DNA of 64,000 bases from a virus, in the IMG/VR virus record IMGVR_UViG_3300028269_000003, positions 1-64,000 of that record. The stretch is one strand, 5' to 3'. This document shows, piece after piece, positions 1 to 64,000 of the stretch. Position 1 is the stretch's first letter, and each line of letters begins with the position of its first letter. A model generated the notes under the pieces. The model ran no database searches. It worked only from the letters and a program-made list of their open reading frames with translations, and was not told the origin of the DNA. The position numbers were made by a program, and so were the translations under genes.

Positions 1-45
1 GAACACGCAGTAGTTATGAGATTAATGAAAGCAATACTTAACTAA
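1..45 (+). CDS. 3' end of SprT-like putative metallopeptidase gene (partial)
   Basis: The window opens inside a gene. The first 45 bases encode the last 14 residues and stop of the same protein that is complete at 33582-33941, and the bases are identical to 33897-33941. The sequence just before this window is therefore also phage DNA of this type. Only the C-terminal tail is present, without the catalytic HExxH motif. Confidence 0.85.
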   Translation, partial: EHAVVMRLMKAILN

Positions 46-50
46 ACAAT

Positions 51-126
51 GCGCCGTTAGCTCAATGGATAGAGCAGTCGTTTTCTAGGCGATAGGTTGA
101 GGGTTCAAGTCCTTCACGGCGCGCCA
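51..126 (+). tRNA. tRNA-Arg (anticodon UCU), phage A copy
   Basis: A full cloverleaf can be drawn. The acceptor stem GCGCCGT pairs with ACGGCGC, the D stem is GCTC/GAGC, and the 5-bp anticodon stem has two G-U pairs. The loop TTTCTAG gives anticodon TCT; the T stem is GAGGG/CCTTC with loop TTCAAGT; the discriminator is G and CCA is encoded. It would read AGA/AGG codons. It lies inside the rightward gene string, 5 bases after the SprT-like gene. It is identical over all 76 bases to 33947-34022. Confidence 0.96.
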
Positions 127-144
127 ATTATCATGAGGTATTAC

Positions 145-354
145 ATGGCTAATAAACTATTATCAATCACAGTTCAAGGTAAACATAATAAATACTCGTT
201 TAACTTCTATGGCGACACTAAACACATAGAGAACTGGCGCAACGAAGGCTTTGAGATTGACGAGATAGTAAACACGATACCAACATGGATTGTTGACTTG
301 GGCTTAACTAAAGTTTGGTGCAAATTGCAGGATTGGTTTAATTTTAAGCTATGA
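145..354 (+). CDS. Hypothetical 69-aa protein directly after the tRNA (phage A only)
   Basis: Not recognised. The start at 145 is chosen because GAGG at 135-138 sits at good Shine-Dalgarno distance; an in-frame ATG at 133 lacks one. The protein is small and aromatic-rich with a Trp-rich C-terminal third (IPTWIVDLGL, VWCKLQDWF) and no clear signal peptide. It overlaps the next gene by ATGA. Phage B has no counterpart here, so the gene is an insertion or loss right at the tRNA junction. Confidence 0.6.
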   Translation: MANKLLSITVQGKHNKYSFNFYGDTKHIENWRNEGFEIDEIVNTIPTWIVDLGLTKVWCKLQDWFNFKL

Positions 355-545
355 GAGCGTTTAAACATTTAGACGGCTCGCCTAAAACTCATGCTAGACC
401 ACGCATTTGTAAAGAGTGTAGAAAGTGGGTTGGCTGCGGTTGCTTCTTGCCGTTTCGTGTTGATAGAAAATTAAAGCAGCTATATAAAAAATACGTGATG
501 CCAATTATCCGAAAAGACATTCAAGCTAATCGTATGCGTAGATAA
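351..545 (+). CDS. Small basic Cys-containing protein (64 aa)
   Basis: Highly basic, with Cys residues in a CKEC...CGC arrangement in the first half that could bind zinc, and a Lys/Arg-rich C-terminus (IIRKDIQANRMRR). Homologous to 34032-34226 in phage B (shared MRAF, PKTH, RPR, LPFR, KKY.MP.IRKD). Translationally coupled to the upstream gene by ATGA. The basic, Cys-bearing make-up suggests nucleic-acid binding, but the family is not recognised. Confidence 0.7.
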   Translation: MRAFKHLDGSPKTHARPRICKECRKWVGCGCFLPFRVDRKLKQLYKKYVMPIIRKDIQANRMRR

Positions 546-567
546 TTTAAGATTATTTACTTTTATT

Positions 568-608
568 TGCAAAAATAGTTTGCATTTTATTTTAAACTGT
601 TTTATAGT
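568..608 (+). promoter_or_regulatory. Rightward promoter with TGCAAA-N5-TTTGCA dyad
   Basis: The -35 is TTGCAT (580-585), then a 17-base spacer, then -10 TATAGT (603-608). The dyad TGCAAA (568-573), five bases, TTTGCA (579-584) overlaps the -35. The same arrangement occurs at 34249-34289 and 29976-30016. It would drive the small right-arm genes from 641 onward. Confidence 0.8.
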
Positions 609-640
609 TACTACATCAACAACGCAAACGGGAAAATAAA

Positions 641-772
641 ATGACACATTTAGAAATTTCAAAAATTAAAGAAAACAATACAGAAGTTATTGAATTAATT
701 CTTTGGCAAGCAAAACGTGACGGTGATAGCTTTGTTATTGCTGAATGTAAAAAATTATTAAATATAAAATAA
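641..772 (+). CDS. Hypothetical 43-aa protein, first gene after the promoter
   Basis: ATG at 641 follows GGGA at a suitable distance, 33 bases downstream of the -10. The protein is helical and charged with a single Cys near the C-terminus; no domain recognised. Its stop overlaps the next start (TAATG). Phage B carries an unrelated 79-aa gene in this slot (34322-34561), so the position is a swap site between the two phages. Confidence 0.6.
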   Translation: MTHLEISKIKENNTEVIELILWQAKRDGDSFVIAECKKLLNIK

Positions 773-921
773 TGCTTCGCTTTATTATCATTGACGAGTT
801 TGGTGGCAGGCTTCGTGCCTTTGCTACTAAACGTGAAGCAAAGCAGTTTATACGCAATAAACGTGGGTGCATTGTGTTAGAGATTAGTATTTTTGATGTA
901 AGTGAAGAGTGTTTATTTTAA
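772..921 (+). CDS. Conserved small protein (49 aa)
   Basis: Starts within the TAATG overlap with the upstream gene. Basic centre (ATKREAKQFIRNKRG) between hydrophobic N-terminal (LRFIIIDEFGG) and acidic C-terminal ends. Almost identical to 34564-34713 in phage B, which supports a real gene. No known family recognised. Confidence 0.7.
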   Translation: MLRFIIIDEFGGRLRAFATKREAKQFIRNKRGCIVLEISIFDVSEECLF

Positions 922-935
922 TTGGAGAAATAAAA

Positions 936-1127
936 ATGCACACAATATATTATGCAAGCAAAGAATTTAATAACGGCTTTAAAAAAGCAGAAATTAAAAA
1001 AACAGCAGATGCTTTGTATGTAATAAAAACATGGATTGAATCAGGCGTTAATAACAATAATGTAAAAATCCAAAATACAGAAAATCAAAGCCTTGCTTTT
1101 CATATTGCTAATAAATTCTTAAATTAA
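936..1127 (+). CDS. Hypothetical 63-aa protein
   Basis: ATG at 936 is preceded by ATTGGAGAAATAAAA, a strong Shine-Dalgarno of the form used throughout both phages. Mixed helical composition with an Asn-rich middle. The phage B gene in the same slot (34728-35006) has an identical leader but an unrelated coiled-coil product, so the coding region was exchanged while the ribosome site was kept. Confidence 0.6.
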   Translation: MHTIYYASKEFNNGFKKAEIKKTADALYVIKTWIESGVNNNNVKIQNTENQSLAFHIANKFLN

Positions 1128-1134
1128 ATTAATC

Positions 1135-1248
1135 ATGACTGATTACAAAAACCATCAACCAGCTACCGAGCTATCAACTGCAGATAAAGTAGGTATTGCT
1201 GCTTTATGCTTGCCTATTATCTGTGTGATTATTCTTAACTTACTTTGA
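1135..1248 (+). CDS. 37-aa single-pass membrane peptide
   Basis: A polar N-terminal half (MTDYKNHQPATEL) is followed by one hydrophobic segment (GIAALCLPIICVIILNLL) to the end. Homologue at 35009-35122 keeps MxDYKNH and the CVIILNLL end, so the frame is under selection. Likely an inner-membrane early peptide; role unknown. Confidence 0.6.
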   Translation: MTDYKNHQPATELSTADKVGIAALCLPIICVIILNLL

Positions 1249-1255
1249 GGTGAAT

Positions 1256-1693
1256 ATGTATAACGTAACTAAAGACCCAGAAGCGCTCAATATCAAAGAT
1301 GCTATTCAAGCAATGTTGTTACAGCAACCTTTAACACCAAAAGAAGTGCAAGACATTCTAGGGTTAGACAAAACGCAGACTACCAATTATTTCACTTCAC
1401 TAAAAAAACAAGGATTAATCGGCTGGCATGAGAGCTTTAATACTGGCCACGTAGCACGTAGAAAATATATTGCTTACAAAAACAAGCCTAAATTTAGCGA
1501 GATTATCAATCAGCGTTTAGCTGGTAGACAGCAAGTGGCAAACGACAAGCGAGAGCAAAAACGCCAAGAAGTTAGCAGAGCAAAGAAAAATCCAAACGTA
1601 TCAATGGTTGTCAGCATTGACGACTATCACACTAAATCAACCCGCAGCCATAAACATGAATGGCGTGGCTATAACTCAATGAATGGACTTTAA
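1256..1693 (+). CDS. Winged-helix DNA-binding protein (145 aa)
   Basis: Start at 1256 follows GAGG. Residues about 10-60 read as a winged helix: helix DAIQAMLLQQ, turn PLTPKEVQDILGL, recognition helix TQTTNYFTSLKKQGLI, then a wing. The second half is strongly basic (KREQKRQEVSRAKKN) with a conserved tail. Almost identical to 35130-35567 in phage B. A regulator of early phage promoters, for instance at the TGCAAA dyads, is possible but only inferred from location. Confidence 0.7.
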   Translation: MYNVTKDPEALNIKDAIQAMLLQQPLTPKEVQDILGLDKTQTTNYFTSLKKQGLIGWHESFNTGHVARRKYIAYKNKPKFSEIINQRLAGRQQVANDKREQKRQEVSRAKKNPNVSMVVSIDDYHTKSTRSHKHEWRGYNSMNGL

Positions 1694-1694
1694 C

Positions 1695-1856
1695 ATGGTT
1701 ACCAAAGACGAAGAAACCGCGTTACAAAGCGATAATAAACATTTCATGGATGATGATTCCAACGAGTACGAGAAAATGGCTGTAATCATGTTCTACGTGG
1801 CGGTAGTGTGCATTATTGCACTATTCTTTTTGATAAGTATGCAATGTTATGGATAA
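1695..1856 (+). CDS. 53-aa single-pass membrane protein
   Basis: Acidic polar N-terminus (MVTKDEETALQ, MDDDSNEYE), then one hydrophobic helix (AVIMFYVAVVCIIALFFLI) and a short tail. Conserved at 35569-35730 in phage B. Its last bases overlap the next start. Probably N-in/C-out inner membrane; function unknown. Confidence 0.65.
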   Translation: MVTKDEETALQSDNKHFMDDDSNEYEKMAVIMFYVAVVCIIALFFLISMQCYG

Positions 1857-2046
1857 AGACTATCCATTATTAACGGTTTATGTTGTAGCTGCTAGTTGCA
1901 TGGTGGCTGTGATGATACTAGGTCAATGGTATGACGCATTAACACATGAGCCAAAAATTGAGCATGTGCCATGTAGCGTTACGATTGAAAACATGGCGCG
2001 TAAATTAAACGTGACTTTATTAGATATGTGTACTTTGGAGAGATAG
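1849..2046 (+). CDS. 65-aa membrane-anchored protein
   Basis: A hydrophobic N-terminal helix (LLTVYVVAASCMVAVMILG, residues 7-25) is followed by a soluble tail with two Cys. Overlaps the previous gene by 8 bases, so the pair is likely co-translated. Homologue at 35723-35920 is nearly identical. Family not recognised. Confidence 0.65.
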   Translation: MDKDYPLLTVYVVAASCMVAVMILGQWYDALTHEPKIEHVPCSVTIENMARKLNVTLLDMCTLER

Positions 2047-2047
2047 G

Positions 2048-2290
2048 ATGACTAAGTGGTTTGACATTAAAACTAATCCACCAAAACGTAGCGGCGAATA
2101 CCTTGTTCACATGGTTTGTGAAGATGATAAAGATGATGACTTAATTGATGTTGATTTATATTTTGCAGACACAAAAGAATGGGCTAGTAATTGGTTTGGA
2201 GTTAAACCTAAACAATGGACTTATTGCCCAAAGCCTAAAGGTTACGTTGGTCAAAAGTATAAATTTAAATTAAAGGCTAAACAATTATGA
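2048..2290 (+). CDS. DUF551-like small protein (80 aa)
   Basis: The pattern WFDIKTNPPKRSGEYLV at the N-terminus and QWTYCPKPKG at the end matches the phage DUF551 layout (W..i...P...g.yLv ... thWmplP.pP). Biochemical role unknown in the family. Phage B replaces it with a two-helix membrane protein (35923-36099). Confidence 0.6.
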   Translation: MTKWFDIKTNPPKRSGEYLVHMVCEDDKDDDLIDVDLYFADTKEWASNWFGVKPKQWTYCPKPKGYVGQKYKFKLKAKQL

Positions 2291-2670
2291 AACCAATACA
2301 AAAAGGCATGACCACAGCCGTAACTCGTGGTGAATTAGAAGCTGCAAAACGTGAAGGTCGTGCGCCTGTTGCAGATGTAACACAATTAACTTGGTTTGAT
2401 GTTGATACCAAAGACGTGCCGTGCATAGCTGGAGTATTTGGTAATCATTTGGAAACTTGGTACGAAAATGGTACATATAAATACAACAGTTTAGCAAAGC
2501 AAGACATCTTCGCCCTACCTGAATATGAGTATCAGTGGATTGTGCAGTATGACGACGGTAGTTTTGATATGACCAGTTACTATAAAACTAAAGAAGAAGC
2601 GGCATATGAATATTCCGCAAAAGTCATAGAACCCTACGAACCATCAAAGAGAGAGGTGGAGCTGATATGA
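2287..2670 (+). CDS. Conserved right-arm protein (127 aa)
   Basis: Overlaps the upstream stop by ATGA. The N-terminal 36 residues (MKPIQKGMTTAVTRGE...) are identical to the phage B protein at 36096-36473; the centre differs and the end is again alike (KVIEPYEPSKREVE). No known domain. Preserved ends and a divergent middle suggest intragenic exchange or diversifying selection. Confidence 0.65.
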   Translation: MKPIQKGMTTAVTRGELEAAKREGRAPVADVTQLTWFDVDTKDVPCIAGVFGNHLETWYENGTYKYNSLAKQDIFALPEYEYQWIVQYDDGSFDMTSYYKTKEEAAYEYSAKVIEPYEPSKREVELI

Positions 2671-2756
2671 CTATGGCAACATCTATTTTATTTTGTTTTA
2701 TTTTCTTTTGCGCTGGAGTTTTAGTCGGTATTATTTTGGAGATTAAAAATGACTAA
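2667..2756 (+). CDS. 29-aa single-pass membrane peptide
   Basis: Begins in an ATGA overlap after the conserved GAGGTGGAG ribosome-binding motif. One hydrophobic helix (SILFCFIFFCAGVLVGIIL) with a short charged end. Its 3' end overlaps the next gene. Not seen in phage B. Very short, so moderate confidence. Confidence 0.45.
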   Translation: MTMATSILFCFIFFCAGVLVGIILEIKND

Positions 2757-2919
2757 ATTTGAATGGGTACAACGTGCAAGAATGCACTTTGCTAAAAGAA
2801 CACAACATTACAACCATGATTGGGAAGATATTGCGGAAACTACTTACGAAGAAATGCACGATTATTTTCCAGAAGAACCTGAAGATGCCGCCGATGAGAC
2901 TATTGGTTGCTGGGATTAA
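2749..2919 (+). CDS. Hypothetical acidic 56-aa protein
   Basis: ATG at 2749 follows TTGGAGATTAAAA, a good Shine-Dalgarno. Basic, His-containing first half (RARMHFAKRTQHYNHD) and very acidic second half (PEEPEDAADE). No match recognised; absent from phage B. Confidence 0.55.
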   Translation: MTKFEWVQRARMHFAKRTQHYNHDWEDIAETTYEEMHDYFPEEPEDAADETIGCWD

Positions 2920-2922
2920 ACC

Positions 2923-2988
2923 ATGACACAAAAACACAAACACGCTGATGTGCTTATTGCAATTGCGGAAGGTAGAGAGGTGGAGTGA
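2923..2988 (+). pseudogene. Truncated remnant of an early-gene family (21 codons)
   Basis: Encodes MTQKHKHADVLIAIAEG then REVE and a stop. The first 17 residues equal the start of the intact 105-aa phage B protein at 36576-36893. The remnant ends exactly in the GAGGTGGAG motif that precedes the next gene. This looks like a deletion by recombination between two copies of that motif. Confidence 0.7.
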
Positions 2989-2990
2989 TT

Positions 2991-3299
2991 ATGAGTGACC
3001 CAGCGTACCCAAGAGATTTTTTCGATGAAATGTTGAGCGAAAATAGTCCATACGCTTTTTATATATTTCAGTGGGCTAATTATCAAAGTAAAGAATTTGA
3101 TGGCGCAAGACGTTATCGTTTGAAAATGTTACACGACATTAAACTGTTTGACGGTACTGTGTATGAGCAATGCTATCCAAATGCTGATTCTTTTCACTGT
3201 AAAAATAAAATCGTTAAAGATAATGAAGTTGAATTTATCCGCATTAGTCGCAAACAACACTTCCATGAATGGCAACACCCACAAGATTTAAAGGATTAA
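2991..3299 (+). CDS. Hypothetical 102-aa protein (phage A only)
   Basis: The start at ATG 2991 is preferred because GAGGTGGAG lies just upstream. Aromatic-rich first half (PYAFYIFQWANYQS), charged second half. No domain recognised. It occupies the place held by a zinc-ribbon peptide and two further genes in phage B. Confidence 0.6.
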   Translation: MSDPAYPRDFFDEMLSENSPYAFYIFQWANYQSKEFDGARRYRLKMLHDIKLFDGTVYEQCYPNADSFHCKNKIVKDNEVEFIRISRKQHFHEWQHPQDLKD

Positions 3300-3302
3300 A
3301 CC

Positions 3303-3629
3303 ATGAACCAACAAGACAAAATCGAGTTAAGCAAGCGCGTTGCTGAAAAGCTTGGGATAGATGCGAGTATTAGTAATACCTATGAAGATAGGTATTTAGA
3401 GAATGGGCATTATCAATATGAAGAAGTTACCAATACAACTTGGCTTGCAGATGACGATGCTCGGTGCTTTAGACTAATGATTGATTACGGGATTACATTA
3501 AATGGTAGTTTTTGTGGTAGATTTATTTACGCAAACAATCCAGATAATGAAATTGATATAACAGAATTTACTGATGTTTACGAAGCCACTCGCATTGCAA
3601 TCTTAAAATGTTTGGAGAATATGGAATGA
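3303..3629 (+). CDS. Phage ABA-sandwich domain protein (108 aa)
   Basis: The layout MNQQDKIELSKRVAEKLGI ... WLADDDARCF.LM..YGI ... EATRIAILKCLENME is the pattern of the small 'phage ABA sandwich' family found in early regions of many proteobacterial phages; its function is unknown. Homologue at 37259-37573 has the same ends. Coupled to the next gene by ATGA. Confidence 0.65.
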   Translation: MNQQDKIELSKRVAEKLGIDASISNTYEDRYLENGHYQYEEVTNTTWLADDDARCFRLMIDYGITLNGSFCGRFIYANNPDNEIDITEFTDVYEATRIAILKCLENME

Positions 3630-3988
3630 GTAATTGGCAAGCAATAAAAGAAAACCTACACGGATGTAGTAACCATTCATGTGTGATTAAAAAACCTGTC
3701 GGTATGGGCACTAATGGGCAGTGCCACTGCCTTGATGACAGAATAAAACTGCAAAAATTTGCATATATTCGCAACGAAGAAATTAAACACCAACAATCAC
3801 GTATTGATGCACTTGAAGCGCAAGTGGCAGAGGCTAAAGCAAAACTTTCTAATTGGAAGCCAACGGAAAAAGAAATTGCAAATTACGCAAGCGTGGAAGA
3901 ATTATATCTATTTGCCAGTGAAAGTGACTTAATGAGCATTGCTATTGGTATTTTAGAGTTAGTGCAAATTAAAATTAATGGCAGTTGA
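3626..3988 (+). CDS. Coiled-coil protein (120 aa)
   Basis: Start chosen at the ATGA overlap (3626). The N-terminal part has Cys/His residues (CSNHSC, CHC) that could bind a metal. The middle (EIKHQQSRIDALEAQVAEAKAKL) is a coiled coil. Related in position and coiled coil to 37570-37872. Function unknown. Confidence 0.6.
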   Translation: MSNWQAIKENLHGCSNHSCVIKKPVGMGTNGQCHCLDDRIKLQKFAYIRNEEIKHQQSRIDALEAQVAEAKAKLSNWKPTEKEIANYASVEELYLFASESDLMSIAIGILELVQIKINGS

Positions 3989-4033
3989 AGCCCTCACGCG
4001 CATTAAACAATTACAGGAAGGTGATAAATTATG
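3977..4033 (+). pseudogene. Possible 3' remnant of a phage B-type coiled-coil gene (18 codons)
   Basis: Encodes MAVEALTRIKQLQEGDKL. EALTRIKQLQE resembles KALTRIKHLQE near the end of the phage B protein at 37570-37872. The homologous DNA has lost its upstream part, leaving a short frame that overlaps the next start by ATGA. It may serve only as a coupling leader. Confidence 0.4.
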
Positions 4034-4198
4034 AAACTATTAAAACTACGCAAGATATTTGCTAAAGAATCACTCTGTCGCGCACGTAAACGCATCAAGG
4101 AGCGTTTAAATCAATCAGCCAATGCTATGATATACGATAGAGTTTTTTATGAAGGCACAGACGGATATTTAAGAGATAGGAATTGTTATGGCAAGTGA
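4031..4198 (+). CDS. Conserved basic 55-aa protein
   Basis: Basic N-terminal half (KLLKLRKIF, CRARKRIKERL), then YDRVFYEGTDGYLRDRNCYG. Virtually identical to 37838-38005 in phage B. ATGA overlap upstream and an overlap with the next gene indicate one polycistron. Possibly nucleic-acid binding from its charge; not recognised. Confidence 0.65.
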   Translation: MKLLKLRKIFAKESLCRARKRIKERLNQSANAMIYDRVFYEGTDGYLRDRNCYGK

Positions 4199-4358
4199 TG
4201 GCGGAAAAGGTAGCAGACAAAGACCAACGTTTGATCAAGAACGGTTTGAATTAAATTTCGACCTAATCTTTAGAAGTAAGGAAAAAAAGTTTGACCAAAC
4301 TGTGAATAATGGTGAGTTGCTAGATGAGTTAAAGGAAAGTAGTAAAGATGAGCGATGA
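4188..4358 (+). CDS. Conserved 56-aa protein
   Basis: Begins 11 bases before the preceding stop. Charged, without membrane segments; starts MASDGGKGSRQRP and has an acidic end. Nearly identical to 37995-38162. Function unknown. Confidence 0.65.
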   Translation: MASDGGKGSRQRPTFDQERFELNFDLIFRSKEKKFDQTVNNGELLDELKESSKDER

Positions 4359-4551
4359 TTGCGATATGGCACAAATCCAGATAGAGAATAACGAAAACCG
4401 CAGTATTGCTTATGCAAGTATTGAGGCTAACAAACCTATTCAGTTAAGTGATGTGTGTTTATTCTGTGGAGAAAGTACTGTTGATGGTAGGCGCTGGTGT
4501 GATAAGTTTTGTGCAACAGAGTATGAAAAAAGACAGGCATTAAAACGATAA
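4348..4551 (+). CDS. Small zinc-ribbon protein (67 aa)
   Basis: The C-terminal half carries CLFCGE ... RRWCDKFC, a four-Cys treble-clef/zinc-ribbon pattern like small DksA/TraR-type or DUF2116-type proteins. Homologue at 38155-38361 keeps CWGCGEPTKDGRRWHN...C. Last gene of the right arm, just before the convergent terminator. Confidence 0.65.
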   Translation: MSDDCDMAQIQIENNENRSIAYASIEANKPIQLSDVCLFCGESTVDGRRWCDKFCATEYEKRQALKR

Positions 4552-4556
4552 AAAAT

Positions 4557-4597
4557 CCCCTAGCTTATCTCTATATTAGCAGTCTATTGGCTAGGGG
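4557..4597 (-). terminator. Convergent intrinsic terminator, phage A late operon
   Basis: Stem CCCCTAGC (4557-4564) pairs with GCTAGGGG (4590-4597) around a 25-base loop. Read leftward the stem is followed by ATTTTTTATC, a proper U-tract; read rightward the tail is poor in T. The phage B equivalent has compensatory stem changes and almost the same loop. Confidence 0.85.
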
Positions 4598-4652
4598 TTA
4601 TCACTAAGGGAGTGATTGAGGCTACATCATTGGAGAGGATGTAGATTTAACT

Positions 4653-4853
4653 TTAATGATAATTTCTCTCTAAGTCAAGAATATATTTGCCTAACTTTTC
4701 AGCATTATCACGATTTAGGCATATTCCACCGTCATTTTGTGGTATCACTTGCAGATGTGGTTTTGTCGGCTTTACCATCTGAGGCTGACACGCCGCTACC
4801 GAACTTATCAGCAAACCACTGAGCAGGATTTTCACTAAGTTTGTCATGCTCAT
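4653..4853 (-). CDS. Lysis lipoprotein, likely outer-membrane spanin (Rz1-like)
   Basis: Start at 4853 follows AAAGG; a longer in-frame start lacks a ribosome site. Residues 1-20 are a lipoprotein signal with lipobox SVAAC, so Cys would be lipidated and sent to the outer membrane. The gene overlaps the 64-aa gene at 4732-4926 in another frame, the nested arrangement typical of Rz/Rz1. The mature part is longer than classical Rz1 and not Pro-rich throughout, so the spanin call rests mainly on context. Confidence 0.6.
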   Translation of the reverse strand: MSMTNLVKILLSGLLISSVAACQPQMVKPTKPHLQVIPQNDGGICLNRDNAEKLGKYILDLERNYH

Positions 4854-4926
4854 TTTGAGCCTTTCTAAAGCTAATCGCTTGCAGTAGCTTTTCAAATAGA
4901 CGCAGGATGATTTCTAGCGTTTTCAT
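4732..4926 (-). CDS. Lysis-cassette 64-aa protein (possible spanin partner)
   Basis: An amphipathic N-terminal helix (MKTLEIILRLFEKLLQAI) is followed by a charged helix and a Ser/Asp/Lys-rich tail. It lies between holin and lipoprotein and overlaps the lipoprotein gene out of frame. Homologue at 38540-38734. The N-terminal helix is weak for a transmembrane anchor, so an inner-membrane spanin role is tentative. Confidence 0.5.
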   Translation of the reverse strand: MKTLEIILRLFEKLLQAISFRKAQNEHDKLSENPAQWFADKFGSGVSASDGKADKTTSASDTTK

Positions 4927-5111
4927 TTTTTCAATTGCTTAGTACGCCATGCAGACCATACTAAACCGCCAATAGTGAGAACCGCACCTGTGACAGCCTC
5001 TACTGCGCCAGATACGGCATCAGGTTCGATGTAACCTTTAGTAACCAAGATTGCGCCCAAAGCAGTTAAGCCGTGACGAATGATAGAGCCGATAATAACT
5101 GTTAATTCCAT
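4923..5111 (-). CDS. Putative holin (62 aa)
   Basis: Two hydrophobic segments (about residues 3-23 and 38-54) separated by GYIEPDAVSGAVEA, ending in a basic tail (WRTKQLKK). Fits small two-helix phage holins of the Pam3-gp28 type (IIRHxLTALGAxLVTKGYI). Sits directly downstream of the endolysin. The phage B copy (38731-38919) differs by one residue. Confidence 0.7.
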   Translation of the reverse strand: MELTVIIGSIIRHGLTALGAILVTKGYIEPDAVSGAVEAVTGAVLTIGGLVWSAWRTKQLKK

Positions 5112-5114
5112 GAT

Positions 5115-5585
5115 TTACTCCTTAAAGTGAATAAGACATTCTACTGTACGATTAACCCAACCTTTGCCAAATCTGCCAAAGTTACTCAGGCTAGAATAAA
5201 ACATAATGCGCTCGGTTGTAAATTTTAGCAATACATCATCTACTGACATTTTGTTTAGAGCAGATTGCGAAAGTCTGCCCCACTGACCATCTGGATTAGT
5301 TTTAACAGCAGTCTGCAAGATACGTACTGCACGGCTAATACCAGTATTAACAGCGCAATCAAACAAAACGCAATGAATAGACGGATGTAACGCAGAAGGC
5401 AGTTTATCCCAATAGTCACGCTTGTATATAGCGATAGCATCATCTTTAGTCAGCTCTTTAATTTTTAGTGAAGGATAGGCACGTTTAGAGATGCCGTATT
5501 TAGTTTCACCGCCAGCATCTTGAGGGTCATTAACATATCCGCCTTCATGCTTTAGTACAAATTGAACTGCTTTGTCAAAGTTCAT
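5115..5585 (-). CDS. Endolysin, glycoside hydrolase family 108 muramidase
   Basis: 156 aa, the usual length for GH108 lysozymes. The catalytic HEGGY motif is at residues 13-17, followed by DAGGETKYGIS, a family hallmark. The C-terminal half (CVLFDCAVNTG, LQTAV, DGQWG) matches the peptidoglycan-binding part. No signal peptide, so release would need the adjacent holin. Phage B encodes a close homologue in which EGGY is EGLY (38923-39393). Confidence 0.88.
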   Translation of the reverse strand: MNFDKAVQFVLKHEGGYVNDPQDAGGETKYGISKRAYPSLKIKELTKDDAIAIYKRDYWDKLPSALHPSIHCVLFDCAVNTGISRAVRILQTAVKTNPDGQWGRLSQSALNKMSVDDVLLKFTTERIMFYSSLSNFGRFGKGWVNRTVECLIHFKE

Positions 5586-5829
5586 ATTTAAAGTTTCTTC
5601 GATTAAAAATATACTTAACGCTCATGCCGAACGAAAATAATAATTCAGCTACCGTCACTATATGATTCTGCAAAACTGACACAAACAGAAACATTGCAGC
5701 CATCGCAAAAAATAGATGATAAAAATATATTCCGTGACTTGTCGATTCATCCATTTTATTTAAACAATAAATGCAATGAATAATAACGTGGATGGTGGAT
5801 AGGATAACTAATAAATTAATTAGATTCAT
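5575..5829 (-). CDS. Membrane protein of the lysis region (84 aa)
   Basis: Three hydrophobic stretches (LINLLVILSTIHVIIHCIY, HLFFAMAAMFLFVSVL, VAELLFSFGMSVKYIF). Coupled to the gene upstream by ATGA and overlapping the endolysin start. Could be a second holin or antiholin by topology and place; not recognised by sequence. Absent from phage B. Confidence 0.55.
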   Translation of the reverse strand: MNLINLLVILSTIHVIIHCIYCLNKMDESTSHGIYFYHLFFAMAAMFLFVSVLQNHIVTVAELLFSFGMSVKYIFNRRNFKYEL

Positions 5830-6113
5830 TTTTTAATAAACCAGTTAAATTGAATTTTCTCAGATGCTTTTATGATTAGCGGAACGGTATTTAGTGCCGT
5901 CAATCCGACTGCAAACGCTAAAGGGAAATGCAAGTTTTCAGGCAATGAAACGTAATAAAGAATCGCTGGCGTTCCATAATTCGCACCTACTGCCCCTGTA
6001 AACACAGCAGAAACGGCTTGAGGCGTGTTTAATCCTTGAATGAAGCGTAAAGATGCTACGCCACCAAAAAAACCAGCTATTAAATAGCCAGCTTTAATAC
6101 CGTACTCTGTCAT
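5826..6113 (-). CDS. Membrane protein of the lysis region (95 aa)
   Basis: Gly-rich hydrophobic helices (AGYLIAGFFGGVASL, AVFTGAVGANYGTPAILYYV, FPLAFAVGLTALNTVPLII) suggest three membrane spans and a basic end. Good ribosome site AAAGGAAAGAAC. Holin-like layout but unassigned. Phage B has an XhlA-like gene in this slot. Confidence 0.55.
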   Translation of the reverse strand: MTEYGIKAGYLIAGFFGGVASLRFIQGLNTPQAVSAVFTGAVGANYGTPAILYYVSLPENLHFPLAFAVGLTALNTVPLIIKASEKIQFNWFIKK

Positions 6114-6163
6114 GTTCTTTCCTTTTTGTTATTCCTTTAACCTATCTTTGTAGGCTATATCAA

Positions 6164-6442
6164 TTATAGTTTTGATGCTTCAATAAATAATGCGTCTAGC
6201 ATTTCATCTGTTAATCCCAATCCACCAGCTAATCCATAAACTAAGAATGAATCTCTCTCAACATTAGATGAAAATTCCCATTCAATTTCCGCTTTTTCTC
6301 TCTGTTCTTTTATTGGCATTAAAGAGATTGTTTCATCAACCAAGTGGAGTAACCCCTTGTTATAGAGAGCTAATCTAGCCTGTCGCATTGAAACTGACTT
6401 AGGGACAATGACTGGCTCAGGTTTTATCTTAATCAAGCTCAT
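6164..6442 (-). CDS. Tail-fibre-associated protein with SMRQARLAL domain (92 aa)
   Basis: From residue 18 the protein shows SMRQARLALYNKGLL ... EIEWEF ... LGLTDEMLDALF, a C-terminal domain common in small proteins next to phage fibres. The same domain ends the phage B protein at 41339-41743, although the two tails are unrelated. Probably a fibre assembly or accessory factor. ATGA overlap with its upstream neighbour. Confidence 0.6.
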   Translation of the reverse strand: MSLIKIKPEPVIVPKSVSMRQARLALYNKGLLHLVDETISLMPIKEQREKAEIEWEFSSNVERDSFLVYGLAGGLGLTDEMLDALFIEASKL

Positions 6443-6705
6443 AGTTTTTGTTCTCCTATCCCATCAGTTAAATCTGATTCTTCAACATACCATCTTGAAC
6501 GAAACTTTTGGTCAATATTAGGGATTCCATGTTCATTAAATGTTCCATCTAATGGCAACTCTTCAATGTTAACAATTTTATATTTTCTTCCTAAAGGAAC
6601 AGATTTTTTTGCAATCGTGTTAATGTCATAATCTGACAGAGCTTGTTCTGTTGGGTAAACAATACTAACGCTATTAACATCGTTATTATAAATAATTACT
6701 TGCAT
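6439..6705 (-). CDS. Tail-fibre accessory protein (88 aa)
   Basis: Start follows AAGGAT. Begins MQVIIYNNDVNSVSIVYPT and has a C-terminal patch FRSRWYVEESDL, a layout seen in small proteins encoded after fibres. Lies between the fibre gene and the SMRQARLAL protein, to which it is coupled. Exact role unknown. Confidence 0.5.
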   Translation of the reverse strand: MQVIIYNNDVNSVSIVYPTEQALSDYDINTIAKKSVPLGRKYKIVNIEELPLDGTFNEHGIPNIDQKFRSRWYVEESDLTDGIGEQKL

Positions 6706-6714
6706 ATTTTATCC

Positions 6715-8211
6715 TTAACCAAAAATAGCCACTGTAACAATGTTTGGGTCAACAGCCGCTCCAGTGTTTGCAACCGTAGTCGTAAATCTAAATGCAGAGG
6801 TAGTCGGCGCTGCTGAAATGTTACATACCCTATTAACCCCGCCGGTAGTTTCGCCAGTAAGGGCAATTCCTGAATAGTTAGCATCTGGCATAGCTGTCGT
6901 AAAGTTTACAGTATAATCGCCAGTGTTATTATCAGTAATGCTAGAAACATTGCCAGAGCCGTTAATCGCAACCGTGCCAGAACCATTAAATCTTACCCAT
7001 GCTCGGCAAGCAAACATAGGAGCATCACCTAATGCGTTTAATGCTGTTGAAATGTTAGATTGACCGCCAGCAGGAGCAACTCTAGTCGGTGCTGTTGCCC
7101 ATACGCCAGCAGTAGCCTGAGTGATTCTAATATACCCTAATACACGATAAGCAACGTTACTTCGACCTGTTGTTGAATAGGCAACTAATGCACTGTCTGA
7201 CCCTGTGCCGACTGTTGTGGTAGATATTAGACCTGATTCATCGAGGTTAATACCACCGGCAACGTTAATAACTGCCGCCTCAATCGTTCCTGCATTGTTG
7301 ATAGCCAATACCGCCAATCTAGCCATAGTAGCGTTTGCAGTTCCTAAAGTAGCCGTATTTGGCACAACAACCGTTGCCGCAGAGGATAAAACAACGGTTT
7401 CAGGCGTTCCATCTGTTAGTGTTGTTGAGCGAAATTGTAAAGTGCAAGGATTTACGGTAATCGTTAAAGCGTTTGCAGCAACTGATGCATCAATGTCTTG
7501 CAAAGGTTTAAACCGCAAGTTTGTAGCCAGTTTAGTTTCTGTAACATTAGCATCTGCTATCTTTGCTGTGGTTACGGCATTATTTTGTATCTTGTTGGTA
7601 GAAACTGAATTATCCGCTAGATTTGTTGATTGAATCAAAAATAAAGAAGTATCAACTGGCGTAATTAAACCTAATTCAACTCTAGTCAATCCAGAATCTA
7701 ATGCGCCACTATCTAAAACAACTGTGATTGTAGTCAATGAAGTAAAAACTGCATTTGAAATATAGCCATACACAGTGCCAGCCGTTACGGTAGCCCTAAA
7801 TCGTCTGTTAATTTGATATTGTGTTGTTTGGTCGCCGGGCAAACTAAAGCTCGTACCTGAAATATAAGTAGGCGTAATGCCGTAATCCACCCATTGAGAT
7901 AGCGCAACCGTAGCATCGTTAATACCAGTGATGTTGTCTATCGTTCTGATTGGGCTAGTTGGCGGGTCTGTATCGTCAGAAGGGGCAAAAACAAACTTGT
8001 ATGACGCACCTTCCGTTAACCAAATAGGTTGTGCAGGCTCCCCTCTAGAATCTAACACGATAGGATTAGGTTGCTGTGTAATGCCAGCCTCATCTGTAAA
8101 AGTTGCTTGTTTAGTTGAGCTTCCTGCAACATAAGTGAATAGCTTTGCACCGTTTGCAGGGATGCCATTAATTAGCTGTGCGTCATTAAAAATCGGTGCG
8201 AGCTTTGCCAT
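6715..8211 (-). CDS. Tail fibre / receptor-binding protein (498 aa)
   Basis: The N-terminal ~110 residues (LAPIFNDAQLINGIPANGAKLFTY ... FVFAPSDDTDPPTSP, described in two parts) resemble particle-binding domains of podoviral fibres. A central DNSVSTNKIQNNAVTTAKI stretch is the repetitive helical linker common in fibres. The rest is Thr/Ala/Val-rich beta structure. It occupies the tailspike position of the P22 order. No enzymatic motif recognised. Confidence 0.75.
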   Translation of the reverse strand: MAKLAPIFNDAQLINGIPANGAKLFTYVAGSSTKQATFTDEAGITQQPNPIVLDSRGEPAQPIWLTEGASYKFVFAPSDDTDPPTSPIRTIDNITGINDATVALSQWVDYGITPTYISGTSFSLPGDQTTQYQINRRFRATVTAGTVYGYISNAVFTSLTTITVVLDSGALDSGLTRVELGLITPVDTSLFLIQSTNLADNSVSTNKIQNNAVTTAKIADANVTETKLATNLRFKPLQDIDASVAANALTITVNPCTLQFRSTTLTDGTPETVVLSSAATVVVPNTATLGTANATMARLAVLAINNAGTIEAAVINVAGGINLDESGLISTTTVGTGSDSALVAYSTTGRSNVAYRVLGYIRITQATAGVWATAPTRVAPAGGQSNISTALNALGDAPMFACRAWVRFNGSGTVAINGSGNVSSITDNNTGDYTVNFTTAMPDANYSGIALTGETTGGVNRVCNISAAPTTSAFRFTTTVANTGAAVDPNIVTVAIFG

Positions 8212-8255
8212 TTTATTTCCTTTTAAAATTAAATAATGTGTGCTATGTTATAGAA

Positions 8256-8333
8256 ATGAACATTAGCCCAATACAATTAGGTGCAATTATTGTATTTATT
8301 TTAATTGCCTGCATTTTCAGAGGTCGCTCCTAA
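8256..8333 (+). CDS. Possible 25-aa membrane peptide on the opposite strand
   Basis: In the gap between fibre and ejection genes, the + strand encodes MNISPIQLGAI then a hydrophobic run VFILIACIF and RGRS. Its 3' end overlaps the end of the leftward ejection gene. The ribosome site is weak. Reported because the hydrophobic pattern is clean; it may be chance. Confidence 0.2.
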   Translation: MNISPIQLGAIIVFILIACIFRGRS

Positions 8334-10349
8334 TCCAAGAAGTATGCCTATTGGTGCATTTTTAGTGGATTTAACCTTTACTGGCTTAACAGTTATCCCT
8401 TTAACTGGATTAAGCGCATTTCTTGATTGCGTTGCCACGATTACATCTTTTGCAGGGTCTGAAACTAAAGCGCCTCCAAAAGGAATTTTCCTAATAATTG
8501 CACTGTTTGCCACTTTATCCAACATTGACATAAACAAAGCAGAGCTTGTGTTTGAGTTATTTACTGCAGAACCTGTCGGTTGGAATTTCTCATAGCTTGA
8601 AACCCTACCAATAGCTTTAAGCATTTTAATATCTTCTGGCGTAAAGAATAAATTCATCTTTTCATCCCCAATACTTTTTAAAGCATCGTTATAGCTTTTG
8701 GGCGAAAAGTTAGCAACTTCATCAGCGCTTCCACCTGTGGCTTTATTTTTTAAATACGCTAGAATCTGACCTTTAACAGTAGTCACAGCCTCTTTATTGT
8801 TACCTAGTGCTTCACGTAACGCGGCAACATCAGCAATATTAGATTTGTTTCCTGAGCCTGTAATGTAAGTCTGCACAAACTTATCAGGCTCTACTCCATC
8901 TCTAACGGCTTTTAATGCAGGTGTTTTTTCTACTATCTGCATATAGTTTCTGTTAGCTGAGCGCGCTTTATTAAATGCATCAATAGCAGTTTTCCCTTGA
9001 CCTTCAAGTAATGGCGTATTTTCTAAAGCCTCCCTTACTTTACCTAACGCAAGTCGTTCTGCGGGGTCTTTAGAGCTTCTTTGTAAAGTACCTAGATTCG
9101 TTTTTAATTGCTCTGCAACATCTACTGTGAAAGGTATTTCGCCTTTAGCGATAGCATTTAATTTGTTGCGAACATCACTAGAAATTTTACTTCCAAGTAG
9201 CGCATCATCTAATAAATTGTTAGCTGTTTGAGTAAATGTATAAGGGTCTAATTGTGCGCTTCTACCTGTTGTTTCTCTAGCTTGCTTATAATAAGAATCT
9301 ATCACTTTTTTAGTAGCAGAATCTTTAATGTTAAGAACATCAATAATTTTTGCCCCAGCCGTAGCCGCGTCATCAGAACTGGCGCCAAGTGTATTTAGAT
9401 TTGTGATTAACTTAACATCATTATCACGTTGCAAATTAGCCAAACTCTGAATTGCAGGGTCTTTGCTATTCGCCGCCATCTTTGCTAGATTTCTTTGCGC
9501 TGTTATTTCTGCTGGATTAAGTGTAAGGCTTGAACTCATTGGAGTTAACCCTGTTAACTTATAGTCAGCTAATCTACGCAAAGCATCAGGAGATAAGTTG
9601 TCGCCAGTTTTCATAGCGGCGTTAACATCTTTAATCATTGAAGATTTTACTTCGTAAGGAAGTCTGTCTAAATTAACGCCTGCTTTAGTGATTGCTTCAA
9701 AAGCTCTATCATCTGCTGTACTACCAACGATATTACGCATAGTGCTTGATATGCTTTTTCCTGCGCTTTCAATAGCAGACACTCCTATTGGCAATCCAAG
9801 CCCACCTGCAACAGACGCGGCAACTTGAACGCTAGGGCTTGCACCTTGTTCTCTAGCTTCACTTCCTGCATATCCAGCGCCAACTGAGCCTGCTGCTTGC
9901 AATCCAGCATTCTTAGATAAACTGTTTAATACATATTTAGAAATCGTAGATGATGCTAGGTTAGCTTGATTAGCTGCGCCTCCAATGATACCGCCAGTTC
10001 CAGCTAATAGTTTAGAAGCCTCTGCAACGTTTCTTTCCCTTCCAGTTTCAGGTGAAGGAAATCCAGCGCGATTCAAGAGGCTTGTTGTTGCTTGCCCTAG
10101 TGGTTTTAATTCAGTTCCAAATGCCAAATTAGAACTAGCCGCCAATGGGTCTGCAATAATCCCTAACGTATTAGCCGCGCCTTCTGCAATATACCTGCCA
10201 GTTAATCCTAATTGACGACCAAATGTTTCAACAGGCGTTCTTTCAATTTGAGGTTGCTCAACTGTTGGCTGTTCGATAGGTTGAGTTTGCGCTTGGTACT
10301 CTTCCCAAGGCTTAATCTCAGCAGTTTTATATTCTTCCCAAGGCTTCAT
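8301..10349 (-). CDS. Large DNA-ejection (internal virion) protein, P22 gp16-like position
   Basis: 682 aa from the TAATG-coupled start at 10349, which has GGAAGAA upstream; a start 5 codons earlier is possible. The N-terminus has a tandem KPWEEY motif (two copies), then Gly/Ala-rich hydrophobic helices (about 100-190) suited to membrane insertion, then a long helical body. Size and place, last of three proteins between stabilisation and fibre genes, match P22-type gp16. Sequence identity to gp16 is not evident to me. Confidence 0.65.
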   Translation of the reverse strand: MKPWEEYKTAEIKPWEEYQAQTQPIEQPTVEQPQIERTPVETFGRQLGLTGRYIAEGAANTLGIIADPLAASSNLAFGTELKPLGQATTSLLNRAGFPSPETGRERNVAEASKLLAGTGGIIGGAANQANLASSTISKYVLNSLSKNAGLQAAGSVGAGYAGSEAREQGASPSVQVAASVAGGLGLPIGVSAIESAGKSISSTMRNIVGSTADDRAFEAITKAGVNLDRLPYEVKSSMIKDVNAAMKTGDNLSPDALRRLADYKLTGLTPMSSSLTLNPAEITAQRNLAKMAANSKDPAIQSLANLQRDNDVKLITNLNTLGASSDDAATAGAKIIDVLNIKDSATKKVIDSYYKQARETTGRSAQLDPYTFTQTANNLLDDALLGSKISSDVRNKLNAIAKGEIPFTVDVAEQLKTNLGTLQRSSKDPAERLALGKVREALENTPLLEGQGKTAIDAFNKARSANRNYMQIVEKTPALKAVRDGVEPDKFVQTYITGSGNKSNIADVAALREALGNNKEAVTTVKGQILAYLKNKATGGSADEVANFSPKSYNDALKSIGDEKMNLFFTPEDIKMLKAIGRVSSYEKFQPTGSAVNNSNTSSALFMSMLDKVANSAIIRKIPFGGALVSDPAKDVIVATQSRNALNPVKGITVKPVKVKSTKNAPIGILLGLGATSENAGN

Positions 10350-11599
10350 TATTTTTTCTTCCATGATTTAGAGTCTGCTGGATTACCGCCTATATATACA
10401 TATCCATTTTTTACAGTTCCTAAAGTTGGAGCTTTAGGTGAATTTGGCATCGGTTCATTTTTTGGCATAATAGGGTCAACAGGTGGAGTATAAGCCGCTC
10501 CTGATGATTCAATCATGCCTTGAGTTGCCTGTTGTCTAGCCAATTTTTTCTGATAAATAACTTCATCACTATCGCCAATTTGAGGGAAGTAAGTTCTGAT
10601 TTCATTTTCCATTTCATCAATGCCGATAACTGCGCCTGATTCTTTTCTTAATTTAGCCCTTACCCAATCGCGTTGCGCTTGCAGTGCTTTTTGTCTGTCT
10701 GGAGAACGTGCCAAGTTTGCAGCAGTTTCACCAGCAAATCCTAAAGTTGCCTCTCCTATTCCCGGCTTTTGTTCAACAGTATCACCTAACAGATTTTCTG
10801 CCGCAACCATTCTTTGTGCGTATTGAGCAGTTGAACGCATGCCTTCTGTTAGCTTTTCTCCAGCAGATGGCTTGATTTGTTCTGAGGTCATTTTTTCACG
10901 CTGTAATGCACGATTCAGTCTGCCTTCTTTTGCAATTCTTTCATTAGAGGCAATGCTGTCCGGAGTCTGTGTTTTTGTCACAGTAGACAATGGCTTAACT
11001 TGACCTGTAATCGGGTCAATTTGTTGCGTAACCAAAGTGCCGCCAGTATCTCGCGTTTCTACTTTTCCTAATTGGTCTTTAGCATCTAAAGCACTTCTAA
11101 ACAAAGACTCTGCGCCATTTCTGATGATATTAGGGTCATCAGGTATATTGGCTGTAAACTCATTGTATTGGTCATCGTTTAACACGCCAACTTTACGAAG
11201 TTGACCAAAAGTCATTAAGGCATTTTCTTTTGTAGGATTATCTACAATAAACTTCATGCCATTGCCTATTAAACCTAGCCTTTTAGTTGCCATGTCAAAT
11301 TCAGTTTTAGCAACATCTGCTTTTTGTTTGGCAGATTCACCAAGTTGCTTATCTAACGCCGCACCTTGTTCATAAAATCCACCTTTATAGAGAGCATCGC
11401 GAGTTTTATTTAAATCCCCCGCACCTTGCTTATAAATATCTCTTAACATCATGCCTTGTTGTTCTGCCATGCGTTCACGCTCTAAACCTCTTAATCGGTC
11501 TTGTCGCATTATTTCAGCGTTTTGCAACTGGCTATCAGCTAATTGTGATTGCTGAACACTTCTATCAATGTCAGCTAAATTTATGTAGTTTACTGGCAT
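10349..11599 (-). CDS. DNA-ejection protein (416 aa), P22 gp20-like position
   Basis: N-terminal ~120 residues are a Gln/Arg-rich coiled coil (QQSQLADSQLQNAEIMRQDR). Around residue 310 it has RAKLRKESGAVIGIDEMENE and YFPQIGDS, a conserved block of phage ejection/transfer proteins. The C-terminus is Pro-rich. Second of three consecutive large genes that would be injected before the genome. Stop overlaps the next start (TAATG). Confidence 0.68.
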   Translation of the reverse strand: MPVNYINLADIDRSVQQSQLADSQLQNAEIMRQDRLRGLERERMAEQQGMMLRDIYKQGAGDLNKTRDALYKGGFYEQGAALDKQLGESAKQKADVAKTEFDMATKRLGLIGNGMKFIVDNPTKENALMTFGQLRKVGVLNDDQYNEFTANIPDDPNIIRNGAESLFRSALDAKDQLGKVETRDTGGTLVTQQIDPITGQVKPLSTVTKTQTPDSIASNERIAKEGRLNRALQREKMTSEQIKPSAGEKLTEGMRSTAQYAQRMVAAENLLGDTVEQKPGIGEATLGFAGETAANLARSPDRQKALQAQRDWVRAKLRKESGAVIGIDEMENEIRTYFPQIGDSDEVIYQKKLARQQATQGMIESSGAAYTPPVDPIMPKNEPMPNSPKAPTLGTVKNGYVYIGGNPADSKSWKKK

Positions 11600-11608
11600 G
11601 ATGATTCC

Positions 11609-12547
11609 TTATGCGTAATAAGCGCCGGGATAAGCGCCTGTTTGATTAACATCAGGATTAAATGGCGGAGTACTTACCACTGATTGATTGCCTCTACGAA
11701 TGCCGTACACCAAGTTACCTAATGCAGATTGCACAGAGTTTGCGCGATTTTCGTCACGATTTAATTGTGCTTGCCATGCGTTATTAGCAGTATTCATCGC
11801 ATTATTAGATGCTTGTGTAGCTGCACCGATTGCCATATTTCCTTGTGTTTGTGCCGCAGATAAACCTTGTCCTGATTGACCTGAAAGCATTTGATAAATT
11901 TGTTGTTTATTAGCGGCATCACGATTAAACGCATTTCCAAACTCATTAGATGCAAAGTCTTGATTATAACGATTTAGCGCTTTTAAAGCTGTTCCACTAT
12001 CATATCCCCCACGAGCAACCATAGCACGATTAATGCCTTTTTCGCCTTCTGCCATGCGGAAGTTATATCCGGGGTCTTTCACAAAGTCTGCATTAGTAAA
12101 CTCACGCAGAAGCCTACCATCACCCATTTTCCCTTCATTGTCTATCTTGTATTGCTCAAGACCTTTTTCCCAATCTGCCAAACGTTTTTGATAGATTTCA
12201 TCGGTTTTCTGCTCAACCCAACCCATGTCTGAATTGCGACCATAGTCTTTTCCATACTTAGCGAAGTGTAATGAACGAACCTCTGCTGCCGCTTGGTCGC
12301 GAGTAGGGCGTGGCGCATAACCGCTAGTATCAATTCCTAAGTATTGAGAAAGCAGTCTGTTAGCTTCCAATCCAGTGTTTAAAAAAGGTTGCGTTTGAGC
12401 TTGTGAATTTAAAATTGATTCAGTAATTCGTTGATTTTGTAATGCGGCAGCATCTTTTGCCGCACGTTCAGCAGCTTTGCTACCGCCCATAATCCCACCC
12501 AAAACTGAACCTGCTACACTTACGCCTGTTGACCAATCAAAAGCCAT
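11609..12547 (-). CDS. DNA-ejection protein (312 aa), P22 gp7-like position
   Basis: The N-terminus contains a small-residue glycine helix (VSVAGSVLGGIMGGSKAA) as in membrane-interacting ejection proteins. There follows a Gln/Ala/Asn-rich helical body containing DFVKDPGYNFRMAEGEKGI and ARGGYDSGTALKAL, a signature of transfer proteins. GGAG ribosome site. First of the three ejection genes. Confidence 0.68.
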   Translation of the reverse strand: MAFDWSTGVSVAGSVLGGIMGGSKAAERAAKDAAALQNQRITESILNSQAQTQPFLNTGLEANRLLSQYLGIDTSGYAPRPTRDQAAAEVRSLHFAKYGKDYGRNSDMGWVEQKTDEIYQKRLADWEKGLEQYKIDNEGKMGDGRLLREFTNADFVKDPGYNFRMAEGEKGINRAMVARGGYDSGTALKALNRYNQDFASNEFGNAFNRDAANKQQIYQMLSGQSGQGLSAAQTQGNMAIGAATQASNNAMNTANNAWQAQLNRDENRANSVQSALGNLVYGIRRGNQSVVSTPPFNPDVNQTGAYPGAYYA

Positions 12548-12558
12548 AATAATTTCTC

Positions 12559-12804
12559 CTAGACTACCGTTCCGCTAGCATCAACCCACACAGATGGATT
12601 TGCTGATAATAAATAAATTGGATAACCTAAATCTGTATCAAAATACGGCCTGCCTACCCATAATCCTCTTGTTGGCCTTTGTGCCGTTGTGCCTGATTGC
12701 TGCATGGCAGTTAATGTGCCAAACAATCCAGTAAAAAACTCTTGCCAACGCAACTGAACAATATTTTCAACCTGAACTGGTGATTGGTTTGGTGGTGGAT
12801 TCAT
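12559..12804 (-). CDS. Small virion protein of the tail/head interface (81 aa)
   Basis: Pro-rich start (MNPPPNQSPVQ), helix FFTGLFGTLTAM, then RPTRGLWVGRPYFDTDLGYPIYL, a motif of short particle-associated proteins near the gp10 homologue in P22-like phages. ATGA overlap with the stabilisation gene. Precise role unknown. Confidence 0.5.
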   Translation of the reverse strand: MNPPPNQSPVQVENIVQLRWQEFFTGLFGTLTAMQQSGTTAQRPTRGLWVGRPYFDTDLGYPIYLLSANPSVWVDASGTVV

Positions 12805-14435
12805 GAAGAACCTTTCCGCATTTCCAATGTTGCACCAAAAATAACACGCTTAATCGGGTCTGTGATTCTAAACTTAAATACCCAATCCCTAGCTTGACCT
12901 AATCTATGCCAATTAGCGCGAGTTTTGTACTTGCCAACTTCACCCATTGACACCCATCTTTCAACGCCATAAGTGTGACCGCCATCTTTTGAAACTTGCA
13001 TCATAATCTGCGGATTTGAGCCTTGCCCTGTCTGCAAACCTACGCCTGCCTCTAAATTTAACTGAACACTGTCACAAGTGATTCTGTCGTTGTTTTCTTC
13101 CAGATGCCTTCCTACAATTTCAAATGCAATCGGTTCGCCGTTGTCTGTGTAAGATTCAGGATTGATAGTGTAAATGTTTCCATTCTCAAAATCACTCGCC
13201 ACAATTCTATTTAGATAGTTTATGCTTAATTGTGTTCTATGTCTTGTGAGATTATTACTTTCTAAAATTGACCAGCAATTACTCAATCCATCATACAGCC
13301 ATGTTCTTTCAGCAGATGGAAAATTAAGCACAAGCATTGGATGACCACCTAGCATATAAGAGTAGGCTACACAGTCGCTAACAGATGTATATCCGTTAAT
13401 AATATGTTCCAATTCAGGGTTGGAAATCCTTTGTGGCAAATATCCATTCATACGCGCCACTATAACCTCGCCCATACGGTTTTTAGCAAGGTAGGCTAGT
13501 GTATTGTCATATTTAACGACTGATTGCCTAGCAGCGCATCCCCACTCATTAGCGCCACCTGAAATTCTCTCAAATGGAAAATCAAGACTTCCTGTGTTTG
13601 TCCAAAACTCTGTTGAAAGCTCACCAAATAAATGTAAGTTTCCGTTGTCAGACGCTACCACTACAATGTCGTCAGGGTTTGATTCTGCACTAGCAAAGTC
13701 TAATGCATCCCATAAGAAACCATTGTTAATGTCAGAAATATAGAATCTTTGAGAATCAGGAGGGTTAACAATAAAGTAACCATCTTGCCATGTAACCGTT
13801 TCAGCGCCCGGATAATCAGCATCTGTTATTTGTTGAAATTGTAAAACAGTGTAAACGCCAACAACAGAAGCCGCACCAGCAGGATTGTTTAGCATCGTAT
13901 ATTCAAATGTATTCAATCCTGTAACAGTAATATCAAATGTGCCGTTATAATCAGCAGAAACAGCACCTGAAACAGTAATTTGCATGCCACTAACCAATCC
14001 ATGAGGCGCAGCAGTTGTCATCGTAGCAACTACTCCAACATGGGTGATGCTAGAGATAGTTTGGACTGTTGGCTGAATAAATGTGTAAATCCATCCATCA
14101 ACACCATCGGTAAGCATAAGCTGGCGACCATTGTCCGCCATGTAAACTCTGCCGCTAGTCGTGTTAATTGTGCCTTTTGATGTCTTTACACCTGAGTTAT
14201 TGACTTCGTAAAACGTTCCTCTATGCACAGCATAAAAGAAATCACCTTTTTGCCATAATCCGCGTACAGGAGTTTCACCGAAAGATGTAAACAAATCTAA
14301 TCCGGGAGTGCCGTAAATTGCCACTCTTGACCTATCACCAGGAGGCTGAAACTCAAGATAGCAGTTAAGACGGTTTTGTGCAGTCACATTGACCGACTTG
14401 CCAAACATTCCAGTGCTGAATAATTCAACTTTCAT
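12801..14435 (-). CDS. Packaged-DNA stabilisation protein, P22 gp10-like
   Basis: 544 aa, somewhat longer than P22 gp10 (472). Beta-rich propeller-like repeats with RGLWQKGDFFYAVHRGTFYEV, and an insert at about residues 130-200 of SGMQITVSGAVSADYNGTF type. In P22 the protein plugs the portal after packaging. Gene order gp4-like then gp10-like is conserved here. Start overlaps the upstream stop (TAATG). Confidence 0.78.
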   Translation of the reverse strand: MKVELFSTGMFGKSVNVTAQNRLNCYLEFQPPGDRSRVAIYGTPGLDLFTSFGETPVRGLWQKGDFFYAVHRGTFYEVNNSGVKTSKGTINTTSGRVYMADNGRQLMLTDGVDGWIYTFIQPTVQTISSITHVGVVATMTTAAPHGLVSGMQITVSGAVSADYNGTFDITVTGLNTFEYTMLNNPAGAASVVGVYTVLQFQQITDADYPGAETVTWQDGYFIVNPPDSQRFYISDINNGFLWDALDFASAESNPDDIVVVASDNGNLHLFGELSTEFWTNTGSLDFPFERISGGANEWGCAARQSVVKYDNTLAYLAKNRMGEVIVARMNGYLPQRISNPELEHIINGYTSVSDCVAYSYMLGGHPMLVLNFPSAERTWLYDGLSNCWSILESNNLTRHRTQLSINYLNRIVASDFENGNIYTINPESYTDNGEPIAFEIVGRHLEENNDRITCDSVQLNLEAGVGLQTGQGSNPQIMMQVSKDGGHTYGVERWVSMGEVGKYKTRANWHRLGQARDWVFKFRITDPIKRVIFGATLEMRKGSS

Positions 14436-15133
14436 TAATACTCACCACGATTAGAATAACCGTAAATTCCTGTTAAATGTCCGACCTCTGTTTTCATGAC
14501 AGGGTCAGGCAAGTTTCTATTTCTTACGTTAGCTTTGGCCTCTGCTGTAATAGCTATTGCCTCTGGCGACATTTTCATGCCATATTCAGGCGCAATTTCC
14601 ATCGCTAAACCATAATTTAACAACCTGTTATAGCCGGGCGGGAAAGTGTATTGCGTAGTCAAATTAGCAAAGCTAGTTAATTGTTGTGTTCTGCCGATAC
14701 TGATAGTCAAATCTGATTGTGGCGCACCATATAGATAAATAGTAGCCAAAGGATAAGCGTAATCACAATAGAAGTAATTAGGGATTCCTGATTCATTGGC
14801 TTTATATGCGATATAAGCATAGTCTTGCGAATTAATCTCTTGAAGCGGATAACTCACGCCATTAAGGTTAACTACTACATGGTCAATAATAACAGGTCTA
14901 ACCGTGTCAAAATCACCTCCTACGCCTATTGTGTACGTATAAACGCTATTAACTAGCGGAAATGTTTCGGTTTCAATAGTAAATATATAGGTTTGGTCTG
15001 TTGTCCATGAGTCCAACATATCATTTAAAGACACTAAGCCATCAGATGCTTGCTCTGCCGTTGGAGTTTCGCTTTCCCCCAAAACCCCTGCTATTTTTAA
15101 AGCCTTAGTGATAATTTGCGTAGCTGATGGCAT
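14435..15133 (-). CDS. Tail accessory factor, P22 gp4-like
   Basis: Start at 15133 has AAAGGA upstream; a start 5 codons earlier is less good. The layout TQIITKALKIAGVLGE ... LVSLNDMLDSWTTD ... FPPGYNRLLNYGLAMEIAPEYG is that of the P22 tail accessory factor / head completion family, which binds the portal ring. 232 aa; P22 gp4 is 166, so loops are extended. Immediately downstream of the capsid module. Confidence 0.8.
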   Translation of the reverse strand: MPSATQIITKALKIAGVLGESETPTAEQASDGLVSLNDMLDSWTTDQTYIFTIETETFPLVNSVYTYTIGVGGDFDTVRPVIIDHVVVNLNGVSYPLQEINSQDYAYIAYKANESGIPNYFYCDYAYPLATIYLYGAPQSDLTISIGRTQQLTSFANLTTQYTFPPGYNRLLNYGLAMEIAPEYGMKMSPEAIAITAEAKANVRNRNLPDPVMKTEVGHLTGIYGYSNRGEY

Positions 15134-15190
15134 TTTGCATCCTTTCAATAAACTTTATGCTAACCCCTCTTGCGAAGGGCTAGTTAAAAC

Positions 15191-15589
15191 TTACTGAGCT
15201 GGAACTGAGCCGATTGTTGGGATAATTGCCCAATCAACTAAAGTAATGGCAGTGGCAGCAGCCGTACCATAAATAGTTACAGAGCCATCAGCAGTTACCA
15301 CACGTTCAACACGCAACAAAGTGCCATCAGCGGCAGCTTGAGCTACGCAAGCCCAAACTTTACTGTTGGCCTTAATCAAGTCGTTAGTAATCACTACTGA
15401 GCTTGCGCCGATAGGGATTGCTGCCGTACCTGAATAAGTATTGCATGTTTGAGCGCCAGTTGTAACAGACCCTACTGTGCTTGCAACAGCCAACCCTTGT
15501 GCAACCAATGCAGATTCTAGTTCTGCTGAGAACTCTCGAATAGAGCCGGCAACGTTGCCAGCATACGCTTTTAATAATTGAACAGCCAT
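15191..15589 (-). CDS. Virion-associated beta-rich protein (132 aa), possible capsid decoration
   Basis: Small-residue, Ser/Thr/Ala/Val-rich, without charged patches. Starts with AVQLLKAYAGNVAGSI and ends in an Ala-rich beta region. It sits directly after the coat gene with short hairpins on both sides (15162-15182 and 15610-15627), which suggests independent mRNA stability and high expression. Decoration is inference. Confidence 0.5.
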   Translation of the reverse strand: MAVQLLKAYAGNVAGSIREFSAELESALVAQGLAVASTVGSVTTGAQTCNTYSGTAAIPIGASSVVITNDLIKANSKVWACVAQAAADGTLLRVERVVTADGSVTIYGTAAATAITLVDWAIIPTIGSVPAQ

Positions 15590-15630
15590 GATATTTCCTT
15601 TATGAATAGCCCAAATTCATGGGCTGTATG

Positions 15631-16845
15631 TTAAACAGTGTAATATTTGCAGGACAGTTCTGGATAAGTAGCAGCCCAACCAAACAATACGTCAAAGCGC
15701 ATGCCCATTACATCGTTTTTAGGGTCGTAGTACTCAGTCACTTTAACTGTCATGCCATCTTCTGTGCGTTGCGATACTGAAACATTGCCTTTTCCAGAAG
15801 GTGGCGCAAACATCGGAACCATAGCCAAGGTAAACGCATCTTTATGATACGCAACGTTAGTTGCATAAGATGTTGAAGCATTGCCGATAATCACATATGG
15901 CTGACCTGTTGTAGGCGATGCTGTAACGTTTTGGAAAGCGCCACTCGTTACAATCGCTGGACTGATTGGAATAGAGGTAGCACCTTGAGCAACGTCAGCA
16001 GTTACCACAAAGTTAGCTGCTTGACCTGTTGATTGACGAGATTGTGGGTTAACCGCAAATACGCCCGGCAATGTAATTACAGTGCCTTTAGTCAATGTGC
16101 CACCAGCAACAGCAACAACAGTAATGCTTGAGCCTGTTTGGTTAGCACCTGAAATGTTAGTGGCAGTTGCCGCACCATTGGTATGAACATCAACGTTTTG
16201 ATCCATGGCTGATTTAAAGCCAAATGAATCACTTAACATGCCTGTGTCATATTGGCTTGAAATTTTAGATGGGTTGTTGAAGAATCCACCGAAACCTTGA
16301 ACCAAAGCAGCATTAAAGGCAGGGTTAGCAACTACGGTACGGCTGTTTCGCTCACGGCCTGCGCCCATTTCATCTAAACGCTGAGCCAAGCCTGTCATAG
16401 CGCCAATAGCAAGTGCTTGAGTATTAGGCAAAGCGCCTGTTGCGTTCAAAGTGTTATAGGTTGAGTAGTGAGCCAAAGCCAAGCCCTGACGGTCAATCTC
16501 GTTGGTGATTGGTGCAATTGCAGCCATAACTTTATCTTCAAGGCGAGTAACAGACAATGTGCGCTCCAAGCTAGTGAAGGCAATATCGTTACCACCTTGT
16601 GACAATGTCAGCGGAACTGTTTGTTCTACGGTTGCTTGTGGTTCAGCTACACGACCTGCACGATATGTGTAGCGAGGGGGCTTACGAATGTTAATGGTTT
16701 GACCGGGCGCATAACCTCGACTCATGTTGTCGGTGAATTCATCTTCCCAATCGCGATTAACGTTCTTGGCAAAACCCAAGTTGTTTTTGATAATAGCAAG
16801 TGCCATTTTTGACACAATACTGGTGGTGGCTAATACGTTTGACAT
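15631..16845 (-). CDS. Major capsid protein, P22 coat (gp5) family
   Basis: 404 aa, against 430 in P22. N-terminal TSIVSKMALAIIKNNLGFAK and GYAPGQTINIRKPPRYT match the P22-coat family, as do QGLALAHYSTYNTL and the C-terminal FDVLFGWAATYPELSC. Follows a scaffold gene as expected. The MCP type distinguishes phage A from phage B, whose capsid protein is unrelated. Confidence 0.85.
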   Translation of the reverse strand: MSNVLATTSIVSKMALAIIKNNLGFAKNVNRDWEDEFTDNMSRGYAPGQTINIRKPPRYTYRAGRVAEPQATVEQTVPLTLSQGGNDIAFTSLERTLSVTRLEDKVMAAIAPITNEIDRQGLALAHYSTYNTLNATGALPNTQALAIGAMTGLAQRLDEMGAGRERNSRTVVANPAFNAALVQGFGGFFNNPSKISSQYDTGMLSDSFGFKSAMDQNVDVHTNGAATATNISGANQTGSSITVVAVAGGTLTKGTVITLPGVFAVNPQSRQSTGQAANFVVTADVAQGATSIPISPAIVTSGAFQNVTASPTTGQPYVIIGNASTSYATNVAYHKDAFTLAMVPMFAPPSGKGNVSVSQRTEDGMTVKVTEYYDPKNDVMGMRFDVLFGWAATYPELSCKYYTV

Positions 16846-16860
16846 ATCAATTCCTTTAAA

Positions 16861-17688
16861 TTAAAGCCACTTTGCCCCTCGTTTACGTGCTTCAGCTTCA
16901 TATTCTTCGATGCTCATGTCTTCTAGCTTCTTAGTAAAGTCTTTGCTTCCGTTAACAGGGTTAATCGGTGGCGGTGCATTTGATTTAATGACTGGCTTTT
17001 TAGCGGATAATTTATCCTCAAGTTTTCCAATCTCTTTAGCTTGTGCATAAGGTGACAGTTTAGAAATGCGCTCCGCTTCTGCTGTGTCTTTAGCCAAGTG
17101 ATACACCAAGTCAGAGGATATGTCACTTTCAAGAATAGCAAGGTAAGCAGGTTCTGCAATTTGCAATTTGCTTGCACTTACGACTTCATGAAAGTCATCA
17201 TATTTACTTTCGCCTTCATCCAATAAGGCATGACGACGCTCTGTTTGTCTTTCAATTTCGCTTTTTTGTTGATTTTCAATTTCAGCGCGTTTTTTGTTTT
17301 CTTCAATCTGAATAACTTTTTGTTCAGCTTTAAAGTCTGCAAGCGCTTCTAAATAATCATCATAGTTAGCAAAATTGTCAGATACTGGCTTTTCGCTTGG
17401 TTTGTCAACTTGAGCAGGTTTAGCTGGTTCAGCTTGCCTTTCTCGTAACTGGCGTTCCATTTTGCGTTCAAGCTTAGTAATTCTTTTTTGAACAATTTCA
17501 TCAAGCTCGGCTTGAGTAAATGTCTTTTCAGCCTTGTTTTCATCAGAGGGCTTCTCTGCTTCCTCTACCTTTTCAGGGATAGATGCCTGTTCTTCTGCTT
17601 TAACTTGTTCAGTTTCGGCAGGTTTGTCTGTTGCTTTGTTTTCAGCTTCATTCAAAGCGATAATTTCATCTTGCAATGATTGTTCCAT
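16861..17688 (-). CDS. Scaffolding protein (275 aa)
   Basis: Acidic, Glu/Lys-rich helical protein with coiled coil (AELDEIVQKRITKLERKMER) and a basic C-terminus (EARKRGAKWL), the usual coat-binding end of scaffolds. Length is near P22 gp8 (303). Directly upstream of the coat gene. Start at 17688 follows GGAG. Confidence 0.78.
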   Translation of the reverse strand: MEQSLQDEIIALNEAENKATDKPAETEQVKAEEQASIPEKVEEAEKPSDENKAEKTFTQAELDEIVQKRITKLERKMERQLRERQAEPAKPAQVDKPSEKPVSDNFANYDDYLEALADFKAEQKVIQIEENKKRAEIENQQKSEIERQTERRHALLDEGESKYDDFHEVVSASKLQIAEPAYLAILESDISSDLVYHLAKDTAEAERISKLSPYAQAKEIGKLEDKLSAKKPVIKSNAPPPINPVNGSKDFTKKLEDMSIEEYEAEARKRGAKWL

Positions 17689-17702
17689 TACATATCTCCA
17701 TT

Positions 17703-17739
17703 ACGGACTCGGTGTAACTCGCCGATAAGTTTTACTTAT
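17703..17739 (-). other. Hairpins in the leader of the scaffold-coat genes (phage A)
   Basis: In the 64-base gap before the scaffold gene, ATAAGT-TTT-ACTTAT (17725-17739) is a perfect 6-bp hairpin. A second weaker CGG...CCG hairpin (17704-17724) follows in the transcript. Neither has a U-tract. The place matches the hairpin cluster before the phage B scaffold gene. Confidence 0.45.
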
Positions 17740-17752
17740 AATACAACTACTT

Positions 17753-18085
17753 TTAATTAATTTCTATATCTTGTTCAATATTTTCACGAATAATGCTTTC
17801 GCAAAATAACTTACATTCCTCTAATGTTGGTGGTGTAAATCGTTTCCATCTAATCGCATAATCAGAAAGTAAAGTTTCATATAATATTTCAGGATTATCC
17901 ATCATATATTCTGCTTGCGCTTTAAATGCGCTAGTGCATGGCGTTGTAACGTTAATCGTTCCGTCACCTAAGTTAGTAAATGAATCTGCGCCACCTAAAT
18001 CAGGGTCAAGTCCACGCCCAATTTTAGAAGCAATAGTTTTTAACGTTGATGGAACAGTGATGCTTATCTGTGAATCGTAGCTCAT
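17753..18085 (-). CDS. Hypothetical 110-aa late protein
   Basis: Mixed alpha/beta; starts MSYDSQISITVPSTLK, with an acidic C-terminus (ENIEQDIEIN). It lies between the carbohydrate-binding-like virion protein and the scaffold gene, to the left of the portal. Stop-start overlap with 18085-19146. Family not recognised; virion or assembly role inferred from position. Confidence 0.5.
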   Translation of the reverse strand: MSYDSQISITVPSTLKTIASKIGRGLDPDLGGADSFTNLGDGTINVTTPCTSAFKAQAEYMMDNPEILYETLLSDYAIRWKRFTPPTLEECKLFCESIIRENIEQDIEIN

Positions 18086-19146
18086 TAGAAGCCTCTTAAA
18101 CTATTGGCAAACTGCTGCATAATAACTGTTTCGCTAGCGGTTAATCCTGTGCGGAAAATAAATCTTCCATAGGTATCAACAGAAGTTCCAATGCTGTACG
18201 TGCCAACGATGTTCTGCGCTGTTTGCGTGACTGTTCCCGTAGAGCGCGAATCAATAATCGTGGCTGACTCATAGCCAGCAGGGAACGTTCCAGACAGTAA
18301 GTCTGTGCTGTCAAATACCCAGTGATAGTTTCCTACGCCATTAGATGCCTGTGCCGCTACGGTTCTAACGTACGTAGATAGTGAGATTCCAGTTTGAAGC
18401 ATAGCGCCCCAAACATAAATGCCAGACGTTCCATCGCCAAGATATAAACCATTGGTCGCAGTAGAAAATATTGCTATTTGTGGGTTAGAAACCACGCTTG
18501 TGGTTGTGGTGTATGTCATTGACACGCGCCACCACCCATCACCAACATCAGTTGCGCTAGAGCTTGTGACGTTAGTCGCGCCAGTAATCTGCCCTGTTGT
18601 CAGGTTTACGACAATTCTTGGCTCCGGCACCACTGATAGATGTTTCAATTCTGCGAAGTTACGACCAGCCGCTTTTATGTACGCGGAATACGTATAGGTG
18701 TTTGCTTGTGCAACATAAGACTGAAATGTTCTGTGCTGTGAGTTTGCGGTATCTTCAACGAGCTTGTCAGCGGTCAATGTTCCATCAGGCGCGATAATTG
18801 CATTGGCAGATACTGTTGAGCCTGACTTAGTCCAGCTTGCATTATCAAACTCTTCGGAGCGAAGCAATAAGTTAACCGCACCTTTACGAAGAAACGGCTT
18901 ATTTGCAGTCGTAGCTTGCGTCAGGTCTATTGTGCTAGTTGCATCATCAACCTTGCCAACAAGCCCGTCTTTAGTCGCTGGAATCGTTCCTGCTGAATCT
19001 TCCCAGTTACCAGCTACAAGTCCGCTTACAGTTCCAATGCCCGGAATGTATGAGTGAGCATCAGCGCCGTAACTTTGAAGGATAAGAAGCGCTTGCCTCT
19101 GAATGGCATTGCCTGAAAACCTTCTTAATCCAACGTCTACAATCAT
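18085..19146 (-). CDS. Virion protein with jelly-roll carbohydrate-binding-like domain (353 aa)
   Basis: The centre carries NLLLRSEEFDNASWTKSG ... APDGTLTADKLVED ... YTYSAYIKAAG ... GWWRVSMTYT, the pattern of concanavalin/CBM-like jelly-roll modules found on phage tails and capsids. The C-terminus is beta-rich without enzyme motifs. Encoded between portal and scaffold, so display on the particle is likely. Host-surface glycan binding is inferred. Confidence 0.6.
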   Translation of the reverse strand: MIVDVGLRRFSGNAIQRQALLILQSYGADAHSYIPGIGTVSGLVAGNWEDSAGTIPATKDGLVGKVDDATSTIDLTQATTANKPFLRKGAVNLLLRSEEFDNASWTKSGSTVSANAIIAPDGTLTADKLVEDTANSQHRTFQSYVAQANTYTYSAYIKAAGRNFAELKHLSVVPEPRIVVNLTTGQITGATNVTSSSATDVGDGWWRVSMTYTTTTSVVSNPQIAIFSTATNGLYLGDGTSGIYVWGAMLQTGISLSTYVRTVAAQASNGVGNYHWVFDSTDLLSGTFPAGYESATIIDSRSTGTVTQTAQNIVGTYSIGTSVDTYGRFIFRTGLTASETVIMQQFANSLRGF

Positions 19147-19433
19147 GATATAAACGGCATAATGTAAAGAGTGCCACCAGATGCAACTTGAATTGCGCTA
19201 ACAAATCCGCTTGGTGGAATGTATAAATACTCAGCTTGAAAAGCTGGCACATACATACTTGCTGTTGTTGCTAAAGTTCCAGTAGAAGAAATCTCAACAA
19301 AGCAGTCAGTAGTAGATAAAATCCTAACGCATGAGCATGTAGGAATTGCGCTAGATACAGCAGCCGTTCCTGTATAAGCTAAGGTTATCCCTGCCAATGG
19401 TTTGGGTTGTCCGTAGGTGTCATTCTGGTTCAT
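19143..19433 (-). CDS. Small virion protein (96 aa)
   Basis: The start MNQNDTYGQ at 19433 lies inside the end of the portal gene (14-base overlap) with a GGCGAAG ribosome site. Beta-rich, Ser/Thr/Ala-rich (TGTAAVSSAIPTCSCVRIL), like small capsid-attached proteins. Coupled to the next gene by ATGA. Role unknown. Confidence 0.5.
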   Translation of the reverse strand: MNQNDTYGQPKPLAGITLAYTGTAAVSSAIPTCSCVRILSTTDCFVEISSTGTLATTASMYVPAFQAEYLYIPPSGFVSAIQVASGGTLYIMPFIS

Positions 19434-21558
19434 AATCTTCGCCTTTTTCAACTTTATTTTCAATAATTAATGCTAAAGCCTGCTCAATCATGTCAAGTCG
19501 TGATAAGGCTTCGTTAAACTGCTCGGTCGTGTTTTGTTGCGCTTCCATTGCCACTTTAATGCGGTCAGTTTCAGCTCTATATCGGTCAATTTCAATTTTA
19601 TCTCTATCTAAAGCTAACTTAGCCTCAGTTTCAAACCCTTTATTTTGCGCTTCAGTAAGCGCTTGTTCGCGTTCTTGAATAGCGATTGATGCTTGCTCTA
19701 GCTGATTCTGCAAGTCATTAATCATTTCAGTGGCTTGAATTTTAACTTGCTCTGCTTGCTGCATTACAGCTTGGACTTGAGGATTGTTTTCTCCATTTTC
19801 ATCGTCTTTTAATTCAGGAGGCTGTATTTTCTTCAGTCGCTCTGCCACTTCTTCCGCATAAGGCACATCAAGCGATTTAAACAGCAAATCACCGATAACA
19901 GGCATCAGGTTAGGATTAGACTGCGCCAATGTCGTTAGGAACTCTGCGCCTTCTTCACGTTTAGTCGCAAAACTTGCGCCACTTGTAGCTATTACATCAT
20001 ATTTACCCACGCCAAGATTGTAGATTTTATTAACTTCATTTTGTTCATCGCGATATTCTTTAACCGCTTCTGGTTGCGTTGGGTCAATTTTAGCAAACTC
20101 TTGACTGCCATCTTCACCCAAAATACGAATCACTCGCTGAGTATCGTAATATTTAGGGATGATTTCAACAATGATTCTACCAGCATGAGCAACAGATTTA
20201 GCTAAATTATCAGGAAAGTGAAAAGTAGCAATATCACCTTGTTGTCTTTGAGCATTTAAAGCTCTACCTGATTTAGCGTTACTGTCTTGACCTAATGAGG
20301 CTTGATACATGCCTAAGCCAGCTTGAATATCATGTTCGCTAGTTTGAATGTCTTGCAAAAGTCCAGAAGGAACGCCAGCAAATCCTTGACGTTGCGGAGG
20401 AGGCGCTAATTGTCCATTAGTGGTTACAGGGTCGTATTCAAGATAAGCGTAGTTTACGCGGTTAGCAGATGCCCAACGTTTTGAGGTAGATTTAAACTGC
20501 CCAGTCGCCCCAATGAATGGTGCTTTAACTGTTAACGCTAAAGATTCAGCAATCGTTGAACGGTTATAATTGTACATTCTTTGTGGGTCTTTAGCGCCTC
20601 TAACGATGCCGCGCCACCACATACGACCATCAACAACTGTCACGATGCCAAACACAGGGATAACTGGAATGTATGAACTTGCAAAAATGCTCTCTTCTAA
20701 GATTTCAGCGCCTGAAAGTTTAGCCCAGCGCACAATCTTACGATGACAATCACGCCTGTCAATAATGATAGGTGCGTCTAACGCATCTTTGTATTTCTCT
20801 TCGTACTCGCTTAAATAAATTGAGTCACCTGATTCTGTAAGCAATAAAACATCTTTTTCATAATCACAGTAGAAATATTCAGCAAGCCTTACTTCTTCTT
20901 CTGTCACCCAAGTATTAGTATCGCCAGCAGAGCTAGCCCATTCGCATGGGTCAGCATCAGGGTACATTTTTTTAAAGGCTTTGCGGCTTACCATTTCAGT
21001 GATTAGACACTCTTTTTGGTCGCTTCCGTCTATTTCGTAGCTGTCAGGGTCGCGATACACGCTAAATCTGTTGGGGATTTTTTTAATCTTGATTTCTTGC
21101 TGGAATGTACCGTTTACATATTCAGTGACAATACGAAAGAATCCGACTCCGCTATCAACTGAACCTTCACTTGCCCAATCATAAGCCAAGTCAGCGTTAC
21201 TTTCGCTTTCGATATGACGGATAATGCCGTTCATCACTTCTGCTACTTCTACATCTGCTTTGTCATCAACAGGGCGAACCTTGATTGATGGGGAGTTCAT
21301 GCGAATGGAGTTTACAATTTGATTTTTGTATTGATTGACTTTATCAACGGTGAGGCAAGGTCTTGCGCCTTGAGGGTCACTCTCTCGGATTTTTCGGATG
21401 TCATCAGGCCATTGCTCTAACAACCCAACAAAGCGAATGTCGTCTAGCTCTTCGGCTCGTTGCGCTGATTCGTAGGCTTGCCCACGTTCAAAAAACGCTT
21501 TAGCACGAGCCAAAACGTCATCTTTACGGTTCTTTTCTTCTTTATCTTGCTTTTTCAT
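19420..21558 (-). CDS. Portal protein, P22 gp1-like
   Basis: 712 aa from the TAATG-coupled start; P22 gp1 is 725. Typical elements: RGQAYESAQRAEELDDIRF and SDPQGARPCLTVDKVNQYKN near the start, the MWWRGIVRGAKDPQRMYNYN block around residue 320, and a long C-terminal helix (about 600-700, Gln/Glu-rich) like the P22 portal barrel. Lies between terminase and scaffold. Forms the dodecameric DNA channel. Confidence 0.88.
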   Translation of the reverse strand: MKKQDKEEKNRKDDVLARAKAFFERGQAYESAQRAEELDDIRFVGLLEQWPDDIRKIRESDPQGARPCLTVDKVNQYKNQIVNSIRMNSPSIKVRPVDDKADVEVAEVMNGIIRHIESESNADLAYDWASEGSVDSGVGFFRIVTEYVNGTFQQEIKIKKIPNRFSVYRDPDSYEIDGSDQKECLITEMVSRKAFKKMYPDADPCEWASSAGDTNTWVTEEEVRLAEYFYCDYEKDVLLLTESGDSIYLSEYEEKYKDALDAPIIIDRRDCHRKIVRWAKLSGAEILEESIFASSYIPVIPVFGIVTVVDGRMWWRGIVRGAKDPQRMYNYNRSTIAESLALTVKAPFIGATGQFKSTSKRWASANRVNYAYLEYDPVTTNGQLAPPPQRQGFAGVPSGLLQDIQTSEHDIQAGLGMYQASLGQDSNAKSGRALNAQRQQGDIATFHFPDNLAKSVAHAGRIIVEIIPKYYDTQRVIRILGEDGSQEFAKIDPTQPEAVKEYRDEQNEVNKIYNLGVGKYDVIATSGASFATKREEGAEFLTTLAQSNPNLMPVIGDLLFKSLDVPYAEEVAERLKKIQPPELKDDENGENNPQVQAVMQQAEQVKIQATEMINDLQNQLEQASIAIQEREQALTEAQNKGFETEAKLALDRDKIEIDRYRAETDRIKVAMEAQQNTTEQFNEALSRLDMIEQALALIIENKVEKGEDYEPE

Positions 21559-22994
21559 TAACCCATCCAACCGTTTGAACCGAAAGTTTCATAATAATCA
21601 TCTTCTGTTTCAATGACACTTTTAACAACTTTTTCAGCAAATGTCAAGCAAAGCGAATCAGCTACGTCTGGACTTGACAATCCACGCGCTTTCATATCTT
21701 CTTTTTTCTCAATCTGAATCTGTTGTTTTGGACTGAAGCCATACTCAACCGCTTGCAATTCTTCTAGCAGTTCGTTGTCATTTGGCAATTCAGCGCCAGC
21801 TTTTAAGAACTCACGAACCAATCCCCACATTTCAGCGCGTTTATTAAAATACTTGGCTGTGTCGTTTGCAGATCGGCCAGCAACTACATCAATAATATTA
21901 GCGTTTGGTCTTAATTGCTTAACGCGGTCAATCACGCCGCCACCAACACCAACGCCATCAATAAACACAGCATCAGGGTTAAATTCGTCTATCTGCTCAA
22001 CAACTCTTGAGGCTAGCGCCATTGTATCAAGCCCTCTGTATTTAACAGGCTCATACACTTTTCTGCCTTGACGCTTAATAATCACTGATTGGTCATCACC
22101 AAACCTAGCCACGTCAACACCAAGCAGTTTTTCTAATCCTTCGTAACCTTCTGCCCTATAGTTTCTGCATGATTCAATAATGTCTGCACCAATAAACTGA
22201 TTGCTGCCAGAACGAGGGAATACACCACGAACACGAACACGAACAAAGTCGCTATCTTCACCATAGTCATCAACCCATTGCTGTATTTGTTTTAACGATG
22301 CTTGCTTGGCTTCACGGCTGTCAATTTGCCTAGTAATCCATCTATGCTTAAACTTACCAAAGCACTCCCTGAATCTTCCAGTATTTTTTGTCGGGTTTCC
22401 AAATGCTAGCCACATCGCGCCGGGGGTTGTCATTGCGCCTTCTGTAACTTCCCAGATTTGGTCATGAATACCAGATGCTTCGTCATAAATAACTAAAACG
22501 TGCTTTTCATGTGTGCCTGCAAAGGCTTCTGAGTTATTAATTGACCACGGAATTGCAGATGCAAACCATGTATCAGGATATTCTTTGTGATAAAACTTTG
22601 TTGCTGTCCATTCAAACCAATGTTTGTTAATTGATAGACGATGCCACTTTGCTAATTCACGCCATGTTTTAGCGCTTAACTGATTGGCTGTGTTTGAGGT
22701 TACTACAATTTGAGGGAAGTCGCGGGTGGAAATAAACCAAAGAATAATCCAGCTAACAAATGCTGTTTTACCAATACCATGGCCAGAGGCAATAGCAATT
22801 CGGATTGCTTCATCTAAAGTCGTGCCGTTTTTAATTGCTTCGCCAATAACCTTTAATGTGTCTTCTTGCCATACATCAATTGACTGGTCTTTTAGTGAGC
22901 CTTCACCCCACGGAAAAACATAACGAACGAACCCTAGAGGATTATCGTAGAACTTTGCTATATCTTCTATTAATTCAATCTCTAGAGCGTTCAC
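21558..22994 (-). CDS. Terminase large subunit (P22 gp2-like)
   Basis: 478 aa. ATPase: Walker A GHGIGKT at 71-77, Walker B VLVIYDEAS at 166-174. RNase H-like nuclease: GVDVAR with Asp294, VFIDGVG with Asp346 and SPDVADSL with Asp446. The full catalytic set is present. Packages DNA into the prohead through the portal encoded next. Overlaps the small-subunit gene by 20 bases. Confidence 0.92.
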   Translation of the reverse strand: MNALEIELIEDIAKFYDNPLGFVRYVFPWGEGSLKDQSIDVWQEDTLKVIGEAIKNGTTLDEAIRIAIASGHGIGKTAFVSWIILWFISTRDFPQIVVTSNTANQLSAKTWRELAKWHRLSINKHWFEWTATKFYHKEYPDTWFASAIPWSINNSEAFAGTHEKHVLVIYDEASGIHDQIWEVTEGAMTTPGAMWLAFGNPTKNTGRFRECFGKFKHRWITRQIDSREAKQASLKQIQQWVDDYGEDSDFVRVRVRGVFPRSGSNQFIGADIIESCRNYRAEGYEGLEKLLGVDVARFGDDQSVIIKRQGRKVYEPVKYRGLDTMALASRVVEQIDEFNPDAVFIDGVGVGGGVIDRVKQLRPNANIIDVVAGRSANDTAKYFNKRAEMWGLVREFLKAGAELPNDNELLEELQAVEYGFSPKQQIQIEKKEDMKARGLSSPDVADSLCLTFAEKVVKSVIETEDDYYETFGSNGWMG

Positions 22995-23232
22995 GTGCTT
23001 TTAGTAAAATCTCGTGGAATCCTACGTTAACATCACCACTTAATTCCATAGCCTTTAAATCAGGTAAGGCTTTGTCTAATAAAGTTTTCCCGATATTAAC
23101 TTGTGTCTGTGATAATTCAATAGTCCCGTCAAATGCGGACATTAATCTATTGATGATTTGTGATGCTTGAATCTTAGCTCTTACATCTTCTTGATGACGC
23201 TTTCCTAATGGTCGCCCTGCTGTTTTTGCCAT
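22975..23232 (-). CDS. Putative terminase small subunit (85 aa)
   Basis: Starts MAKTAGRPLGKRHQED, a basic GRP-type N-terminus usual in small terminase subunits and phage packaging regulators, then a helical body (NIGKTLLDKALPDLKAMELSG). Position directly before the large subunit supports DNA recognition for packaging. Shorter than P22 gp3 (162 aa), so the call rests on context and the N-terminal motif. Confidence 0.65.
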   Translation of the reverse strand: MAKTAGRPLGKRHQEDVRAKIQASQIINRLMSAFDGTIELSQTQVNIGKTLLDKALPDLKAMELSGDVNVGFHEILLKARERSRD

Positions 23233-23271
23233 AATTATTCACCTTTGCGAATAACACGGTTTAAGTTACCG

Positions 23272-23661
23272 TTACCTGTAAATTTCTGTGATGATTGATG
23301 ATGTTTTCTTACGCTTTAAACTTTCCATTAACATTGGGTTAACTGGAACTCTTAGCATAAGTTTAGGTTCATCTTGCACAATTATAAACCCAAATTGTTT
23401 ATAAAGCGATTCCAATCTATCTTGGTCTATTCCTTCTTCGTAACCTTTAGGCTCTAAAAGAATTGCAGTTTGCGTTAAATCTGCATCTTTACCAAGTTGC
23501 TTCAGCAGTGCTTTAGCTTCGCCTTTTCCTCTGTTGTCTTTATCAACGTAAAGGTTAGATAGCCATTTTACATTAAATTCTGATAATTCTTTATGATCGT
23601 AAACAGTTAATTCGCATGAGGCATTGTTTACTTCATATTTATCAGTGCGTGATTTATCCAT
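23272..23661 (-). CDS. GNAT-family N-acetyltransferase (129 aa)
   Basis: LSNLYVDKDNRGKGEAKALL carries the acetyl-CoA-binding RGKGxA loop of GNAT motif A, followed by a beta strand (TAILLEP) and LYKQFGFI, the usual motif B end. Such small GNATs near phage terminases are of unknown substrate. Starts 2 bases after the stop of the Cys-rich peptide gene. No counterpart in phage B. Confidence 0.7.
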   Translation of the reverse strand: MDKSRTDKYEVNNASCELTVYDHKELSEFNVKWLSNLYVDKDNRGKGEAKALLKQLGKDADLTQTAILLEPKGYEEGIDQDRLESLYKQFGFIIVQDEPKLMLRVPVNPMLMESLKRKKTSSIITEIYR

Positions 23662-23662
23662 G

Positions 23663-23812
23663 TTAATAGCAAGTTGTTGTGCAGTTGTTATTATGACAGC
23701 AAGTGGTACATACTAAAACTTTTCCATCAACAATGATAGTGTTAGTTGAGCAACTAGCATGAGCAGTTAAAGAAATAGTCAGTAGTGTTGCAGCTAAAAT
23801 AAGTTTTTTCAT
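23663..23812 (-). CDS. Secreted Cys-rich 49-aa peptide
   Basis: The N-terminal 19 residues form a Sec signal (KKLILAATLLTISLTAHA, cleavage likely after AHA). The mature ~30 residues contain six Cys (SCSTN ... VCTTCCHNNNCTTTCY). ATTGGAGATTGAAATG gives a strong ribosome site. First clear gene after the leader RNA; phage B has a lipoprotein gene in the same slot. Export to a disulphide-forming compartment is inferred. Confidence 0.65.
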   Translation of the reverse strand: MKKLILAATLLTISLTAHASCSTNTIIVDGKVLVCTTCCHNNNCTTTCY

Positions 23813-23827
23813 TTCAATCTCCAATGA

Positions 23828-23929
23828 TTAAAAGGTTGATAGTGCGCCAGCGCTAATCTCTGGCTTATTAATTTCATTTATGTTTCCAATGCTAAGTGAT
23901 AATTGCACTCTTGTTTCAAAATCCATCAT
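23828..23929 (-). CDS. Possible 33-aa peptide downstream of the leader RNA
   Basis: Open frame MMDFETRVQLSLSIGNINE... ending GALSTF just before the Cys-rich gene. No clear ribosome site; a hairpin (23933-23955) lies immediately upstream. No counterpart in phage B. It could be part of the untranslated RNA. Confidence 0.25.
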   Translation of the reverse strand: MMDFETRVQLSLSIGNINEINKPEISAGALSTF

Positions 23930-24238
23930 TAATTTAAACTTATCACAAGTTTAAACGTATTAGCTTACGCATTGCACTATCACGGCTGGTGACTGCCGAT
24001 ACAAATTTGTAATCTACGCTGCTAGCAAGAAACAATCACCATGCGTCATAGTTCGCTATTAAGCCATTACAGCCGACCAGTTAGTACCAGTCCAGTGTTG
24101 CCACAGGTTGCGATTACCTTTCCCTACTCGCTGCGTCTATTAAGGCTCGCCGTGGTCTTTTACACCGCCGCTCTGGAATTGAACCATTCCGCTCACCTTG
24201 CCTCGTTAGTTTATTGAGATAGCATCCGCTTTCAGGTA
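23930..24238 (-). ncRNA. Structured late-operon leader RNA, phage A
   Basis: Transcribed leftward from the promoter at 24244-24273; no frame of useful length. Two blocks are shared with phage B (61010-61190). ACCTGAAAGCGGATGCT (24221-24237) at the 5' end is identical. A 44-base core (24094-24137) has 39 matches. The core holds two abutting hairpins, AGGT-AATCGCA-ACCT and GTG-GCAA-CAC (GNRA loop). Between the blocks is a 5-bp hairpin with a 6-base loop (24175-24190) whose sequence differs but whose form is kept in B. A GGTGATTG/CAGTCACC stem and the perfect TTTAAACTT/AAGTTTAAA hairpin (23933-23955) follow. Candidate cis-acting RNA, for example processive antitermination. Confidence 0.7.
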
Positions 24239-24243
24239 AATCT

Positions 24244-24273
24244 ATTATAAACACAAATTATAAATTATTGCAA
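24244..24273 (-). promoter_or_regulatory. Leftward late promoter, phage A
   Basis: On the minus strand TTGCAA (24268-24273), 18 bases, TATAAT (24244-24249, consensus). It lies just past the HTH gene and points at the leader RNA and late genes. The upstream bases (TTAGTTTGCAA) match the half-site of the TGCAAA dyads at the early promoters. Confidence 0.82.
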
Positions 24274-24274
24274 A

Positions 24275-24499
24275 CTAATTATACATACTAAGTGATTTTA
24301 AATTGTGCTTATCTTTACATAAATCATAGTGCAAGTCTAATAGTGCTATGGCTTTGCTAAACTTAGGCTCATACACTTCATGCCTTGCTAGATGCCCGAT
24401 ACTTTGAGCATCTATGTTGGTCTTTTTAGCTATCGCTTCGTAAGTTAAACCAGCATTTCGAAGGTTTAATATTATCCGTTGATAGTTAAGTTTAATCAT
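24275..24499 (-). CDS. Small helix-turn-helix protein (74 aa), candidate late regulator
   Basis: Residues 5-40 read as an HTH: YQRIILNLRNAGLTYEAIAKKTNI then DAQSIGHLARHEVYEP, followed by a C-terminal helix (FSKAIALLDLHYDLC). Near-identical to 61227-61451 and related to 28129-28317. ATGA overlap with the methyltransferase gene. It lies right before the late promoter in both phages, so a role in late transcription is plausible but not shown. Confidence 0.7.
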   Translation of the reverse strand: MIKLNYQRIILNLRNAGLTYEAIAKKTNIDAQSIGHLARHEVYEPKFSKAIALLDLHYDLCKDKHNLKSLSMYN

Positions 24500-25509
24500 G
24501 CGAATAAGTCCTGTGTTTTAACTTCAACATTGTTAAAGCGTTTGCCAGCCTCTTTTAAGTTTAATACAGCCTGTTTATAGTAGCTGTCTTTTAACTCAAT
24601 GCCGATTGCTCTACGGCCTAATGAAACTGCCGAAAACATTTCAGTTCCAATTCCAGCAAATGGAGTAAAAACAATTTCATTAGGGTTTGAATATAAATCA
24701 ACTAATCTATCCATAACGTCTAATTGCGTTGGCGTTACGTGCTTTTCGTCATCATCTTCTTTACTATCATGGTATGGCAATAAATTACCTTCTCTTACAT
24801 CATCCCAAACGCTTGAGGCGTAACGCTGCCAAATGTAATGATTTAATTTGCTAATCTTGTCATTTTCTTTTGTTGATTTAAGATGCTCAATAAGTTGCTC
24901 TGCTGTAAATTTTGTTTCATTAGCGTTATTAAATGCTTTTAACATATTGGGCAAAATAAGCGTATCGCCCGCATAATGTTGCAATCCAAATGGGTGAGTT
25001 ACTGGTACTTTATTTTCACCTTTCTTTTTAAAAATTAAAATGTAATCAGGATTAGCCGTAAAGCATTTAGTTGAATCTTCAACAATAAATTTGTGCATGA
25101 GCGATTGAACCATTGTTCTTATACGAACTTTTAAAGGTTCTTTCCATACTGTAATTCTGTTTTTATATTCAAATCCATATTTTTTGTATAAATCAATAAC
25201 TGCGCTTGGAAAATCTGCCAAAGTTCCATTCACTTCACAAATATCCGTAATATGCAAAGCATTAATTCTTCCTTGCTTTGTAACTCTTGCCATTTCTTTA
25301 ACAAGGTATTCAAATTGCTTTAAAAATTCATCAATACCACTTACATTGCTAAAATCTCTTTCACTGCTTGAATATGTGTAAAGAGACGCAAAAGGTGGAC
25401 TGTAAACAGATAAATCAATGCTTTCATCAGGCAATGATGGCAATATTTCCATGCAATCGCTGTTATAAATTGAGTATTGGTCTGTGTGTAATTGGTCTTT
25501 TGTAATCAT
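24496..25509 (-). CDS. DNA methyltransferase, amino-methylating, motif order IV-I
   Basis: 337 aa. Catalytic SPPF at residues 37-40 comes before the AdoMet-binding TPFAGIGTE near residue 285, the beta-class order. SPP[YF] is more usual in N4-cytosine enzymes, so either N4-C or N6-A activity is possible. No cognate nuclease gene is nearby, so protection from host restriction or epigenetic marking is likelier than a restriction system. In phage B the same domain is fused to the helicase. Confidence 0.82.
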   Translation of the reverse strand: MITKDQLHTDQYSIYNSDCMEILPSLPDESIDLSVYSPPFASLYTYSSSERDFSNVSGIDEFLKQFEYLVKEMARVTKQGRINALHITDICEVNGTLADFPSAVIDLYKKYGFEYKNRITVWKEPLKVRIRTMVQSLMHKFIVEDSTKCFTANPDYILIFKKKGENKVPVTHPFGLQHYAGDTLILPNMLKAFNNANETKFTAEQLIEHLKSTKENDKISKLNHYIWQRYASSVWDDVREGNLLPYHDSKEDDDEKHVTPTQLDVMDRLVDLYSNPNEIVFTPFAGIGTEMFSAVSLGRRAIGIELKDSYYKQAVLNLKEAGKRFNNVEVKTQDLFA

Positions 25510-25521
25510 GTCATCTCTCCA

Positions 25522-26889
25522 TTATAAAAATTTTGGTAATGCTGCGTTATTTTTAAACTCTTTGCGAACATCAGTAAAACTGTGATTGACTGCATTTACT
25601 AAGTTTTGATGTAACTGTATAGTCTTTTGTGTTTTTTGCTCTAAAGCCTCTAAAACACGTTCCTGACCATCACTGGCCACAATGTCAATAGTTACATCAC
25701 GTTTCTGGCCAAATCGCCAAAACCTGCGAATTGCTTGGTAATATTGTTCATAACTCCATGTAGGGAAAAACACAGAATGGTTACAATGTTGCCAGTTCAA
25801 ACCCATGCTAGTCATCTTTGCTTTGGTGATAATTCTGTCAATGTTACCTTTGGCAAAGTTGATTAAAATATCCTCTTTTTTATCAATAGACATTGAGCCG
25901 ATAATTTCCACAGCGTCTTTGTCTAATTCTTTTAGTAATGCGCTTTCCTCGTTAAAGTTGCACCAATAGACACTCGTTTTGCCTGCTGCCAGTTCTGCAG
26001 CCAATTCACAGCGAGGTTTAATTGTTTGTTGCTGTTCGTGTCTGACTTCTGTCATTGACTTAGCCACAGGCGTTAATAGTTGCACCTGACCGTTAATGTC
26101 AATTAGTGATTGGTTTTCTACTGAATGATAGTTTTTAATTAATTGTGGCAATTCATAACCGTCATCACTAAAGCCAATATCACTAGGTTTTTTAACCATG
26201 ATTGACCATTGATTTACCCACGCAAAAAAGTCTTTTTCAGCATGGGGTTTAAGATAGAACTTTTCACCGATGTTGCGATTATTGCTATCAACAGAGTTTT
26301 GGTTGTTTTTGAAAAACTTGGTTAGCATATCCATGTAACCCATATACCCCAAAGCCTCGCTAGACGTTCCTAATTCAATAAAGTCATTAGGGCTTGGTGT
26401 TGCTGTGGATAGGAAACGATATGGCACTTTTTTAATGAAAGCGGTTATCTGCTCTTTAATCTTTCCGTCAAAGTTTTTTAAGATAGAACTTTCATCAAGT
26501 ATCACGCACTCAAAATCAGACGCATTAAAAAAATGTAAACGCTCGTAATTGCAAACAACAATCTTTTTTGTAAATTTACCGTCTTTGCAATGTTCAATGT
26601 CATCAATGCCAAGTTTTTCAGCTTCATCTAAAAACTGAAAGGCCACAGCTAAAGGCGTAAGAATTAAAACGCGCTTGTTATGAGTTAAAACAATATTGTT
26701 TGCGATGGATAACTGAATTAAGGTTTTACCAAGTCCAGTATCGGCAAATATACCAATACGGCCTTTTTGAACTGCTTTGTCTATAATGTATCTTTGAAAG
26801 TCGAAAGCAATGTCTGGAATCCAGTTTGCTTTAAACCCAAAGTTGCCAATAGAGTGCTTTTTTGCCTCTATAAATTGTGAATAGTTCAT
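25522..26889 (-). CDS. SNF2/DEAD-like superfamily 2 helicase
   Basis: About 455 aa. Walker A DTGLGKT (near 51-57), motif II DESS (near 133-136), motif III TATPSP (near 163-168) and a C-terminal QAIRRFWRFGQ, the motif VI of the SNF2 group. The start at the second of two ATGs has better spacing to GGAG. 12 bases separate it from the methyltransferase gene; in phage B both form one chain. Own promoter at 26918-26947. Confidence 0.85.
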   Translation of the reverse strand: MNYSQFIEAKKHSIGNFGFKANWIPDIAFDFQRYIIDKAVQKGRIGIFADTGLGKTLIQLSIANNIVLTHNKRVLILTPLAVAFQFLDEAEKLGIDDIEHCKDGKFTKKIVVCNYERLHFFNASDFECVILDESSILKNFDGKIKEQITAFIKKVPYRFLSTATPSPNDFIELGTSSEALGYMGYMDMLTKFFKNNQNSVDSNNRNIGEKFYLKPHAEKDFFAWVNQWSIMVKKPSDIGFSDDGYELPQLIKNYHSVENQSLIDINGQVQLLTPVAKSMTEVRHEQQQTIKPRCELAAELAAGKTSVYWCNFNEESALLKELDKDAVEIIGSMSIDKKEDILINFAKGNIDRIITKAKMTSMGLNWQHCNHSVFFPTWSYEQYYQAIRRFWRFGQKRDVTIDIVASDGQERVLEALEQKTQKTIQLHQNLVNAVNHSFTDVRKEFKNNAALPKFL

Positions 26890-26917
26890 CATATCTCCAA
26901 TGTTTAACCCGTAACTT

Positions 26918-26947
26918 ATTATAATTTAATTTTAAAATTTATTGCAA
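26918..26947 (-). promoter_or_regulatory. Leftward promoter before the helicase gene
   Basis: On the minus strand TTGCAA (26942-26947), 18 bases, TATAAT (26918-26923). Upstream context AAATAGTTTGCAA repeats the half-site of the early operator dyad. Conserved at 63672-63701 in phage B. Confidence 0.78.
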
Positions 26948-26955
26948 ACTATTTT

Positions 26956-27303
26956 TTAACATTCAATAATCATTTTTGCTTCATTCCCATATCCGCGCAT
27001 AATCGTTATAGGTTCAAACTGCTTGTCATCAATGTTTAATGCTTTGGCTATTCCATCAATGGCAGCTTTACTTGCGCTTAAAAGATTATCTAAATCACGT
27101 TTACGCTTATCTGACTGCATAAAAGTTATTTTTAAAGGTAACGTATCAGCAGGTTTAAATTTTCCGTTTACGCGCTCTGTAAATGCTATTGTGAAGGCTT
27201 CTAGCATTACTTCATTTTTAATCTGTACTGTTTTTGCCCAGTGTTGCCCATTTTTGCGATTAGGCATAAGTTCAGAGCGTGGATAACTTAACTCAATAAT
27301 CAT
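26956..27303 (-). CDS. rusA: RusA-family Holliday-junction resolvase
   Basis: 115 aa, typical RusA length. The acidic motif KRDLDNLLSASKAAIDGI with further Asp (NIDDKQFEP) supplies the metal-binding residues. Resolves branched DNA before packaging. ATGA overlap with the DUF1364 gene upstream. The phage B copy at the window end is identical over the 83 residues seen. Confidence 0.86.
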   Translation of the reverse strand: MIIELSYPRSELMPNRKNGQHWAKTVQIKNEVMLEAFTIAFTERVNGKFKPADTLPLKITFMQSDKRKRDLDNLLSASKAAIDGIAKALNIDDKQFEPITIMRGYGNEAKMIIEC

Positions 27304-27590
27304 AATAAACCTTTGTCTATTAGCCTAAGCTGAGTTTCAATCATGCCTTCGTAATGCGCTAATTTTAAGTCTGTAATGCTTAAATCTGTTTTTAATCGCC
27401 TATCAACTGCATCATGGCAATTTGAGCAAGCATAAGCGCCGTGTATGTCAGTTACTTTTTGCGCCATGCCATGCCCGAACCTAACGCCATTTATGTGAGC
27501 AAACACAACCGTTTCGTTATTATGATTGCATATATTAGGCAATCTGATTGTGCAACTTTCACCTTTTGCGCTTTGTGTAATTTTGCTCAT
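27300..27590 (-). CDS. DUF1364 nuclease-like protein (96 aa)
   Basis: KGESCTIRLPNICNHNNETVV, AHINGVRFGHGMAQKV and YACSNCHDAVDRR are the DUF1364 signatures, with Cys/His pairs of an HNH-like fold. Family members sit in Nin-type regions next to RusA and NinB, as here. Likely DNA recombination or processing; activity unproven. Confidence 0.75.
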   Translation of the reverse strand: MSKITQSAKGESCTIRLPNICNHNNETVVFAHINGVRFGHGMAQKVTDIHGAYACSNCHDAVDRRLKTDLSITDLKLAHYEGMIETQLRLIDKGLL

Positions 27591-27952
27591 GATAAACTTT
27601 CAAAGTAAAATCCATTTTCAGCGGCATATCGCAAGCAGTTATCAAAATAAGTTGCCATTTCTGCCGTGTTAAGTTTAGCGGTGCTTAGTAAGCGTTTATG
27701 GCTTTCACCGTCAATCTCGGTTATCTCGTACAAAAACTTAAAGCGAAGCAAATCGTGAGTGAAGTCTTTATCATATCCAAAGTGATTGCCAAACTGCGTT
27801 ACAAATTCCCAATACAGCGCATTTGCGTTTTGGCTGCGTTTACTTTTACGCTCACTTACATTAGCCACATAATCACCAGTTTCAACAAGCTGTGTTACCT
27901 TGCTGATGAAGTTAGGTAGATTGTGTTTTGATAGGTGAAAGTTTTTAATCAT
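27587..27952 (-). CDS. ninB: NinB-like recombination protein
   Basis: Start at 27952 (MIKNFHLSKHN) overlaps the previous gene; 121 aa. RSQNANALYWEFVTQFG is the NinB/Orf signature, followed by HKRLLSTAKLNTAEMATYFD. Lambda Orf/NinB mediates loading in RecF-type recombination. Neighbours RusA and DUF1364 fit. Confidence 0.8.
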   Translation of the reverse strand: MIKNFHLSKHNLPNFISKVTQLVETGDYVANVSERKSKRSQNANALYWEFVTQFGNHFGYDKDFTHDLLRFKFLYEITEIDGESHKRLLSTAKLNTAEMATYFDNCLRYAAENGFYFESLS

Positions 27953-28136
27953 GATTAATTGAATTATCTTTTTCCATTTCTTCTGCCCACTCTTTAGCAA
28001 TTAATCCTGCACCAATCATTTCAGCGCCATGTGCAGATAGTGGATTTAATCCGTAGTAATAATCAATAGCAGTTCCTACTTCTATCATTTCTTTAGATAA
28101 TTTATGTAATCTATTTATAATTTCTTTTTTAGTCAT
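27945..28136 (-). CDS. Hypothetical 63-aa protein
   Basis: Helical, charged; start ATG 28136 overlaps the upstream stop, with GAGA upstream. Contains KLSKEMIEVGTAIDYYYG and a short acidic end. Position between two replication-region genes; no family recognised. Confidence 0.55.
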   Translation of the reverse strand: MTKKEIINRLHKLSKEMIEVGTAIDYYYGLNPLSAHGAEMIGAGLIAKEWAEEMEKDNSINHD

Positions 28137-28317
28137 AGCAATGTTCTCTATGCAACTCAATCAACTTAGCACCTAGCTTATAGCTTATGTCAGTCTTTAC
28201 GCCGTAACGTGCCATTTTTTGAAGCCTTGATGGCTGAACGTCAATCTCTCTAGCTACTTTTGCTAAAGGCTTATAATTGCGTCTTAATTCAATTAATATT
28301 TTTTGCCAGTTAACCAT
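28129..28317 (-). CDS. Small helix-turn-helix protein (62 aa)
   Basis: WQKILIELRRNYKPLAKVAR and EIDVQPSRLQKMARYGV form an HTH like that of the 74-aa protein at 24275-24499; both end in an L..LH...C helix. Paralogues within one genome suggest two regulators of related sites, or DNA-binding accessory factors. Overlaps both neighbours. Confidence 0.6.
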   Translation of the reverse strand: MVNWQKILIELRRNYKPLAKVAREIDVQPSRLQKMARYGVKTDISYKLGAKLIELHREHCYD

Positions 28318-28735
28318 CAATCACTACTCCTAAAGCCTCACGCGCATACCGCAAACTAATATCAGGATATGCACTAGGGTTAGCAATTATTTTACGCGCC
28401 CACGCTTTCATATCTCGTTTAGGCTGCGTCATTTTTTCTACCGCCTCTTTTACCTCCATTGCATGACGGTGATTTTCAGCTTTAGCCAACGGACTTGGTA
28501 AACGTGCAAATATTGTTGGCTTTGGCTTGCATAGTTCAATGATGTCTTTAACAGTAGGCATATGTTTGCTACTATCAACCCAGTCATCAAATGCTTTGCT
28601 TACAGTTTCAAATTCATATTTTTCAAGTTTAGAAAACCAGTAGCGCAAAGTTTCAATGTCAAATTCTTTATTGTCATAAGAATTGCAAACAATACGCATC
28701 ATCAGCATAAATGGCTTTTTGTCTTTATCAATCAT
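28310..28735 (-). CDS. Putative helicase-loader-like replication protein (141 aa)
   Basis: The N-terminal region (FDIETLRYWFSKLEKYEFET, AFDDWVDSSKHMPTVKDIIE) follows the helical pattern of phage loaders of the G39P / replication P type, with PTxxDI at its end. The C-terminal helix is basic. TGATG overlap with the initiator-like gene fits an O/P-type pair. No Walker motif. Confidence 0.6.
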   Translation of the reverse strand: MIDKDKKPFMLMMRIVCNSYDNKEFDIETLRYWFSKLEKYEFETVSKAFDDWVDSSKHMPTVKDIIELCKPKPTIFARLPSPLAKAENHRHAMEVKEAVEKMTQPKRDMKAWARKIIANPSAYPDISLRYAREALGVVIDG

Positions 28736-29400
28736 CAGAATGGCACTCCGTTATCGTTAGGCTCTTCATCTTCCCATTTTTTTGAGTTAATATAGCTCGC
28801 TGGATATGGGATATATTTTCCACCGTCTTTAATCCAATCCATGCTTTCTTTTTGCCAACTTAAAGCATATAAAACATTATCCAAAATTGGCTTTTCTTTC
28901 TTCCATGCTTTTATTGCATCACCTTTGTTTTTCTTTTTTGGGTAGTTTAGCCAGAAAGTTTCAAAATCTTGCTCATATGAATTTTTAACCTTAACTAAAC
29001 TTACCTTACCTATACTAACCTGTGATTCCAAACTGTATACATCCTGTATACATTCTGTATCCAATGTGTATACATTGTTTTCTTTAAGAGATAATTTATC
29101 CTTCTCTTCTGTATAAACAGTTGGCTTGTAGCGGTCTTTCTGAATTAGATTGTGTATGCGCCAATGCTTAATTACGCACACACCATTTTGAAATGGAATA
29201 ACAAAGTTTTTAGCTAGCAATAACTTTAAATCGTCATCATTACAACCTAGCATCCTTTGTATTTTTTTTGCATTATTTATAAATCCGTCATCATCAGCTC
29301 TCATTGATAAATGAAAATATAAACATTGACTTGATAGCGGCATATCTAAAAAAGCATCACTATCAATTATTGTTTTAGCAAACATTCTACGCTCTGCCAT
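28735..29400 (-). CDS. Replication initiator / replisome organiser-like protein
   Basis: 221 aa. The N-terminal winged-helix-type domain (MAERRMFAKTIIDSDAFLDM, LYFHLSMRADDDGFINNAKK) is that of phage replisome organisers; the C-terminal domain (FETFWLNYPKKKNKGDAIKAW) is a common partner. Would bind the origin and recruit the helicase loader encoded next. Preceded by a terminator-like hairpin region. Confidence 0.72.
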   Translation of the reverse strand: MAERRMFAKTIIDSDAFLDMPLSSQCLYFHLSMRADDDGFINNAKKIQRMLGCNDDDLKLLLAKNFVIPFQNGVCVIKHWRIHNLIQKDRYKPTVYTEEKDKLSLKENNVYTLDTECIQDVYSLESQVSIGKVSLVKVKNSYEQDFETFWLNYPKKKNKGDAIKAWKKEKPILDNVLYALSWQKESMDWIKDGGKYIPYPASYINSKKWEDEEPNDNGVPF

Positions 29401-29418
29401 ATAAAACCTTTAACCAAT

Positions 29419-29515
29419 AAAAAAGCCGCTAACCAACATAGTGCAAGTATGTCAATTAACGGCTAACTGCTTAATAGCAGTAAGTAAATCAGCCTCTTGC
29501 ACAAGCATTACTTAC
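29419..29515 (-). terminator. Multi-hairpin attenuator region before the replication genes
   Basis: In transcript order: GTAAGTAA (29508-29515) pairs with TTACTTAC (29480-29487) around an inner CTTG/CAAG hairpin. A perfect CTGCT/AGCAG hairpin follows (29467-29480). Then GCCGTTAA/TTAGCGGC (29425-29463, one mismatch, inner ACATA/TATGT stem) is followed by TTTTTT. The last is a good intrinsic terminator; the first two could compete or bind a factor. It lies between the HTH_39 gene and the replication operon. Confidence 0.7.
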
Positions 29516-29544
29516 TACCACTACAACATTAATATATACCCAAT

Positions 29545-29772
29545 TCACAGGCTTGTAAATGGGTTTTCGTGATACACATAATTAGCTACATAACACACCT
29601 CGCCAAACTGATTTTTAACCTCTTTGCGCTCGGTTTTAATATCCCATCCTTGCTGGCGTAATTCTAAAATACGTGCGCCAAGCCTATATGTTCCGAGATA
29701 ATTCCATGCGGTCAATGGGTCAATGCTGCCGTGAGTTTTAAGGTATTCTGCTACTCGGTTTAGTTGTGTCAT
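29545..29772 (-). CDS. HTH_39-type winged-helix protein (75 aa)
   Basis: RVAEYLKTHGSIDPLTAWNY, LGTYRLGARILELRQQGWDI and the wing YVANYVYH are the pattern of the small phage helix-turn-helix family HTH_39. It is the second gene after the leftward early promoter, in front of the attenuator-like region, a usual place for an early regulator. Target unknown. Confidence 0.7.
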   Translation of the reverse strand: MTQLNRVAEYLKTHGSIDPLTAWNYLGTYRLGARILELRQQGWDIKTERKEVKNQFGEVCYVANYVYHENPFTSL

Positions 29773-29776
29773 TTTA

Positions 29777-29920
29777 TTAAGTCCTTTTTATTATGATAAG
29801 TAAAGATAATTGACCAAAAATACATCCACTTAAAAACAACCATTGTTTGGTTAAATTAAAAACTTCAACTGATAAATAAAGTGAAATAACATAAAAAACC
29901 ATTAATAAAATCCATTTCAT
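29777..29920 (-). CDS. 47-aa membrane peptide, first leftward early gene
   Basis: ATTGGAGATATAAAAATG gives a strong start at 29920. Two hydrophobic segments (WILLMVFYVISLYLSVEVF and WLFLSGCIFGQLSLLIIIK) suggest a helical hairpin in the inner membrane. Its stop lies just before the HTH_39 start. Function unknown. Confidence 0.55.
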   Translation of the reverse strand: MKWILLMVFYVISLYLSVEVFNLTKQWLFLSGCIFGQLSLLIIIKRT

Positions 29921-29951
29921 TTTTATATCTCCAATGTGTTAACGTGAAACA

Positions 29952-29980
29952 ATCATAATTTATATTTTAATTTTATGCAA
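29952..29980 (-). promoter_or_regulatory. Leftward early promoter
   Basis: On the minus strand TTGCAT (29975-29980), 17 bases, TATGAT (29952-29957). Reads toward the membrane peptide, HTH_39 and, if the attenuator is passed, the replication genes. Its -35 lies within the dyad shared with the rightward promoter. Confidence 0.7.
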
Positions 29981-29992
29981 ATAATATTTGCA
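29976..29992. promoter_or_regulatory. Operator-like dyad between divergent promoters
   Basis: TGCAAATA-A-TATTTGCA is a perfect 17-base inverted repeat. It contains most of both divergent -35 elements, so one bound dimer would block or modulate both. The half-site TGCAAA-N5-TTTGCA recurs at 568-584 and 34249-34265. Confidence 0.75.
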
Positions 29993-30016
29993 ATTTACTT
30001 TTAAAGCGATTATAGT
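29988..30016 (+). promoter_or_regulatory. Rightward early promoter
   Basis: TTGCAA (29988-29993), 17 bases, TATAGT (30011-30016). It drives the pentapeptide, ATPase, SSB, SprT-like and tRNA genes and has the same element spacing and -10 as the right-arm promoters at 580-608 and 34261-34289. Confidence 0.8.
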
Positions 30017-30051
30017 TACATACATGCAGTAAACATTATTGGAGATAAAAA

Positions 30052-30609
30052 ATGATAGAAATTAAACATAGATACACAAATCAAGTTTTATGTAGTTTTG
30101 ATGTGGATAGTTTAAAAGATGCTGTAATTTCTGCGGTTAAAAAAAGTTTCAACTTGAGTGGTGCTGACTTGTTCAATGCTGACTTGTGCGGTGCTGACTT
30201 GCGCGGTGCTAACTTGTGCGGTGCTGACTTGCGCGGTGCTAACTTGTTCAATGCTAACTTGCGCGGTGCTGACTTGTTCAATGCTGACTTGTGCGGTGCT
30301 GACTTGCGCGGTGCTAACTTGCGCGGTGCTAACTTGTTCAATGCTGACTTGCGCGGTGAAATTTTAGCAATAACTCCTATTTTTATTAATGGTTTAATTT
30401 GGGATATTACAATAACAGAATCATTTTTAGAAATTGGATGCCAGCGCCATAAACATGAAGCATGGGAAAAATTTACTTATGATGAAATATCATCTATGGA
30501 ATCACGCGCATTATATTTTTGGAAGCAAAACAAATCATGGTTACTTTTAGCATGTAAATCACACAAAAAAGAATCATTAGCTAAACGTAAAGAGGTGGAG
30601 AAAAAATGA
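30052..30609 (+). CDS. Pentapeptide-repeat protein (185 aa)
   Basis: Residues about 36-105 are consecutive A(D/N)L(x)(x) pentapeptides (GADLF NADLC GADLR), 13 regular and one degenerate, which would fold as a right-handed quadrilateral beta helix. A unique C-terminal domain of ~80 residues follows (ITESFLEIGCQRHKHEAWEKF in pieces). Some pentapeptide proteins mimic DNA and act on gyrase, but the C-terminal extension argues for another role here. First rightward early gene. Confidence 0.82.
   Translation: MIEIKHRYTNQVLCSFDVDSLKDAVISAVKKSFNLSGADLFNADLCGADLRGANLCGADLRGANLFNANLRGADLFNADLCGADLRGANLRGANLFNADLRGEILAITPIFINGLIWDITITESFLEIGCQRHKHEAWEKFTYDEISSMESRALYFWKQNKSWLLLACKSHKKESLAKRKEVEKK
30157..30366 (+). 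repeat. Near-perfect 15-base tandem repeat array inside the pentapeptide gene
   Basis: About 14 units built from GGTGCTGACTTGCGC / AATGCTGACTTGTTC types repeat in the coding sequence with almost no synonymous change. Such homogeneity at DNA level points to recent expansion by slippage or unequal crossing over rather than selection on protein alone. The array leaves all frames of the region open on both strands. Confidence 0.85.
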
Positions 30610-30944
30610 CTGGCATATATGGAAATACACGAGAAGATAAAATCAGAGAGCGCGAATTAGATGCTTATCTAAATTCACGCGGCGAGTGGACTGATGATGA
30701 CAAAGAAAAAGCTAAATCAGAATTATTTGATGACATTACATGGAATGGTGCGAAGTGGGATGAAAAACTCGAAGGCTGGCGCATGGAAATGTTTATTGAT
30801 TGGGAAAATGTAATGACCAGCCGTATGCCACGTGAAGAAAAGTTAGCAGAAATGACTGACATACAAACTCGGTGCGTAGAAAAATATTGCAACGATGAAG
30901 TAGAAAAAAATCCTGACCTATATTGCGAAAGGTATTGCCGATAA
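30606..30944 (+). CDS. Hypothetical acidic 112-aa protein
   Basis: Starts after GAGGTGGAG with ATGA overlap. Strongly charged, Trp-containing (GAKWDEKLEGWRMEMFIDWE) with three Cys in the C-terminal part (CVEKYC, YCERYC). No family recognised. TAATG overlap with the next gene. Confidence 0.6.
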   Translation: MTGIYGNTREDKIRERELDAYLNSRGEWTDDDKEKAKSELFDDITWNGAKWDEKLEGWRMEMFIDWENVMTSRMPREEKLAEMTDIQTRCVEKYCNDEVEKNPDLYCERYCR

Positions 30945-31150
30945 TGGATTTAACGACTGTATCAATCGGTGATGCTGAGTTAGATATTTACTATACCTTT
31001 GATGTAAGTAACGGTGAGTTGCATATCCACGAAATCAGCAATCTGGATAACGTGGTCAATCTTAAACCTTTACTTGCCCCACAAGTGATAGCAGATATTA
31101 AAAACGCATTGATGGATAAAATTTTAAACAGTAGTAACGTAGTAAGTTAA
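30944..31150 (+). CDS. Hypothetical 68-aa protein
   Basis: Start at 30944 in a TAATG overlap. VSIGDAELDIYYTFDV then GELHIHEI is a small beta-rich pattern found before ATPase/SSB genes in similar phages. Unknown function. Confidence 0.58.
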   Translation: MDLTTVSIGDAELDIYYTFDVSNGELHIHEISNLDNVVNLKPLLAPQVIADIKNALMDKILNSSNVVS

Positions 31151-31164
31151 TTGGAGATGATGAA

Positions 31165-32232
31165 ATGGCACTATTAAAACCAGCAGTAAATAAAATGGCT
31201 TATGCAAAAATAGGCTTATACGGAACAGCGGGTAGCGGTAAAACAAGAACAGCAACTGAAATTGCCATTGGATTACACAAAGCAATCGGAAGTAAAAAAC
31301 CTATTGCGGCTTTTGATACTGAGCCTGCATTTAGCTTTGTTTTGCCTTTCTTTCAAAAAGCAGGAATTGAGTTATTGGTAGCAGATGAAAGTCGTGCATT
31401 ATCAGACTTAATGGCTTTTATGGATGAAGCTGAAAAAGTATCTGACATTGTAATTATTGATTCAATTACCCATGTGTGGCGCGATGCTCAAGAAAGCTAC
31501 TTAGCTAGACTTAACCAAACTCGAAAACAATACAACAAAAAACCCTTGCCAGCATTAGAGTTTCAGCATTGGCGACCAATTAAAGCGGCATGGGCAGAAT
31601 TTACAGATAGATTTTTGTCATCAAAAATGCACGTTATTGTTTGCGGTAGAGCTGGAACAATTTATGAATATCAAGACAAAGATGATGGCTCAGGTAAAAA
31701 AGAACTTATTAGCACTGGCTCACGGATGGCAACAGAAAAAGAGCTTGGGTATGAGCCTAGCCTTTTAGTTGAAATGATTGCAGACCGTGAAAAAGGTAAA
31801 ACTGTAAACATTGCTTGGGTGCAAAAAGACCGCAGCGATACAATCAACGGTGCTGAGTTATTAATGCCAACATATAAAAGTTTTGAGCCTCACTTTAAGG
31901 CATTAAATATTGGAGGACAGCATTTTGAAAGCATGGATAAGCGTAACTCTCAAGAGATGTTTGCTGATGCTGATGAAAGTGGGTTTGATGTTGAATTAAA
32001 ACGCAGAACTGTATTATGCGAGGAAATAGCAGAACTTCTTAAAAAATACTATCCATCTCAATCAGTAGAGGACAAGCAAAAACGAGTTGAGCTTGTTGAG
32101 CAATTCTTTGATACTCGTTCATGGACTAAAGTTGAAAGTTTACGTGCCGATGTTCTTAAATCAGGATATGAAGCCATGAAAGCTAAATTAGAAATAGATT
32201 TTGAAAGTAAAACAGAAAGTGAGAGTAAATAA
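31165..32232 (+). CDS. AAA/RecA-type ATPase, candidate Sak4-like recombination protein
   Basis: 355 aa. Walker A GTAGSGKT at 20-27 and Walker B DIVIIDS at 94-100, then [19 protein letters not shown] and [13 protein letters not shown]. The family (AAA_24-like phage ATPases, related to Sak4 annealases) is regularly encoded with SSB, as here (TAATG overlap with the SSB start). Likely homologous recombination or replication repair of phage DNA. Confidence 0.78.
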
Positions 32233-32684
32233 TGGCTTCATTAAACAAAGCAATGATTTTGGGTAACTTAGGCAAAGACCCAGAGGTTAGATATATGCCT
32301 AATGGTGAAGCTGTTGCTAATTTTAGCATTGCGACTACCGATAACTGGAAAGACAAAGACGGCAACAAACAAGAGCGTACAGAATGGCATAACATTGTCA
32401 TGTATCGCAAACTTGCTGAAATTGCTGGAGAGTATCTAAAGAAAGGCTCACCAGTTTACATTGAAGGCAAACTGCAAACTCGCAAATGGCAAACAAAAGA
32501 AGGTCAAGACAGACATACGACTGAAATTATTGTTGACAGTATGCAAATGCTAGGCACTAAAGCGCAAAATAATGATGCAGGTGATAGCAATACTCAAGCA
32601 AAACAAAATAACGCGCCTAAAACGCAGGAAAATCAAGCTAATGATGCTTTTGAAGGCATGGAAGATGATATCCCTTTTAATTAA
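32232..32684 (+). CDS. ssb: Single-stranded DNA-binding protein
   Basis: 150 aa. N-terminal OB fold: [38 protein letters not shown] and [16 protein letters not shown] Gln/Asn-rich linker leads to the acidic tip DDIPFN used for partner binding. Standard bacterial SSB form. Overlaps the ATPase gene. Confidence 0.93.
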
Positions 32685-32730
32685 GTCCGTTTTAGTTTAA
32701 CATGCCTCACGGACTATAAATATATGAGGC
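32684..32730 (+). promoter_or_regulatory. Overlapping hairpins that could hide the HNH ribosome site
   Basis: AGTCCGT (32684-32690) pairs with ACGGACT (32709-32715). GCCTCA (32704-32709) pairs with TGAGGC (32725-32730), which contains the GAGG ribosome site of the next gene. The two stems share base 32709 and the first spans into the loop of the second, so they compete. This suggests translational control of the HNH gene. Confidence 0.55.
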
Positions 32731-32734
32731 TTTT

Positions 32735-33160
32735 ATGAAAACTTGTTTTAAATGTAAAAAAACCAAAAGCTATGATGAGTTTTATAAACATAAGCAAATG
32801 GGTGATGGATATTTAAATAAATGTAAATCTTGCACAAAAGAAGATGTTTATAAACATAGACATTTTAGTGAAGCAAGAGAAAAAATACTTGCTTATGACA
32901 GAGAAAGGGGAAATAGGCAAAATAAAGAATATTTAAAACTTTATCGTGAAAAGTATCCAAAAAAATACAAAGCTCATGGAATTGTTGCAAGAGCAATTAG
33001 AGCTAAAAAATTATTTAGGATGCCTTGTGAAGTTTGTGGAAATTTAATAACAGACGGTCATCATGATGATTATGACAAACCATTAAATGTTAGATGGTTA
33101 TGTGCTGAGCATCATCGTGAATGGCACGCAAAAAATGGTGAAGGGCTAAATGCATTTTAA
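32735..33160 (+). CDS. HNH endonuclease-like protein with zinc-binding N-terminus
   Basis: 141 aa. N-terminal CFKCKKTKSYDEFYKHK ... CKSC zinc ribbon, basic middle, and C-terminal CEVCGN ... DGHHDDYDKPLNVRWLC ... HHREWH, an HNH-type core. Such genes are often free-standing homing endonucleases inserted in phage genomes. It lies between SSB and small early genes, and its ribosome site can fold away. Confidence 0.72.
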   Translation: MKTCFKCKKTKSYDEFYKHKQMGDGYLNKCKSCTKEDVYKHRHFSEAREKILAYDRERGNRQNKEYLKLYREKYPKKYKAHGIVARAIRAKKLFRMPCEVCGNLITDGHHDDYDKPLNVRWLCAEHHREWHAKNGEGLNAF

Positions 33161-33162
33161 TA

Positions 33163-33396
33163 ATGATTAAATGGACTAAAAGCAAAATAGGCGACCACAT
33201 AAGCAAAACAGCTATCCAGCATGAAAACTATGTTATTGCTAAGTTTGTTACCTATATTAACGGTGAGAGAGTAGAGCGTTACTTACTAAGTGACGTTTCT
33301 ACTTATCCGCATAAAAGTTTGAAATGGTTTGATAACAGCCAATCGGCTAAAGATTATACAGAAAGGTTAATAAATGGAAAATTTAATGAGAACTGA
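33163..33396 (+). CDS. Hypothetical 77-aa protein
   Basis: ATG 3 bases after the HNH stop. Beta-rich with YVIAKFVTYINGERVERYLL, then a helical end (SAKDYTERLING). Overlaps the next gene by 23 bases. Not recognised. Confidence 0.55.
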   Translation: MIKWTKSKIGDHISKTAIQHENYVIAKFVTYINGERVERYLLSDVSTYPHKSLKWFDNSQSAKDYTERLINGKFNEN

Positions 33397-33580
33397 TGAA
33401 GTAAAAAAAAGATTGCAGACTGTAAATATGCGACATTGTTCTAATCATACAGGTATCGGTTATTACAGAATTGTTTACATGAAGATTGGAAAATTCTTAC
33501 AGTTTAAAAAAGGCGAGTGTGAAAAACTGATGGAATACTTTGAAAAGATGGATAAAGTCAATGAGATTATAGAGGTGTAA
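33374..33580 (+). CDS. Hypothetical 68-aa protein
   Basis: AGGTTAATAAATG gives its start inside the previous gene. Charged; helix KKGECEKLMEYFEKMDKV. Family not known. Confidence 0.52.
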   Translation: MENLMRTDEVKKRLQTVNMRHCSNHTGIGYYRIVYMKIGKFLQFKKGECEKLMEYFEKMDKVNEIIEV

Positions 33581-33581
33581 T

Positions 33582-33941
33582 TTGGAATACACGTATAGCA
33601 AAAAAGACTTTAATAAATTCGTATCATACTGTAAGTTTTGGCTTAACAAGTTTGGCATAACTGAATGGGAAATTGATTTTAAGCACCATCAAATTGATTC
33701 AGCAGCCAGAACAACTTACAATTGCACAGCTAAACTTGCTTGCTTTCAATTAACCATTAGAGGCAAAGGTGATTTCTGCTTACAAAGTGATTTAAACCGA
33801 TTGGCGTTACATGAAGTTATTCATTTGTTGCTAGCTGATTTTTGTTATTCCATAAGCGAAACAAAAGATTATCAAAGTGACTTAGCAATTGCACATGAAC
33901 ACGCAGTAGTTATGAGATTAATGAAAGCAATACTTAACTAA
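33582..33941 (+). CDS. SprT-like putative zinc metallopeptidase (119 aa)
   Basis: The start is TTG at 33582, with GAGGTG upstream; no ATG fits. LALHEVIHLLLADF carries the HExxH motif and a further His/Glu (IAHEHAVV) about 30 residues on. Phage proteins of this form occur beside ssDNA-binding and recombination genes. Substrate unknown. Its last 45 bases are repeated at 1-45 of the window. Confidence 0.68.
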   Translation: MEYTYSKKDFNKFVSYCKFWLNKFGITEWEIDFKHHQIDSAARTTYNCTAKLACFQLTIRGKGDFCLQSDLNRLALHEVIHLLLADFCYSISETKDYQSDLAIAHEHAVVMRLMKAILN

Positions 33942-33946
33942 ACAAT

Positions 33947-34022
33947 GCGCCGTTAGCTCAATGGATAGAGCAGTCGTTTTCTAGGCGATAGGTTGAGGGT
34001 TCAAGTCCTTCACGGCGCGCCA
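33947..34022 (+). tRNA. tRNA-Arg (anticodon UCU), phage B copy
   Basis: Identical in all 76 bases to the gene at 51-126, with the same cloverleaf and encoded CCA. Identity with the first copy also holds for the 50 bases before it and stops at its 3' end, where phage B sequence begins. Confidence 0.96.
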
Positions 34023-34031
34023 AACAAAATT

Positions 34032-34226
34032 ATGAGAGCATTTACAAAACCTAACGGACAACCTAAAACTCATCGCAGACCTCGCGTATGTGAACATTGC
34101 AGACAAAATATAAAAGGTGCTTGCTTGCTGCCGTTTAGATTAACTTTAAAATTAAGATGGCTGCATAAAAAATACAATATGCCATATATACGCAAAGATA
34201 AGCAGCTAGAAAATATGCGTAGATAA
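34032..34226 (+). CDS. Small basic Cys-containing protein (64 aa), phage B
   Basis: ATG 34032, 9 bases after the tRNA. Homologue of 351-545 with CEHCRQNIKGAC in place of the phage A Cys pattern and the same basic tail. The 69-aa gene that precedes it in phage A is missing. Confidence 0.68.
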   Translation: MRAFTKPNGQPKTHRRPRVCEHCRQNIKGACLLPFRLTLKLRWLHKKYNMPYIRKDKQLENMRR

Positions 34227-34248
34227 TTTAAAATAATTTACATTATTT

Positions 34249-34289
34249 TGCAAAAATAGTTTGCATTTTATTTTAAACTGTTTTATAGT
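34249..34289 (+). promoter_or_regulatory. Rightward promoter with TGCAAA dyad, phage B
   Basis: -35 TTGCAT (34261-34266), 17 bases, -10 TATAGT (34284-34289). Dyad TGCAAA (34249-34254), five bases, TTTGCA (34260-34265). Nearly base-for-base the same as 568-608. Confidence 0.8.
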
Positions 34290-34321
34290 TACTACATAAA
34301 CAACGCAAACGGAGAAATAAA

Positions 34322-34561
34322 ATGAAATACTTAACACAATCAGAAATTCAAGAAGCATTAAACAGAGGTGCTATTTTGCATAAATCACCTGGCCATGATG
34401 CTAGAGTTTATTTGACTATTGATAAAAATACATACGTTCCACCTGTTGGTAAAGTTAAACCATCAACATTGTCTAAATTAATTGAATCAAAATCAGTTGT
34501 TGATGTAAAAGTTCCAGAAGTTTTTCGATTTAGTGCTTTTGATGCTTGCTACGCTGTTTAA
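34322..34561 (+). CDS. Hypothetical 79-aa protein (phage B only)
   Basis: First gene after the promoter; GGAG ribosome site. Starts MKYLTQSEIQEALNRGAILH and has a Val/Lys-rich middle. Unrelated to the phage A gene in the same slot. Not recognised. Confidence 0.58.
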   Translation: MKYLTQSEIQEALNRGAILHKSPGHDARVYLTIDKNTYVPPVGKVKPSTLSKLIESKSVVDVKVPEVFRFSAFDACYAV

Positions 34562-34563
34562 TA

Positions 34564-34713
34564 ATGCTGCGCTTTATCATCATAGACGAGTTTGGTGGCA
34601 GGCTTCGCGCCTTTGCTACCAAACGTGAAGCAAAGCAGTTTATACGCAATAAACGTGGGTGTAGTGTGTGTGAGATTAGTATTTTTGATGTAAGTGAAGA
34701 GTGTTTATTTTAA
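34564..34713 (+). CDS. Conserved small protein (49 aa), phage B
   Basis: Differs by only a few residues from 772-921; the second half reads GCSVCEISIFDVSEECLF. Begins 2 bases after the upstream stop. Unknown role. Confidence 0.7.
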   Translation: MLRFIIIDEFGGRLRAFATKREAKQFIRNKRGCSVCEISIFDVSEECLF

Positions 34714-34727
34714 TTGGAGAAATAAAA

Positions 34728-35006
34728 ATGGAAAACTTAGATACTGTTGAAGTAAAACAAAGTAAAAAAGAATTATTAATATTAGCTAATCAAAAAATAT
34801 TAGAACTTGAAAAAGAAGTAGAAAGACAAAAAGGATATGTTGAAATGTATCGTAAAGAATCACAAGAACGTAAAAATCAAATTGATGAAATCCATGATTT
34901 TTTAGATGGGCTCCCGAATGTAATGCCTAAAACTAAAGATAATTATTATGAAAACAAAGTTTCAACAAGATTGCTTTCTTGGATTGCGTCTAAAGCAAAC
35001 ATTTAA
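34728..35006 (+). CDS. Coiled-coil protein (92 aa), phage B
   Basis: Residues 12-60 are a Glu/Lys heptad coiled coil (ELLILANQKILELEKEVERQ). Same ribosome-site leader as 936-1127 in phage A but an unrelated product. No domain recognised. Confidence 0.6.
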   Translation: MENLDTVEVKQSKKELLILANQKILELEKEVERQKGYVEMYRKESQERKNQIDEIHDFLDGLPNVMPKTKDNYYENKVSTRLLSWIASKANI

Positions 35007-35008
35007 TC

Positions 35009-35122
35009 ATGATTGACTACAAAAACCACAAGCCATCAACAGAAATAACCGAAGCAGATATATGGGGCGCTGTGTCTTTATTGCTACCTTTTGTCTGTGT
35101 GATTATTCTTAACTTACTTTGA
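35009..35122 (+). CDS. 37-aa single-pass membrane peptide, phage B
   Basis: Homologue of 1135-1248; polar start MIDYKNHKPSTE, then a hydrophobic segment (AVSLLLPFVCVIILNLL). Conservation of start, length and membrane segment supports translation. Confidence 0.6.
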   Translation: MIDYKNHKPSTEITEADIWGAVSLLLPFVCVIILNLL

Positions 35123-35129
35123 GGTGAAT

Positions 35130-35567
35130 ATGTATAACGTAACTAAAGACCCCGAAGCGCTTAATATTAAAGATGCTATTCAAGCAATGCTTTTACAGCA
35201 ACCTTTAACACCAAAAGAAGTGCAGGATATTCTAGGTTTGGATAAGACGACTACTACAAACTATTTTACCTCGCTCAAAAAACAAGGTTTAATCGGCTGG
35301 CATGACAATTACAAAACTGGTCACGTAGCACGTAGAAAATATATTGCTTACAAAAACAAGCCTAAATTTAGCGAGATTATCAATCATCGTTTAGCTGGTA
35401 GACAGCAAGTGGCAAACGACAAGCGAGAGCAAAAACGCCAAGAAGTTAGCAGAGCAAAGCAAAATCCTAACGTATCAATGGTTGTCAGCATTGACGACTA
35501 TCACACCAAATCAAACCGCAGCCATAAACATGAATGGCGTGGTTATAACTCAATGAATGGACTTTAA
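35130..35567 (+). CDS. Winged-helix DNA-binding protein (145 aa), phage B
   Basis: Nearly identical to 1256-1693, with a few changes in the recognition-helix and wing region (TTTTNY for TQTTNY, HDNYKTGH for HESFNTGH). The same basic second half. Small changes in the DNA-reading part could mean slightly different target preference. Confidence 0.7.
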   Translation: MYNVTKDPEALNIKDAIQAMLLQQPLTPKEVQDILGLDKTTTTNYFTSLKKQGLIGWHDNYKTGHVARRKYIAYKNKPKFSEIINHRLAGRQQVANDKREQKRQEVSRAKQNPNVSMVVSIDDYHTKSNRSHKHEWRGYNSMNGL

Positions 35568-35568
35568 C

Positions 35569-35730
35569 ATGGTTACCAAAGACGAAGAAACCGCTCTACA
35601 AAGCGATAACAAATATTTTATGGATGATGATGCCAACGAGTACGAAAAAATGGCTGTAATCATGTTTTACGTAGCTGTGCTGTGCATTATTGCACTGTTC
35701 TTTTTGATAAGTATGCAGTGTTATGGATAA
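35569..35730 (+). CDS. 53-aa single-pass membrane protein, phage B
   Basis: Homologue of 1695-1856 with one hydrophobic helix (AVIMFYVAVLCIIALFFLI). Overlaps the next start by 8 bases as in phage A. Confidence 0.62.
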   Translation: MVTKDEETALQSDNKYFMDDDANEYEKMAVIMFYVAVLCIIALFFLISMQCYG

Positions 35731-35920
35731 AGACTATCCACTACTAACGGTTTATGTTGTAGCTGCCAGTTGCATGGTTGCCGTGATGATAGTAGGGCAA
35801 TGGTATGACGCATTAACTCATGTGCCAAAAGTTGAGTACGTTCCGTGCAGCGTTACGATTAACAACATGGCACGTAAATTAAATGTGACTTTATTAGATA
35901 TGTGTGAATTGGAGAGATAG
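35723..35920 (+). CDS. 65-aa membrane-anchored protein, phage B
   Basis: Homologue of 1849-2046; hydrophobic N-terminal helix and conserved NMARKLNVTLLDMC end. Confidence 0.62.
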   Translation: MDKDYPLLTVYVVAASCMVAVMIVGQWYDALTHVPKVEYVPCSVTINNMARKLNVTLLDMCELER

Positions 35921-35922
35921 TT

Positions 35923-36099
35923 ATGTGGAAAATTATAGGATTTTTTGTAGGCTTTACCTTAACAATGATTTTGTCTTGGTATGGTGGAATTGATTTTAAT
36001 GAAAGAGGCTTTCCTCAAGCGTGGTTTACTTTTATCAGTATCATGATTGGTATTTTTATTGCGATAAATGTAAAAATATATGAGGCTGAATCAAAATGA
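35923..36099 (+). CDS. 58-aa two-helix membrane protein (phage B only)
   Basis: Two hydrophobic segments (IIGFFVGFTLTMILSW and AWFTFISIMIGIFIAIN) around GGIDFNERGFPQ. GGAGAGATAGTT precedes the ATG. ATGA overlap with the next gene. Replaces the DUF551-like gene of phage A. Confidence 0.58.
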   Translation: MWKIIGFFVGFTLTMILSWYGGIDFNERGFPQAWFTFISIMIGIFIAINVKIYEAESK

Positions 36100-36473
36100 A
36101 ACCCATCCAAAAAGGCATGACCACAGCCGTAACTCGTGGTGAACTTGAAGCTGCAAAACGTGAAGGTCGTGCGCCTGTTGCAGATGTTACGCAGTTGACT
36201 TGGTTTGAGGATGTTAAAATGTATCAATCAATAGCCGGATTACACATGAGAATGATAGCTAAATGGTATAGCGGTGGATTTTATAATAGAGGTCTAGAAA
36301 GTGATAAAGACCTCTTCGCCCCGCCTGAATATGAGTGGCAGTGGATTGTGCAACATAATGACGGCAATTTTGCTATGACTAATGACCATTTTAAAACAGA
36401 AAAAGACGTTCATAGGAACTTTGCGGTTAAAGTCATCGAACCCTACGAACCATCAAAAAGAGAGGTGGAGTGA
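36096..36473 (+). CDS. Conserved right-arm protein (125 aa), phage B
   Basis: N-terminus identical to 2287-2670, divergent middle, conserved KVIEPYEPSKREVE end. Ends in the GAGGTGGAG motif that precedes the next start. Confidence 0.63.
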   Translation: MKPIQKGMTTAVTRGELEAAKREGRAPVADVTQLTWFEDVKMYQSIAGLHMRMIAKWYSGGFYNRGLESDKDLFAPPEYEWQWIVQHNDGNFAMTNDHFKTEKDVHRNFAVKVIEPYEPSKREVE

Positions 36474-36475
36474 TT

Positions 36476-36574
36476 ATGGAAAATAGAACTTACAGGTATT
36501 GTGTTCGCTGTAAAAAATTAACACTATGGAATCTGCTTAATGATACGTGCTCAAATTGCGGATTGGGGAAATGA
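36476..36574 (+). CDS. 32-aa zinc-ribbon peptide (phage B only)
   Basis: Two CxxC pairs (YCVRCKK and CSNCGLG) in a 32-residue chain, a minimal zinc ribbon. GAGGTGGAG ribosome site; ends 1 base before the next ATG. Short but with clear Cys spacing. Confidence 0.55.
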   Translation: MENRTYRYCVRCKKLTLWNLLNDTCSNCGLGK

Positions 36575-36575
36575 A

Positions 36576-36893
36576 ATGACACAAAAACACAAACACGCTG
36601 ATGTGCTTATTGCAATCGCAGAAGGTAAAGAGGTTGAGTATTTACACCCTGCAACATTTATATGGGAACTTTCTGATAATACTTCTGTAAATCCTTTACT
36701 CCAACTTGAATACGAATGGCGCATCAAACCTGAACCAAAGCCTGATGTTGAGGTGTATGTTGGATGGGAAAATGTTATAACTGATGAATTACAAGAGATA
36801 CCTAAGGAAAGTGTCACTAACTATGCTCACGCAATCAAACTTACCTTTGATGCTGAAACTAACGAATACAAATCTACGGAGGTGATTAAATGA
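36576..36893 (+). CDS. Early phage protein, intact form of the phage A remnant (105 aa)
   Basis: MTQKHKHADVLIAIAEGKEV ... YEWRIKP ... VYVGWENV is a pattern known from many phage early regions (an 'AIAEGKxVE ... YeyRIKP' family of unknown role). Phage A keeps only its first 17 residues (2923-2988). ATGA overlap with the next gene. Confidence 0.65.
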   Translation: MTQKHKHADVLIAIAEGKEVEYLHPATFIWELSDNTSVNPLLQLEYEWRIKPEPKPDVEVYVGWENVITDELQEIPKESVTNYAHAIKLTFDAETNEYKSTEVIK

Positions 36894-37255
36894 GTTTGCG
36901 CTTACCTCTCGAGAAAAAGCCAAAACAAGCTTTTCAGTTTAATGATTGCTTACCATTTTTAGAAAACTCAAGAGCAGTATTAATTCACCGACCAAGATTT
37001 ATTGCAATGTATCATTTGGGTGAAATATTTGGCAGAAAATATCCACCGCACTTAGGTATTACGATGTATTGCAGAAATAGCGTTACAGGTGGAAAAAATC
37101 TTACATTTTTAAATACGCTTAATGATGAAATGATTTTGTGTGTGAAGTGTGAAGAAAACGCTGTTAAAGCAGGGTTGCCTAGCGCAGAAAGCATCTGCTG
37201 TAAGCATGTTCACATCGGCGGGGTAAAATCTTATAAACTATGTTGCAAAGATTAA
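36890..37255 (+). CDS. Hypothetical Cys-rich 121-aa protein (phage B only)
   Basis: The C-terminal third holds several Cys and His (CVKCEENAV, ICCKHVHIGG, CCKD) suggestive of metal binding. No family recognised. ATGA coupling to the gene before it. Confidence 0.58.
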   Translation: MSLRLPLEKKPKQAFQFNDCLPFLENSRAVLIHRPRFIAMYHLGEIFGRKYPPHLGITMYCRNSVTGGKNLTFLNTLNDEMILCVKCEENAVKAGLPSAESICCKHVHIGGVKSYKLCCKD

Positions 37256-37258
37256 ACA

Positions 37259-37573
37259 ATGAACCAACAAGACAAAATTGAGTTAAGCAAGCGCATTGCT
37301 GAAAAGCTTGGGATAGATGCTTGGGTTGACATTACGCCTGACCGAGAAGCACACACACTTTTATGGCTTGCAGACGATAACGCAAGGTGCTTTGAGTTGA
37401 TGGTGAAGTATGGACTTGAAGTTTATATCTATGAAACTTTTGTTACGGTTTACGGAAGAAACAAGTCTGACGAAGGTGCAGACCCATACGCAGAAGAATA
37501 TTACAAAGACCACACCAGCCCAGAAGAAGCCACACGCATAGCTATTTTAAAATGTTTGGAGAATATGGAATGA
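37259..37573 (+). CDS. Phage ABA-sandwich domain protein (104 aa), phage B
   Basis: Homologue of 3303-3629 with the conserved start (MNQQDKIELSKRIAEKLGID), WLADDNARCFELM and ATRIAILKCLENME end; the middle differs. Followed by the same ATGA-coupled gene. Confidence 0.65.
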   Translation: MNQQDKIELSKRIAEKLGIDAWVDITPDREAHTLLWLADDNARCFELMVKYGLEVYIYETFVTVYGRNKSDEGADPYAEEYYKDHTSPEEATRIAILKCLENME

Positions 37574-37872
37574 GTAAACAATTCATAGAAACAACATTTT
37601 GCGGATTTACAGCAAAAGAAGTAATGGAAATGAAATCACGCATTGATGAACTTGAAGCAGAACTACATTCTATAAATGTAAATTGCCAAGGATGGATTAA
37701 AAAAAGCAATAGCCAAAAAGAGCAGTTGGCATTAGCGATTGATGCGCTTGAAAATTATGCAGATGGTGGATATACAACCCCATTTTGCGCAGAAAAAGCC
37801 CTCACACGCATTAAACACTTACAGGAAGTGGAAAATCATGAAACTATTAAAACTACGCAAGATATTTGCTAA
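37570..37872 (+). CDS. Coiled-coil protein (100 aa), phage B
   Basis: Start in ATGA overlap. MKSRIDELEAELHSI coiled coil, then KEQLALAIDALENYADGG and ALTRIKHLQE. The last motif survives in phage A as a remnant (3977-4033). Overlaps the next gene by 35 bases. Confidence 0.6.
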   Translation: MSKQFIETTFCGFTAKEVMEMKSRIDELEAELHSINVNCQGWIKKSNSQKEQLALAIDALENYADGGYTTPFCAEKALTRIKHLQEVENHETIKTTQDIC

Positions 37873-38005
37873 AGAATCACTCTGCCGCGCACGTAAACGC
37901 ATCAAGGCGCGTTTAAATCAATCAGCCAATGCTATGATATACGATAGAGTTTTTTATGAAGGCACAGACGGATATTTAAGAGATAGGAATTGTTATGGCA
38001 AGTGA
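37838..38005 (+). CDS. Conserved basic 55-aa protein, phage B
   Basis: One substitution in its first 25 residues relative to 4031-4198 (RIKARL for RIKERL). The start MKLLKLRKIF is chosen over upstream in-frame ATGs because AGGAAG precedes it and the phage A start is the same. Confidence 0.65.
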   Translation: MKLLKLRKIFAKESLCRARKRIKARLNQSANAMIYDRVFYEGTDGYLRDRNCYGK

Positions 38006-38162
38006 TGGCGGCAAAGGTAGCAGACAAAGACCAACGTTTGACCAAGAGCGGTTCGAACTTAATTTTGATTTAATCTTTCGCAGTAAGGAAAAGAAGTTTG
38101 ACCAAACTGTGAATAATGGTGAATTGCTTGATGAATTAAAGGAAAGTAATAAAGATGACTGA
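37995..38162 (+). CDS. Conserved 55-aa protein, phage B
   Basis: Nearly identical to 4188-4358 (MASDGGKGSRQRPTFDQERF). Overlaps both neighbours, as in phage A. Confidence 0.65.
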   Translation: MASDGGKGSRQRPTFDQERFELNFDLIFRSKEKKFDQTVNNGELLDELKESNKDD

Positions 38163-38361
38163 CACAAGTGACCCATTAGATGTAGCAAGTATTAATGAGC
38201 AAGTTAATTGTGATATGAAGGTAAAAGAGATACAGGCATTAGCCAGTAAAGAATTACCAAAGAGTGATATTTGTTGGGGATGTGGCGAACCTACAAAAGA
38301 CGGTAGACGTTGGCATAACGTAGATTGCAGGAAATTATGGGAGGACTTTGGAAGACAATAA
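38155..38361 (+). CDS. Small zinc-ribbon-like protein (68 aa), phage B
   Basis: CWGCGEPTKDGRRWHNVDC near the C-terminus; the third Cys of phage A is His here, still metal-capable. The N-terminal half is unlike phage A's. Last gene before the convergent terminator. Confidence 0.6.
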   Translation: MTDTSDPLDVASINEQVNCDMKVKEIQALASKELPKSDICWGCGEPTKDGRRWHNVDCRKLWEDFGRQ

Positions 38362-38368
38362 AAAAATA

Positions 38369-38409
38369 CCGCTAACTTATCTCTATACAAGCAGTCTAGT
38401 GGTTAGCGG
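38369..38409 (-). terminator. Convergent intrinsic terminator, phage B late operon
   Basis: CCGCTAAC (38369-38376) pairs with GTTAGCGG (38402-38409), 25-base loop, leftward tail TATTTTTTTATT. Relative to phage A, two pairs have changed on both sides (compensatory), while the loop has 22 of 25 bases the same. Confidence 0.85.
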
Positions 38410-38460
38410 CATGGTTATTTCAACCATTAAGTCATCATTGGAGAGGATGATGATTTAACT

Positions 38461-38661
38461 TTAATGATAATTTCTCTCTAAGTCAAGAATATACTTTCCC
38501 AACTTTTCAGCATTATCACGATTTAGGCATATTCCACCGTCATTTTGTGGTATCACTTGCAGATGTGGCTTTGTCGGCTTTATCATCTGAGGCTGACACG
38601 CCACCATTGAAGTGATTGCGAAACCAATCAGAAGGGCTTTGACTAAGTTTGTCATGCTCAT
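38461..38661 (-). CDS. Lysis lipoprotein, likely outer-membrane spanin, phage B
   Basis: Same start context (AAAGG) and lipobox position as in phage A (SMVAC). The mature C-terminal part (HLQVIPQNDGGICLNRDN) is identical; the signal part differs. Nested with 38540-38734. Confidence 0.6.
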   Translation of the reverse strand: MSMTNLVKALLIGFAITSMVACQPQMIKPTKPHLQVIPQNDGGICLNRDNAEKLGKYILDLERNYH

Positions 38662-38734
38662 TTTGAGCCTTTCTAAAGCTAATTGCTTGTAGTAGCTTTT
38701 CAAATAGACGCAGGATGATTTCTAGCGTTTTCAT
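38540..38734 (-). CDS. Lysis-cassette 64-aa protein, phage B
   Basis: Same N-terminal 30 residues as 4732-4926 with a varied centre (QSPSDWFRNHFNGG). Overlaps the lipoprotein gene out of frame and the holin gene by ATGA. Confidence 0.5.
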   Translation of the reverse strand: MKTLEIILRLFEKLLQAISFRKAQNEHDKLSQSPSDWFRNHFNGGVSASDDKADKATSASDTTK

Positions 38735-38919
38735 TTTTTAAGTTGCTTAGTGCGCCATGCTGACCATACTAGACCACCGATAGTGAGAACTGCACCTGTT
38801 ACAGCCTCTACCGCACCAGATACAGCGTCAGGTTCGATGTAACCTTTAGTGACCAAGATAGCGCCCACAGCAGTTAAGCCGTGACGGATAATAGAGCCGA
38901 TAATAACTGTTAATTCCAT
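38731..38919 (-). CDS. Putative holin (62 aa), phage B
   Basis: One substitution (A18V) from 4923-5111. Two hydrophobic segments and basic tail. Near-identity of lysis genes between phages with unrelated virions suggests recent exchange or strong constraint by the same host envelope. Confidence 0.7.
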   Translation of the reverse strand: MELTVIIGSIIRHGLTAVGAILVTKGYIEPDAVSGAVEAVTGAVLTIGGLVWSAWRTKQLKK

Positions 38920-38922
38920 AAT

Positions 38923-39393
38923 TTACTCCTTAAAGTGAATAAGACATTCTACTGTACGATTTACCCAACCTTTGCCAAATCTGCCAAAGTTACTCAAGCT
39001 AGAATAAAAAATAATGCGCTCGGTTGTAAATTTTAGCAACACATCATTGACCGCCATTTTATTTAGAGCAGATTGCGAAAGTCTGCCCCACTGACCATCT
39101 GGATTAACTTTAACAGCACTTTGCAAGATACGTATTGCACGGCTAATACCAGTATTAACAGCGCAATCAAACAAAACGCAATGAATAGTCGGATGTAAGT
39201 TAGCAGGGAGTTTATCCCAGTAGTCACGCTTGTAAATAACCATAGCATCATATTGAGTCAAATCTCTAATATTAAGATGGGGATAAGCACGTTTTGATAT
39301 ACCGTAGCGGGTTTCACCGCCAGCATCAAACTTATCATCACTATATAAACCTTCGTGTTTTAGTACAAATTGAACTGCTTTGTCAAAGTTCAT
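38923..39393 (-). CDS. Endolysin, GH108 muramidase, phage B
   Basis: 156 aa. Catalytic Glu in HEGLYSDD (EGGY in phage A), then DAGGETRYGIS. The C-terminal two-thirds are nearly identical to phage A; the first ~50 residues differ more. The change around the catalytic motif is within family variation. Confidence 0.87.
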   Translation of the reverse strand: MNFDKAVQFVLKHEGLYSDDKFDAGGETRYGISKRAYPHLNIRDLTQYDAMVIYKRDYWDKLPANLHPTIHCVLFDCAVNTGISRAIRILQSAVKVNPDGQWGRLSQSALNKMAVNDVLLKFTTERIIFYSSLSNFGRFGKGWVNRTVECLIHFKE

Positions 39394-39647
39394 TGCTTGT
39401 CCATCTTATTGTCTATCTTAGCTTCAATTCTGTCTAGCTTGGTAAAAATAGCGGCCGCGATTTTGTCCAGTTCTTCACGTTTGACATAAGTACCTGCCAC
39501 CAATACCTCAATTTGCTGAACTTTATCGGCAAGCATAGCATCCGCCTTTCGTAATTCATCAATCGAACTTTTAAGATTATTCAAAACCCAGCCTCCTAAA
39601 GCCCCTATAAGTGCAAAAGCCGTGTTAATTAAAGTTTGTGTGTCCAT
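39390..39647 (-). CDS. XhlA-like membrane/coiled-coil protein (85 aa)
   Basis: N-terminal hydrophobic segment (LINTAFALIGALGGWVL) followed by a long coiled coil (SSIDELRKADAMLADKVQQI) and a Lys-rich end. Such proteins lie beside endolysins and may aid lysis. ATGA overlap with the endolysin. Phage A has two other membrane genes here. Confidence 0.55.
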   Translation of the reverse strand: MDTQTLINTAFALIGALGGWVLNNLKSSIDELRKADAMLADKVQQIEVLVAGTYVKREELDKIAAAIFTKLDRIEAKIDNKMDKQ

Positions 39648-39682
39648 GTTTTCCCTTTTTACTTTAGCACTTCTTAATGAGG

Positions 39683-41173
39683 CTATACGATGTTAATAGT
39701 TGCTTGCTGTCCTGCAATACTTGACCTTAGTGATATTAAATTGCCAGCAGTTCCTTGTAAACTAAATTGTTGCAAATTAGTTGTAGTGTTAGCTGGTAAA
39801 GTTACAGTTGCAGGCTGAACTGTGTTGGTTATATCAGCAAAGGCATTTGCGCCCGTAATAGATAAATTTCCAGCCCCACCTTGATTTAAAATGCAAGTAT
39901 AACTATTCCCACCGCCAGCAAATGTTTTAGAGCTTGCCGAGTTCATGCTGATAACGCCTGAGCCTGTTGTGGTGAAGTTTGTGCCTGATACTGTCCACCC
40001 ACCAGCAACATCAATCTGCCCGCCTGCAAAACTGATACTACGAATATTATTATTTGATGATGACCAACCGCCAGTCGATAAAGTATTTCCGTTTAAATCT
40101 ATCGTTCCCAATGTATGGGTAAAGGTTCTTGATGCATTTTGTAATAAATCATCGGCTAATATTAAATTCCCTGCTGCAAATTTTGTCACTGGAAAATCTA
40201 AAACCTGACCGTTACCTGTATATGTTTGATTTCCAGTTGTCGCTGCAAATCTTAAATTGCTAGCACCAGCCGTTAATGTTGCATTTAATGAAAAGGTAAC
40301 ATCGCCATAAATATTTCTTAACTCATTAGTTAAAGAGCCAGAAAATCCAGTTAAGTTAATGCCTCTGATATTAGTAAATCCTACCAACGCATCAGAACCT
40401 GCGGATACAATAAAATCTAGTGCTTGAGCCTCAGCAAAAGAAACGTTTACTGTTCTAGTGCCTACGCTTCCAGAATAATTTAGCTCAACAGTTGGAGTTC
40501 CTGTGTAACTAAAGTTTGTGACTGTTGCCATATTGAAAATAATTGTATTATTTCCAGTAAGCAATATTTTTCCTGTGCCGAATTGAATTGCTCTAGTATT
40601 CGTATTGCTACTAGCAAAAGTAGATGCAGTTAATGTTTGATTGTTTAAATTAAGATTTCCTGCTGTCAAGGTATAAGCGCCTGTGCAAGTCATAGAATAA
40701 CCGTTTAAATCTACATCACCTAATGTTTGAGTGATAATGCCAGTTTTAGTGAATGCACTACCTAACGCCCATGAACCTCCAGAACCATTAAATATTACGC
40801 TACCTGTTGTTACTTGAACACCATTTGTGGTGATTGTTTTGCCTGTTGTCGTAGCTGCAAAAGTAATATTTCCTGTATAGGTTCTAGTAAGGTTAGATGC
40901 TGGATAAGCCAATGAGCCAAAAATAGACCATGCCGCACTTCCTGCTAATGTCATTGTTTGGTCAAGTCCGCTTACTGTAATATCTTGACATACAGCGCCT
41001 GTGTTAATAGTTACAGTAAATCCAGTACCAGCATCTGAGTTTGCATTAAATATAACATCATCGGCACTTGTAGGTGCTACTGCACCACCAGCACCACCAT
41101 CTGTATCAGACCAGTTTGTAGTTGTTGAAGCATTCCATGTGCCACTTCCACCTACCCAATATTTAGTCGCCAT
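39683..41173 (-). CDS. Beta-helical receptor-binding/adhesin-like protein (496 aa)
   Basis: Opens with KYWVGGSGTWNASTTTNWSD, the start motif of a family of secreted/phage beta-solenoid proteins. The rest is Thr/Asn/Gly-rich repeats (TLGDVDLNGYSMTC, TLGTIDLNGNTLSTGG) typical of a beta helix. Last structural gene before lysis genes, so a fibre tip or host-binding role is likely. No lyase/hydrolase motif recognised. Confidence 0.65.
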   Translation of the reverse strand: MATKYWVGGSGTWNASTTTNWSDTDGGAGGAVAPTSADDVIFNANSDAGTGFTVTINTGAVCQDITVSGLDQTMTLAGSAAWSIFGSLAYPASNLTRTYTGNITFAATTTGKTITTNGVQVTTGSVIFNGSGGSWALGSAFTKTGIITQTLGDVDLNGYSMTCTGAYTLTAGNLNLNNQTLTASTFASSNTNTRAIQFGTGKILLTGNNTIIFNMATVTNFSYTGTPTVELNYSGSVGTRTVNVSFAEAQALDFIVSAGSDALVGFTNIRGINLTGFSGSLTNELRNIYGDVTFSLNATLTAGASNLRFAATTGNQTYTGNGQVLDFPVTKFAAGNLILADDLLQNASRTFTHTLGTIDLNGNTLSTGGWSSSNNNIRSISFAGGQIDVAGGWTVSGTNFTTTGSGVISMNSASSKTFAGGGNSYTCILNQGGAGNLSITGANAFADITNTVQPATVTLPANTTTNLQQFSLQGTAGNLISLRSSIAGQQATINIV

Positions 41174-41342
41174 TGCTTACCTCAATTTCTTCTTGAGGTG
41201 CAGTCACAATCACATACCAATCATCAAAGCGTTTTTGTTTCATGGCTTCAATTTCGGCATTGGTGAAAGTATGGTTATCAGTCAAGACAATAGCGTCTTT
41301 CAGCGTGTAGCCGTCTTGAGTGATTTCAAAGTTAATGGTCAT
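41163..41342 (-). CDS. Small tail-region protein (59 aa)
   Basis: Encodes MTINFEITQDGYTLKDAIVL ... AEIEAMKQKRFDDWYVIVTAP, a short conserved type found among tail-fibre accessory genes. Overlaps the SMRQARLAL gene at its start and the adhesin gene at its end by 11 bases. Probably fibre-associated. Confidence 0.6.
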   Translation of the reverse strand: MTINFEITQDGYTLKDAIVLTDNHTFTNAEIEAMKQKRFDDWYVIVTAPQEEIEVSNGD

Positions 41343-41743
41343 AATGTAGATGCTAGATTAAATAAATTATCCAATTCATCTTGAGATAACCCAAGCGCAA
41401 TCGCCATGTTTTGGACTAAGGAATCATTTTTATTAACTTCTGTTGCATATTCCCATGTAATTTTATCAGCCTCACTACCTTGTTGAATTGCTAAATTTAC
41501 ATTAGTTAACAATCCTTCTTGAAGCAAAGCTAATCTTGCTTGTCGCATTGAAACTACTGATGGTTTTGGCGGTAAAGGTGCAGGCGCAGGTTCTAAAAAC
41601 TCACCGTTTACATAAGTCCATTCTGTTGTGCAGTTTGATGGGCAATCAATCCAATATAAAGGTTCTGCAATAGGAAAAGTCTTATTGTTGGCTTTAACTT
41701 CTACGATACGATTGTTTTCATTAGGTGATATAAGCGCTTTCAT
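41339..41743 (-). CDS. Tail-fibre accessory protein with SMRQARLAL domain (134 aa)
   Basis: Start at 41743 in a TAATG overlap with the fibre gene. N-terminal domain with YWIDCPSNCTTEWTYVNGEF, Pro-rich linker (EPAPAPLPPKP), then SMRQARLALLQEGLL ... ITWEYA ... LGLSQDELDNLF. The C-terminal domain is shared with phage A's 6164-6442 although the tails are unrelated. Confidence 0.62.
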   Translation of the reverse strand: MKALISPNENNRIVEVKANNKTFPIAEPLYWIDCPSNCTTEWTYVNGEFLEPAPAPLPPKPSVVSMRQARLALLQEGLLTNVNLAIQQGSEADKITWEYATEVNKNDSLVQNMAIALGLSQDELDNLFNLASTL

Positions 41744-42714
41744 TATCTGTACTCCCAAACGATTACAACTCCAGCAGTTGCAGAAACAGTTCCAGAACCA
41801 GCTCCAGCAGCTCCTACTGTAACAGTTTCACTAGAAGCTAATGCTGTTGCAAGTATTTTTTCTCTAGAATATCCACCGCCGCCTCCACCTGCTACTTTTA
41901 CTATTGTTGATGCAATTGCGGAATTATAATCAGTTGAACCGTTACCAAAACCAGTTATTGCAGAAGTTCCACCAACGGCTTGAATATTTGAAGTTGTAGA
42001 AATGCCTTCAACATAACCTGTTAAAATAGCACCTCTAGTTCCTGAAATATTTATATCACCTCCGCTTCCAGTTCCACCTGCGCCTCCAGCACCAGTAGTT
42101 GAAGCAACACCGCCACCAGTTGCAGATAAAAATGTACCAAAAGATGAAGTGCCTCCACTACCAGTTTGCCCACCCCCGCCGCTAACAACTTCAACAATTA
42201 CAAATGATGGATTATTAGTTGCTTTTGTGTAAGTGCCTGATAATGTAAAAACTTGATACCCAATTAATGAGCCAGTGCTAGGAACTGTTCCCATTGTCCA
42301 GAAAGCAGAACCTGTGCAAGTAACTACCGCCCAACCGCCAGCGGCAATTGATTTAGTATTAGCACCATCAATCTGTTCGGTAGAGTTAGGGTCAATCGTG
42401 ATTGTGCCTGAGCCTGTATTAATAACTGCAAAGTTAAAACCATCGGCTAAAGTTGCTGCCGCAGTTAGTGATAAAGTAAAAGTACCGCTACAAAGAATAA
42501 CTTTACCTCTATCAGACGTAAGTACCGTGTAGTTTGCTGTTTTTGCTACGGTATCAGCGCCTAATGAACCTAAAGTAGCTAAAGCAGTTCCTACTGTACC
42601 GTCAGAGCCAAATAATCCTGCTAGAAACTCTCTTTGGTCTGTGATTGCACTTTTAAAATCACCTTCGGTTACTGCTGAGTCGGTAAATGCTGTTGATAAT
42701 GGTAACGCTGTCAT
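41743..42714 (-). CDS. Glycine-rich tail fibre protein (323 aa)
   Basis: N-terminal ~140 residues with FVLTSDRG-like strands (TVLTSDRGKVILCSG) and DPNSTEQIDG; C-terminal Gly-rich sheet region (VSGGGGQTGSGG, TTGAGGAGGTGSGG), as in glycine-rich fibre tips that bind receptors. Between TipJ-like and accessory genes. Confidence 0.65.
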   Translation of the reverse strand: MTALPLSTAFTDSAVTEGDFKSAITDQREFLAGLFGSDGTVGTALATLGSLGADTVAKTANYTVLTSDRGKVILCSGTFTLSLTAAATLADGFNFAVINTGSGTITIDPNSTEQIDGANTKSIAAGGWAVVTCTGSAFWTMGTVPSTGSLIGYQVFTLSGTYTKATNNPSFVIVEVVSGGGGQTGSGGTSSFGTFLSATGGGVASTTGAGGAGGTGSGGDINISGTRGAILTGYVEGISTTSNIQAVGGTSAITGFGNGSTDYNSAIASTIVKVAGGGGGGYSREKILATALASSETVTVGAAGAGSGTVSATAGVVIVWEYR

Positions 42715-42724
42715 AATTTATCCC

Positions 42725-45718
42725 CTAAGTCCACATTAATGTTGTATCGTCAACATTCCACATCAATGTCGTATCATCTACATCCCACATATAATCTGCA
42801 CTTGAGCCATATTGTACACTCACCCATGCGCTTCGTGTAATACCAATAGCCGCAACACGAATCACTGTTCTAGCACCATATTGAGCAATCGCAGTAAAGC
42901 TAGACGCTGAAGTATCACCAATACGAGTCCAGCCATTTCCATTATCTGAAATCTCAATTAAATATCTTTCAGCACCAGCAGAAGGTTCCCATGACAAAAA
43001 CATTTTAGTGACATCTGCAGGGTCAGAGCGTGCAATCAAACCTCGCAATACTGGTCTTGTGTTTCTAGTCGGTAATTGCCATGCTGATTCAGTTGGCGCT
43101 ACACCCGTGTCAGCATCATAAACAAATTCTGAATCAACTACGCATGAAATTTCTACACGCTCTAAACCTCTAGGCTTAATTCCTAAAACTTTAGCAGTTA
43201 CATAAAGTGAATTAGCTAAACCAAATGCAAAGTGTGTACGCTCTCTGTCAATGCCAAAATCAATAGTAATTGATGGAGTTTCTAATAAAGTAACTTCGTA
43301 GTCAGTTACAGCAGATGCGCTTGCAAATAACCATCCTAAATTATTGCCTGAATCTGTACTAAATACTGCTGTATAAGTGCCAGTAGGCGTTAAACTAATA
43401 TCTTGAATGTCTAAATAGTATCTTTCGTTAGGCGCTTGATAACGTTCAACTTCATAGGCTTCTGAAACTGAACCATCACGATTTCTAAAAGCAATGTAAT
43501 ATGTGCCCACATCGAAACTTACTGGCTCAGACAATCTCATGTAGCCAGTTGCAGAATCGTACTCAACGACTTCACCTGAATATCCCCAACTTGGCATATC
43601 GTGTTGAACGGCAATCAAATCGCCAACAGTAGGAATGTAACCTTCCATTTCAGTCTGAAAAGATACCATGCGTCTGCGATAACGGTTAGCCGCAGCCATG
43701 TACATACCTTCACGATAGGCTTGGTCACGACTTGAACATCCAAATAGTTGTCTTTTTACAACAAGGGATTCAGTAGAATCAGGCAATGCTGCACGAACTA
43801 CTTTTTGTTGAAATGTTCCGTTATCCCAATACTCTACGTCTATTGCGTCTGCCGTTTCTTCATTAGGCATTAAATAAGACATTTTAAAAGTATTTTTTGC
43901 AATGTTTCGCATTGAAAATAATGCAACTGGCGATTCTTCTGAATCTCTAGTGATGTAAACGCTACCAGATTGCAGATAAGGCATTGCACGACCAACTCTA
44001 GCAACTTGTGTCAACGCTTCCCATGCTGGTTGTTGTCCGTCATAAATACCATCAAAGTTATCACCACGACTTGCCCATACAGAACTCAAAGCAAGTAACT
44101 GGTCGCCATCAATGCGTGAAGTAGATAGCCCCATGCCATAAGATGCTGTGACTATATCTGCTATTGCCCATGCAGGGTTGCGAGTAGCAACTGCGTTAGT
44201 CCATGTTGAACCATCCCAAGTAGGCAACATACGAGTACAAACTACATTGATTCTACGGCTTGAAGTTTGATTAAGCTGATTAGATGCTTTTAACTTCATT
44301 GCAAGCATTGTAATATTGCCGTAGTTTTGACTGCCTTTAATGTAACCTCTTAAACCTGCCCAGTTTACGTCGTTGCCGTAGCGAGTGTCTGTTTGTTTTA
44401 GATTTGTACGTGCAAATCTAGCTTCATATCGACCTGTTGCAACCCCGACTTGTTGCGAGAATCTTTGAGGTGTAGTCGTAGCTAAAGTTACTGTTTGACT
44501 AAAAGCATCAGTCCAACTTCCTACTGGTGACCCGCTATCATCAATTTCACGATATTGCCCAGCGTAAGTGACTGTAACGTTATCTAAACCACCGCTATCA
44601 TTTGCGTAATAAAGACCTCTAGGCAATACAATATCAAATCCAATGGCAGTAATATCTGTGCCAGCCGCATTAACTACAAATCCACCCAAAACAGTTACTA
44701 TGACAACGTTTCCTGAAGTTGTAAGCGAACCGCTTGCGGTTACAGTAAACGTATCAGCAGTTGGTGTACTAGCTACTTGAAAAAATCCACTTACAGCAGT
44801 ACCGCTAGTAAATGATAAGTAAACAGCATCGCTTGTATCATAACCATGATTGACTTTAGTAACAGTTATCGTAGTGCCTGATTGAGAGTATGTGCCGCTT
44901 GTTGATAAACTTTCTTGCCCAGACACTTCAACAGAAGTAACCACGTTTGCAGGGAATAAAGTAATTTCTTCGTTAAAGCAAACTTGATATTGAATATCCT
45001 CAAACACGCCATTGGCATCATAAATCTCACCATCTTGAGTAACTGTGCTTGCAACGATTGAATCCTCTAGCCTAATTTGCTCAATATCATATTCACCTTG
45101 ACCAATACAAAAAAGCTGATACAAAAATTGTTCGTTGCCTGAATATTCTGTATATGGCTGTGCCGCAAAGTCCATGTATATTTGATTGCGACCATAAGCA
45201 ACTGGGATTGCTTGACCAATACGAGCTTGGTTGCCTTGCGCTGACAAGTTATAAGTAGGCGATGCTGATTGTTGTTGCTGTATTGACCTTTGAGAAAGTG
45301 AAGGCGATGGGTCACGGACTAATGCATTAACTAAAGCGTTACCTGCAAAATTAATGCCTGCGGCAAGCGCCTTCAAACCAAGTTCACTTAATCCTAAACC
45401 TAAAGAACTATTAATTCCTGCTGCTAATGGTGTTGCATAAATAGCAATAGTAATTGATAAAATTATTTTAAGAGGATTAGAGCCGCCACCGCCACCACCT
45501 TGTGGCAATGTAATGAAAGTTACTATCTCACCATCGTTTACAGTGCGATTCCAGCCGTTATTTTCTCTAAGTAATGGCTTACCATTAACCAAGCAAATAA
45601 ATGGCTCAGAACGCTTTGGCGCAAGCGCAGATATGCGTTTTTTACGCTTAATGGACACAATCTCACGGTTTCTAGCAGGGTGAAACGGATTGTTTGCATA
45701 AATAACGGTTGCTTGCAT
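42725..45718 (-). CDS. Tail tip / host-specificity protein, lambda J (TipJ)-like
   Basis: 997 aa. Begins ATVIYANNPFHPARNREIVS and VNDGEIVTFITLPQGGGGGG, the ubiquitin-like and Gly hinge of TipJ-type proteins. There follows a hydrophobic segment (IILSITIAIYATPLAAG) and the central hub (ARIGQAIPVAYGRNQIY, QFLYQLFCIGQGEYDIEQIR). Ends with a ten-residue repeat MWxVDDTTL, twice. Gene order NlpC then J matches lambda K-I-J. Confidence 0.85.
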   Translation of the reverse strand: MQATVIYANNPFHPARNREIVSIKRKKRISALAPKRSEPFICLVNGKPLLRENNGWNRTVNDGEIVTFITLPQGGGGGGSNPLKIILSITIAIYATPLAAGINSSLGLGLSELGLKALAAGINFAGNALVNALVRDPSPSLSQRSIQQQQSASPTYNLSAQGNQARIGQAIPVAYGRNQIYMDFAAQPYTEYSGNEQFLYQLFCIGQGEYDIEQIRLEDSIVASTVTQDGEIYDANGVFEDIQYQVCFNEEITLFPANVVTSVEVSGQESLSTSGTYSQSGTTITVTKVNHGYDTSDAVYLSFTSGTAVSGFFQVASTPTADTFTVTASGSLTTSGNVVIVTVLGGFVVNAAGTDITAIGFDIVLPRGLYYANDSGGLDNVTVTYAGQYREIDDSGSPVGSWTDAFSQTVTLATTTPQRFSQQVGVATGRYEARFARTNLKQTDTRYGNDVNWAGLRGYIKGSQNYGNITMLAMKLKASNQLNQTSSRRINVVCTRMLPTWDGSTWTNAVATRNPAWAIADIVTASYGMGLSTSRIDGDQLLALSSVWASRGDNFDGIYDGQQPAWEALTQVARVGRAMPYLQSGSVYITRDSEESPVALFSMRNIAKNTFKMSYLMPNEETADAIDVEYWDNGTFQQKVVRAALPDSTESLVVKRQLFGCSSRDQAYREGMYMAAANRYRRRMVSFQTEMEGYIPTVGDLIAVQHDMPSWGYSGEVVEYDSATGYMRLSEPVSFDVGTYYIAFRNRDGSVSEAYEVERYQAPNERYYLDIQDISLTPTGTYTAVFSTDSGNNLGWLFASASAVTDYEVTLLETPSITIDFGIDRERTHFAFGLANSLYVTAKVLGIKPRGLERVEISCVVDSEFVYDADTGVAPTESAWQLPTRNTRPVLRGLIARSDPADVTKMFLSWEPSAGAERYLIEISDNGNGWTRIGDTSASSFTAIAQYGARTVIRVAAIGITRSAWVSVQYGSSADYMWDVDDTTLMWNVDDTTLMWT

Positions 45719-46098
45719 TATTTCGCCCTGTAAATTCCAGTGATGTTATATGGAAATGATTTTAACTTGTTTTCAGGTGTATAAACAACTCCTGTGTTAC
45801 GAACGCAATGCAAAATTGCACCATCAACCCAAATTCCAACATGAGTTGGTCTTTTAGATTGCGACATTAAAACAGCATCACCATTTTGCGCTAGTTTAGT
45901 GCTTTCAATTTCTACCCAGTTATTTCTTTCGTTATGACCAACAAATGCTCTAACGCACTCTAATGTATTAAATGCATCAACATCAATCACGGGAACGTCA
46001 CGACCAAACTGTTCTTTTTGCACTTTGCGAAAAAAAGCCCAGCAATCATGTTCACCATAAACCCATGCTTGACCGATATAATCACTAACAAAACTCAT
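45718..46098 (-). CDS. NlpC/P60-type tail peptidase/assembly protein (lambda K-like)
   Basis: 126 aa. GEHDCWAFFRKV holds the catalytic Cys, and THVGIWVDGAILHC the His. In lambda-type tails this protein is in the tip complex and may cut peptidoglycan during entry. ATGA overlap with 46095-46622. Confidence 0.8.
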   Translation of the reverse strand: MSFVSDYIGQAWVYGEHDCWAFFRKVQKEQFGRDVPVIDVDAFNTLECVRAFVGHNERNNWVEIESTKLAQNGDAVLMSQSKRPTHVGIWVDGAILHCVRNTGVVYTPENKLKSFPYNITGIYRAK

Positions 46099-46622
46099 TG
46101 TGATAACAACCCTGCAAATCGTTGTAAATCGTAAACATCTCTAGGAAATGGTCTGTTTGCATAATCCCCAAATCCACAGCGTGCCGTGATGCGAAAAATA
46201 TCCGCTTCCACTTCTTTTAGCGTCATTGTTAGCGGTGGGTCATTTTGCGGTGCTGATAAATCGGTTGATAAGTAGCAACGATAAGTCACTTCAATTAAAT
46301 CTTGAGAGTTAGCCGCCAAATCCAAATAAGCCATAATGTCACGGCTTACGTTATCAATCGTCAAAAGTAACTCAGGTGATGAACCGCTGGTCACATCAGG
46401 CAACTCCAAATCAAATGCGTATTGAACAAATAGCACTTCTTCACTTGGGTTTTCAGGTGCAGTCGATTCTAAAAAAGCCTCTAAATCGGCTTTATCTCTT
46501 ACCACTCGCAAAGGTGTTGTAAACTCTGGATGCCTAAACTCTAGCGTGTGTAAGATAACTTCACCAGCAGGCGCAGTAGCGTAAGCCTCTTTAATTGCTT
46601 GCGATAGTGTAGCGTCAGGCAT
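46095..46622 (-). CDS. Minor tail protein, DUF1833-like (175 aa)
   Basis: Starts PDATLSQAIKEAYATAP; HTLEFRHPEFTTPLRVVRD and LLTIDNVSRDI match the DUF1833 tail family, functionally equivalent to lambda gpL. C-terminal ARCGFGDYANRPFPRDVYDL is the usual end. Confidence 0.75.
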   Translation of the reverse strand: MPDATLSQAIKEAYATAPAGEVILHTLEFRHPEFTTPLRVVRDKADLEAFLESTAPENPSEEVLFVQYAFDLELPDVTSGSSPELLLTIDNVSRDIMAYLDLAANSQDLIEVTYRCYLSTDLSAPQNDPPLTMTLKEVEADIFRITARCGFGDYANRPFPRDVYDLQRFAGLLSQ

Positions 46623-46978
46623 TACGCACCTCTAACTTCAACGTTTGCTGATACTGACCAATGACCGCCTTGCACATAAGAATATTGATAAGGCGCAGTA
46701 AAGCGAACATCATACGTTTGAAACCCATCGCCTACGTCTAATTCCATTGTGAAAAAGTCAGAGCCTTTGTTTACAGTTGTGTCAAAGAAAGTCTTAAATG
46801 TAGCCATATCAGCGGCACGAAATAACCAGTTCATCGTCATTTGATGGTTAGTCGCTGTAAATCTTTGACGCTGACGCATTGAGCCAGCTTCCATTTCTGT
46901 ACGAATAAAAGCTAAATCTTGACTACCGCCATAATTATCTATGTTAGGTTTAGGTAAATCAGTAGGAAACGCTGCCAT
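46622..46978 (-). CDS. Minor tail protein (118 aa), lambda gpM-like position
   Basis: Beta-rich, with TMNWLFRAADMATFKTFFDT and YDVRFTAPYQYSYVQGGHWS. Encoded directly after the tape measure gene (TAATG overlap), the gpM place. Sequence family not certain. Confidence 0.62.
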   Translation of the reverse strand: MAAFPTDLPKPNIDNYGGSQDLAFIRTEMEAGSMRQRQRFTATNHQMTMNWLFRAADMATFKTFFDTTVNKGSDFFTMELDVGDGFQTYDVRFTAPYQYSYVQGGHWSVSANVEVRGA

Positions 46979-48930
46979 TATGTACCTGCCATTCTATTTA
47001 AACCATATCTACGTTCTAATGTAGGTGCGATACCACCACCACGCTGTAAGTCACGATTCATTATGCCGTATAACTGTTCAACCATAACTTTGATTGACAT
47101 TGAACCGTCTGGGTTTTGTTGTTGCTGCACGTTGGCTCTAGTTCCTTCAGCTTCAACAATCTGAATGTTTACAATTTGATTTCCGCCTAGCTTACTGTTT
47201 GATGTAATGCTTCCGCTAGTGTTAGGCGTAAATAACTCCATGCCATTTTCGCCAACAATGTAGCTTTTTCCACTAGATACATTGCCGCCCATTGCTCTAG
47301 CGCCACCATAGTTTAGATATGGGTTTTGGTCTATGCTATAAGCACCAGCGTCAGAGCCTACGCCACCATTAATAAATGAGCCTATTGCACCACCAATACT
47401 TCCTAAAAAGCCACCTATACCACCGCTAGATTCCACTGCACCACTTAATGACTTAAACAATGGGTCAAAGATATATTTCTGATTAACAAACTGAAGCAAA
47501 CGCATAGACATATCTTGAATCATGTCACCAAATGAAAGTTTGCCACTTACTGAAAATTCAGCAAGTGAACGAGCCATGTCACGACTATAACCATCAATGG
47601 CATTTTTTAAATCTTCAAAGTCATTTTTTTGGCTGTCGGTCATTTCTTTGTGGATACGTTGCGCTTCTGCAAAGTTTTCATCTGCTCTGCGCTGGTTAAT
47701 ATCCAAATGACGTTTTGCTATTTCTTGCGAATCTTCTAAGCGTTTTTGTTCTGCGTCATATATCTGTTCATTAACCCAGATTGCTACGTTTAGACGTTTT
47801 ACTTCTAAAGCGTTAGCATCTTCTGCCGCTTTTTTTCTAGCACGTTCTAAATCTTTAATGTTAGCTTTTTCTTGAACAACTACATCTTGTCTGCGTTTTC
47901 CTGAATCTGCGCCCATTACTGCACTAGGCGCTGTGATGCCACTTAACCTGCCAGCTGCTTCAATACGCATATCTTCTGCAAGTTCACTAAGCCTTGCAAA
48001 TTCTTCAGTTAATTTTCCAGTTCCCCAAGTTGAAGGTGAAGTTAATACGCTGAAAAATACTTTTGTTTTCTCAGCAGCAGACCCCATTGTGATGCCTAAG
48101 TTTTCAAAGTCAAAAATTAAAGGCTTAATAACATTGTCGCCTACAAAACCTAACCCACTTGTTAAAGTATCAGCTAGTGCAACATAGGCAGGCGTTAATG
48201 ATTGACCAACTGTAATGGATAAGTCTGTAAATGATTTTAATAGTTTAGCGTTAGCCCCATCTACGCCATTTGCAGCAATAGCAGCGTTACCTAACTGACC
48301 CTCTGTTTCAGCCAATATACCGTTATATTCAGCTTGGCGTTTTTCTGCCATTGTTAAGTCATTGACTGACTTGTTAATTTGAGCGGCATACTCTTTCCAC
48401 ATCACCGAAACGTTTTTAGTGACACCAGCGTTATCAACTAATACAGAGTTTTCGTTTTTTATACCTTCTGTTGCAGACACAACAGCTTGACCAAAATCTA
48501 AAGATGCTTGACGACCAAATGCGGCAGCGTCTTTAAAACGCTCAATCATAGTTACCGCTTCTTGTGTGCTAAAACCTCTAGCCAGCAAGTTCTTAAGTGC
48601 AGTAGCCGCCTCTGTGGTGCTTAATAACCCATCTTGAGTGGTTTGCAATGCAAGGTTAAGTGTTTTTTCAACATCTTCGCCTGCGTAACGTGCAACACTA
48701 GCCAAACCATTAAGTGAATTTTGATAAGCAGTTGCCGCATTGATTGTTTGCTTAAGTGTGTAAGAAATCACACCGAGAGCGGCAGCAGATTTTAAATAAG
48801 TTGCGCTAAGTGATTCAGTAGCAGATTCAGTTTTTTTGCTAGTGCTGCTAAAATTTGATAAGTCTTTATCAGCAGTCTTTACTTGGCTAGTATCAACTTT
48901 AATCTGCAAGGAAGCTATATCAGTTGCCAT
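46978..48930 (-). CDS. Tail tape measure protein
   Basis: 650 aa; long helical protein with the N-terminal tape-measure motif (IASLQIKVDTSQVKTADKDL) and an Ala/Ser-rich hydrophobic middle. Long charged helices follow at 350-450, and a Gly-rich C-terminus (GGIGGFLGSIGGAIGSFING) with FVNQKYIFDPLFKS as in lambda-family gpH. Length would predict a tail of roughly 95-100 nm at 0.15 nm per residue. Confidence 0.85.
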   Translation of the reverse strand: MATDIASLQIKVDTSQVKTADKDLSNFSSTSKKTESATESLSATYLKSAAALGVISYTLKQTINAATAYQNSLNGLASVARYAGEDVEKTLNLALQTTQDGLLSTTEAATALKNLLARGFSTQEAVTMIERFKDAAAFGRQASLDFGQAVVSATEGIKNENSVLVDNAGVTKNVSVMWKEYAAQINKSVNDLTMAEKRQAEYNGILAETEGQLGNAAIAANGVDGANAKLLKSFTDLSITVGQSLTPAYVALADTLTSGLGFVGDNVIKPLIFDFENLGITMGSAAEKTKVFFSVLTSPSTWGTGKLTEEFARLSELAEDMRIEAAGRLSGITAPSAVMGADSGKRRQDVVVQEKANIKDLERARKKAAEDANALEVKRLNVAIWVNEQIYDAEQKRLEDSQEIAKRHLDINQRRADENFAEAQRIHKEMTDSQKNDFEDLKNAIDGYSRDMARSLAEFSVSGKLSFGDMIQDMSMRLLQFVNQKYIFDPLFKSLSGAVESSGGIGGFLGSIGGAIGSFINGGVGSDAGAYSIDQNPYLNYGGARAMGGNVSSGKSYIVGENGMELFTPNTSGSITSNSKLGGNQIVNIQIVEAEGTRANVQQQQNPDGSMSIKVMVEQLYGIMNRDLQRGGGIAPTLERRYGLNRMAGT

Positions 48931-49677
48931 TTAATAATCCCCTATCCATTGCCCTTAAAGTCATCAATTCCCAATTAGTTAGCTTTCTGTTAGTTACCCT
49001 TAACCAAGATTCTATCTCAGTGCAACTAATTGGGTTTGCGTTCATGCCGTATTGCCTAGTAAAACTTAAATCAGAAAACAAACCTATAAGATATTTTACT
49101 TTATTTGGCACATTTGGTGATATTAATTCGTCAGGCATCTTGCGTGTACGTTTATACACAGCCTGTAAATGTTCTCGTAAAGTATGACCATCTTTTTGTT
49201 TAACGTTTAACTTTGTTTCATGCTTAACAAACTCTACGAGAGAATCTGTTAAGCCTTGATAAAATTTGCTATATCCATCATCCCACGTTGCACTTGCGTT
49301 CGTATAATTGGATATTGTTTATAAATACGTTCAGCTTCATCAATGCTAAAACTTATTTCTTTTCCATTTTCAATTAAACCTTTCCAGCCTTTAGTGTATT
49401 TAGCTAGAAATTTAGCAGTAATTTCAGCATCAAATTTATCAACTAAAATCTTGTTTTGCGCCAACTGTTTTTTAGTAGGATTTTCAGGAAGTTTATTTTC
49501 TTCTTTGTAATCCTCAATTTCAGCGAATAAAATGGATAAATCATCTTGATAATTTGTTGACATAGCACCAACCACAGTGATTTCTAAGCCCATAGGCTCG
49601 TTATCTAGTGGGTTCAATATCTTTATATCAACTCCGTTATTTGATGCGCCTATAACGTCAAGTTTTGAAATATCCAT
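48920..49677 (-). CDS. Tail assembly chaperone fusion gpGT, made by -1 frameshift
   Basis: The -1 frame is open from the slippery site (49261-49267) to 48920, although no start of its own is needed. A ribosome slipping on A AAT TTT would read 139 gpG residues and then 113 more (YQGLTDSLVEFVKHE... to GLLNGN). Two overlapping frames before the tape measure gene joined by a slip site are the known lambda G/GT arrangement. The predicted product is 252 aa. Confidence 0.75.
49249..49677 (-). CDS. Tail assembly chaperone, gpG-like (142 aa)
   Basis: Acidic N-terminal domain (ISKLDVIGASNNGVDIKILN), charged helical middle and end MMDIANFIKA. It lies between the tail tube and tape measure genes. The zero frame stops 10 bases after the slippery heptamer. 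Confidence 0.75.
   Translation of the reverse strand: MDISKLDVIGASNNGVDIKILNPLDNEPMGLEITVVGAMSTNYQDDLSILFAEIEDYKEENKLPENPTKKQLAQNKILVDKFDAEITAKFLAKYTKGWKGLIENGKEISFSIDEAERIYKQYPIIRTQVQRGMMDIANFIKA
49261..49267 (-). promoter_or_regulatory. Programmed -1 frameshift site AAATTTT
   Basis: On the minus strand the heptamer A AAT TTT is in the gpG reading frame (GCA AAT TTT ATC). It has the X XXY YYZ form for tandem slippage to AAA TTT. The following -1 frame is open for 113 codons. Lambda uses a different heptamer at the same place. Confidence 0.75.
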
Positions 49678-49685
49678 TTTTACCC

Positions 49686-50882
49686 TTATGCTGCTGAATC
49701 TTGAACAATAAGAGTTGTTTTATCTTCACCAGTGCCTGTGTCATTAAACAATGCTTGATAACTGATAGTTTGCACTAACCCTTTTTCACCGTCATCTTTT
49801 GTTGCAGAACCTAATTTAACTCTAGGCATTACAAATGATACAAAGTCGGGGTTTTTAGCATTTGAAGTCGTAAACACAAACATCAATGCGACTTCATCTT
49901 CATCAATGAAAGCATCACGCAAATCACCGTTTTCAAAGAAAGCTGTCAATTCACCTGTTACTACCACACGACCTTCAAAAATGTCTGGGTAAGTGTTTGA
50001 GCCTACAACTGGTTCAGCACTCATATTACCTGCAACGTTAATAGTTAGACCAGTCAATACTGTTTGACGTGAGCCTAAAGCGTATGCCAAGCCGTTTACA
50101 GACGCTAATATGCCTGTGTTAGTAGTAGCAGTAGGGCTGGTAAAATATTCAGCCTGCGCTGTTGTAATATCTTTACCCATAAAGTCAATGCCGATTGTAG
50201 CCATACCAGTAGGTGGTAAAGCCACATTAACTGAGTTTACCTTGCATCCAGTAAACAATTCAGATTCATCAACATCATCATGGAAGTGTTCAATACTGAA
50301 TGAATCGTCAGTTTGTGCTGTTTCAGGGGTGTAAGATTTTTTACCAACTACTGAAATTGTAACTGTATCGCCAGCAACTTCATCTGTCAGCACTACACCA
50401 TCCAGCGGAACGATATTCAATGTGCCAGCCGCAACACCAGTGACTAAGCAATAATGGTCATTGTTGTTTGCGGTAGTGAAACCTGTCGCTGAGATAACGT
50501 CACCAACTTTAAAGCCGTCAGTTACAAAGCCGCTTGATGAATCTGTTAATGTTGTGCCTGTGCCTGCTACTGCGTAAGTAGTGCCTGCGCCAGTAGATGC
50601 GCCTGCTACAAAGTCTTTACGCAAAGCAGCCGCAATAAACTGTGAATAAGTCTTAGGTGATAATTCACCATTGATTGAACCAGCAACACTACGCACACCA
50701 TGACGATAATCTGCCACTTGATAATCAGTACGAATTTCTGCTGATTGATATGCTTCTTTAGTTAATGATAAGTCTGAAGTCACTCTGCGGAGTAATTGAC
50801 CGCCAGTTGCACCAGCAGCCACACCCCAAGTTGTTTCTTTTTTAAATCTGACCTGTTTAGCTACGCCTGTCGCTAATGCCAT
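49686..50882 (-). CDS. Major tail tube protein (398 aa)
   Basis: Starts ATGVAKQVRFKKETTWGVAA, the pattern of phage tail tube proteins (KKETTWG). Has an inserted SH3/Ig-like region near 105-150 (TLTDSSSGFVTDGFKVGD, VISATGFTTANNND). Directly upstream of gpG, as expected. Longer than lambda gpV, consistent with added surface domains. Confidence 0.8.
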   Translation of the reverse strand: MALATGVAKQVRFKKETTWGVAAGATGGQLLRRVTSDLSLTKEAYQSAEIRTDYQVADYRHGVRSVAGSINGELSPKTYSQFIAAALRKDFVAGASTGAGTTYAVAGTGTTLTDSSSGFVTDGFKVGDVISATGFTTANNNDHYCLVTGVAAGTLNIVPLDGVVLTDEVAGDTVTISVVGKKSYTPETAQTDDSFSIEHFHDDVDESELFTGCKVNSVNVALPPTGMATIGIDFMGKDITTAQAEYFTSPTATTNTGILASVNGLAYALGSRQTVLTGLTINVAGNMSAEPVVGSNTYPDIFEGRVVVTGELTAFFENGDLRDAFIDEDEVALMFVFTTSNAKNPDFVSFVMPRVKLGSATKDDGEKGLVQTISYQALFNDTGTGEDKTTLIVQDSAA

Positions 50883-50897
50883 AATAATTTCCTTTCT

Positions 50898-51311
50898 TTA
50901 AAAAACATCAGCCTGATAACGAATAGAAACAGGCAAAATATACCAGCCTTCAACATTTAAAGCAGGGTTAATGCTTGGGCTGTTTAATACTCTAACTACA
51001 ATTTGACCTACTGTAAATGACTGTCCTCTAGCAAAATAATTTAGCAAGCTATCAGCCGTAGTAGTTGCTGTGGCAGTGCCGTCACCTTCTTTAAGATAAA
51101 TGCTTGCTTGCAAGATGCCTACGTAGCGTTTGTGTGCATCACCTAGTGATGGGTTTTCAGTTTCAGCAGGCAGCAAGTTTAACCTTAAATAAGCAGTATT
51201 TTGTGCAGGCTTATAAGGTACGTTTTCCCATGCAATAGGAAAGTTAGCGTTAGCTGCTGACCATGCGCCAACTGCAACTTCTAATGCTTGTCTGACCGAT
51301 TTAACACTCAT
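50898..51311 (-). CDS. Tail terminator-like protein (137 aa)
   Basis: VRQALEVAVGAWSAANANFP, IAWENVPYKPAQNTAYLRLN and ILQASIYLKEGDGT are the layout of the tail terminator/DUF4128 group (lambda gpU role). Between HK97-gp10-like and tail tube genes. ATGA overlap. Confidence 0.75.
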   Translation of the reverse strand: MSVKSVRQALEVAVGAWSAANANFPIAWENVPYKPAQNTAYLRLNLLPAETENPSLGDAHKRYVGILQASIYLKEGDGTATATTTADSLLNYFARGQSFTVGQIVVRVLNSPSINPALNVEGWYILPVSIRYQADVF

Positions 51312-51703
51312 GCGTATTTACCTGCTATTTCCATTACTGAAATTCTAGCCATACCTTGTGGTGCTTGACCTGAATAACCCATCTCTAAACGATAAGAATA
51401 AGGCAAGTTATTTGTAATATATATAGAATTGTCTTTAACTTCCCATTTTTTAGTTGCCGCATCTGCTTCAGTAAAAATTCCAGAGCTTGGCGCACTACCA
51501 AATGGTTGATTGTCTAATCTATCTGATTGATTTGTGTATGGGTAATTTATCCCAACATACCAGTTACCACGAAAACGACCAGAATCTACTGGGCTTTTCT
51601 GTACAACTTTAACATACAAATCCAAAGCAATTTTACGGACTACTAATTTAGTATTGCCATTAGCTTTCTTTGTCCATTTATCTATGTCAATAGTGAAACT
51701 CAT
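51308..51703 (-). CDS. HK97 gp10-like head-tail/tail completion protein (131 aa)
   Basis: KIALDLYVKVVQKSPVDSGR and FRGNWYVGINYP are the gp10 family core (helix then SPVDSGRFRGNW). The end YRLEMGYSGQAPQGMARIS is the usual Ala/Gly end. Coupled to both neighbours by ATGA. Confidence 0.8.
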   Translation of the reverse strand: MSFTIDIDKWTKKANGNTKLVVRKIALDLYVKVVQKSPVDSGRFRGNWYVGINYPYTNQSDRLDNQPFGSAPSSGIFTEADAATKKWEVKDNSIYITNNLPYSYRLEMGYSGQAPQGMARISVMEIAGKYA

Positions 51704-52056
51704 ACTCGAACCTGCATTTCATGTATGACTACTAACCCAGCAGGATTGATAGTTTTAATGCTAATAATGCGATAAGTTACACCATCAAAAATAAACAAAT
51801 CTGTAACGTCAGGCGTTACATCACCTTTAATGATTGCTTTTCTATCTGTAACTTCAACCATTGAATCAACTGCGTTAATCTGGCTTTGTGTGTAATTTAA
51901 CAAAACCCCATAAGTAGAATAGTCATTAATGGTTATTACACTTAAACCTGTGTCTGGGTCATAATCACCTGATGTTTGCTTTCTTAACGTGCAAGCCTTG
52001 CCTTTGCTTTCAATCAAGCGTGAGGCGGTATCTTGCAGGTTTTGATAGAAACTCAT
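51700..52056 (-). CDS. Head closure/neck-type protein (118 aa)
   Basis: Beta-rich after an N-terminal helix (NLQDTASRLIESKGKACTLR), with YGVLLNYTQSQINAV and LFIFDGVTYRIISIKTINP, as in head-closure proteins of siphophages. Position between connector and gp10-like genes. Confidence 0.62.
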   Translation of the reverse strand: MSFYQNLQDTASRLIESKGKACTLRKQTSGDYDPDTGLSVITINDYSTYGVLLNYTQSQINAVDSMVEVTDRKAIIKGDVTPDVTDLFIFDGVTYRIISIKTINPAGLVVIHEMQVRV

Positions 52057-52883
52057 GCTCTTAACACTTTACGAAATGAGCCACTAGAACCAGTAGCAAG
52101 ATAAGGCGCAAGCAAATTATCTATTGCACGATATTTTGTATACTGTGGCTGTGATTTATCATATTCAACTTCAATCACATCAACCTTTTCACGAATTGTA
52201 GCTCTAGCCAAGTCAGGTGCTAATTCACCACTGTTAGCTTTATATGCCAATTCAGCGCAAGCATTAATAACTTCTAACGGCACATTGTCTGATGGATAAT
52301 AATAATTGCCACCAAGCATTTGATAACCGTTAATTGTGCTGGCTTCGTAGTCTTCACGTTCCATAAAATTGCGTGGAAAATCTAAAGCCTGTTCTGCGCT
52401 AACTCGAACGCCTTTCCAACGCATACGATAGACTTGCTGTAAGTAATCAGTTGCTTGCACTAGCAAACTTTGTCTTTCGCCTGCTGTAATTAAAGCCCAA
52501 GATAGATTCCCACGTTTTGCGTGATAATCATTAGCATCATCAAGGCTACATAATGAGATAGCGTCTGTTTTACCAGTACCATCTTCAACAATAAACCAAT
52601 CGCCCAAAACAGTAATTGTTTCAGCAGTTGTTGCAGAAGTTGAGCCTGTGTTATTTGTAGCCGTTATAACGCATTGAAGTTGATGGTCTGTATCATCAGC
52701 AATAACGACATAATGAGAAAGAGTTGCGCCTGCAATATTTTCAACATTAGCATTAACTCTTTGCCATTGATAAGAGTAAGAAGTAACACCACCAGTCCAT
52801 GTACCATTACTTACAGACAAAGTTTCACCAACGGCAACAGTTCCGCTAATGACTGGGAGAACGGTATTGACTGGAGCTGCCAT
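52053..52883 (-). CDS. Head-tail adaptor (DnaT-like fold) with N-terminal Ig-like domain
   Basis: 276 aa in two parts. Residues 1-92 are an Ig-like module (PVISGTVAVGETLSVSNGTW, YSYQWQRVNANVENIAGATL). Residues 93-276 follow the DnaT-like/adaptor pattern (LDDANDYHAKRGNLSW, DYLQQVYRMRWKG, LDFPRNF, EVINACAELAYKA). The Ig part is probably exposed on the virion neck. Confidence 0.68.
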   Translation of the reverse strand: MAAPVNTVLPVISGTVAVGETLSVSNGTWTGGVTSYSYQWQRVNANVENIAGATLSHYVVIADDTDHQLQCVITATNNTGSTSATTAETITVLGDWFIVEDGTGKTDAISLCSLDDANDYHAKRGNLSWALITAGERQSLLVQATDYLQQVYRMRWKGVRVSAEQALDFPRNFMEREDYEASTINGYQMLGGNYYYPSDNVPLEVINACAELAYKANSGELAPDLARATIREKVDVIEVEYDKSQPQYTKYRAIDNLLAPYLATGSSGSFRKVLRA

Positions 52884-53095
52884 TATTCAATCCTTACAAT
52901 AGATTTATGTTTTAACTGAAACCTAACTGCATATTCGCTAGTTTCAAATATTTCACCTATTTTACGACCATCAACTGGCTTGACGACTTTAACTTTAATC
53001 AAACCGTTATTTTGTTTCGGCAATTCTATCACTTCATTAATTTCTTGTGTAATAACTTTTTGTTGTGTAACAACTTTTGATTTAGTTCTAGCCAT
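52883..53095 (-). CDS. Small protein with KHKS domain (70 aa)
   Basis: The C-terminal 40 residues (IKVKVVKPVDGRKIGEIFET, VRFQLKHKSI) match the C-terminus of the 53088-53783 protein. Lys/Gln-rich N-terminus. Overlaps both neighbours. Possibly a virion-surface or enzyme-tethering module; not recognised. Confidence 0.5.
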   Translation of the reverse strand: MARTKSKVVTQQKVITQEINEVIELPKQNNGLIKVKVVKPVDGRKIGEIFETSEYAVRFQLKHKSIVRIE

Positions 53096-53783
53096 TTAGA
53101 ATCTCCAGAGATTTATGTTTAATTTGCAATCTAACTTCATGCGCTGATACTGTTAAAACAGTGCCTATCGGCCATTGATAGCCACGATACTCAAATGGTG
53201 CAACAACTTTAACTTTAACTTGACCTTCTAATGCTTCGCCAAATATCTGCGGTATTACAAAATCATTAAACTTTTCTGCTTTGTCGTATTGCTTAAAATA
53301 TTTAGTAAGGCAACCGCTAACAACTCTGTTTTCACATTTATTATGTTTGATAAATTTTTCATGCATTTGCATGATTCGTTTATCGCCATTATAACAATCA
53401 AATCCTGCATAGATAATAGGGTGCGCTCCCATCAAGTAAGCAACCCATGATGCTATTACGCCACTGTTAAACAGATACGGATAATCAGGCCAACGGCATA
53501 TTTGATACTGCCCCCAATGCCACGGACTAATTACAGGCGCATCTGAATATTGCCTTAACCAATCACGCATCCATGCTTTATTGCCTGTGTGAATATTATC
53601 CATGCAAACAATGTAATCAACTTTTCTGCGCTTTGCGCCATGCTCATTTACAGAAATGTAAACATCAGCATCAATTTGCTTTAAGTCATCATCTAGCGAT
53701 TTGCCACCACCCATTATACAAATTGACTTGCCTGCATGAGCCATAATCAAATCAGATAAAGGTGCTACTTGGTCAAACTTCAC
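53088..53783 (-). CDS. MptE/DUF115-like glycan-associated protein with extra C-terminal domain
   Basis: Start GTG at 53783 is preferred: GTGA overlap with the glycosyltransferase stop and a GGGATG ribosome site. GKSICIMGGGKSLDDDLKQI, DADVYISVNEHG and VDYIVCMDN follow the DUF115/MptE-like Rossmann layout found with surface-glycan genes. GVIASWVAYLMGAHPIIYAG is the second half. The last 45 residues form the KHKS module shared with the next gene. Confidence 0.62.
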   Translation of the reverse strand: MKFDQVAPLSDLIMAHAGKSICIMGGGKSLDDDLKQIDADVYISVNEHGAKRRKVDYIVCMDNIHTGNKAWMRDWLRQYSDAPVISPWHWGQYQICRWPDYPYLFNSGVIASWVAYLMGAHPIIYAGFDCYNGDKRIMQMHEKFIKHNKCENRVVSGCLTKYFKQYDKAEKFNDFVIPQIFGEALEGQVKVKVVAPFEYRGYQWPIGTVLTVSAHEVRLQIKHKSLEILNG

Positions 53784-54340
53784 AGCCCAACATCCCAAGG
53801 TCTTGGCTTGCCATGAAAACATACAATATCAGCATCATCAGGTATGCCTTTTTTACAGTGATATTTCCATGAATAAACATTCATAATATCTTGCCACCGT
53901 TGGGCATCTTTAACAAATGGCAAAATAAAGCCTTGGTCACCGCTAGGCCATTTAACGTGCTTTGCCATATTGCCTTGTGGGTCTTTTATGAAAGCATCCC
54001 AAATCTTTGCTCTAGTTTCTTGTGTAAGATACATTAAACCTGACCCGATTACATTATCATCACCGAAATCAGTTAATACTGTATCTACATTTACATTCTC
54101 AGGTTCGTTGATAACCAAAGTGTCTAAATCATAAAACATCACATCGCCATGTATGTCTGGGCGGCATATTTCTATTTTTGCCCACCATTTAGCCCAGTCA
54201 TACCATAAAGATAGTGTTTTAATGCCTTCAATCTTCACGTCTGATAGGCATACAAGGTTTTTTACTTGGCTTGATAGTCTATGCACATGGTCAGGATTAA
54301 AATCGCCACCAGAGCGCAATACGCAAATATTAGTAATCAT
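53780..54340 (-). CDS. GT-A glycosyltransferase-like protein (186 aa)
   Basis: The N-terminal strand ITNICVLRSGGDFNPDHVHRL, then MFYDLDTLV, gives the DxD metal/nucleotide-sugar motif. SGDQGFILPF and FHGKPRPWD are the later GT8/capsular-type motifs. Lies with a methyltransferase and an MptE-like gene between capsid and connector genes. Could glycosylate virion or host surface. Confidence 0.68.
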   Translation of the reverse strand: MITNICVLRSGGDFNPDHVHRLSSQVKNLVCLSDVKIEGIKTLSLWYDWAKWWAKIEICRPDIHGDVMFYDLDTLVINEPENVNVDTVLTDFGDDNVIGSGLMYLTQETRAKIWDAFIKDPQGNMAKHVKWPSGDQGFILPFVKDAQRWQDIMNVYSWKYHCKKGIPDDADIVCFHGKPRPWDVGL

Positions 54341-54855
54341 TCAAACACCATTAAATCTAAATCAGTGTTATATCTTGGATATGGCACTTTGATAATGTTA
54401 GGCACTTTGCCAATCATGTTTATATATTCTGATATGTCACGATTAAAAACAGGTGGGGTGCCTTTCCTGCGCCATTTCCTACCTGTAATTTCACCAATAA
54501 CTATGCGTTCATAGTTTTTCATTATTTCAATAACTGACTCTATTTCATCATCAGGAATATGTAAAAGAACTGTATAAGCAAGCACGGTGTCAGCAGGCTT
54601 CCATTCATTAACATATTTATATCTTGGATTGTTTATTTTAGCCTGTTTTAAAGCGTGTGTATTTATATCGTAACCTTGATACATTAAAGAATTAAAGTAA
54701 GGCGATAAACGACCATCACCGCACCCAAATTCAAACACATAACCTCTACACGCCATCTGCAATGCACGTTCTAATCCAATCTCAGGATAACGTTCGTTAG
54801 GCGGTGTAATATGGTCTAAATCAATGTTGTTTAGCCAGTAATCTTTTGTACTCAT
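54337..54855 (-). CDS. Class I SAM-dependent methyltransferase (172 aa)
   Basis: VFEFGCGDGRLSPYF is the AdoMet motif I; YQGYDINTHAL is motif II with an acidic residue; ADTVLAYTVLLHIPDDEIES is motif IV/post. The small-molecule or sugar type is likelier than DNA because no target-recognition domain is present. Start MSTKDYW chosen; preceded by a terminator after the capsid gene. Confidence 0.72.
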   Translation of the reverse strand: MSTKDYWLNNIDLDHITPPNERYPEIGLERALQMACRGYVFEFGCGDGRLSPYFNSLMYQGYDINTHALKQAKINNPRYKYVNEWKPADTVLAYTVLLHIPDDEIESVIEIMKNYERIVIGEITGRKWRRKGTPPVFNRDISEYINMIGKVPNIIKVPYPRYNTDLDLMVFE

Positions 54856-54859
54856 AAGC

Positions 54860-54894
54860 AAAAAGGGAGAAAGCCAATTAAGACAATCTCCCTT
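54860..54894 (-). terminator. Terminator-like hairpin after the capsid gene
   Basis: On the minus strand AAGGGAGA (54887-54894) pairs with TCTCCCTT (54863-54870), 16-base loop, then TTTTTG. A complete intrinsic terminator within the late operon would raise capsid over downstream mRNA unless read through. It lies at the entry to the methyltransferase-glycosyltransferase insert. Confidence 0.75.
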
Positions 54895-54914
54895 CCGTTC
54901 CCCTTACTTTATCA

Positions 54915-55883
54915 CTAAGCTGCTTGGCTCAATGTAAGTACACCAGCGGTGTGTTTGATTGATGTAGCAGTTTTTGTCCAATTACTTCCTGTTGCCAATT
55001 CAGCATCAGTTGGGGATTTAACTGAAGTTGACCAGCTATAACCTTTAAGACCTAGACCAAATGTGTAATCAGCTTGGAATGTAGTCTTAATGCGTTGTGA
55101 GCCGTTGACTGTTTCAATGTTAGTTACCAAGTCGCCTGCATTGTGGCAAACAATACCACCAGCAGCCAATGACAATACTTTGATGTCATTAGTTGCAGTA
55201 GCTGGAGTTTCACGCAATGCTGGTGCGTCAGTTACAACAATACGTTTGCCAAGAATATCAACAACAGTAACGTTACCTGCAACAAACAATTGTGAAGCAT
55301 TAGTCAAGTTCAAGCCAACCAAAGCATGGTAAGTTGCCCCATCCATTACGTCAGCAACAAGCAACTGTGAAGAATCACCAAACAAAGCGTGACCTTGATT
55401 AATGTCTGCATAAGTAATTGCACGCCCAGTGCCAGTATCATAAACCGCAGTAGCACCTACGTTTTCGATTGCTGCAACAGCAGAAGCGATACCTGCGTTC
55501 AACATATCTTTAACGATAGATTCTGACAAGTTTTGTGAGATGGCTGCCAATGCTGCTTGTGGGTTTGTGCGAATCCATGATAACTGTGCAGGTTCCCATG
55601 CAATAGGACCAAATCCACCAGCCACTTTTACAGTATTGTCTTGCAATTCAGCTACGTTAGTTGCTGATGCTGATGTGTTTGTTGCATAGCGGTCAACACG
55701 ACGTTGCGCAGCGTGAAGGCTTGAGAACATAGATTTCATTAAGAAATCACCGTCGAAACCTTCAGTAGTTAATTGAATAGCACCTGCTGATGCCTCGTTA
55801 AACTTATCCACCATTTGTGAAACGGTTTCAATAGTTGCTTCCTTAACGTATTCGTTAAAGACCTTCATATCTGATAAAGCCAT
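54915..55883 (-). CDS. Major capsid protein, phage B (HK97-fold type)
   Basis: 322 aa. Starts ALSDMKVFNEYVKEATIETV and has KVAGGFGPIAWEPAQLSWI, GHALFGDSSQLLVADVMDGA and LGKRIVVTDAPALRE. The pattern fits capsid proteins of siphophages with a separate scaffold. Unrelated to the phage A coat. Follows the scaffold gene. Confidence 0.82.
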   Translation of the reverse strand: MALSDMKVFNEYVKEATIETVSQMVDKFNEASAGAIQLTTEGFDGDFLMKSMFSSLHAAQRRVDRYATNTSASATNVAELQDNTVKVAGGFGPIAWEPAQLSWIRTNPQAALAAISQNLSESIVKDMLNAGIASAVAAIENVGATAVYDTGTGRAITYADINQGHALFGDSSQLLVADVMDGATYHALVGLNLTNASQLFVAGNVTVVDILGKRIVVTDAPALRETPATATNDIKVLSLAAGGIVCHNAGDLVTNIETVNGSQRIKTTFQADYTFGLGLKGYSWSTSVKSPTDAELATGSNWTKTATSIKHTAGVLTLSQAA

Positions 55884-55903
55884 GATAAATTCCTTTTAGT
55901 TAG

Positions 55904-56530
55904 TTAAGCCGATTCATTTAGGCCAAACTTACTACCAAAATATTCAGCACGTTCTTTTAAATTGCCGTCAATCTTGCCCTTAGTTTGACCAGAGCCGCCA
56001 GATGAACCGCCACTTGAACCACCACCGCTGTTAGCAGGTGCAGATACAAAGTATCGACCTTCTTCTGACTTTGCCCACTCATTTACAAAATCTGCAAGTG
56101 CTTTATCGCCTACTTTAGCAATACGAGTATCACCTTCAGCTACTAATTGCACTTGACTGGCTAATGTAGATTTAACGGCTTTCAGAAATGCTGGATTGGT
56201 TACACCGACTTTAGTCAATGCTTCAGTTAATCCATTTTCAACAAGTAATTTTTGTGTAAAACCAGATTCCGCTTCAAGTTGTTTTTGAATATTGCTTACA
56301 GCCTCGTTAGCCTTTTTCAAATCCTTTTCATACTTCGATAATTGCTCTTTATATGAATCACGTTCGCTTTCTAGTTTTTCCAAGTCCTCAGGACTTACTT
56401 GTTTACCTTTACGCAACTGCTTCACTTCGTTTAAAAGTTCATCACGCTTTTCTGCTAAAGGGCGTGTTGCTTCTTCTACTGCGTGTTTAATTGCGTCTTT
56501 AATTTCTGGGTCGTTAATATCAATAGCCAT
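55904..56530 (-). CDS. Scaffolding protein, phage B (208 aa)
   Basis: Coiled coil (LEKLESERDSYKEQLSKYEK) and charged helical composition, then a Gly/Ser-rich segment (SGGGSSGGSSGGSG). A C-terminal helix contacts capsid in such families (GP20/DUF4355-like). Directly upstream of the capsid gene and downstream of the hairpin cluster. Confidence 0.75.
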   Translation of the reverse strand: MAIDINDPEIKDAIKHAVEEATRPLAEKRDELLNEVKQLRKGKQVSPEDLEKLESERDSYKEQLSKYEKDLKKANEAVSNIQKQLEAESGFTQKLLVENGLTEALTKVGVTNPAFLKAVKSTLASQVQLVAEGDTRIAKVGDKALADFVNEWAKSEEGRYFVSAPANSGGGSSGGSSGGSGQTKGKIDGNLKERAEYFGSKFGLNESA

Positions 56531-56537
56531 GTTATGT

Positions 56538-56613
56538 TCCCTCAGGGATGTTGTGGACTCAGTCCGAAAATAAATATATTAGGCTCAGCCTTAATATCAT
56601 ATTGTTATATTAA
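56538..56613 (-). other. Cluster of four hairpins before scaffold-capsid genes (phage B)
   Basis: Three small palindromes share a CTGAG core with TGA loop (minus strand): AGG-CTGAG-CCT (56581-56591), GGA-CTGAG-TCC (56555-56565), TCC-CTGAG-GGA (56538-56548). Upstream in the transcript is TTAATAT/ATATTAA (56591-56613). No open frame or U-tract. They would crowd the 5' end of the scaffold-capsid message. Confidence 0.6.
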
Positions 56614-56627
56614 ACCTTTTTTTATGT

Positions 56628-57680
56628 TTATGTAAATAATTCGCCATCTAAGCGTTCTAATTCTTTTAATGTGTAAACCTTACCACGCTCATTTACAAAT
56701 CTGTCCAGCGTCATGCCTTCACGAAATAATTTGCCTTTAGCTTTACCTAGCACTTCATCTTGAAACTTAGCAGGCTTTTTGCGTAACCATTCTTGATAGG
56801 TTAATGATTCAGGCACTTGCCCATCCATGCTTGCCCTAGTTGATTGCGGCACTTCTTCAGCATCAAAGCCTAATTCTTGCCATGATTTAATCACTACTGT
56901 GTAAGTAGAGCGGCAGTTAAAGTGGGCGGGCAATGATGGTTTAGCCTGACCTATTCTGTAAATGTTACCATCACGGCTAGCGCATAATTCAGTAGTTCTG
57001 GCATCTAGTGTTGCTGTATAGCGATAACCTTTAATCAAGTCTTGGTTTTCATCATAAAAAGACTCTCTAGCGTAGTTTGCTGTATGTGCTACGGCTGTTC
57101 TGACAACGGCTTCAGCATTACGTTTATTGATTGCCAATATACCATCTTCATAATTTAACGCACGACTACCTCTAATGCGTTTAGTTATCTGTGGGATTGT
57201 TTGACCTTCAACAAAGCCAATTCTCACAGCATCACGAATCTTTGCACTTGCATCGGCTTCTAAACCGCTAACCCATTCAGATAACAGTCTGCCTTGAAAC
57301 GGTCTAGCCATAGCTGCGGCATATACTTGTCTAGGTGCTGGACTATTAAACTCTAAAGCTAAAGGCACTGCATTATCAAATAGGTTTGTTTGGTAGCCTA
57401 ACTCATAAGCAGTTAATTCTGAAAGCGATACATCAAGTTCATCAGCAACTGATTGATATGCTTTTTCGTTAATTTTTCGGATTGATTTTAATTGTTCATC
57501 AATGCGTTCAACGCTAGGTGATTCAGGTAAACGTTCTAGTTGTTTGATTAATTGAGCATACAAATCTGAATCAGTACGTTTTAGCAAAGCAATAATCTTA
57601 TTGACTATGCCGTTGCCATATCTGATTAAACCTATCTGATGCGATACTTCTGCATCAAGTATTTTGTCATTAACGCCCAT
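56628..57680 (-). CDS. Head morphogenesis protein, Mu F / SPP1 gp7-like
   Basis: 350 aa. ARPFQGRLLSEWVSGLEADA, RRGSRAL-like region (TKRIRGSRALNYEDGILAI), ARTTELCASRDG, then LPAHFNCRSTYTVV, the His/Cys-Arg-Ser signature of the Mu F family. Located between portal and scaffold, the conserved place. Likely a minor internal head protein. Confidence 0.85.
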   Translation of the reverse strand: MGVNDKILDAEVSHQIGLIRYGNGIVNKIIALLKRTDSDLYAQLIKQLERLPESPSVERIDEQLKSIRKINEKAYQSVADELDVSLSELTAYELGYQTNLFDNAVPLALEFNSPAPRQVYAAAMARPFQGRLLSEWVSGLEADASAKIRDAVRIGFVEGQTIPQITKRIRGSRALNYEDGILAINKRNAEAVVRTAVAHTANYARESFYDENQDLIKGYRYTATLDARTTELCASRDGNIYRIGQAKPSLPAHFNCRSTYTVVIKSWQELGFDAEEVPQSTRASMDGQVPESLTYQEWLRKKPAKFQDEVLGKAKGKLFREGMTLDRFVNERGKVYTLKELERLDGELFT

Positions 57681-59095
57681 TATGATGCTACATCATCATC
57701 CGTATTTAAATCAATCGTAAGATTAGGCTGTGCATTGGCAATCTTTTCCTGTTCATCTTCCATTGATTCATCAGCATCAATAATTTCACCGTTTTGTAAA
57801 TTCTTAAACAGCGTGTCGTAACTGATTGCGCCTGCTTGCCATGATTTAACGAGTTCAGCTAATTCTTGCGGTGACATTTTAGCTGGGTGATAGTCAGTGT
57901 TAAGTTTAAACTCAATCTCTTGCGTAATGCCTTCCCACTGAGCCATGAAGTTAAGCATTTTCTCTAATTGCTGTGAAATCATTTTGGCAATCCCAGCCAA
58001 TACAGATGATTCGCCATTAACACGCAGTTTCATTGTTCCTTCTGCTTCAACGCCTGCTTTTTGTTGCTCAAGCATCCTAGCGCCAATCACTGCCATTTGT
58101 TTTTCTTTGCGGTCTAGGTTTTTCTCTAGCGCACCCAATCCTTGACCACTAAACTCAATAAACTTTCCGTCTGCGTTTTCGTTATTGCTTACAATAGCCG
58201 TCTGTGAGCCTAGATATATTTTTTCATTTTCATCTAAAGTAACACCAGCCAAAAACAGCATAGGCAAGCCAGTAAAGTGTGTGCCATATTCGTAATCAGC
58301 ACTAACACGATAATGAGCAAGGTTTAAATCAACCAAGTCTAACAATGGTGGATATTCAGGATTAATGTCATTATCAAATGCACCAAATGAATAGAAAGGT
58401 ATAAATGGTATTGGCCTGCCATTCATTAGTGGAATAATCACATCGCTGACCTGCTCAAGACCGCCATTGCCTTCACGATAAACAACTTGTGAATAAACAC
58501 CATCAACTAATCTTAAAACACGATACTGAGTGCCATATTCGCTTTCATAAGCATCAACTGACTGTTCGTATTGTTCTGCCAATACAACTAATGTCGGTTG
58601 CATTGAGTTGTTAATGCGCTCAACCTTCCAGTTAATGATTGATTCAGTAGCGTAAAAACTGGCATACGGTCTAAGGTTTAATTGTGCTGCTGTTGCTGCG
58701 TTAGGTGGTCGTTCTGTTACTTGCGGAAACTCTACCAATACACCACAACGATATACTGTCAAAACTTCACGCAGTATCTTTTCTGCAAACGCATCAGTTG
58801 TTGTATCTTTTAAATCAAGGTCTTTGTATATGCGTTCAAATGAATCAGGATATTCGCTGTATGGCTCTTTGCGAAACACCATGCCACTCAAGCCGTCTAA
58901 CGTGCGACCGCTAGCATTAAAATATGTTGCTCGCATTTTATAGGCTAGATAGTCTTGCGGTGTCTGACCAGCTAACACTGGCAAATAAGCTTGCCCTCGT
59001 TCATGCACTGCATATTGCCCTGCAAAAGCATCACGGCATTTCTGCCAGATAGGTTTCATCTTTTCGTATGTTGGGTGCAAGGTATTGATAGCCAT
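57680..59095 (-). CDS. Portal protein, phage B (DUF4055-like)
   Basis: About 471 aa. Starts INTLHPTYEKMKPIWQKCRD, has YLVLAGQTPQDYLAYKMRA-like block (PVLAGQTPQDYLAYKMRATY), LDGLSGMVFRKEP, and a C-terminal helix region with ARMLEQQKAGVEAEGTMKLR. That is the DUF4055 portal-type layout. Directly downstream of terminase. Unrelated to phage A's portal. Confidence 0.82.
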   Translation of the reverse strand: MAINTLHPTYEKMKPIWQKCRDAFAGQYAVHERGQAYLPVLAGQTPQDYLAYKMRATYFNASGRTLDGLSGMVFRKEPYSEYPDSFERIYKDLDLKDTTTDAFAEKILREVLTVYRCGVLVEFPQVTERPPNAATAAQLNLRPYASFYATESIINWKVERINNSMQPTLVVLAEQYEQSVDAYESEYGTQYRVLRLVDGVYSQVVYREGNGGLEQVSDVIIPLMNGRPIPFIPFYSFGAFDNDINPEYPPLLDLVDLNLAHYRVSADYEYGTHFTGLPMLFLAGVTLDENEKIYLGSQTAIVSNNENADGKFIEFSGQGLGALEKNLDRKEKQMAVIGARMLEQQKAGVEAEGTMKLRVNGESSVLAGIAKMISQQLEKMLNFMAQWEGITQEIEFKLNTDYHPAKMSPQELAELVKSWQAGAISYDTLFKNLQNGEIIDADESMEDEQEKIANAQPNLTIDLNTDDDVAS

Positions 59096-59097
59096 AA

Positions 59098-60327
59098 TCA
59101 TATTCCCATGATTTTAGTTCGCATTATACTGCGAGATTGTATTGGATAGCGATACGCAATGAAATAGGTAGCACTATCAATTACATGGTCAAAGCCTGAT
59201 GTTTTGTCTGGCTCGCCATTTTTATCGTATGCCTGACGCTCTAATGCTTCAACAAGTGAAGGGCAAGTGTCAGGATTAACACGATATTTTCTTGATTCTA
59301 TCATGGAATTTGCAGATAAAACTCTATCTTTTACTGCTGGGTTTGCGTTATTTACTAAAATATTAAATCCATGATGCCGCAAAATAGCTATGTCAGATTC
59401 ACTGGCATTTTGTGATTTACGGCTGTTGCCACTTGCATCAGGATAAATATAAATGGCATGGCCTTTATCTTTGTACCGTTCTTTTAACATTCTTGCGATA
59501 GTTGGGGTGTCAAAAACGCCAGTATATTCTTTGACTGCGTGCGGTTCGTTATTACGAAGAACATGAATGACTGCACTCATGTTGGTCACGTTAAAGTCCA
59601 TGCCAATATGCAATGGCTCACCATCTTTTATCGTTTCAAATGTTTCATTTAGCTTGCGGTCAAATGTTGGATATACTGAACCTGCTGTTAAGTTTACAAA
59701 CTCACCATCAAGATAAGCTGATAATAGATTGCTTGGGTATGTTTTTTTTAAGTTTTCAATGTAATCAGGCGGAAGATTTATTTCATTTTCATAAGTGCTA
59801 GCTTTGTAAATAACATAGCCGTCTTTTTTTTCTTTTACCCATCTATCGTAAACAAAGCGATAGCCTTCTGGAGTTGTTGCCACTGCAACGGTATTTTTAA
59901 TGCCGCACTTTTGGCGATTACGAGCGATTACTTTATTCCAGACTTCTCTGGCTTTTTCTTTTTTAAGCGTATCAAGTTCATCAAGTATTGAGTGTGCAAC
60001 TTCATAACCTACTATGCGTTCTGGGTTTTCCATTGTGCGAAACAATATGCGACCAGCGTTAGGAAACTCAATGTAAGATGATTGACGATTAAGTTTATAT
60101 GCCCATTGTTTACGCTCGCACAGTTCTGGAAAGCGTTTAAAGGCAATATCTTCAACAAGTGGGTAAGTAGGTAAGTAGTAAGCAATGTCACAGTCTTTAA
60201 ACATAGACTTAAACATCATCGCTCTAGCTATTGCGGCTGCTGTTTTTCCAGAGCCAAAGCCGCCAACAAATGCAGGAAAAGTTTCAAATGATGTGGCAAA
60301 TGCTTTTTGTGTCTGTGTTAATGCCAT
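59098..60327 (-). CDS. Terminase large subunit, phage B
   Basis: 409 aa. Walker A GGFGSGKT (22-29), Walker B SILDELD (113-119), nuclease Asp in IGMDFNV (244), IYPDASG (297) and HVIDSATYF (384). All key acidic residues are present. Different lineage from the phage A terminase. Overlaps the small-subunit stop. Confidence 0.92.
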   Translation of the reverse strand: MALTQTQKAFATSFETFPAFVGGFGSGKTAAAIARAMMFKSMFKDCDIAYYLPTYPLVEDIAFKRFPELCERKQWAYKLNRQSSYIEFPNAGRILFRTMENPERIVGYEVAHSILDELDTLKKEKAREVWNKVIARNRQKCGIKNTVAVATTPEGYRFVYDRWVKEKKDGYVIYKASTYENEINLPPDYIENLKKTYPSNLLSAYLDGEFVNLTAGSVYPTFDRKLNETFETIKDGEPLHIGMDFNVTNMSAVIHVLRNNEPHAVKEYTGVFDTPTIARMLKERYKDKGHAIYIYPDASGNSRKSQNASESDIAILRHHGFNILVNNANPAVKDRVLSANSMIESRKYRVNPDTCPSLVEALERQAYDKNGEPDKTSGFDHVIDSATYFIAYRYPIQSRSIMRTKIMGI

Positions 60328-60701
60328 TAAACAAAATCATCAGGCGATACGTTTGGCAATTCACTAAGAGTAACACTTGCTGCAACTTCTTGCTTATCTG
60401 AATAGCCATGTTTAGTTAAAATTAACTTAGTTATAGTTGAATTAAAATTGCCTTTTAGACCTTCATTTAACAATTTAGATTCTTGCAATTTCATAATTCC
60501 GTCTAAAATGTTCTGAAATTCTTCAGACTGTTTTGCATATTCATAAATATTATTTCTACCTTTTTCAGTATAACAAGCCAAACCAGCAATAGATGGTATA
60601 ACTTCACCTACTGCTTCATAACCGCCATAAAGATATTCTTTAGCTTTCTCTAATGTTTCAGCTAATTGGCTTGGTCTACCTACTTTATTTTTTTGTGTCA
60701 T
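60327..60701 (-). CDS. Terminase small subunit, phage B (124 aa)
   Basis: Starts TQKNKVGRPSQLAETLEKAK, helical HTH-like middle (IPSIAGLACYTEKGRNNIYE) and GNFNSTITKLILTKHGYSDK, the common oligomerisation/end motif of phage small terminase proteins. Confidence 0.82.
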   Translation of the reverse strand: MTQKNKVGRPSQLAETLEKAKEYLYGGYEAVGEVIPSIAGLACYTEKGRNNIYEYAKQSEEFQNILDGIMKLQESKLLNEGLKGNFNSTITKLILTKHGYSDKQEVAASVTLSELPNVSPDDFV

Positions 60702-60706
60702 TTAAT

Positions 60707-60985
60707 TTACCTAATCATTCTCATGTCATCTTCAAATTTGCCTTTACATAAAGCAAAAGCATCATCCCAACGCATTTTATATTCTACATTGTTTTTATAT
60801 TGCTCATAGTCTTTCATAAATTGGTCATAACTGCCACCTGCTGCACGACCACTAGCACACCCATGTTTAACTGCGTCTATCAATTCTTGCGGTGCGCCTT
60901 GAGCTTCACCAATTTGCTGAATCCTGTCACCTAACGACACACATCCTGTCAGCATCATAACTGATAATAATATTGTTGTTTTCAT
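60707..60985 (-). CDS. Phage lipoprotein next to terminase (92 aa)
   Basis: ATG 60985 follows ATTGGAGATTAAA; a TTG four codons upstream is unlikely. Signal MKTTILLSVMMLTGC has lipobox LTGC. The mature part carries GCASGRAAGGSY, YEQYKNN and MRWDDAFALCKGKFE, a recurrent phage pattern with two Cys. First gene after the leader RNA. Superinfection exclusion or surface change is a guess. Confidence 0.68.
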   Translation of the reverse strand: MKTTILLSVMMLTGCVSLGDRIQQIGEAQGAPQELIDAVKHGCASGRAAGGSYDQFMKDYEQYKNNVEYKMRWDDAFALCKGKFEDDMRMIR

Positions 60986-61009
60986 TTTAATCTCCAATGA
61001 TTAAATTTT

Positions 61010-61190
61010 CGCTATTAAGACTGCGCCATAGTTTGGGCGAACCCTACAAATCTATCGCTTTACAATCCAACGTAATGTTTAGTGTTGCCACAGGTTGCGA
61101 CTACCTACCCATACTCGCTACGTCTGTGTCTGTTCTAATCTCAGAACGATGGCTAGGTCTATGGCATCTCACAGCATCCGCTTTCAGGTA
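61010..61190 (-). ncRNA. Structured late-operon leader RNA, phage B
   Basis: Shares with phage A the 17-base 5' block (61173-61189, identical) and a 44-base core (61081-61124, 39 of 44). The core keeps the AGGT-AGTCGCA-ACCT and GTG-GCAA-CAC hairpins. The intervening hairpin GTTCT-GAGATT-AGAAC (61132-61147) replaces GGAAT-GGTTCA-ATTCC with the same size. No coding frame. The lipoprotein gene starts about 25 bases after it. Confidence 0.7.
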
Positions 61191-61195
61191 TATCT

Positions 61196-61225
61196 ATTAT
61201 AAACATTATTTATAAATTATTTCAA
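61196..61225 (-). promoter_or_regulatory. Leftward late promoter, phage B
   Basis: On the minus strand TTGAAA (61220-61225), 18 bases, TATAAT (61196-61201). Same place and geometry as 24244-24273, right after the HTH gene. The -35 half-site has one change relative to TTGCAA. Confidence 0.78.
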
Positions 61226-61226
61226 A

Positions 61227-61451
61227 CTAATTAATCAGACTAAGCGATTTTAAATTATGCTTATCTCTACATAAATCATAATGCAAATCTAAAAGTGCTA
61301 TGGCCTTGCTAAACTTAGGCTCGTATATCTCATGCCTTGCTAAATGCCCGATACTTTGAGCATCTATGTTAGTTTTTTTAGATATTGCTTCATAAGTTAA
61401 ACCAGCATTACGAAGGTTTAAGATTATTCTTTGATAATTAATTTTAATCAT
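61227..61451 (-). CDS. Small helix-turn-helix protein (74 aa), phage B
   Basis: Nearly identical to 24275-24499 in the HTH region (AGLTYEAISKKTNIDAQSIG). ATGA overlap with the fused helicase-methyltransferase gene. Its retained position before the late promoter supports a regulatory link. Confidence 0.7.
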   Translation of the reverse strand: MIKINYQRIILNLRNAGLTYEAISKKTNIDAQSIGHLARHEIYEPKFSKAIALLDLHYDLCRDKHNLKSLSLIN

Positions 61452-63643
61452 GCGAATAAATCCTGTGTCTGCTTGCTTAGTTCGTTGATATTCTTAACAG
61501 CTTGCTCAAAATATGACTTTTTGAGTTCACTACCAATAAACCTACGCCCCATTTTAACGGCCGTGTAACCTTCGCTACCAACTCCCGTAAACGGACTAAA
61601 CACTAAATCATTAGGTGCAGTCCATAAATCTAAGGCGCGTTCAATAACATCAAGCTGCAATGGGCATATATGTTTTACATCATCATCTTCACGCGCATCA
61701 CGAAAGTTTAATGTTCTCGATTGGTCAATATCAAACCATACTGGGCTTGCGTATTTCTGCCATTTTTCAACTGGAAACTCTTCTGCTGTATGTGATACAG
61801 GGTGAGGATTAACGCCATCTTTACGCATAATAACAAGATAATCTGCTAATCCTTGCCTACTCATTGCGCTGTCTTTTTTAATCGTTTTATGAAGCAATCC
61901 AAGCGCTTTAGTGCGCTGCATTGCGACTACTGGGTCTTTCCATATACAAACTTCACTATGATATATCCATCCTTTTTCACAGAATAATCTAATCAACTCA
62001 CCGCGAAAATCACGAATGCCGATAAACCCATCATTTACTTTGCTAGTAGGCAAGTTCATGCAATGCACAGCCATCAATCTGCCTGGCTTTGTTATTCTTA
62101 ACATTTCATCTACCAAGTAACCAAAGTGCTGATAAAAGTCTGAATGGGTTTTACTGTTACCCATATCGCGGTCACTGTTTGAGTAGGTAAACAATGAAGC
62201 AAAAGGCGGTGAGTAAATTGTAAAGTCTATGCTATCTGATTCAATCTCACGCGCTAAATCAATACAATCTGCGTTATGCACAGTCCAGCCATCGCCATGA
62301 TATACATCACGCACATAATCATCTTTTTCAAGAATTGCGCCAAATACTTCTTTTTTCATTGACTCGCTCATATGTTTCACCATCTCCATGCCCATTTGAT
62401 TATTCTGCTCTTCTTTGCGTTTAATGTTAGCAACTACCGCGCCTTCTGATTCTGCACTTACTACGTGTACGTTGACTTCTTTTTCTTGACCGAAACGATA
62501 GAACCTGCGAATAGCTTGATAATACTGCTCCCAACTGTCTGATAAACCTACAAAAACAGTGTTATGGCAATTTTGAAAGTTCATGCCAGCACCTAGAATT
62601 TTAGGCTTGCTAACCAATACGCGCAGATTGCCATTTAAAAAGTCATGCACTGTTTTTTCTTTATGCTCAATAGTATCTGAACCTGACACATCAACCGCGC
62701 CATTAATTAACTTGCATAGCTTTTCAGCCTCTTCGTTACGGTGACACCATAAAACAAACTGCTCATCGCTTGCATTTACAATTTCAGCAACTTTAGCCAC
62801 GCGGTCATCTATTGATTCTTTACGTGCTTTGTTACGTTCGAGCAAGCCAGTAGCAATATCAGCAAATAAGTCAGTAGTCGGTTCTGATTCAACTACGTGT
62901 TCAATCATGTTTAATGGCGGCAATATATAAGCACTACCATCAAAACCTAAATCAGCAGGGCTTCGGATAACAACTGACCATGTAGCTAACCATTCCCAAA
63001 ATTTAGTGCGACCATGCCCTTTTAATATCCATGTTCCAGTATCGCCAGCATCATTGATAAAGTAAGTAGCTAGCATTTCAGCCATTCCCATAATGCCTAA
63101 AAACTCGCACTGGTTGCCTAATTCCATAAAGTCATTGGGTGAAGGCGTAGCAGTACAACTCAAACGATATGGCACTTGCTGACACGCTTCAATCATTGAA
63201 TTTCTAGTTTTTCCGTCACGGTTTTTTAAAATGCTAGACTCATCAAGTACAACGCCTGCAAATTCTGACAAATCAAAATGCTCTAGCATTTCATAGTTTG
63301 TGATATTGATTCCGTCTTTTATATTTTCACCGCTACGGCAATAATGAATATCAATTCCAAACTTCTGCCCTTCTCGCACTGTTTGTTGCGCTACGCACAA
63401 AGGCGCAAATATAAGCACGTTGCCATTAGTGTGATTAACAACTTCCTGCGCCCATGAAGTTTGCATTAAAGTTTTACCAAGTCCAGTATCAGCAAATATA
63501 GCTGCACGACCTCGCTTTAATGCCCACTTAACAATTACACGCTGGAAATCAAACAAGTTAGAATTAAGTGCATTTTCATCAACGTCAAATCCGCTAATGA
63601 TTGGGACTATTTTTTTTGCCTCTATAAATTCTTCGTATTTCAT
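61448..63643 (-). CDS. Fused SNF2-type helicase - DNA methyltransferase (731 aa)
   Basis: N-terminal helicase: DTGLGKT near 53-59, DESS, TATPSPNDF and QAIRRFYRFGQ. After a linker (SMKKEVFGAILEKDD) comes the methyltransferase: DCIDLA, catalytic SPPF, then SPFTGVGSEGY. The order matches phage A's two adjacent genes, so here they are one chain. The second ATG is taken as start for its spacing to GGAG. Coupling remodelling or translocation to methylation is inferred. Confidence 0.85.
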   Translation of the reverse strand: MKYEEFIEAKKIVPIISGFDVDENALNSNLFDFQRVIVKWALKRGRAAIFADTGLGKTLMQTSWAQEVVNHTNGNVLIFAPLCVAQQTVREGQKFGIDIHYCRSGENIKDGINITNYEMLEHFDLSEFAGVVLDESSILKNRDGKTRNSMIEACQQVPYRLSCTATPSPNDFMELGNQCEFLGIMGMAEMLATYFINDAGDTGTWILKGHGRTKFWEWLATWSVVIRSPADLGFDGSAYILPPLNMIEHVVESEPTTDLFADIATGLLERNKARKESIDDRVAKVAEIVNASDEQFVLWCHRNEEAEKLCKLINGAVDVSGSDTIEHKEKTVHDFLNGNLRVLVSKPKILGAGMNFQNCHNTVFVGLSDSWEQYYQAIRRFYRFGQEKEVNVHVVSAESEGAVVANIKRKEEQNNQMGMEMVKHMSESMKKEVFGAILEKDDYVRDVYHGDGWTVHNADCIDLAREIESDSIDFTIYSPPFASLFTYSNSDRDMGNSKTHSDFYQHFGYLVDEMLRITKPGRLMAVHCMNLPTSKVNDGFIGIRDFRGELIRLFCEKGWIYHSEVCIWKDPVVAMQRTKALGLLHKTIKKDSAMSRQGLADYLVIMRKDGVNPHPVSHTAEEFPVEKWQKYASPVWFDIDQSRTLNFRDAREDDDVKHICPLQLDVIERALDLWTAPNDLVFSPFTGVGSEGYTAVKMGRRFIGSELKKSYFEQAVKNINELSKQTQDLFA

Positions 63644-63671
63644 CATATCTCCAATGTTTAAACCGTAACTT

Positions 63672-63701
63672 ATTATAATTTAATTTTACAATTTATTGCA
63701 A
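63672..63701 (-). promoter_or_regulatory. Leftward promoter before the fused gene
   Basis: On the minus strand TTGCAA (63696-63701), 18 bases, TATAAT (63672-63677). DNA from here to the window end is almost the same as 26912-27245 of phage A, while the downstream coding sequence is not. Confidence 0.78.
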
Positions 63702-63709
63702 ACTATTTT

Positions 63710-64000
63710 TTAACATTCAATAATCATTTTCGCTTCATTTCCATATCCGCGCATAATCGTTATAGGTTCAAATTGCTTGTCATCAATGTTTAATGCTTTG
63801 GCTATTCCATCAATGGCAGCTTTACTTGCGCTTAACAGATTATCTAAATCACGTTTACGCTTATCTGACTGCATAAAAGTTATTTTTAAAGGTAACGTAT
63901 CGGCAGGTTTAAATTTTCCGTTTACGCGCTCTGTAAATGCTATTGTGAAGGCTTCTAGCATTACTTCATTTTTAATCTTTACTGTTTTTGCCCAATGTTG
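63710..64000 (-). CDS. rusA: RusA-like resolvase (partial, runs off the window edge)
   Basis: The last 97 codons of a protein whose visible part equals phage A's RusA except for one residue (VKIKNEV for VQIKNEV). Contains KRDLDNLLSASKAAIDG and the second acidic patch. The N-terminal ~19 residues lie beyond position 64000. Confidence 0.85.
   Translation of the reverse strand, partial: QHWAKTVKIKNEVMLEAFTIAFTERVNGKFKPADTLPLKITFMQSDKRKRDLDNLLSASKAAIDGIAKALNIDDKQFEPITIMRGYGNEAKMIIEC

Follow-up and report, generated by a model that had tools for sequence, protein, structure and literature searches.

Processing of the RNase P type generates the end of 4.5S RNA and is also found for phage C4 RNA. 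The natural substrates of RNase P include the 4.5S precursor, mRNAs and phage RNAs, and an RCC sequence, recognised in addition to the T arm, is important for cleavage (PMC12710915). The put element of phage HK022 is about 70 nt long and is composed of two adjacent stem-loops (PMC9378689). Element 1, the RNA element described here, is like putL and putR in being a phage-borne, untranslated and structured RNA; putL lies just past its promoter, and put acts without a phage protein. Unlike put, element 1 mostly lies between genes, carries RCC ends and harbours an invariant, sarcin-ricin-like core. It resembles RNase P substrates (pre-tRNA, the 4.5S precursor, phage C4 RNA) by a 5' boundary that coincides with the base of a stem, itself followed by RCC, by its tandem arrays, by one copy beside a tRNA and by T-arm-like hairpins in some copies. 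In contrast with those substrates, its 3' base is usually U rather than A, and it has no Rfam match to tRNA, SRP RNA or c4. It shares with GOLLD and ROOL the features of a structured noncoding RNA of aquatic phages, but these are much larger, with a different fold, and neither has an Rfam match in the element loci.

Late-gene leaders of phages A and B

The window, i.e. the whole stretch of DNA that was analysed (64,000 nucleotides), belongs to a 66,967-base virus record in which two apparent tandem prophages, A and B, adjoin two tRNA-Arg genes. Leader A is found on the minus strand, where it precedes phage A's late genes; phage B has a counterpart. The first-pass annotation had described leader A as a ~300-base noncoding transcript opened by a consensus-like promoter, and both descriptions were borne out. 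The noncoding stretch is ~300 nt long and is followed by two short ORFs, of 33 and 49 aa, then by an acetyltransferase-like ORF. The two promoters, for which a scan of the window leaders by itself was not above chance, place the predicted +1 on one and the same base of element 1 (24237 in A, 61189 in B). The late genes of the two phages are unrelated, as had been claimed, with TerL, a podovirus-type portal and MCP behind leader A versus TerS, TerL, a siphovirus-type portal, MCP and tail J behind leader B. The features surrounding the leaders are the following:

24273-24244, minus strand: promoter of leader A, TTGCAA-18-TATAAT (10/12), with the -10 box ending 6-8 nt 5' of the stem, as in nine other copies
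61196..61225, minus strand: promoter of leader B, TTGAAA-18-TATAAT (11/12), with the -10 box placed likewise
24275..24499, minus strand: gene of a 74-aa HTH protein of phage A, directly upstream of the promoter
61227..61451, minus strand: gene of a 74-aa HTH protein of phage B, within an 89% identical segment common with A
23663..23812, minus strand: small ORF, secreted and Cys-rich (MKKLILAATLLTISLTAHASC...VLVCTTCCHNNNCTTTCY), the first clear gene downstream of leader A, from sequence reading

Small Cys-rich proteins ending in VCTTCCxxxNCTTxC, many of them secreted-looking, are found beside element 1 in unrelated phages (the window ORF at 23663-23812, L141, L153, L154, L073 and L097). Upstream of the late promoter, where a gene of the Q family was sought, stands the gene of the 74-aa HTH protein, with no Q match. 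A link between this HTH protein and element 1 was rejected, as a 70% identical relative occurs in contig L007 without the element.

Both sequence blocks that had been reported to recur in phage B are present, but only one of them is informative on its own. The 45-nt block (40/45 identity) is an independent conserved block, whereas the 17 identical bases lie at the end of a longer segment (296 nt, 89% identical) in which the HTH gene and the promoter are included, and they therefore do not count as independent evidence. This 89% identical DNA (24223-24516 and 61173-61468 of the window) ends exactly at the end of the 5' conserved strand of element 1, which suggests that phages A and B may have recombined at the element.

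Consensus and structure of element 1

A search of IMG/VR with the 17-mer retrieved mostly portal-like coding sequences, together with a contig (L013) that carries a second shared string. The 17-mer alone was discarded, although it still led to the real family. A two-part pattern matched 38 contigs of IMG/VR, a longer-gap version 6 and a relaxed version at least 119. Altogether, at least 147 distinct copies of element 1 were extracted, mostly from uncultured aquatic phages. Their consensus reads [stem 3-7 bp]-(G/A)AAA-GC-GGAUG-CUG-[variable]-CAG-ACGYA-GC-GAGUA-[stem], usually then ACCU, with a variable interior of about 28-86 nt. The search patterns fixed parts of this core; GAAA and GAGUA are constant even where they were not demanded. 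Covariance modelling had been proposed as a check in the first-pass annotation, and model R1, built without the window sequences, confirmed both leaders as members of the family:

24116..24240, minus strand: element 1, phage A copy, with 5' strand ACCTGAAAGCGGATGCTAT and 3' strand ATAGACGCAGCGAGTAGGG (R1, E=5.2e-8; R2, E=4.9e-11)
61103..61192, minus strand: element 1, phage B copy, with +1 predicted at 61189 (R1, E=2e-9; R2, E=2.4e-12)

The claim of a conserved structured RNA is strongly upheld by covariation. Among 102 copies, 93.7% of the pair cells are standard and 222 are double-changed, versus 92.8 in shuffles, and controls with slid partners fail. The closing (outer) stem covaries strongly and alternates freely among G-C, C-G, U-G and U-A. 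On the sense strand, G.U pairs exceed A.C by 60 to 27, indicating that the conserved entity is the RNA of the gene strand. These analyses support a model of element 1 as a single uninterrupted, irregular helix whose apical part varies. As read from the sequence, GAGUA opposite GAAA would form a sarcin-ricin-like (bulged-G) motif. The MFE of the whole leader was rejected as a sign of structure (z = -0.48, not significant). As the whole leader is not unusually stable, the case for a structured leader rests on covariation in its homologues.

A different type of explanation is a DNA-level linker that favours modular recombination between phages. Interiors have been swapped between the conserved strands, and the upstream identity of A and B stops precisely at the 5' one, as such a linker would predict. 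Nevertheless, compensatory changes and the G.U pairs of the sense strand point to RNA, and both orientation and position are fixed, which makes a DNA linker scarcely credible.

At gathering scores, an Rfam 15 scan of the window found no family matching the leader; the tRNA model (RF00005) matched only the two tRNA-Arg genes. Scanning 13 element loci gave no match to any family, including tRNA, SRP RNA, c4, GOLLD, ribozymes and riboswitches, and a permissive Rfam search with leader A and a four-unit array yielded chance-level matches only. The earlier statement that the RNA belongs to no named family thus holds for Rfam 15. Element 1 appears to represent a previously uncatalogued family outside that database; it might be listed in a published catalogue of phage structured RNAs.

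Distribution and copy number

The strict pattern identified only 4 contigs, all from metagenome bins, in about 85,000 species genomes, and a stricter pattern found none in that set. With the covariance model, matches were obtained in 4/401 and 2/399 genomes of two host groups, and one host-genome match is next to a Tad2-like gene, in surroundings that resemble a prophage. Among named phage records, element 1 was detected only in two metagenomic circular genomes (Manatee Spring), using BLAST with three stem variants, which is a weak test. When phages and plasmids were searched by BLAST with the leader, the single match was to element 2 (see below) in MW202512.1. This near-absence from cultured phages and bacterial genomes may explain why element 1 is absent from Rfam.

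Most genomes harbour one copy, and a few have two or tandem arrays, which comprise 2-4 units. The array of L073 (minus strand, about 2640-2990) contains four tandem units, all of which have a stem of their own and a trailing A/RCC; its two outer units keep only the GAAA/GAGUA loop, without the GGAUG/ACGYA loop. A variant copy is found in an apparent bacterial chromosome (L208:1516-1560), preceded by a terminator-like hairpin and followed by an exonuclease III gene.

Genetic environment of element 1

The placement of element 1 is its most telling feature. In 114 copies, the stem comes shortly after the end of an upstream reading frame, and the distance from stop codon to stem is 3-8 nt in 97 of these 114. 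A -10 box ends 6-8 nt 5' of the stem in 10 copies, those of A and B among them, as compared with about 0.24 per position elsewhere upstream; in these ten promoter-driven copies, whose promoters are sigma70-like, transcription should begin at the first bases of the stem. One copy is located about 5 nt after a tRNA-Leu gene. From these placements we infer, as the simplest reading, that the RNA requires a 5' end located at the stem.

The upstream genes mostly code for proteins that bind or anneal ssDNA, from at least five unrelated families (Enc34-type, DUF669, SSB, Gp2.5-like and RecT). This frequent association would be consistent with a 3'-UTR element of the ssDNA-binding protein genes, involved in mRNA stability or autoregulation. 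However, the window copies and the other promoter-driven ones do not fit, nor do the copies that follow Gp157, endonuclease VII, Acb2, small Cys-rich ORFs or a tRNA, and we consider a 3'-UTR function very unlikely.

The downstream genes belong to many unrelated families (MazG, HTH, nucleases, Tad2, Acb2, DNA polymerase, unknown), in keeping with the claim that the RNA is conserved independently of what follows. In many copies, an SD sequence and a start codon occur within about 15-30 nt of the stem. Together with the compact helix, its conserved internal loops and the existence of tandem copies, this could indicate a riboswitch-like 5' leader that controls translation or senses a ligand for the next gene. 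Nevertheless, about half of the copies have no SD-bearing gene start within 60 nt, and the presence of RCC is independent of the downstream gene. A gene-specific riboswitch was rejected because the downstream genes are too varied, and a riboswitch-like leader in general appears quite unlikely.

A put-like antiterminator for a ~19 kb operon had been put forward in the first-pass annotation, i.e. a nascent RNA that binds its own RNA polymerase and suppresses downstream pausing and termination. Element 1 is untranslated, is placed at +1 of the late promoters in the window and does not depend on the following genes. Furthermore, sequence reading revealed terminator-like hairpins with U-runs roughly 130-200 nt past the element in L026, L054 and L173. 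Its architecture of one irregular helix is nevertheless unlike the two stem-loops of HK022 put, and the covariance model has no match in the HK022 genome. Most copies are embedded in early recombination operons, usually behind two or more operon genes, and in several complete contigs the co-directional genes after element 1 cover <1 kb. We looked for terminators in window leaders A and B and found none, and the RCC pattern, with its RNase P-type ends, is not explained by antitermination. The proposal was thus not supported, and we regard it as unlikely for element 1, put-like antitermination of the window's long late operons being possible.

Anti-defence families are found near element 1, namely Tad2-like proteins (L132, L209) and an Acb2/Tad1 hairpin (L035, L049, L060). 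Long, ornate noncoding stretches also occur beside it in L071, L020, L038, L073, L081, L105, L111 and L132, such as AATACGCCAAGCCGGTAGTGGCG...CCCTGC and CAAGACGCATGAGGATT...AGTCCTCAGTCGTGTTGGT; those of L073 and L020 gave no Rfam matches.

RCC motif and the 5' end of the RNA

The stem is followed by RCC in 111/145 copies of element 1, and RCC is found at the exact offset after the stem in 80/145, versus 4.2 expected. It is present in 1/10 promoter-driven copies as opposed to 110/135 of the others (p = 7e-6), a comparison that involves only ten promoter-driven copies and copies that are not phylogenetically independent. Both window copies, which start at +1, are devoid of RCC, and the stems of promoter-driven copies are slightly shorter. 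L097 has a promoter and RCC together, and L099, L129 and L169 are possibly promoter-driven, with RCC. Counting against processing by RNase P, the base at -1 before the stem is mostly C, and U rather than A predominates at the fourth position past the stem. T-arm-like hairpins were identified in 9 copies, versus 0.2 in shuffled sequences, with canonical T-arms in the minority. RCC occurs whether or not a gene lies close downstream (53/69 copies with one, 59/68 without), and the hypothesis that ACCU is an anti-SD signal for the next gene was ruled out, since RCC is as common where no such gene follows.

The boundary after stop codons and the invariant internal loops combined with variable stems might evoke a new ribozyme, one that cleaves itself at the 5' boundary. 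Self-cleavage would however be pointless for the copies that start at +1 and would leave RCC unexplained; with no match to an Rfam ribozyme family in addition, it is highly improbable.

We tentatively favour, at slightly less than even chances, a new phage RNA family with a 5' end made by RNase P or set by +1, and with a core that binds a host factor. On sequence grounds, RNase P would cut embedded copies just 5' of the closing stem. In promoter-driven copies, initiation at +1 would supply the 5' end, making RNase P unneeded in the window phages. Both situations would give a product RNA whose 5' end is sealed in a stem. The invariant core, composed of the sarcin-ricin-like GAGUA/GAAA loop, 2 bp and the GGAUG/ACGYA loop, might bind a conserved host factor, and the RNA might act as a stable small RNA or as a protective or processing leader. 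Its action is probably not gene-specific, because the downstream genes differ. A search of the phages' own genomes for antisense targets of the variable interiors gave none beyond chance; the one long match has the wrong sense.

That phages with unrelated neighbour genes share a 29-nt invariant core implies that they have a strong function in common, with a conserved partner in the host. From the stop-codon/+1 rule and the RCC contrast, it is predicted that phage mRNAs are released or re-ended by RNase P at element 1 sites. A bolder and doubtful extension would make element 1 a new class of phage small RNAs that RNase P frees from ordinary mRNAs of the phage, much as tRNAs are cut out of a tRNA cluster. 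Its sarcin-ricin-like core and swappable apical domain would then engage or decoy a host ribonucleoprotein or a tRNA-directed defence.

A second element in the leaders

The conserved core with two abutting hairpins, one of them with a GCAA loop, that had been noted in the first-pass annotation does exist, but it constitutes a separate element, which we call element 2, and is not part of element 1:

24050..24119, minus strand: element 2, phage A copy, AGGU-n7-ACCU-GUG-GCAA-CAC ... CUUAAUAGCG, from an alignment that also includes B, MW202512.1 and one phage of IMG/VR
61007..61106, minus strand: element 2, phage B copy, from the alignment, with the first hairpins conserved and the later part diverged

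The pattern of element 2 is AGGU-n7-ACCU-GUGGCAACAC...CUUAAYAGCG. In MW202512.1 and in one IMG/VR phage, it stands alone immediately past a stop codon, with no element 1; loci outside the window are L065:19985-20085 and L186:2690-2790. Since element 2 occurs alone, the window leaders combine two separable phage RNA elements. The late transcripts of the window phages would open with element 1, then element 2, and the AGGU of element 2 could pair alternatively with the ACCU at +1 in both A and B.
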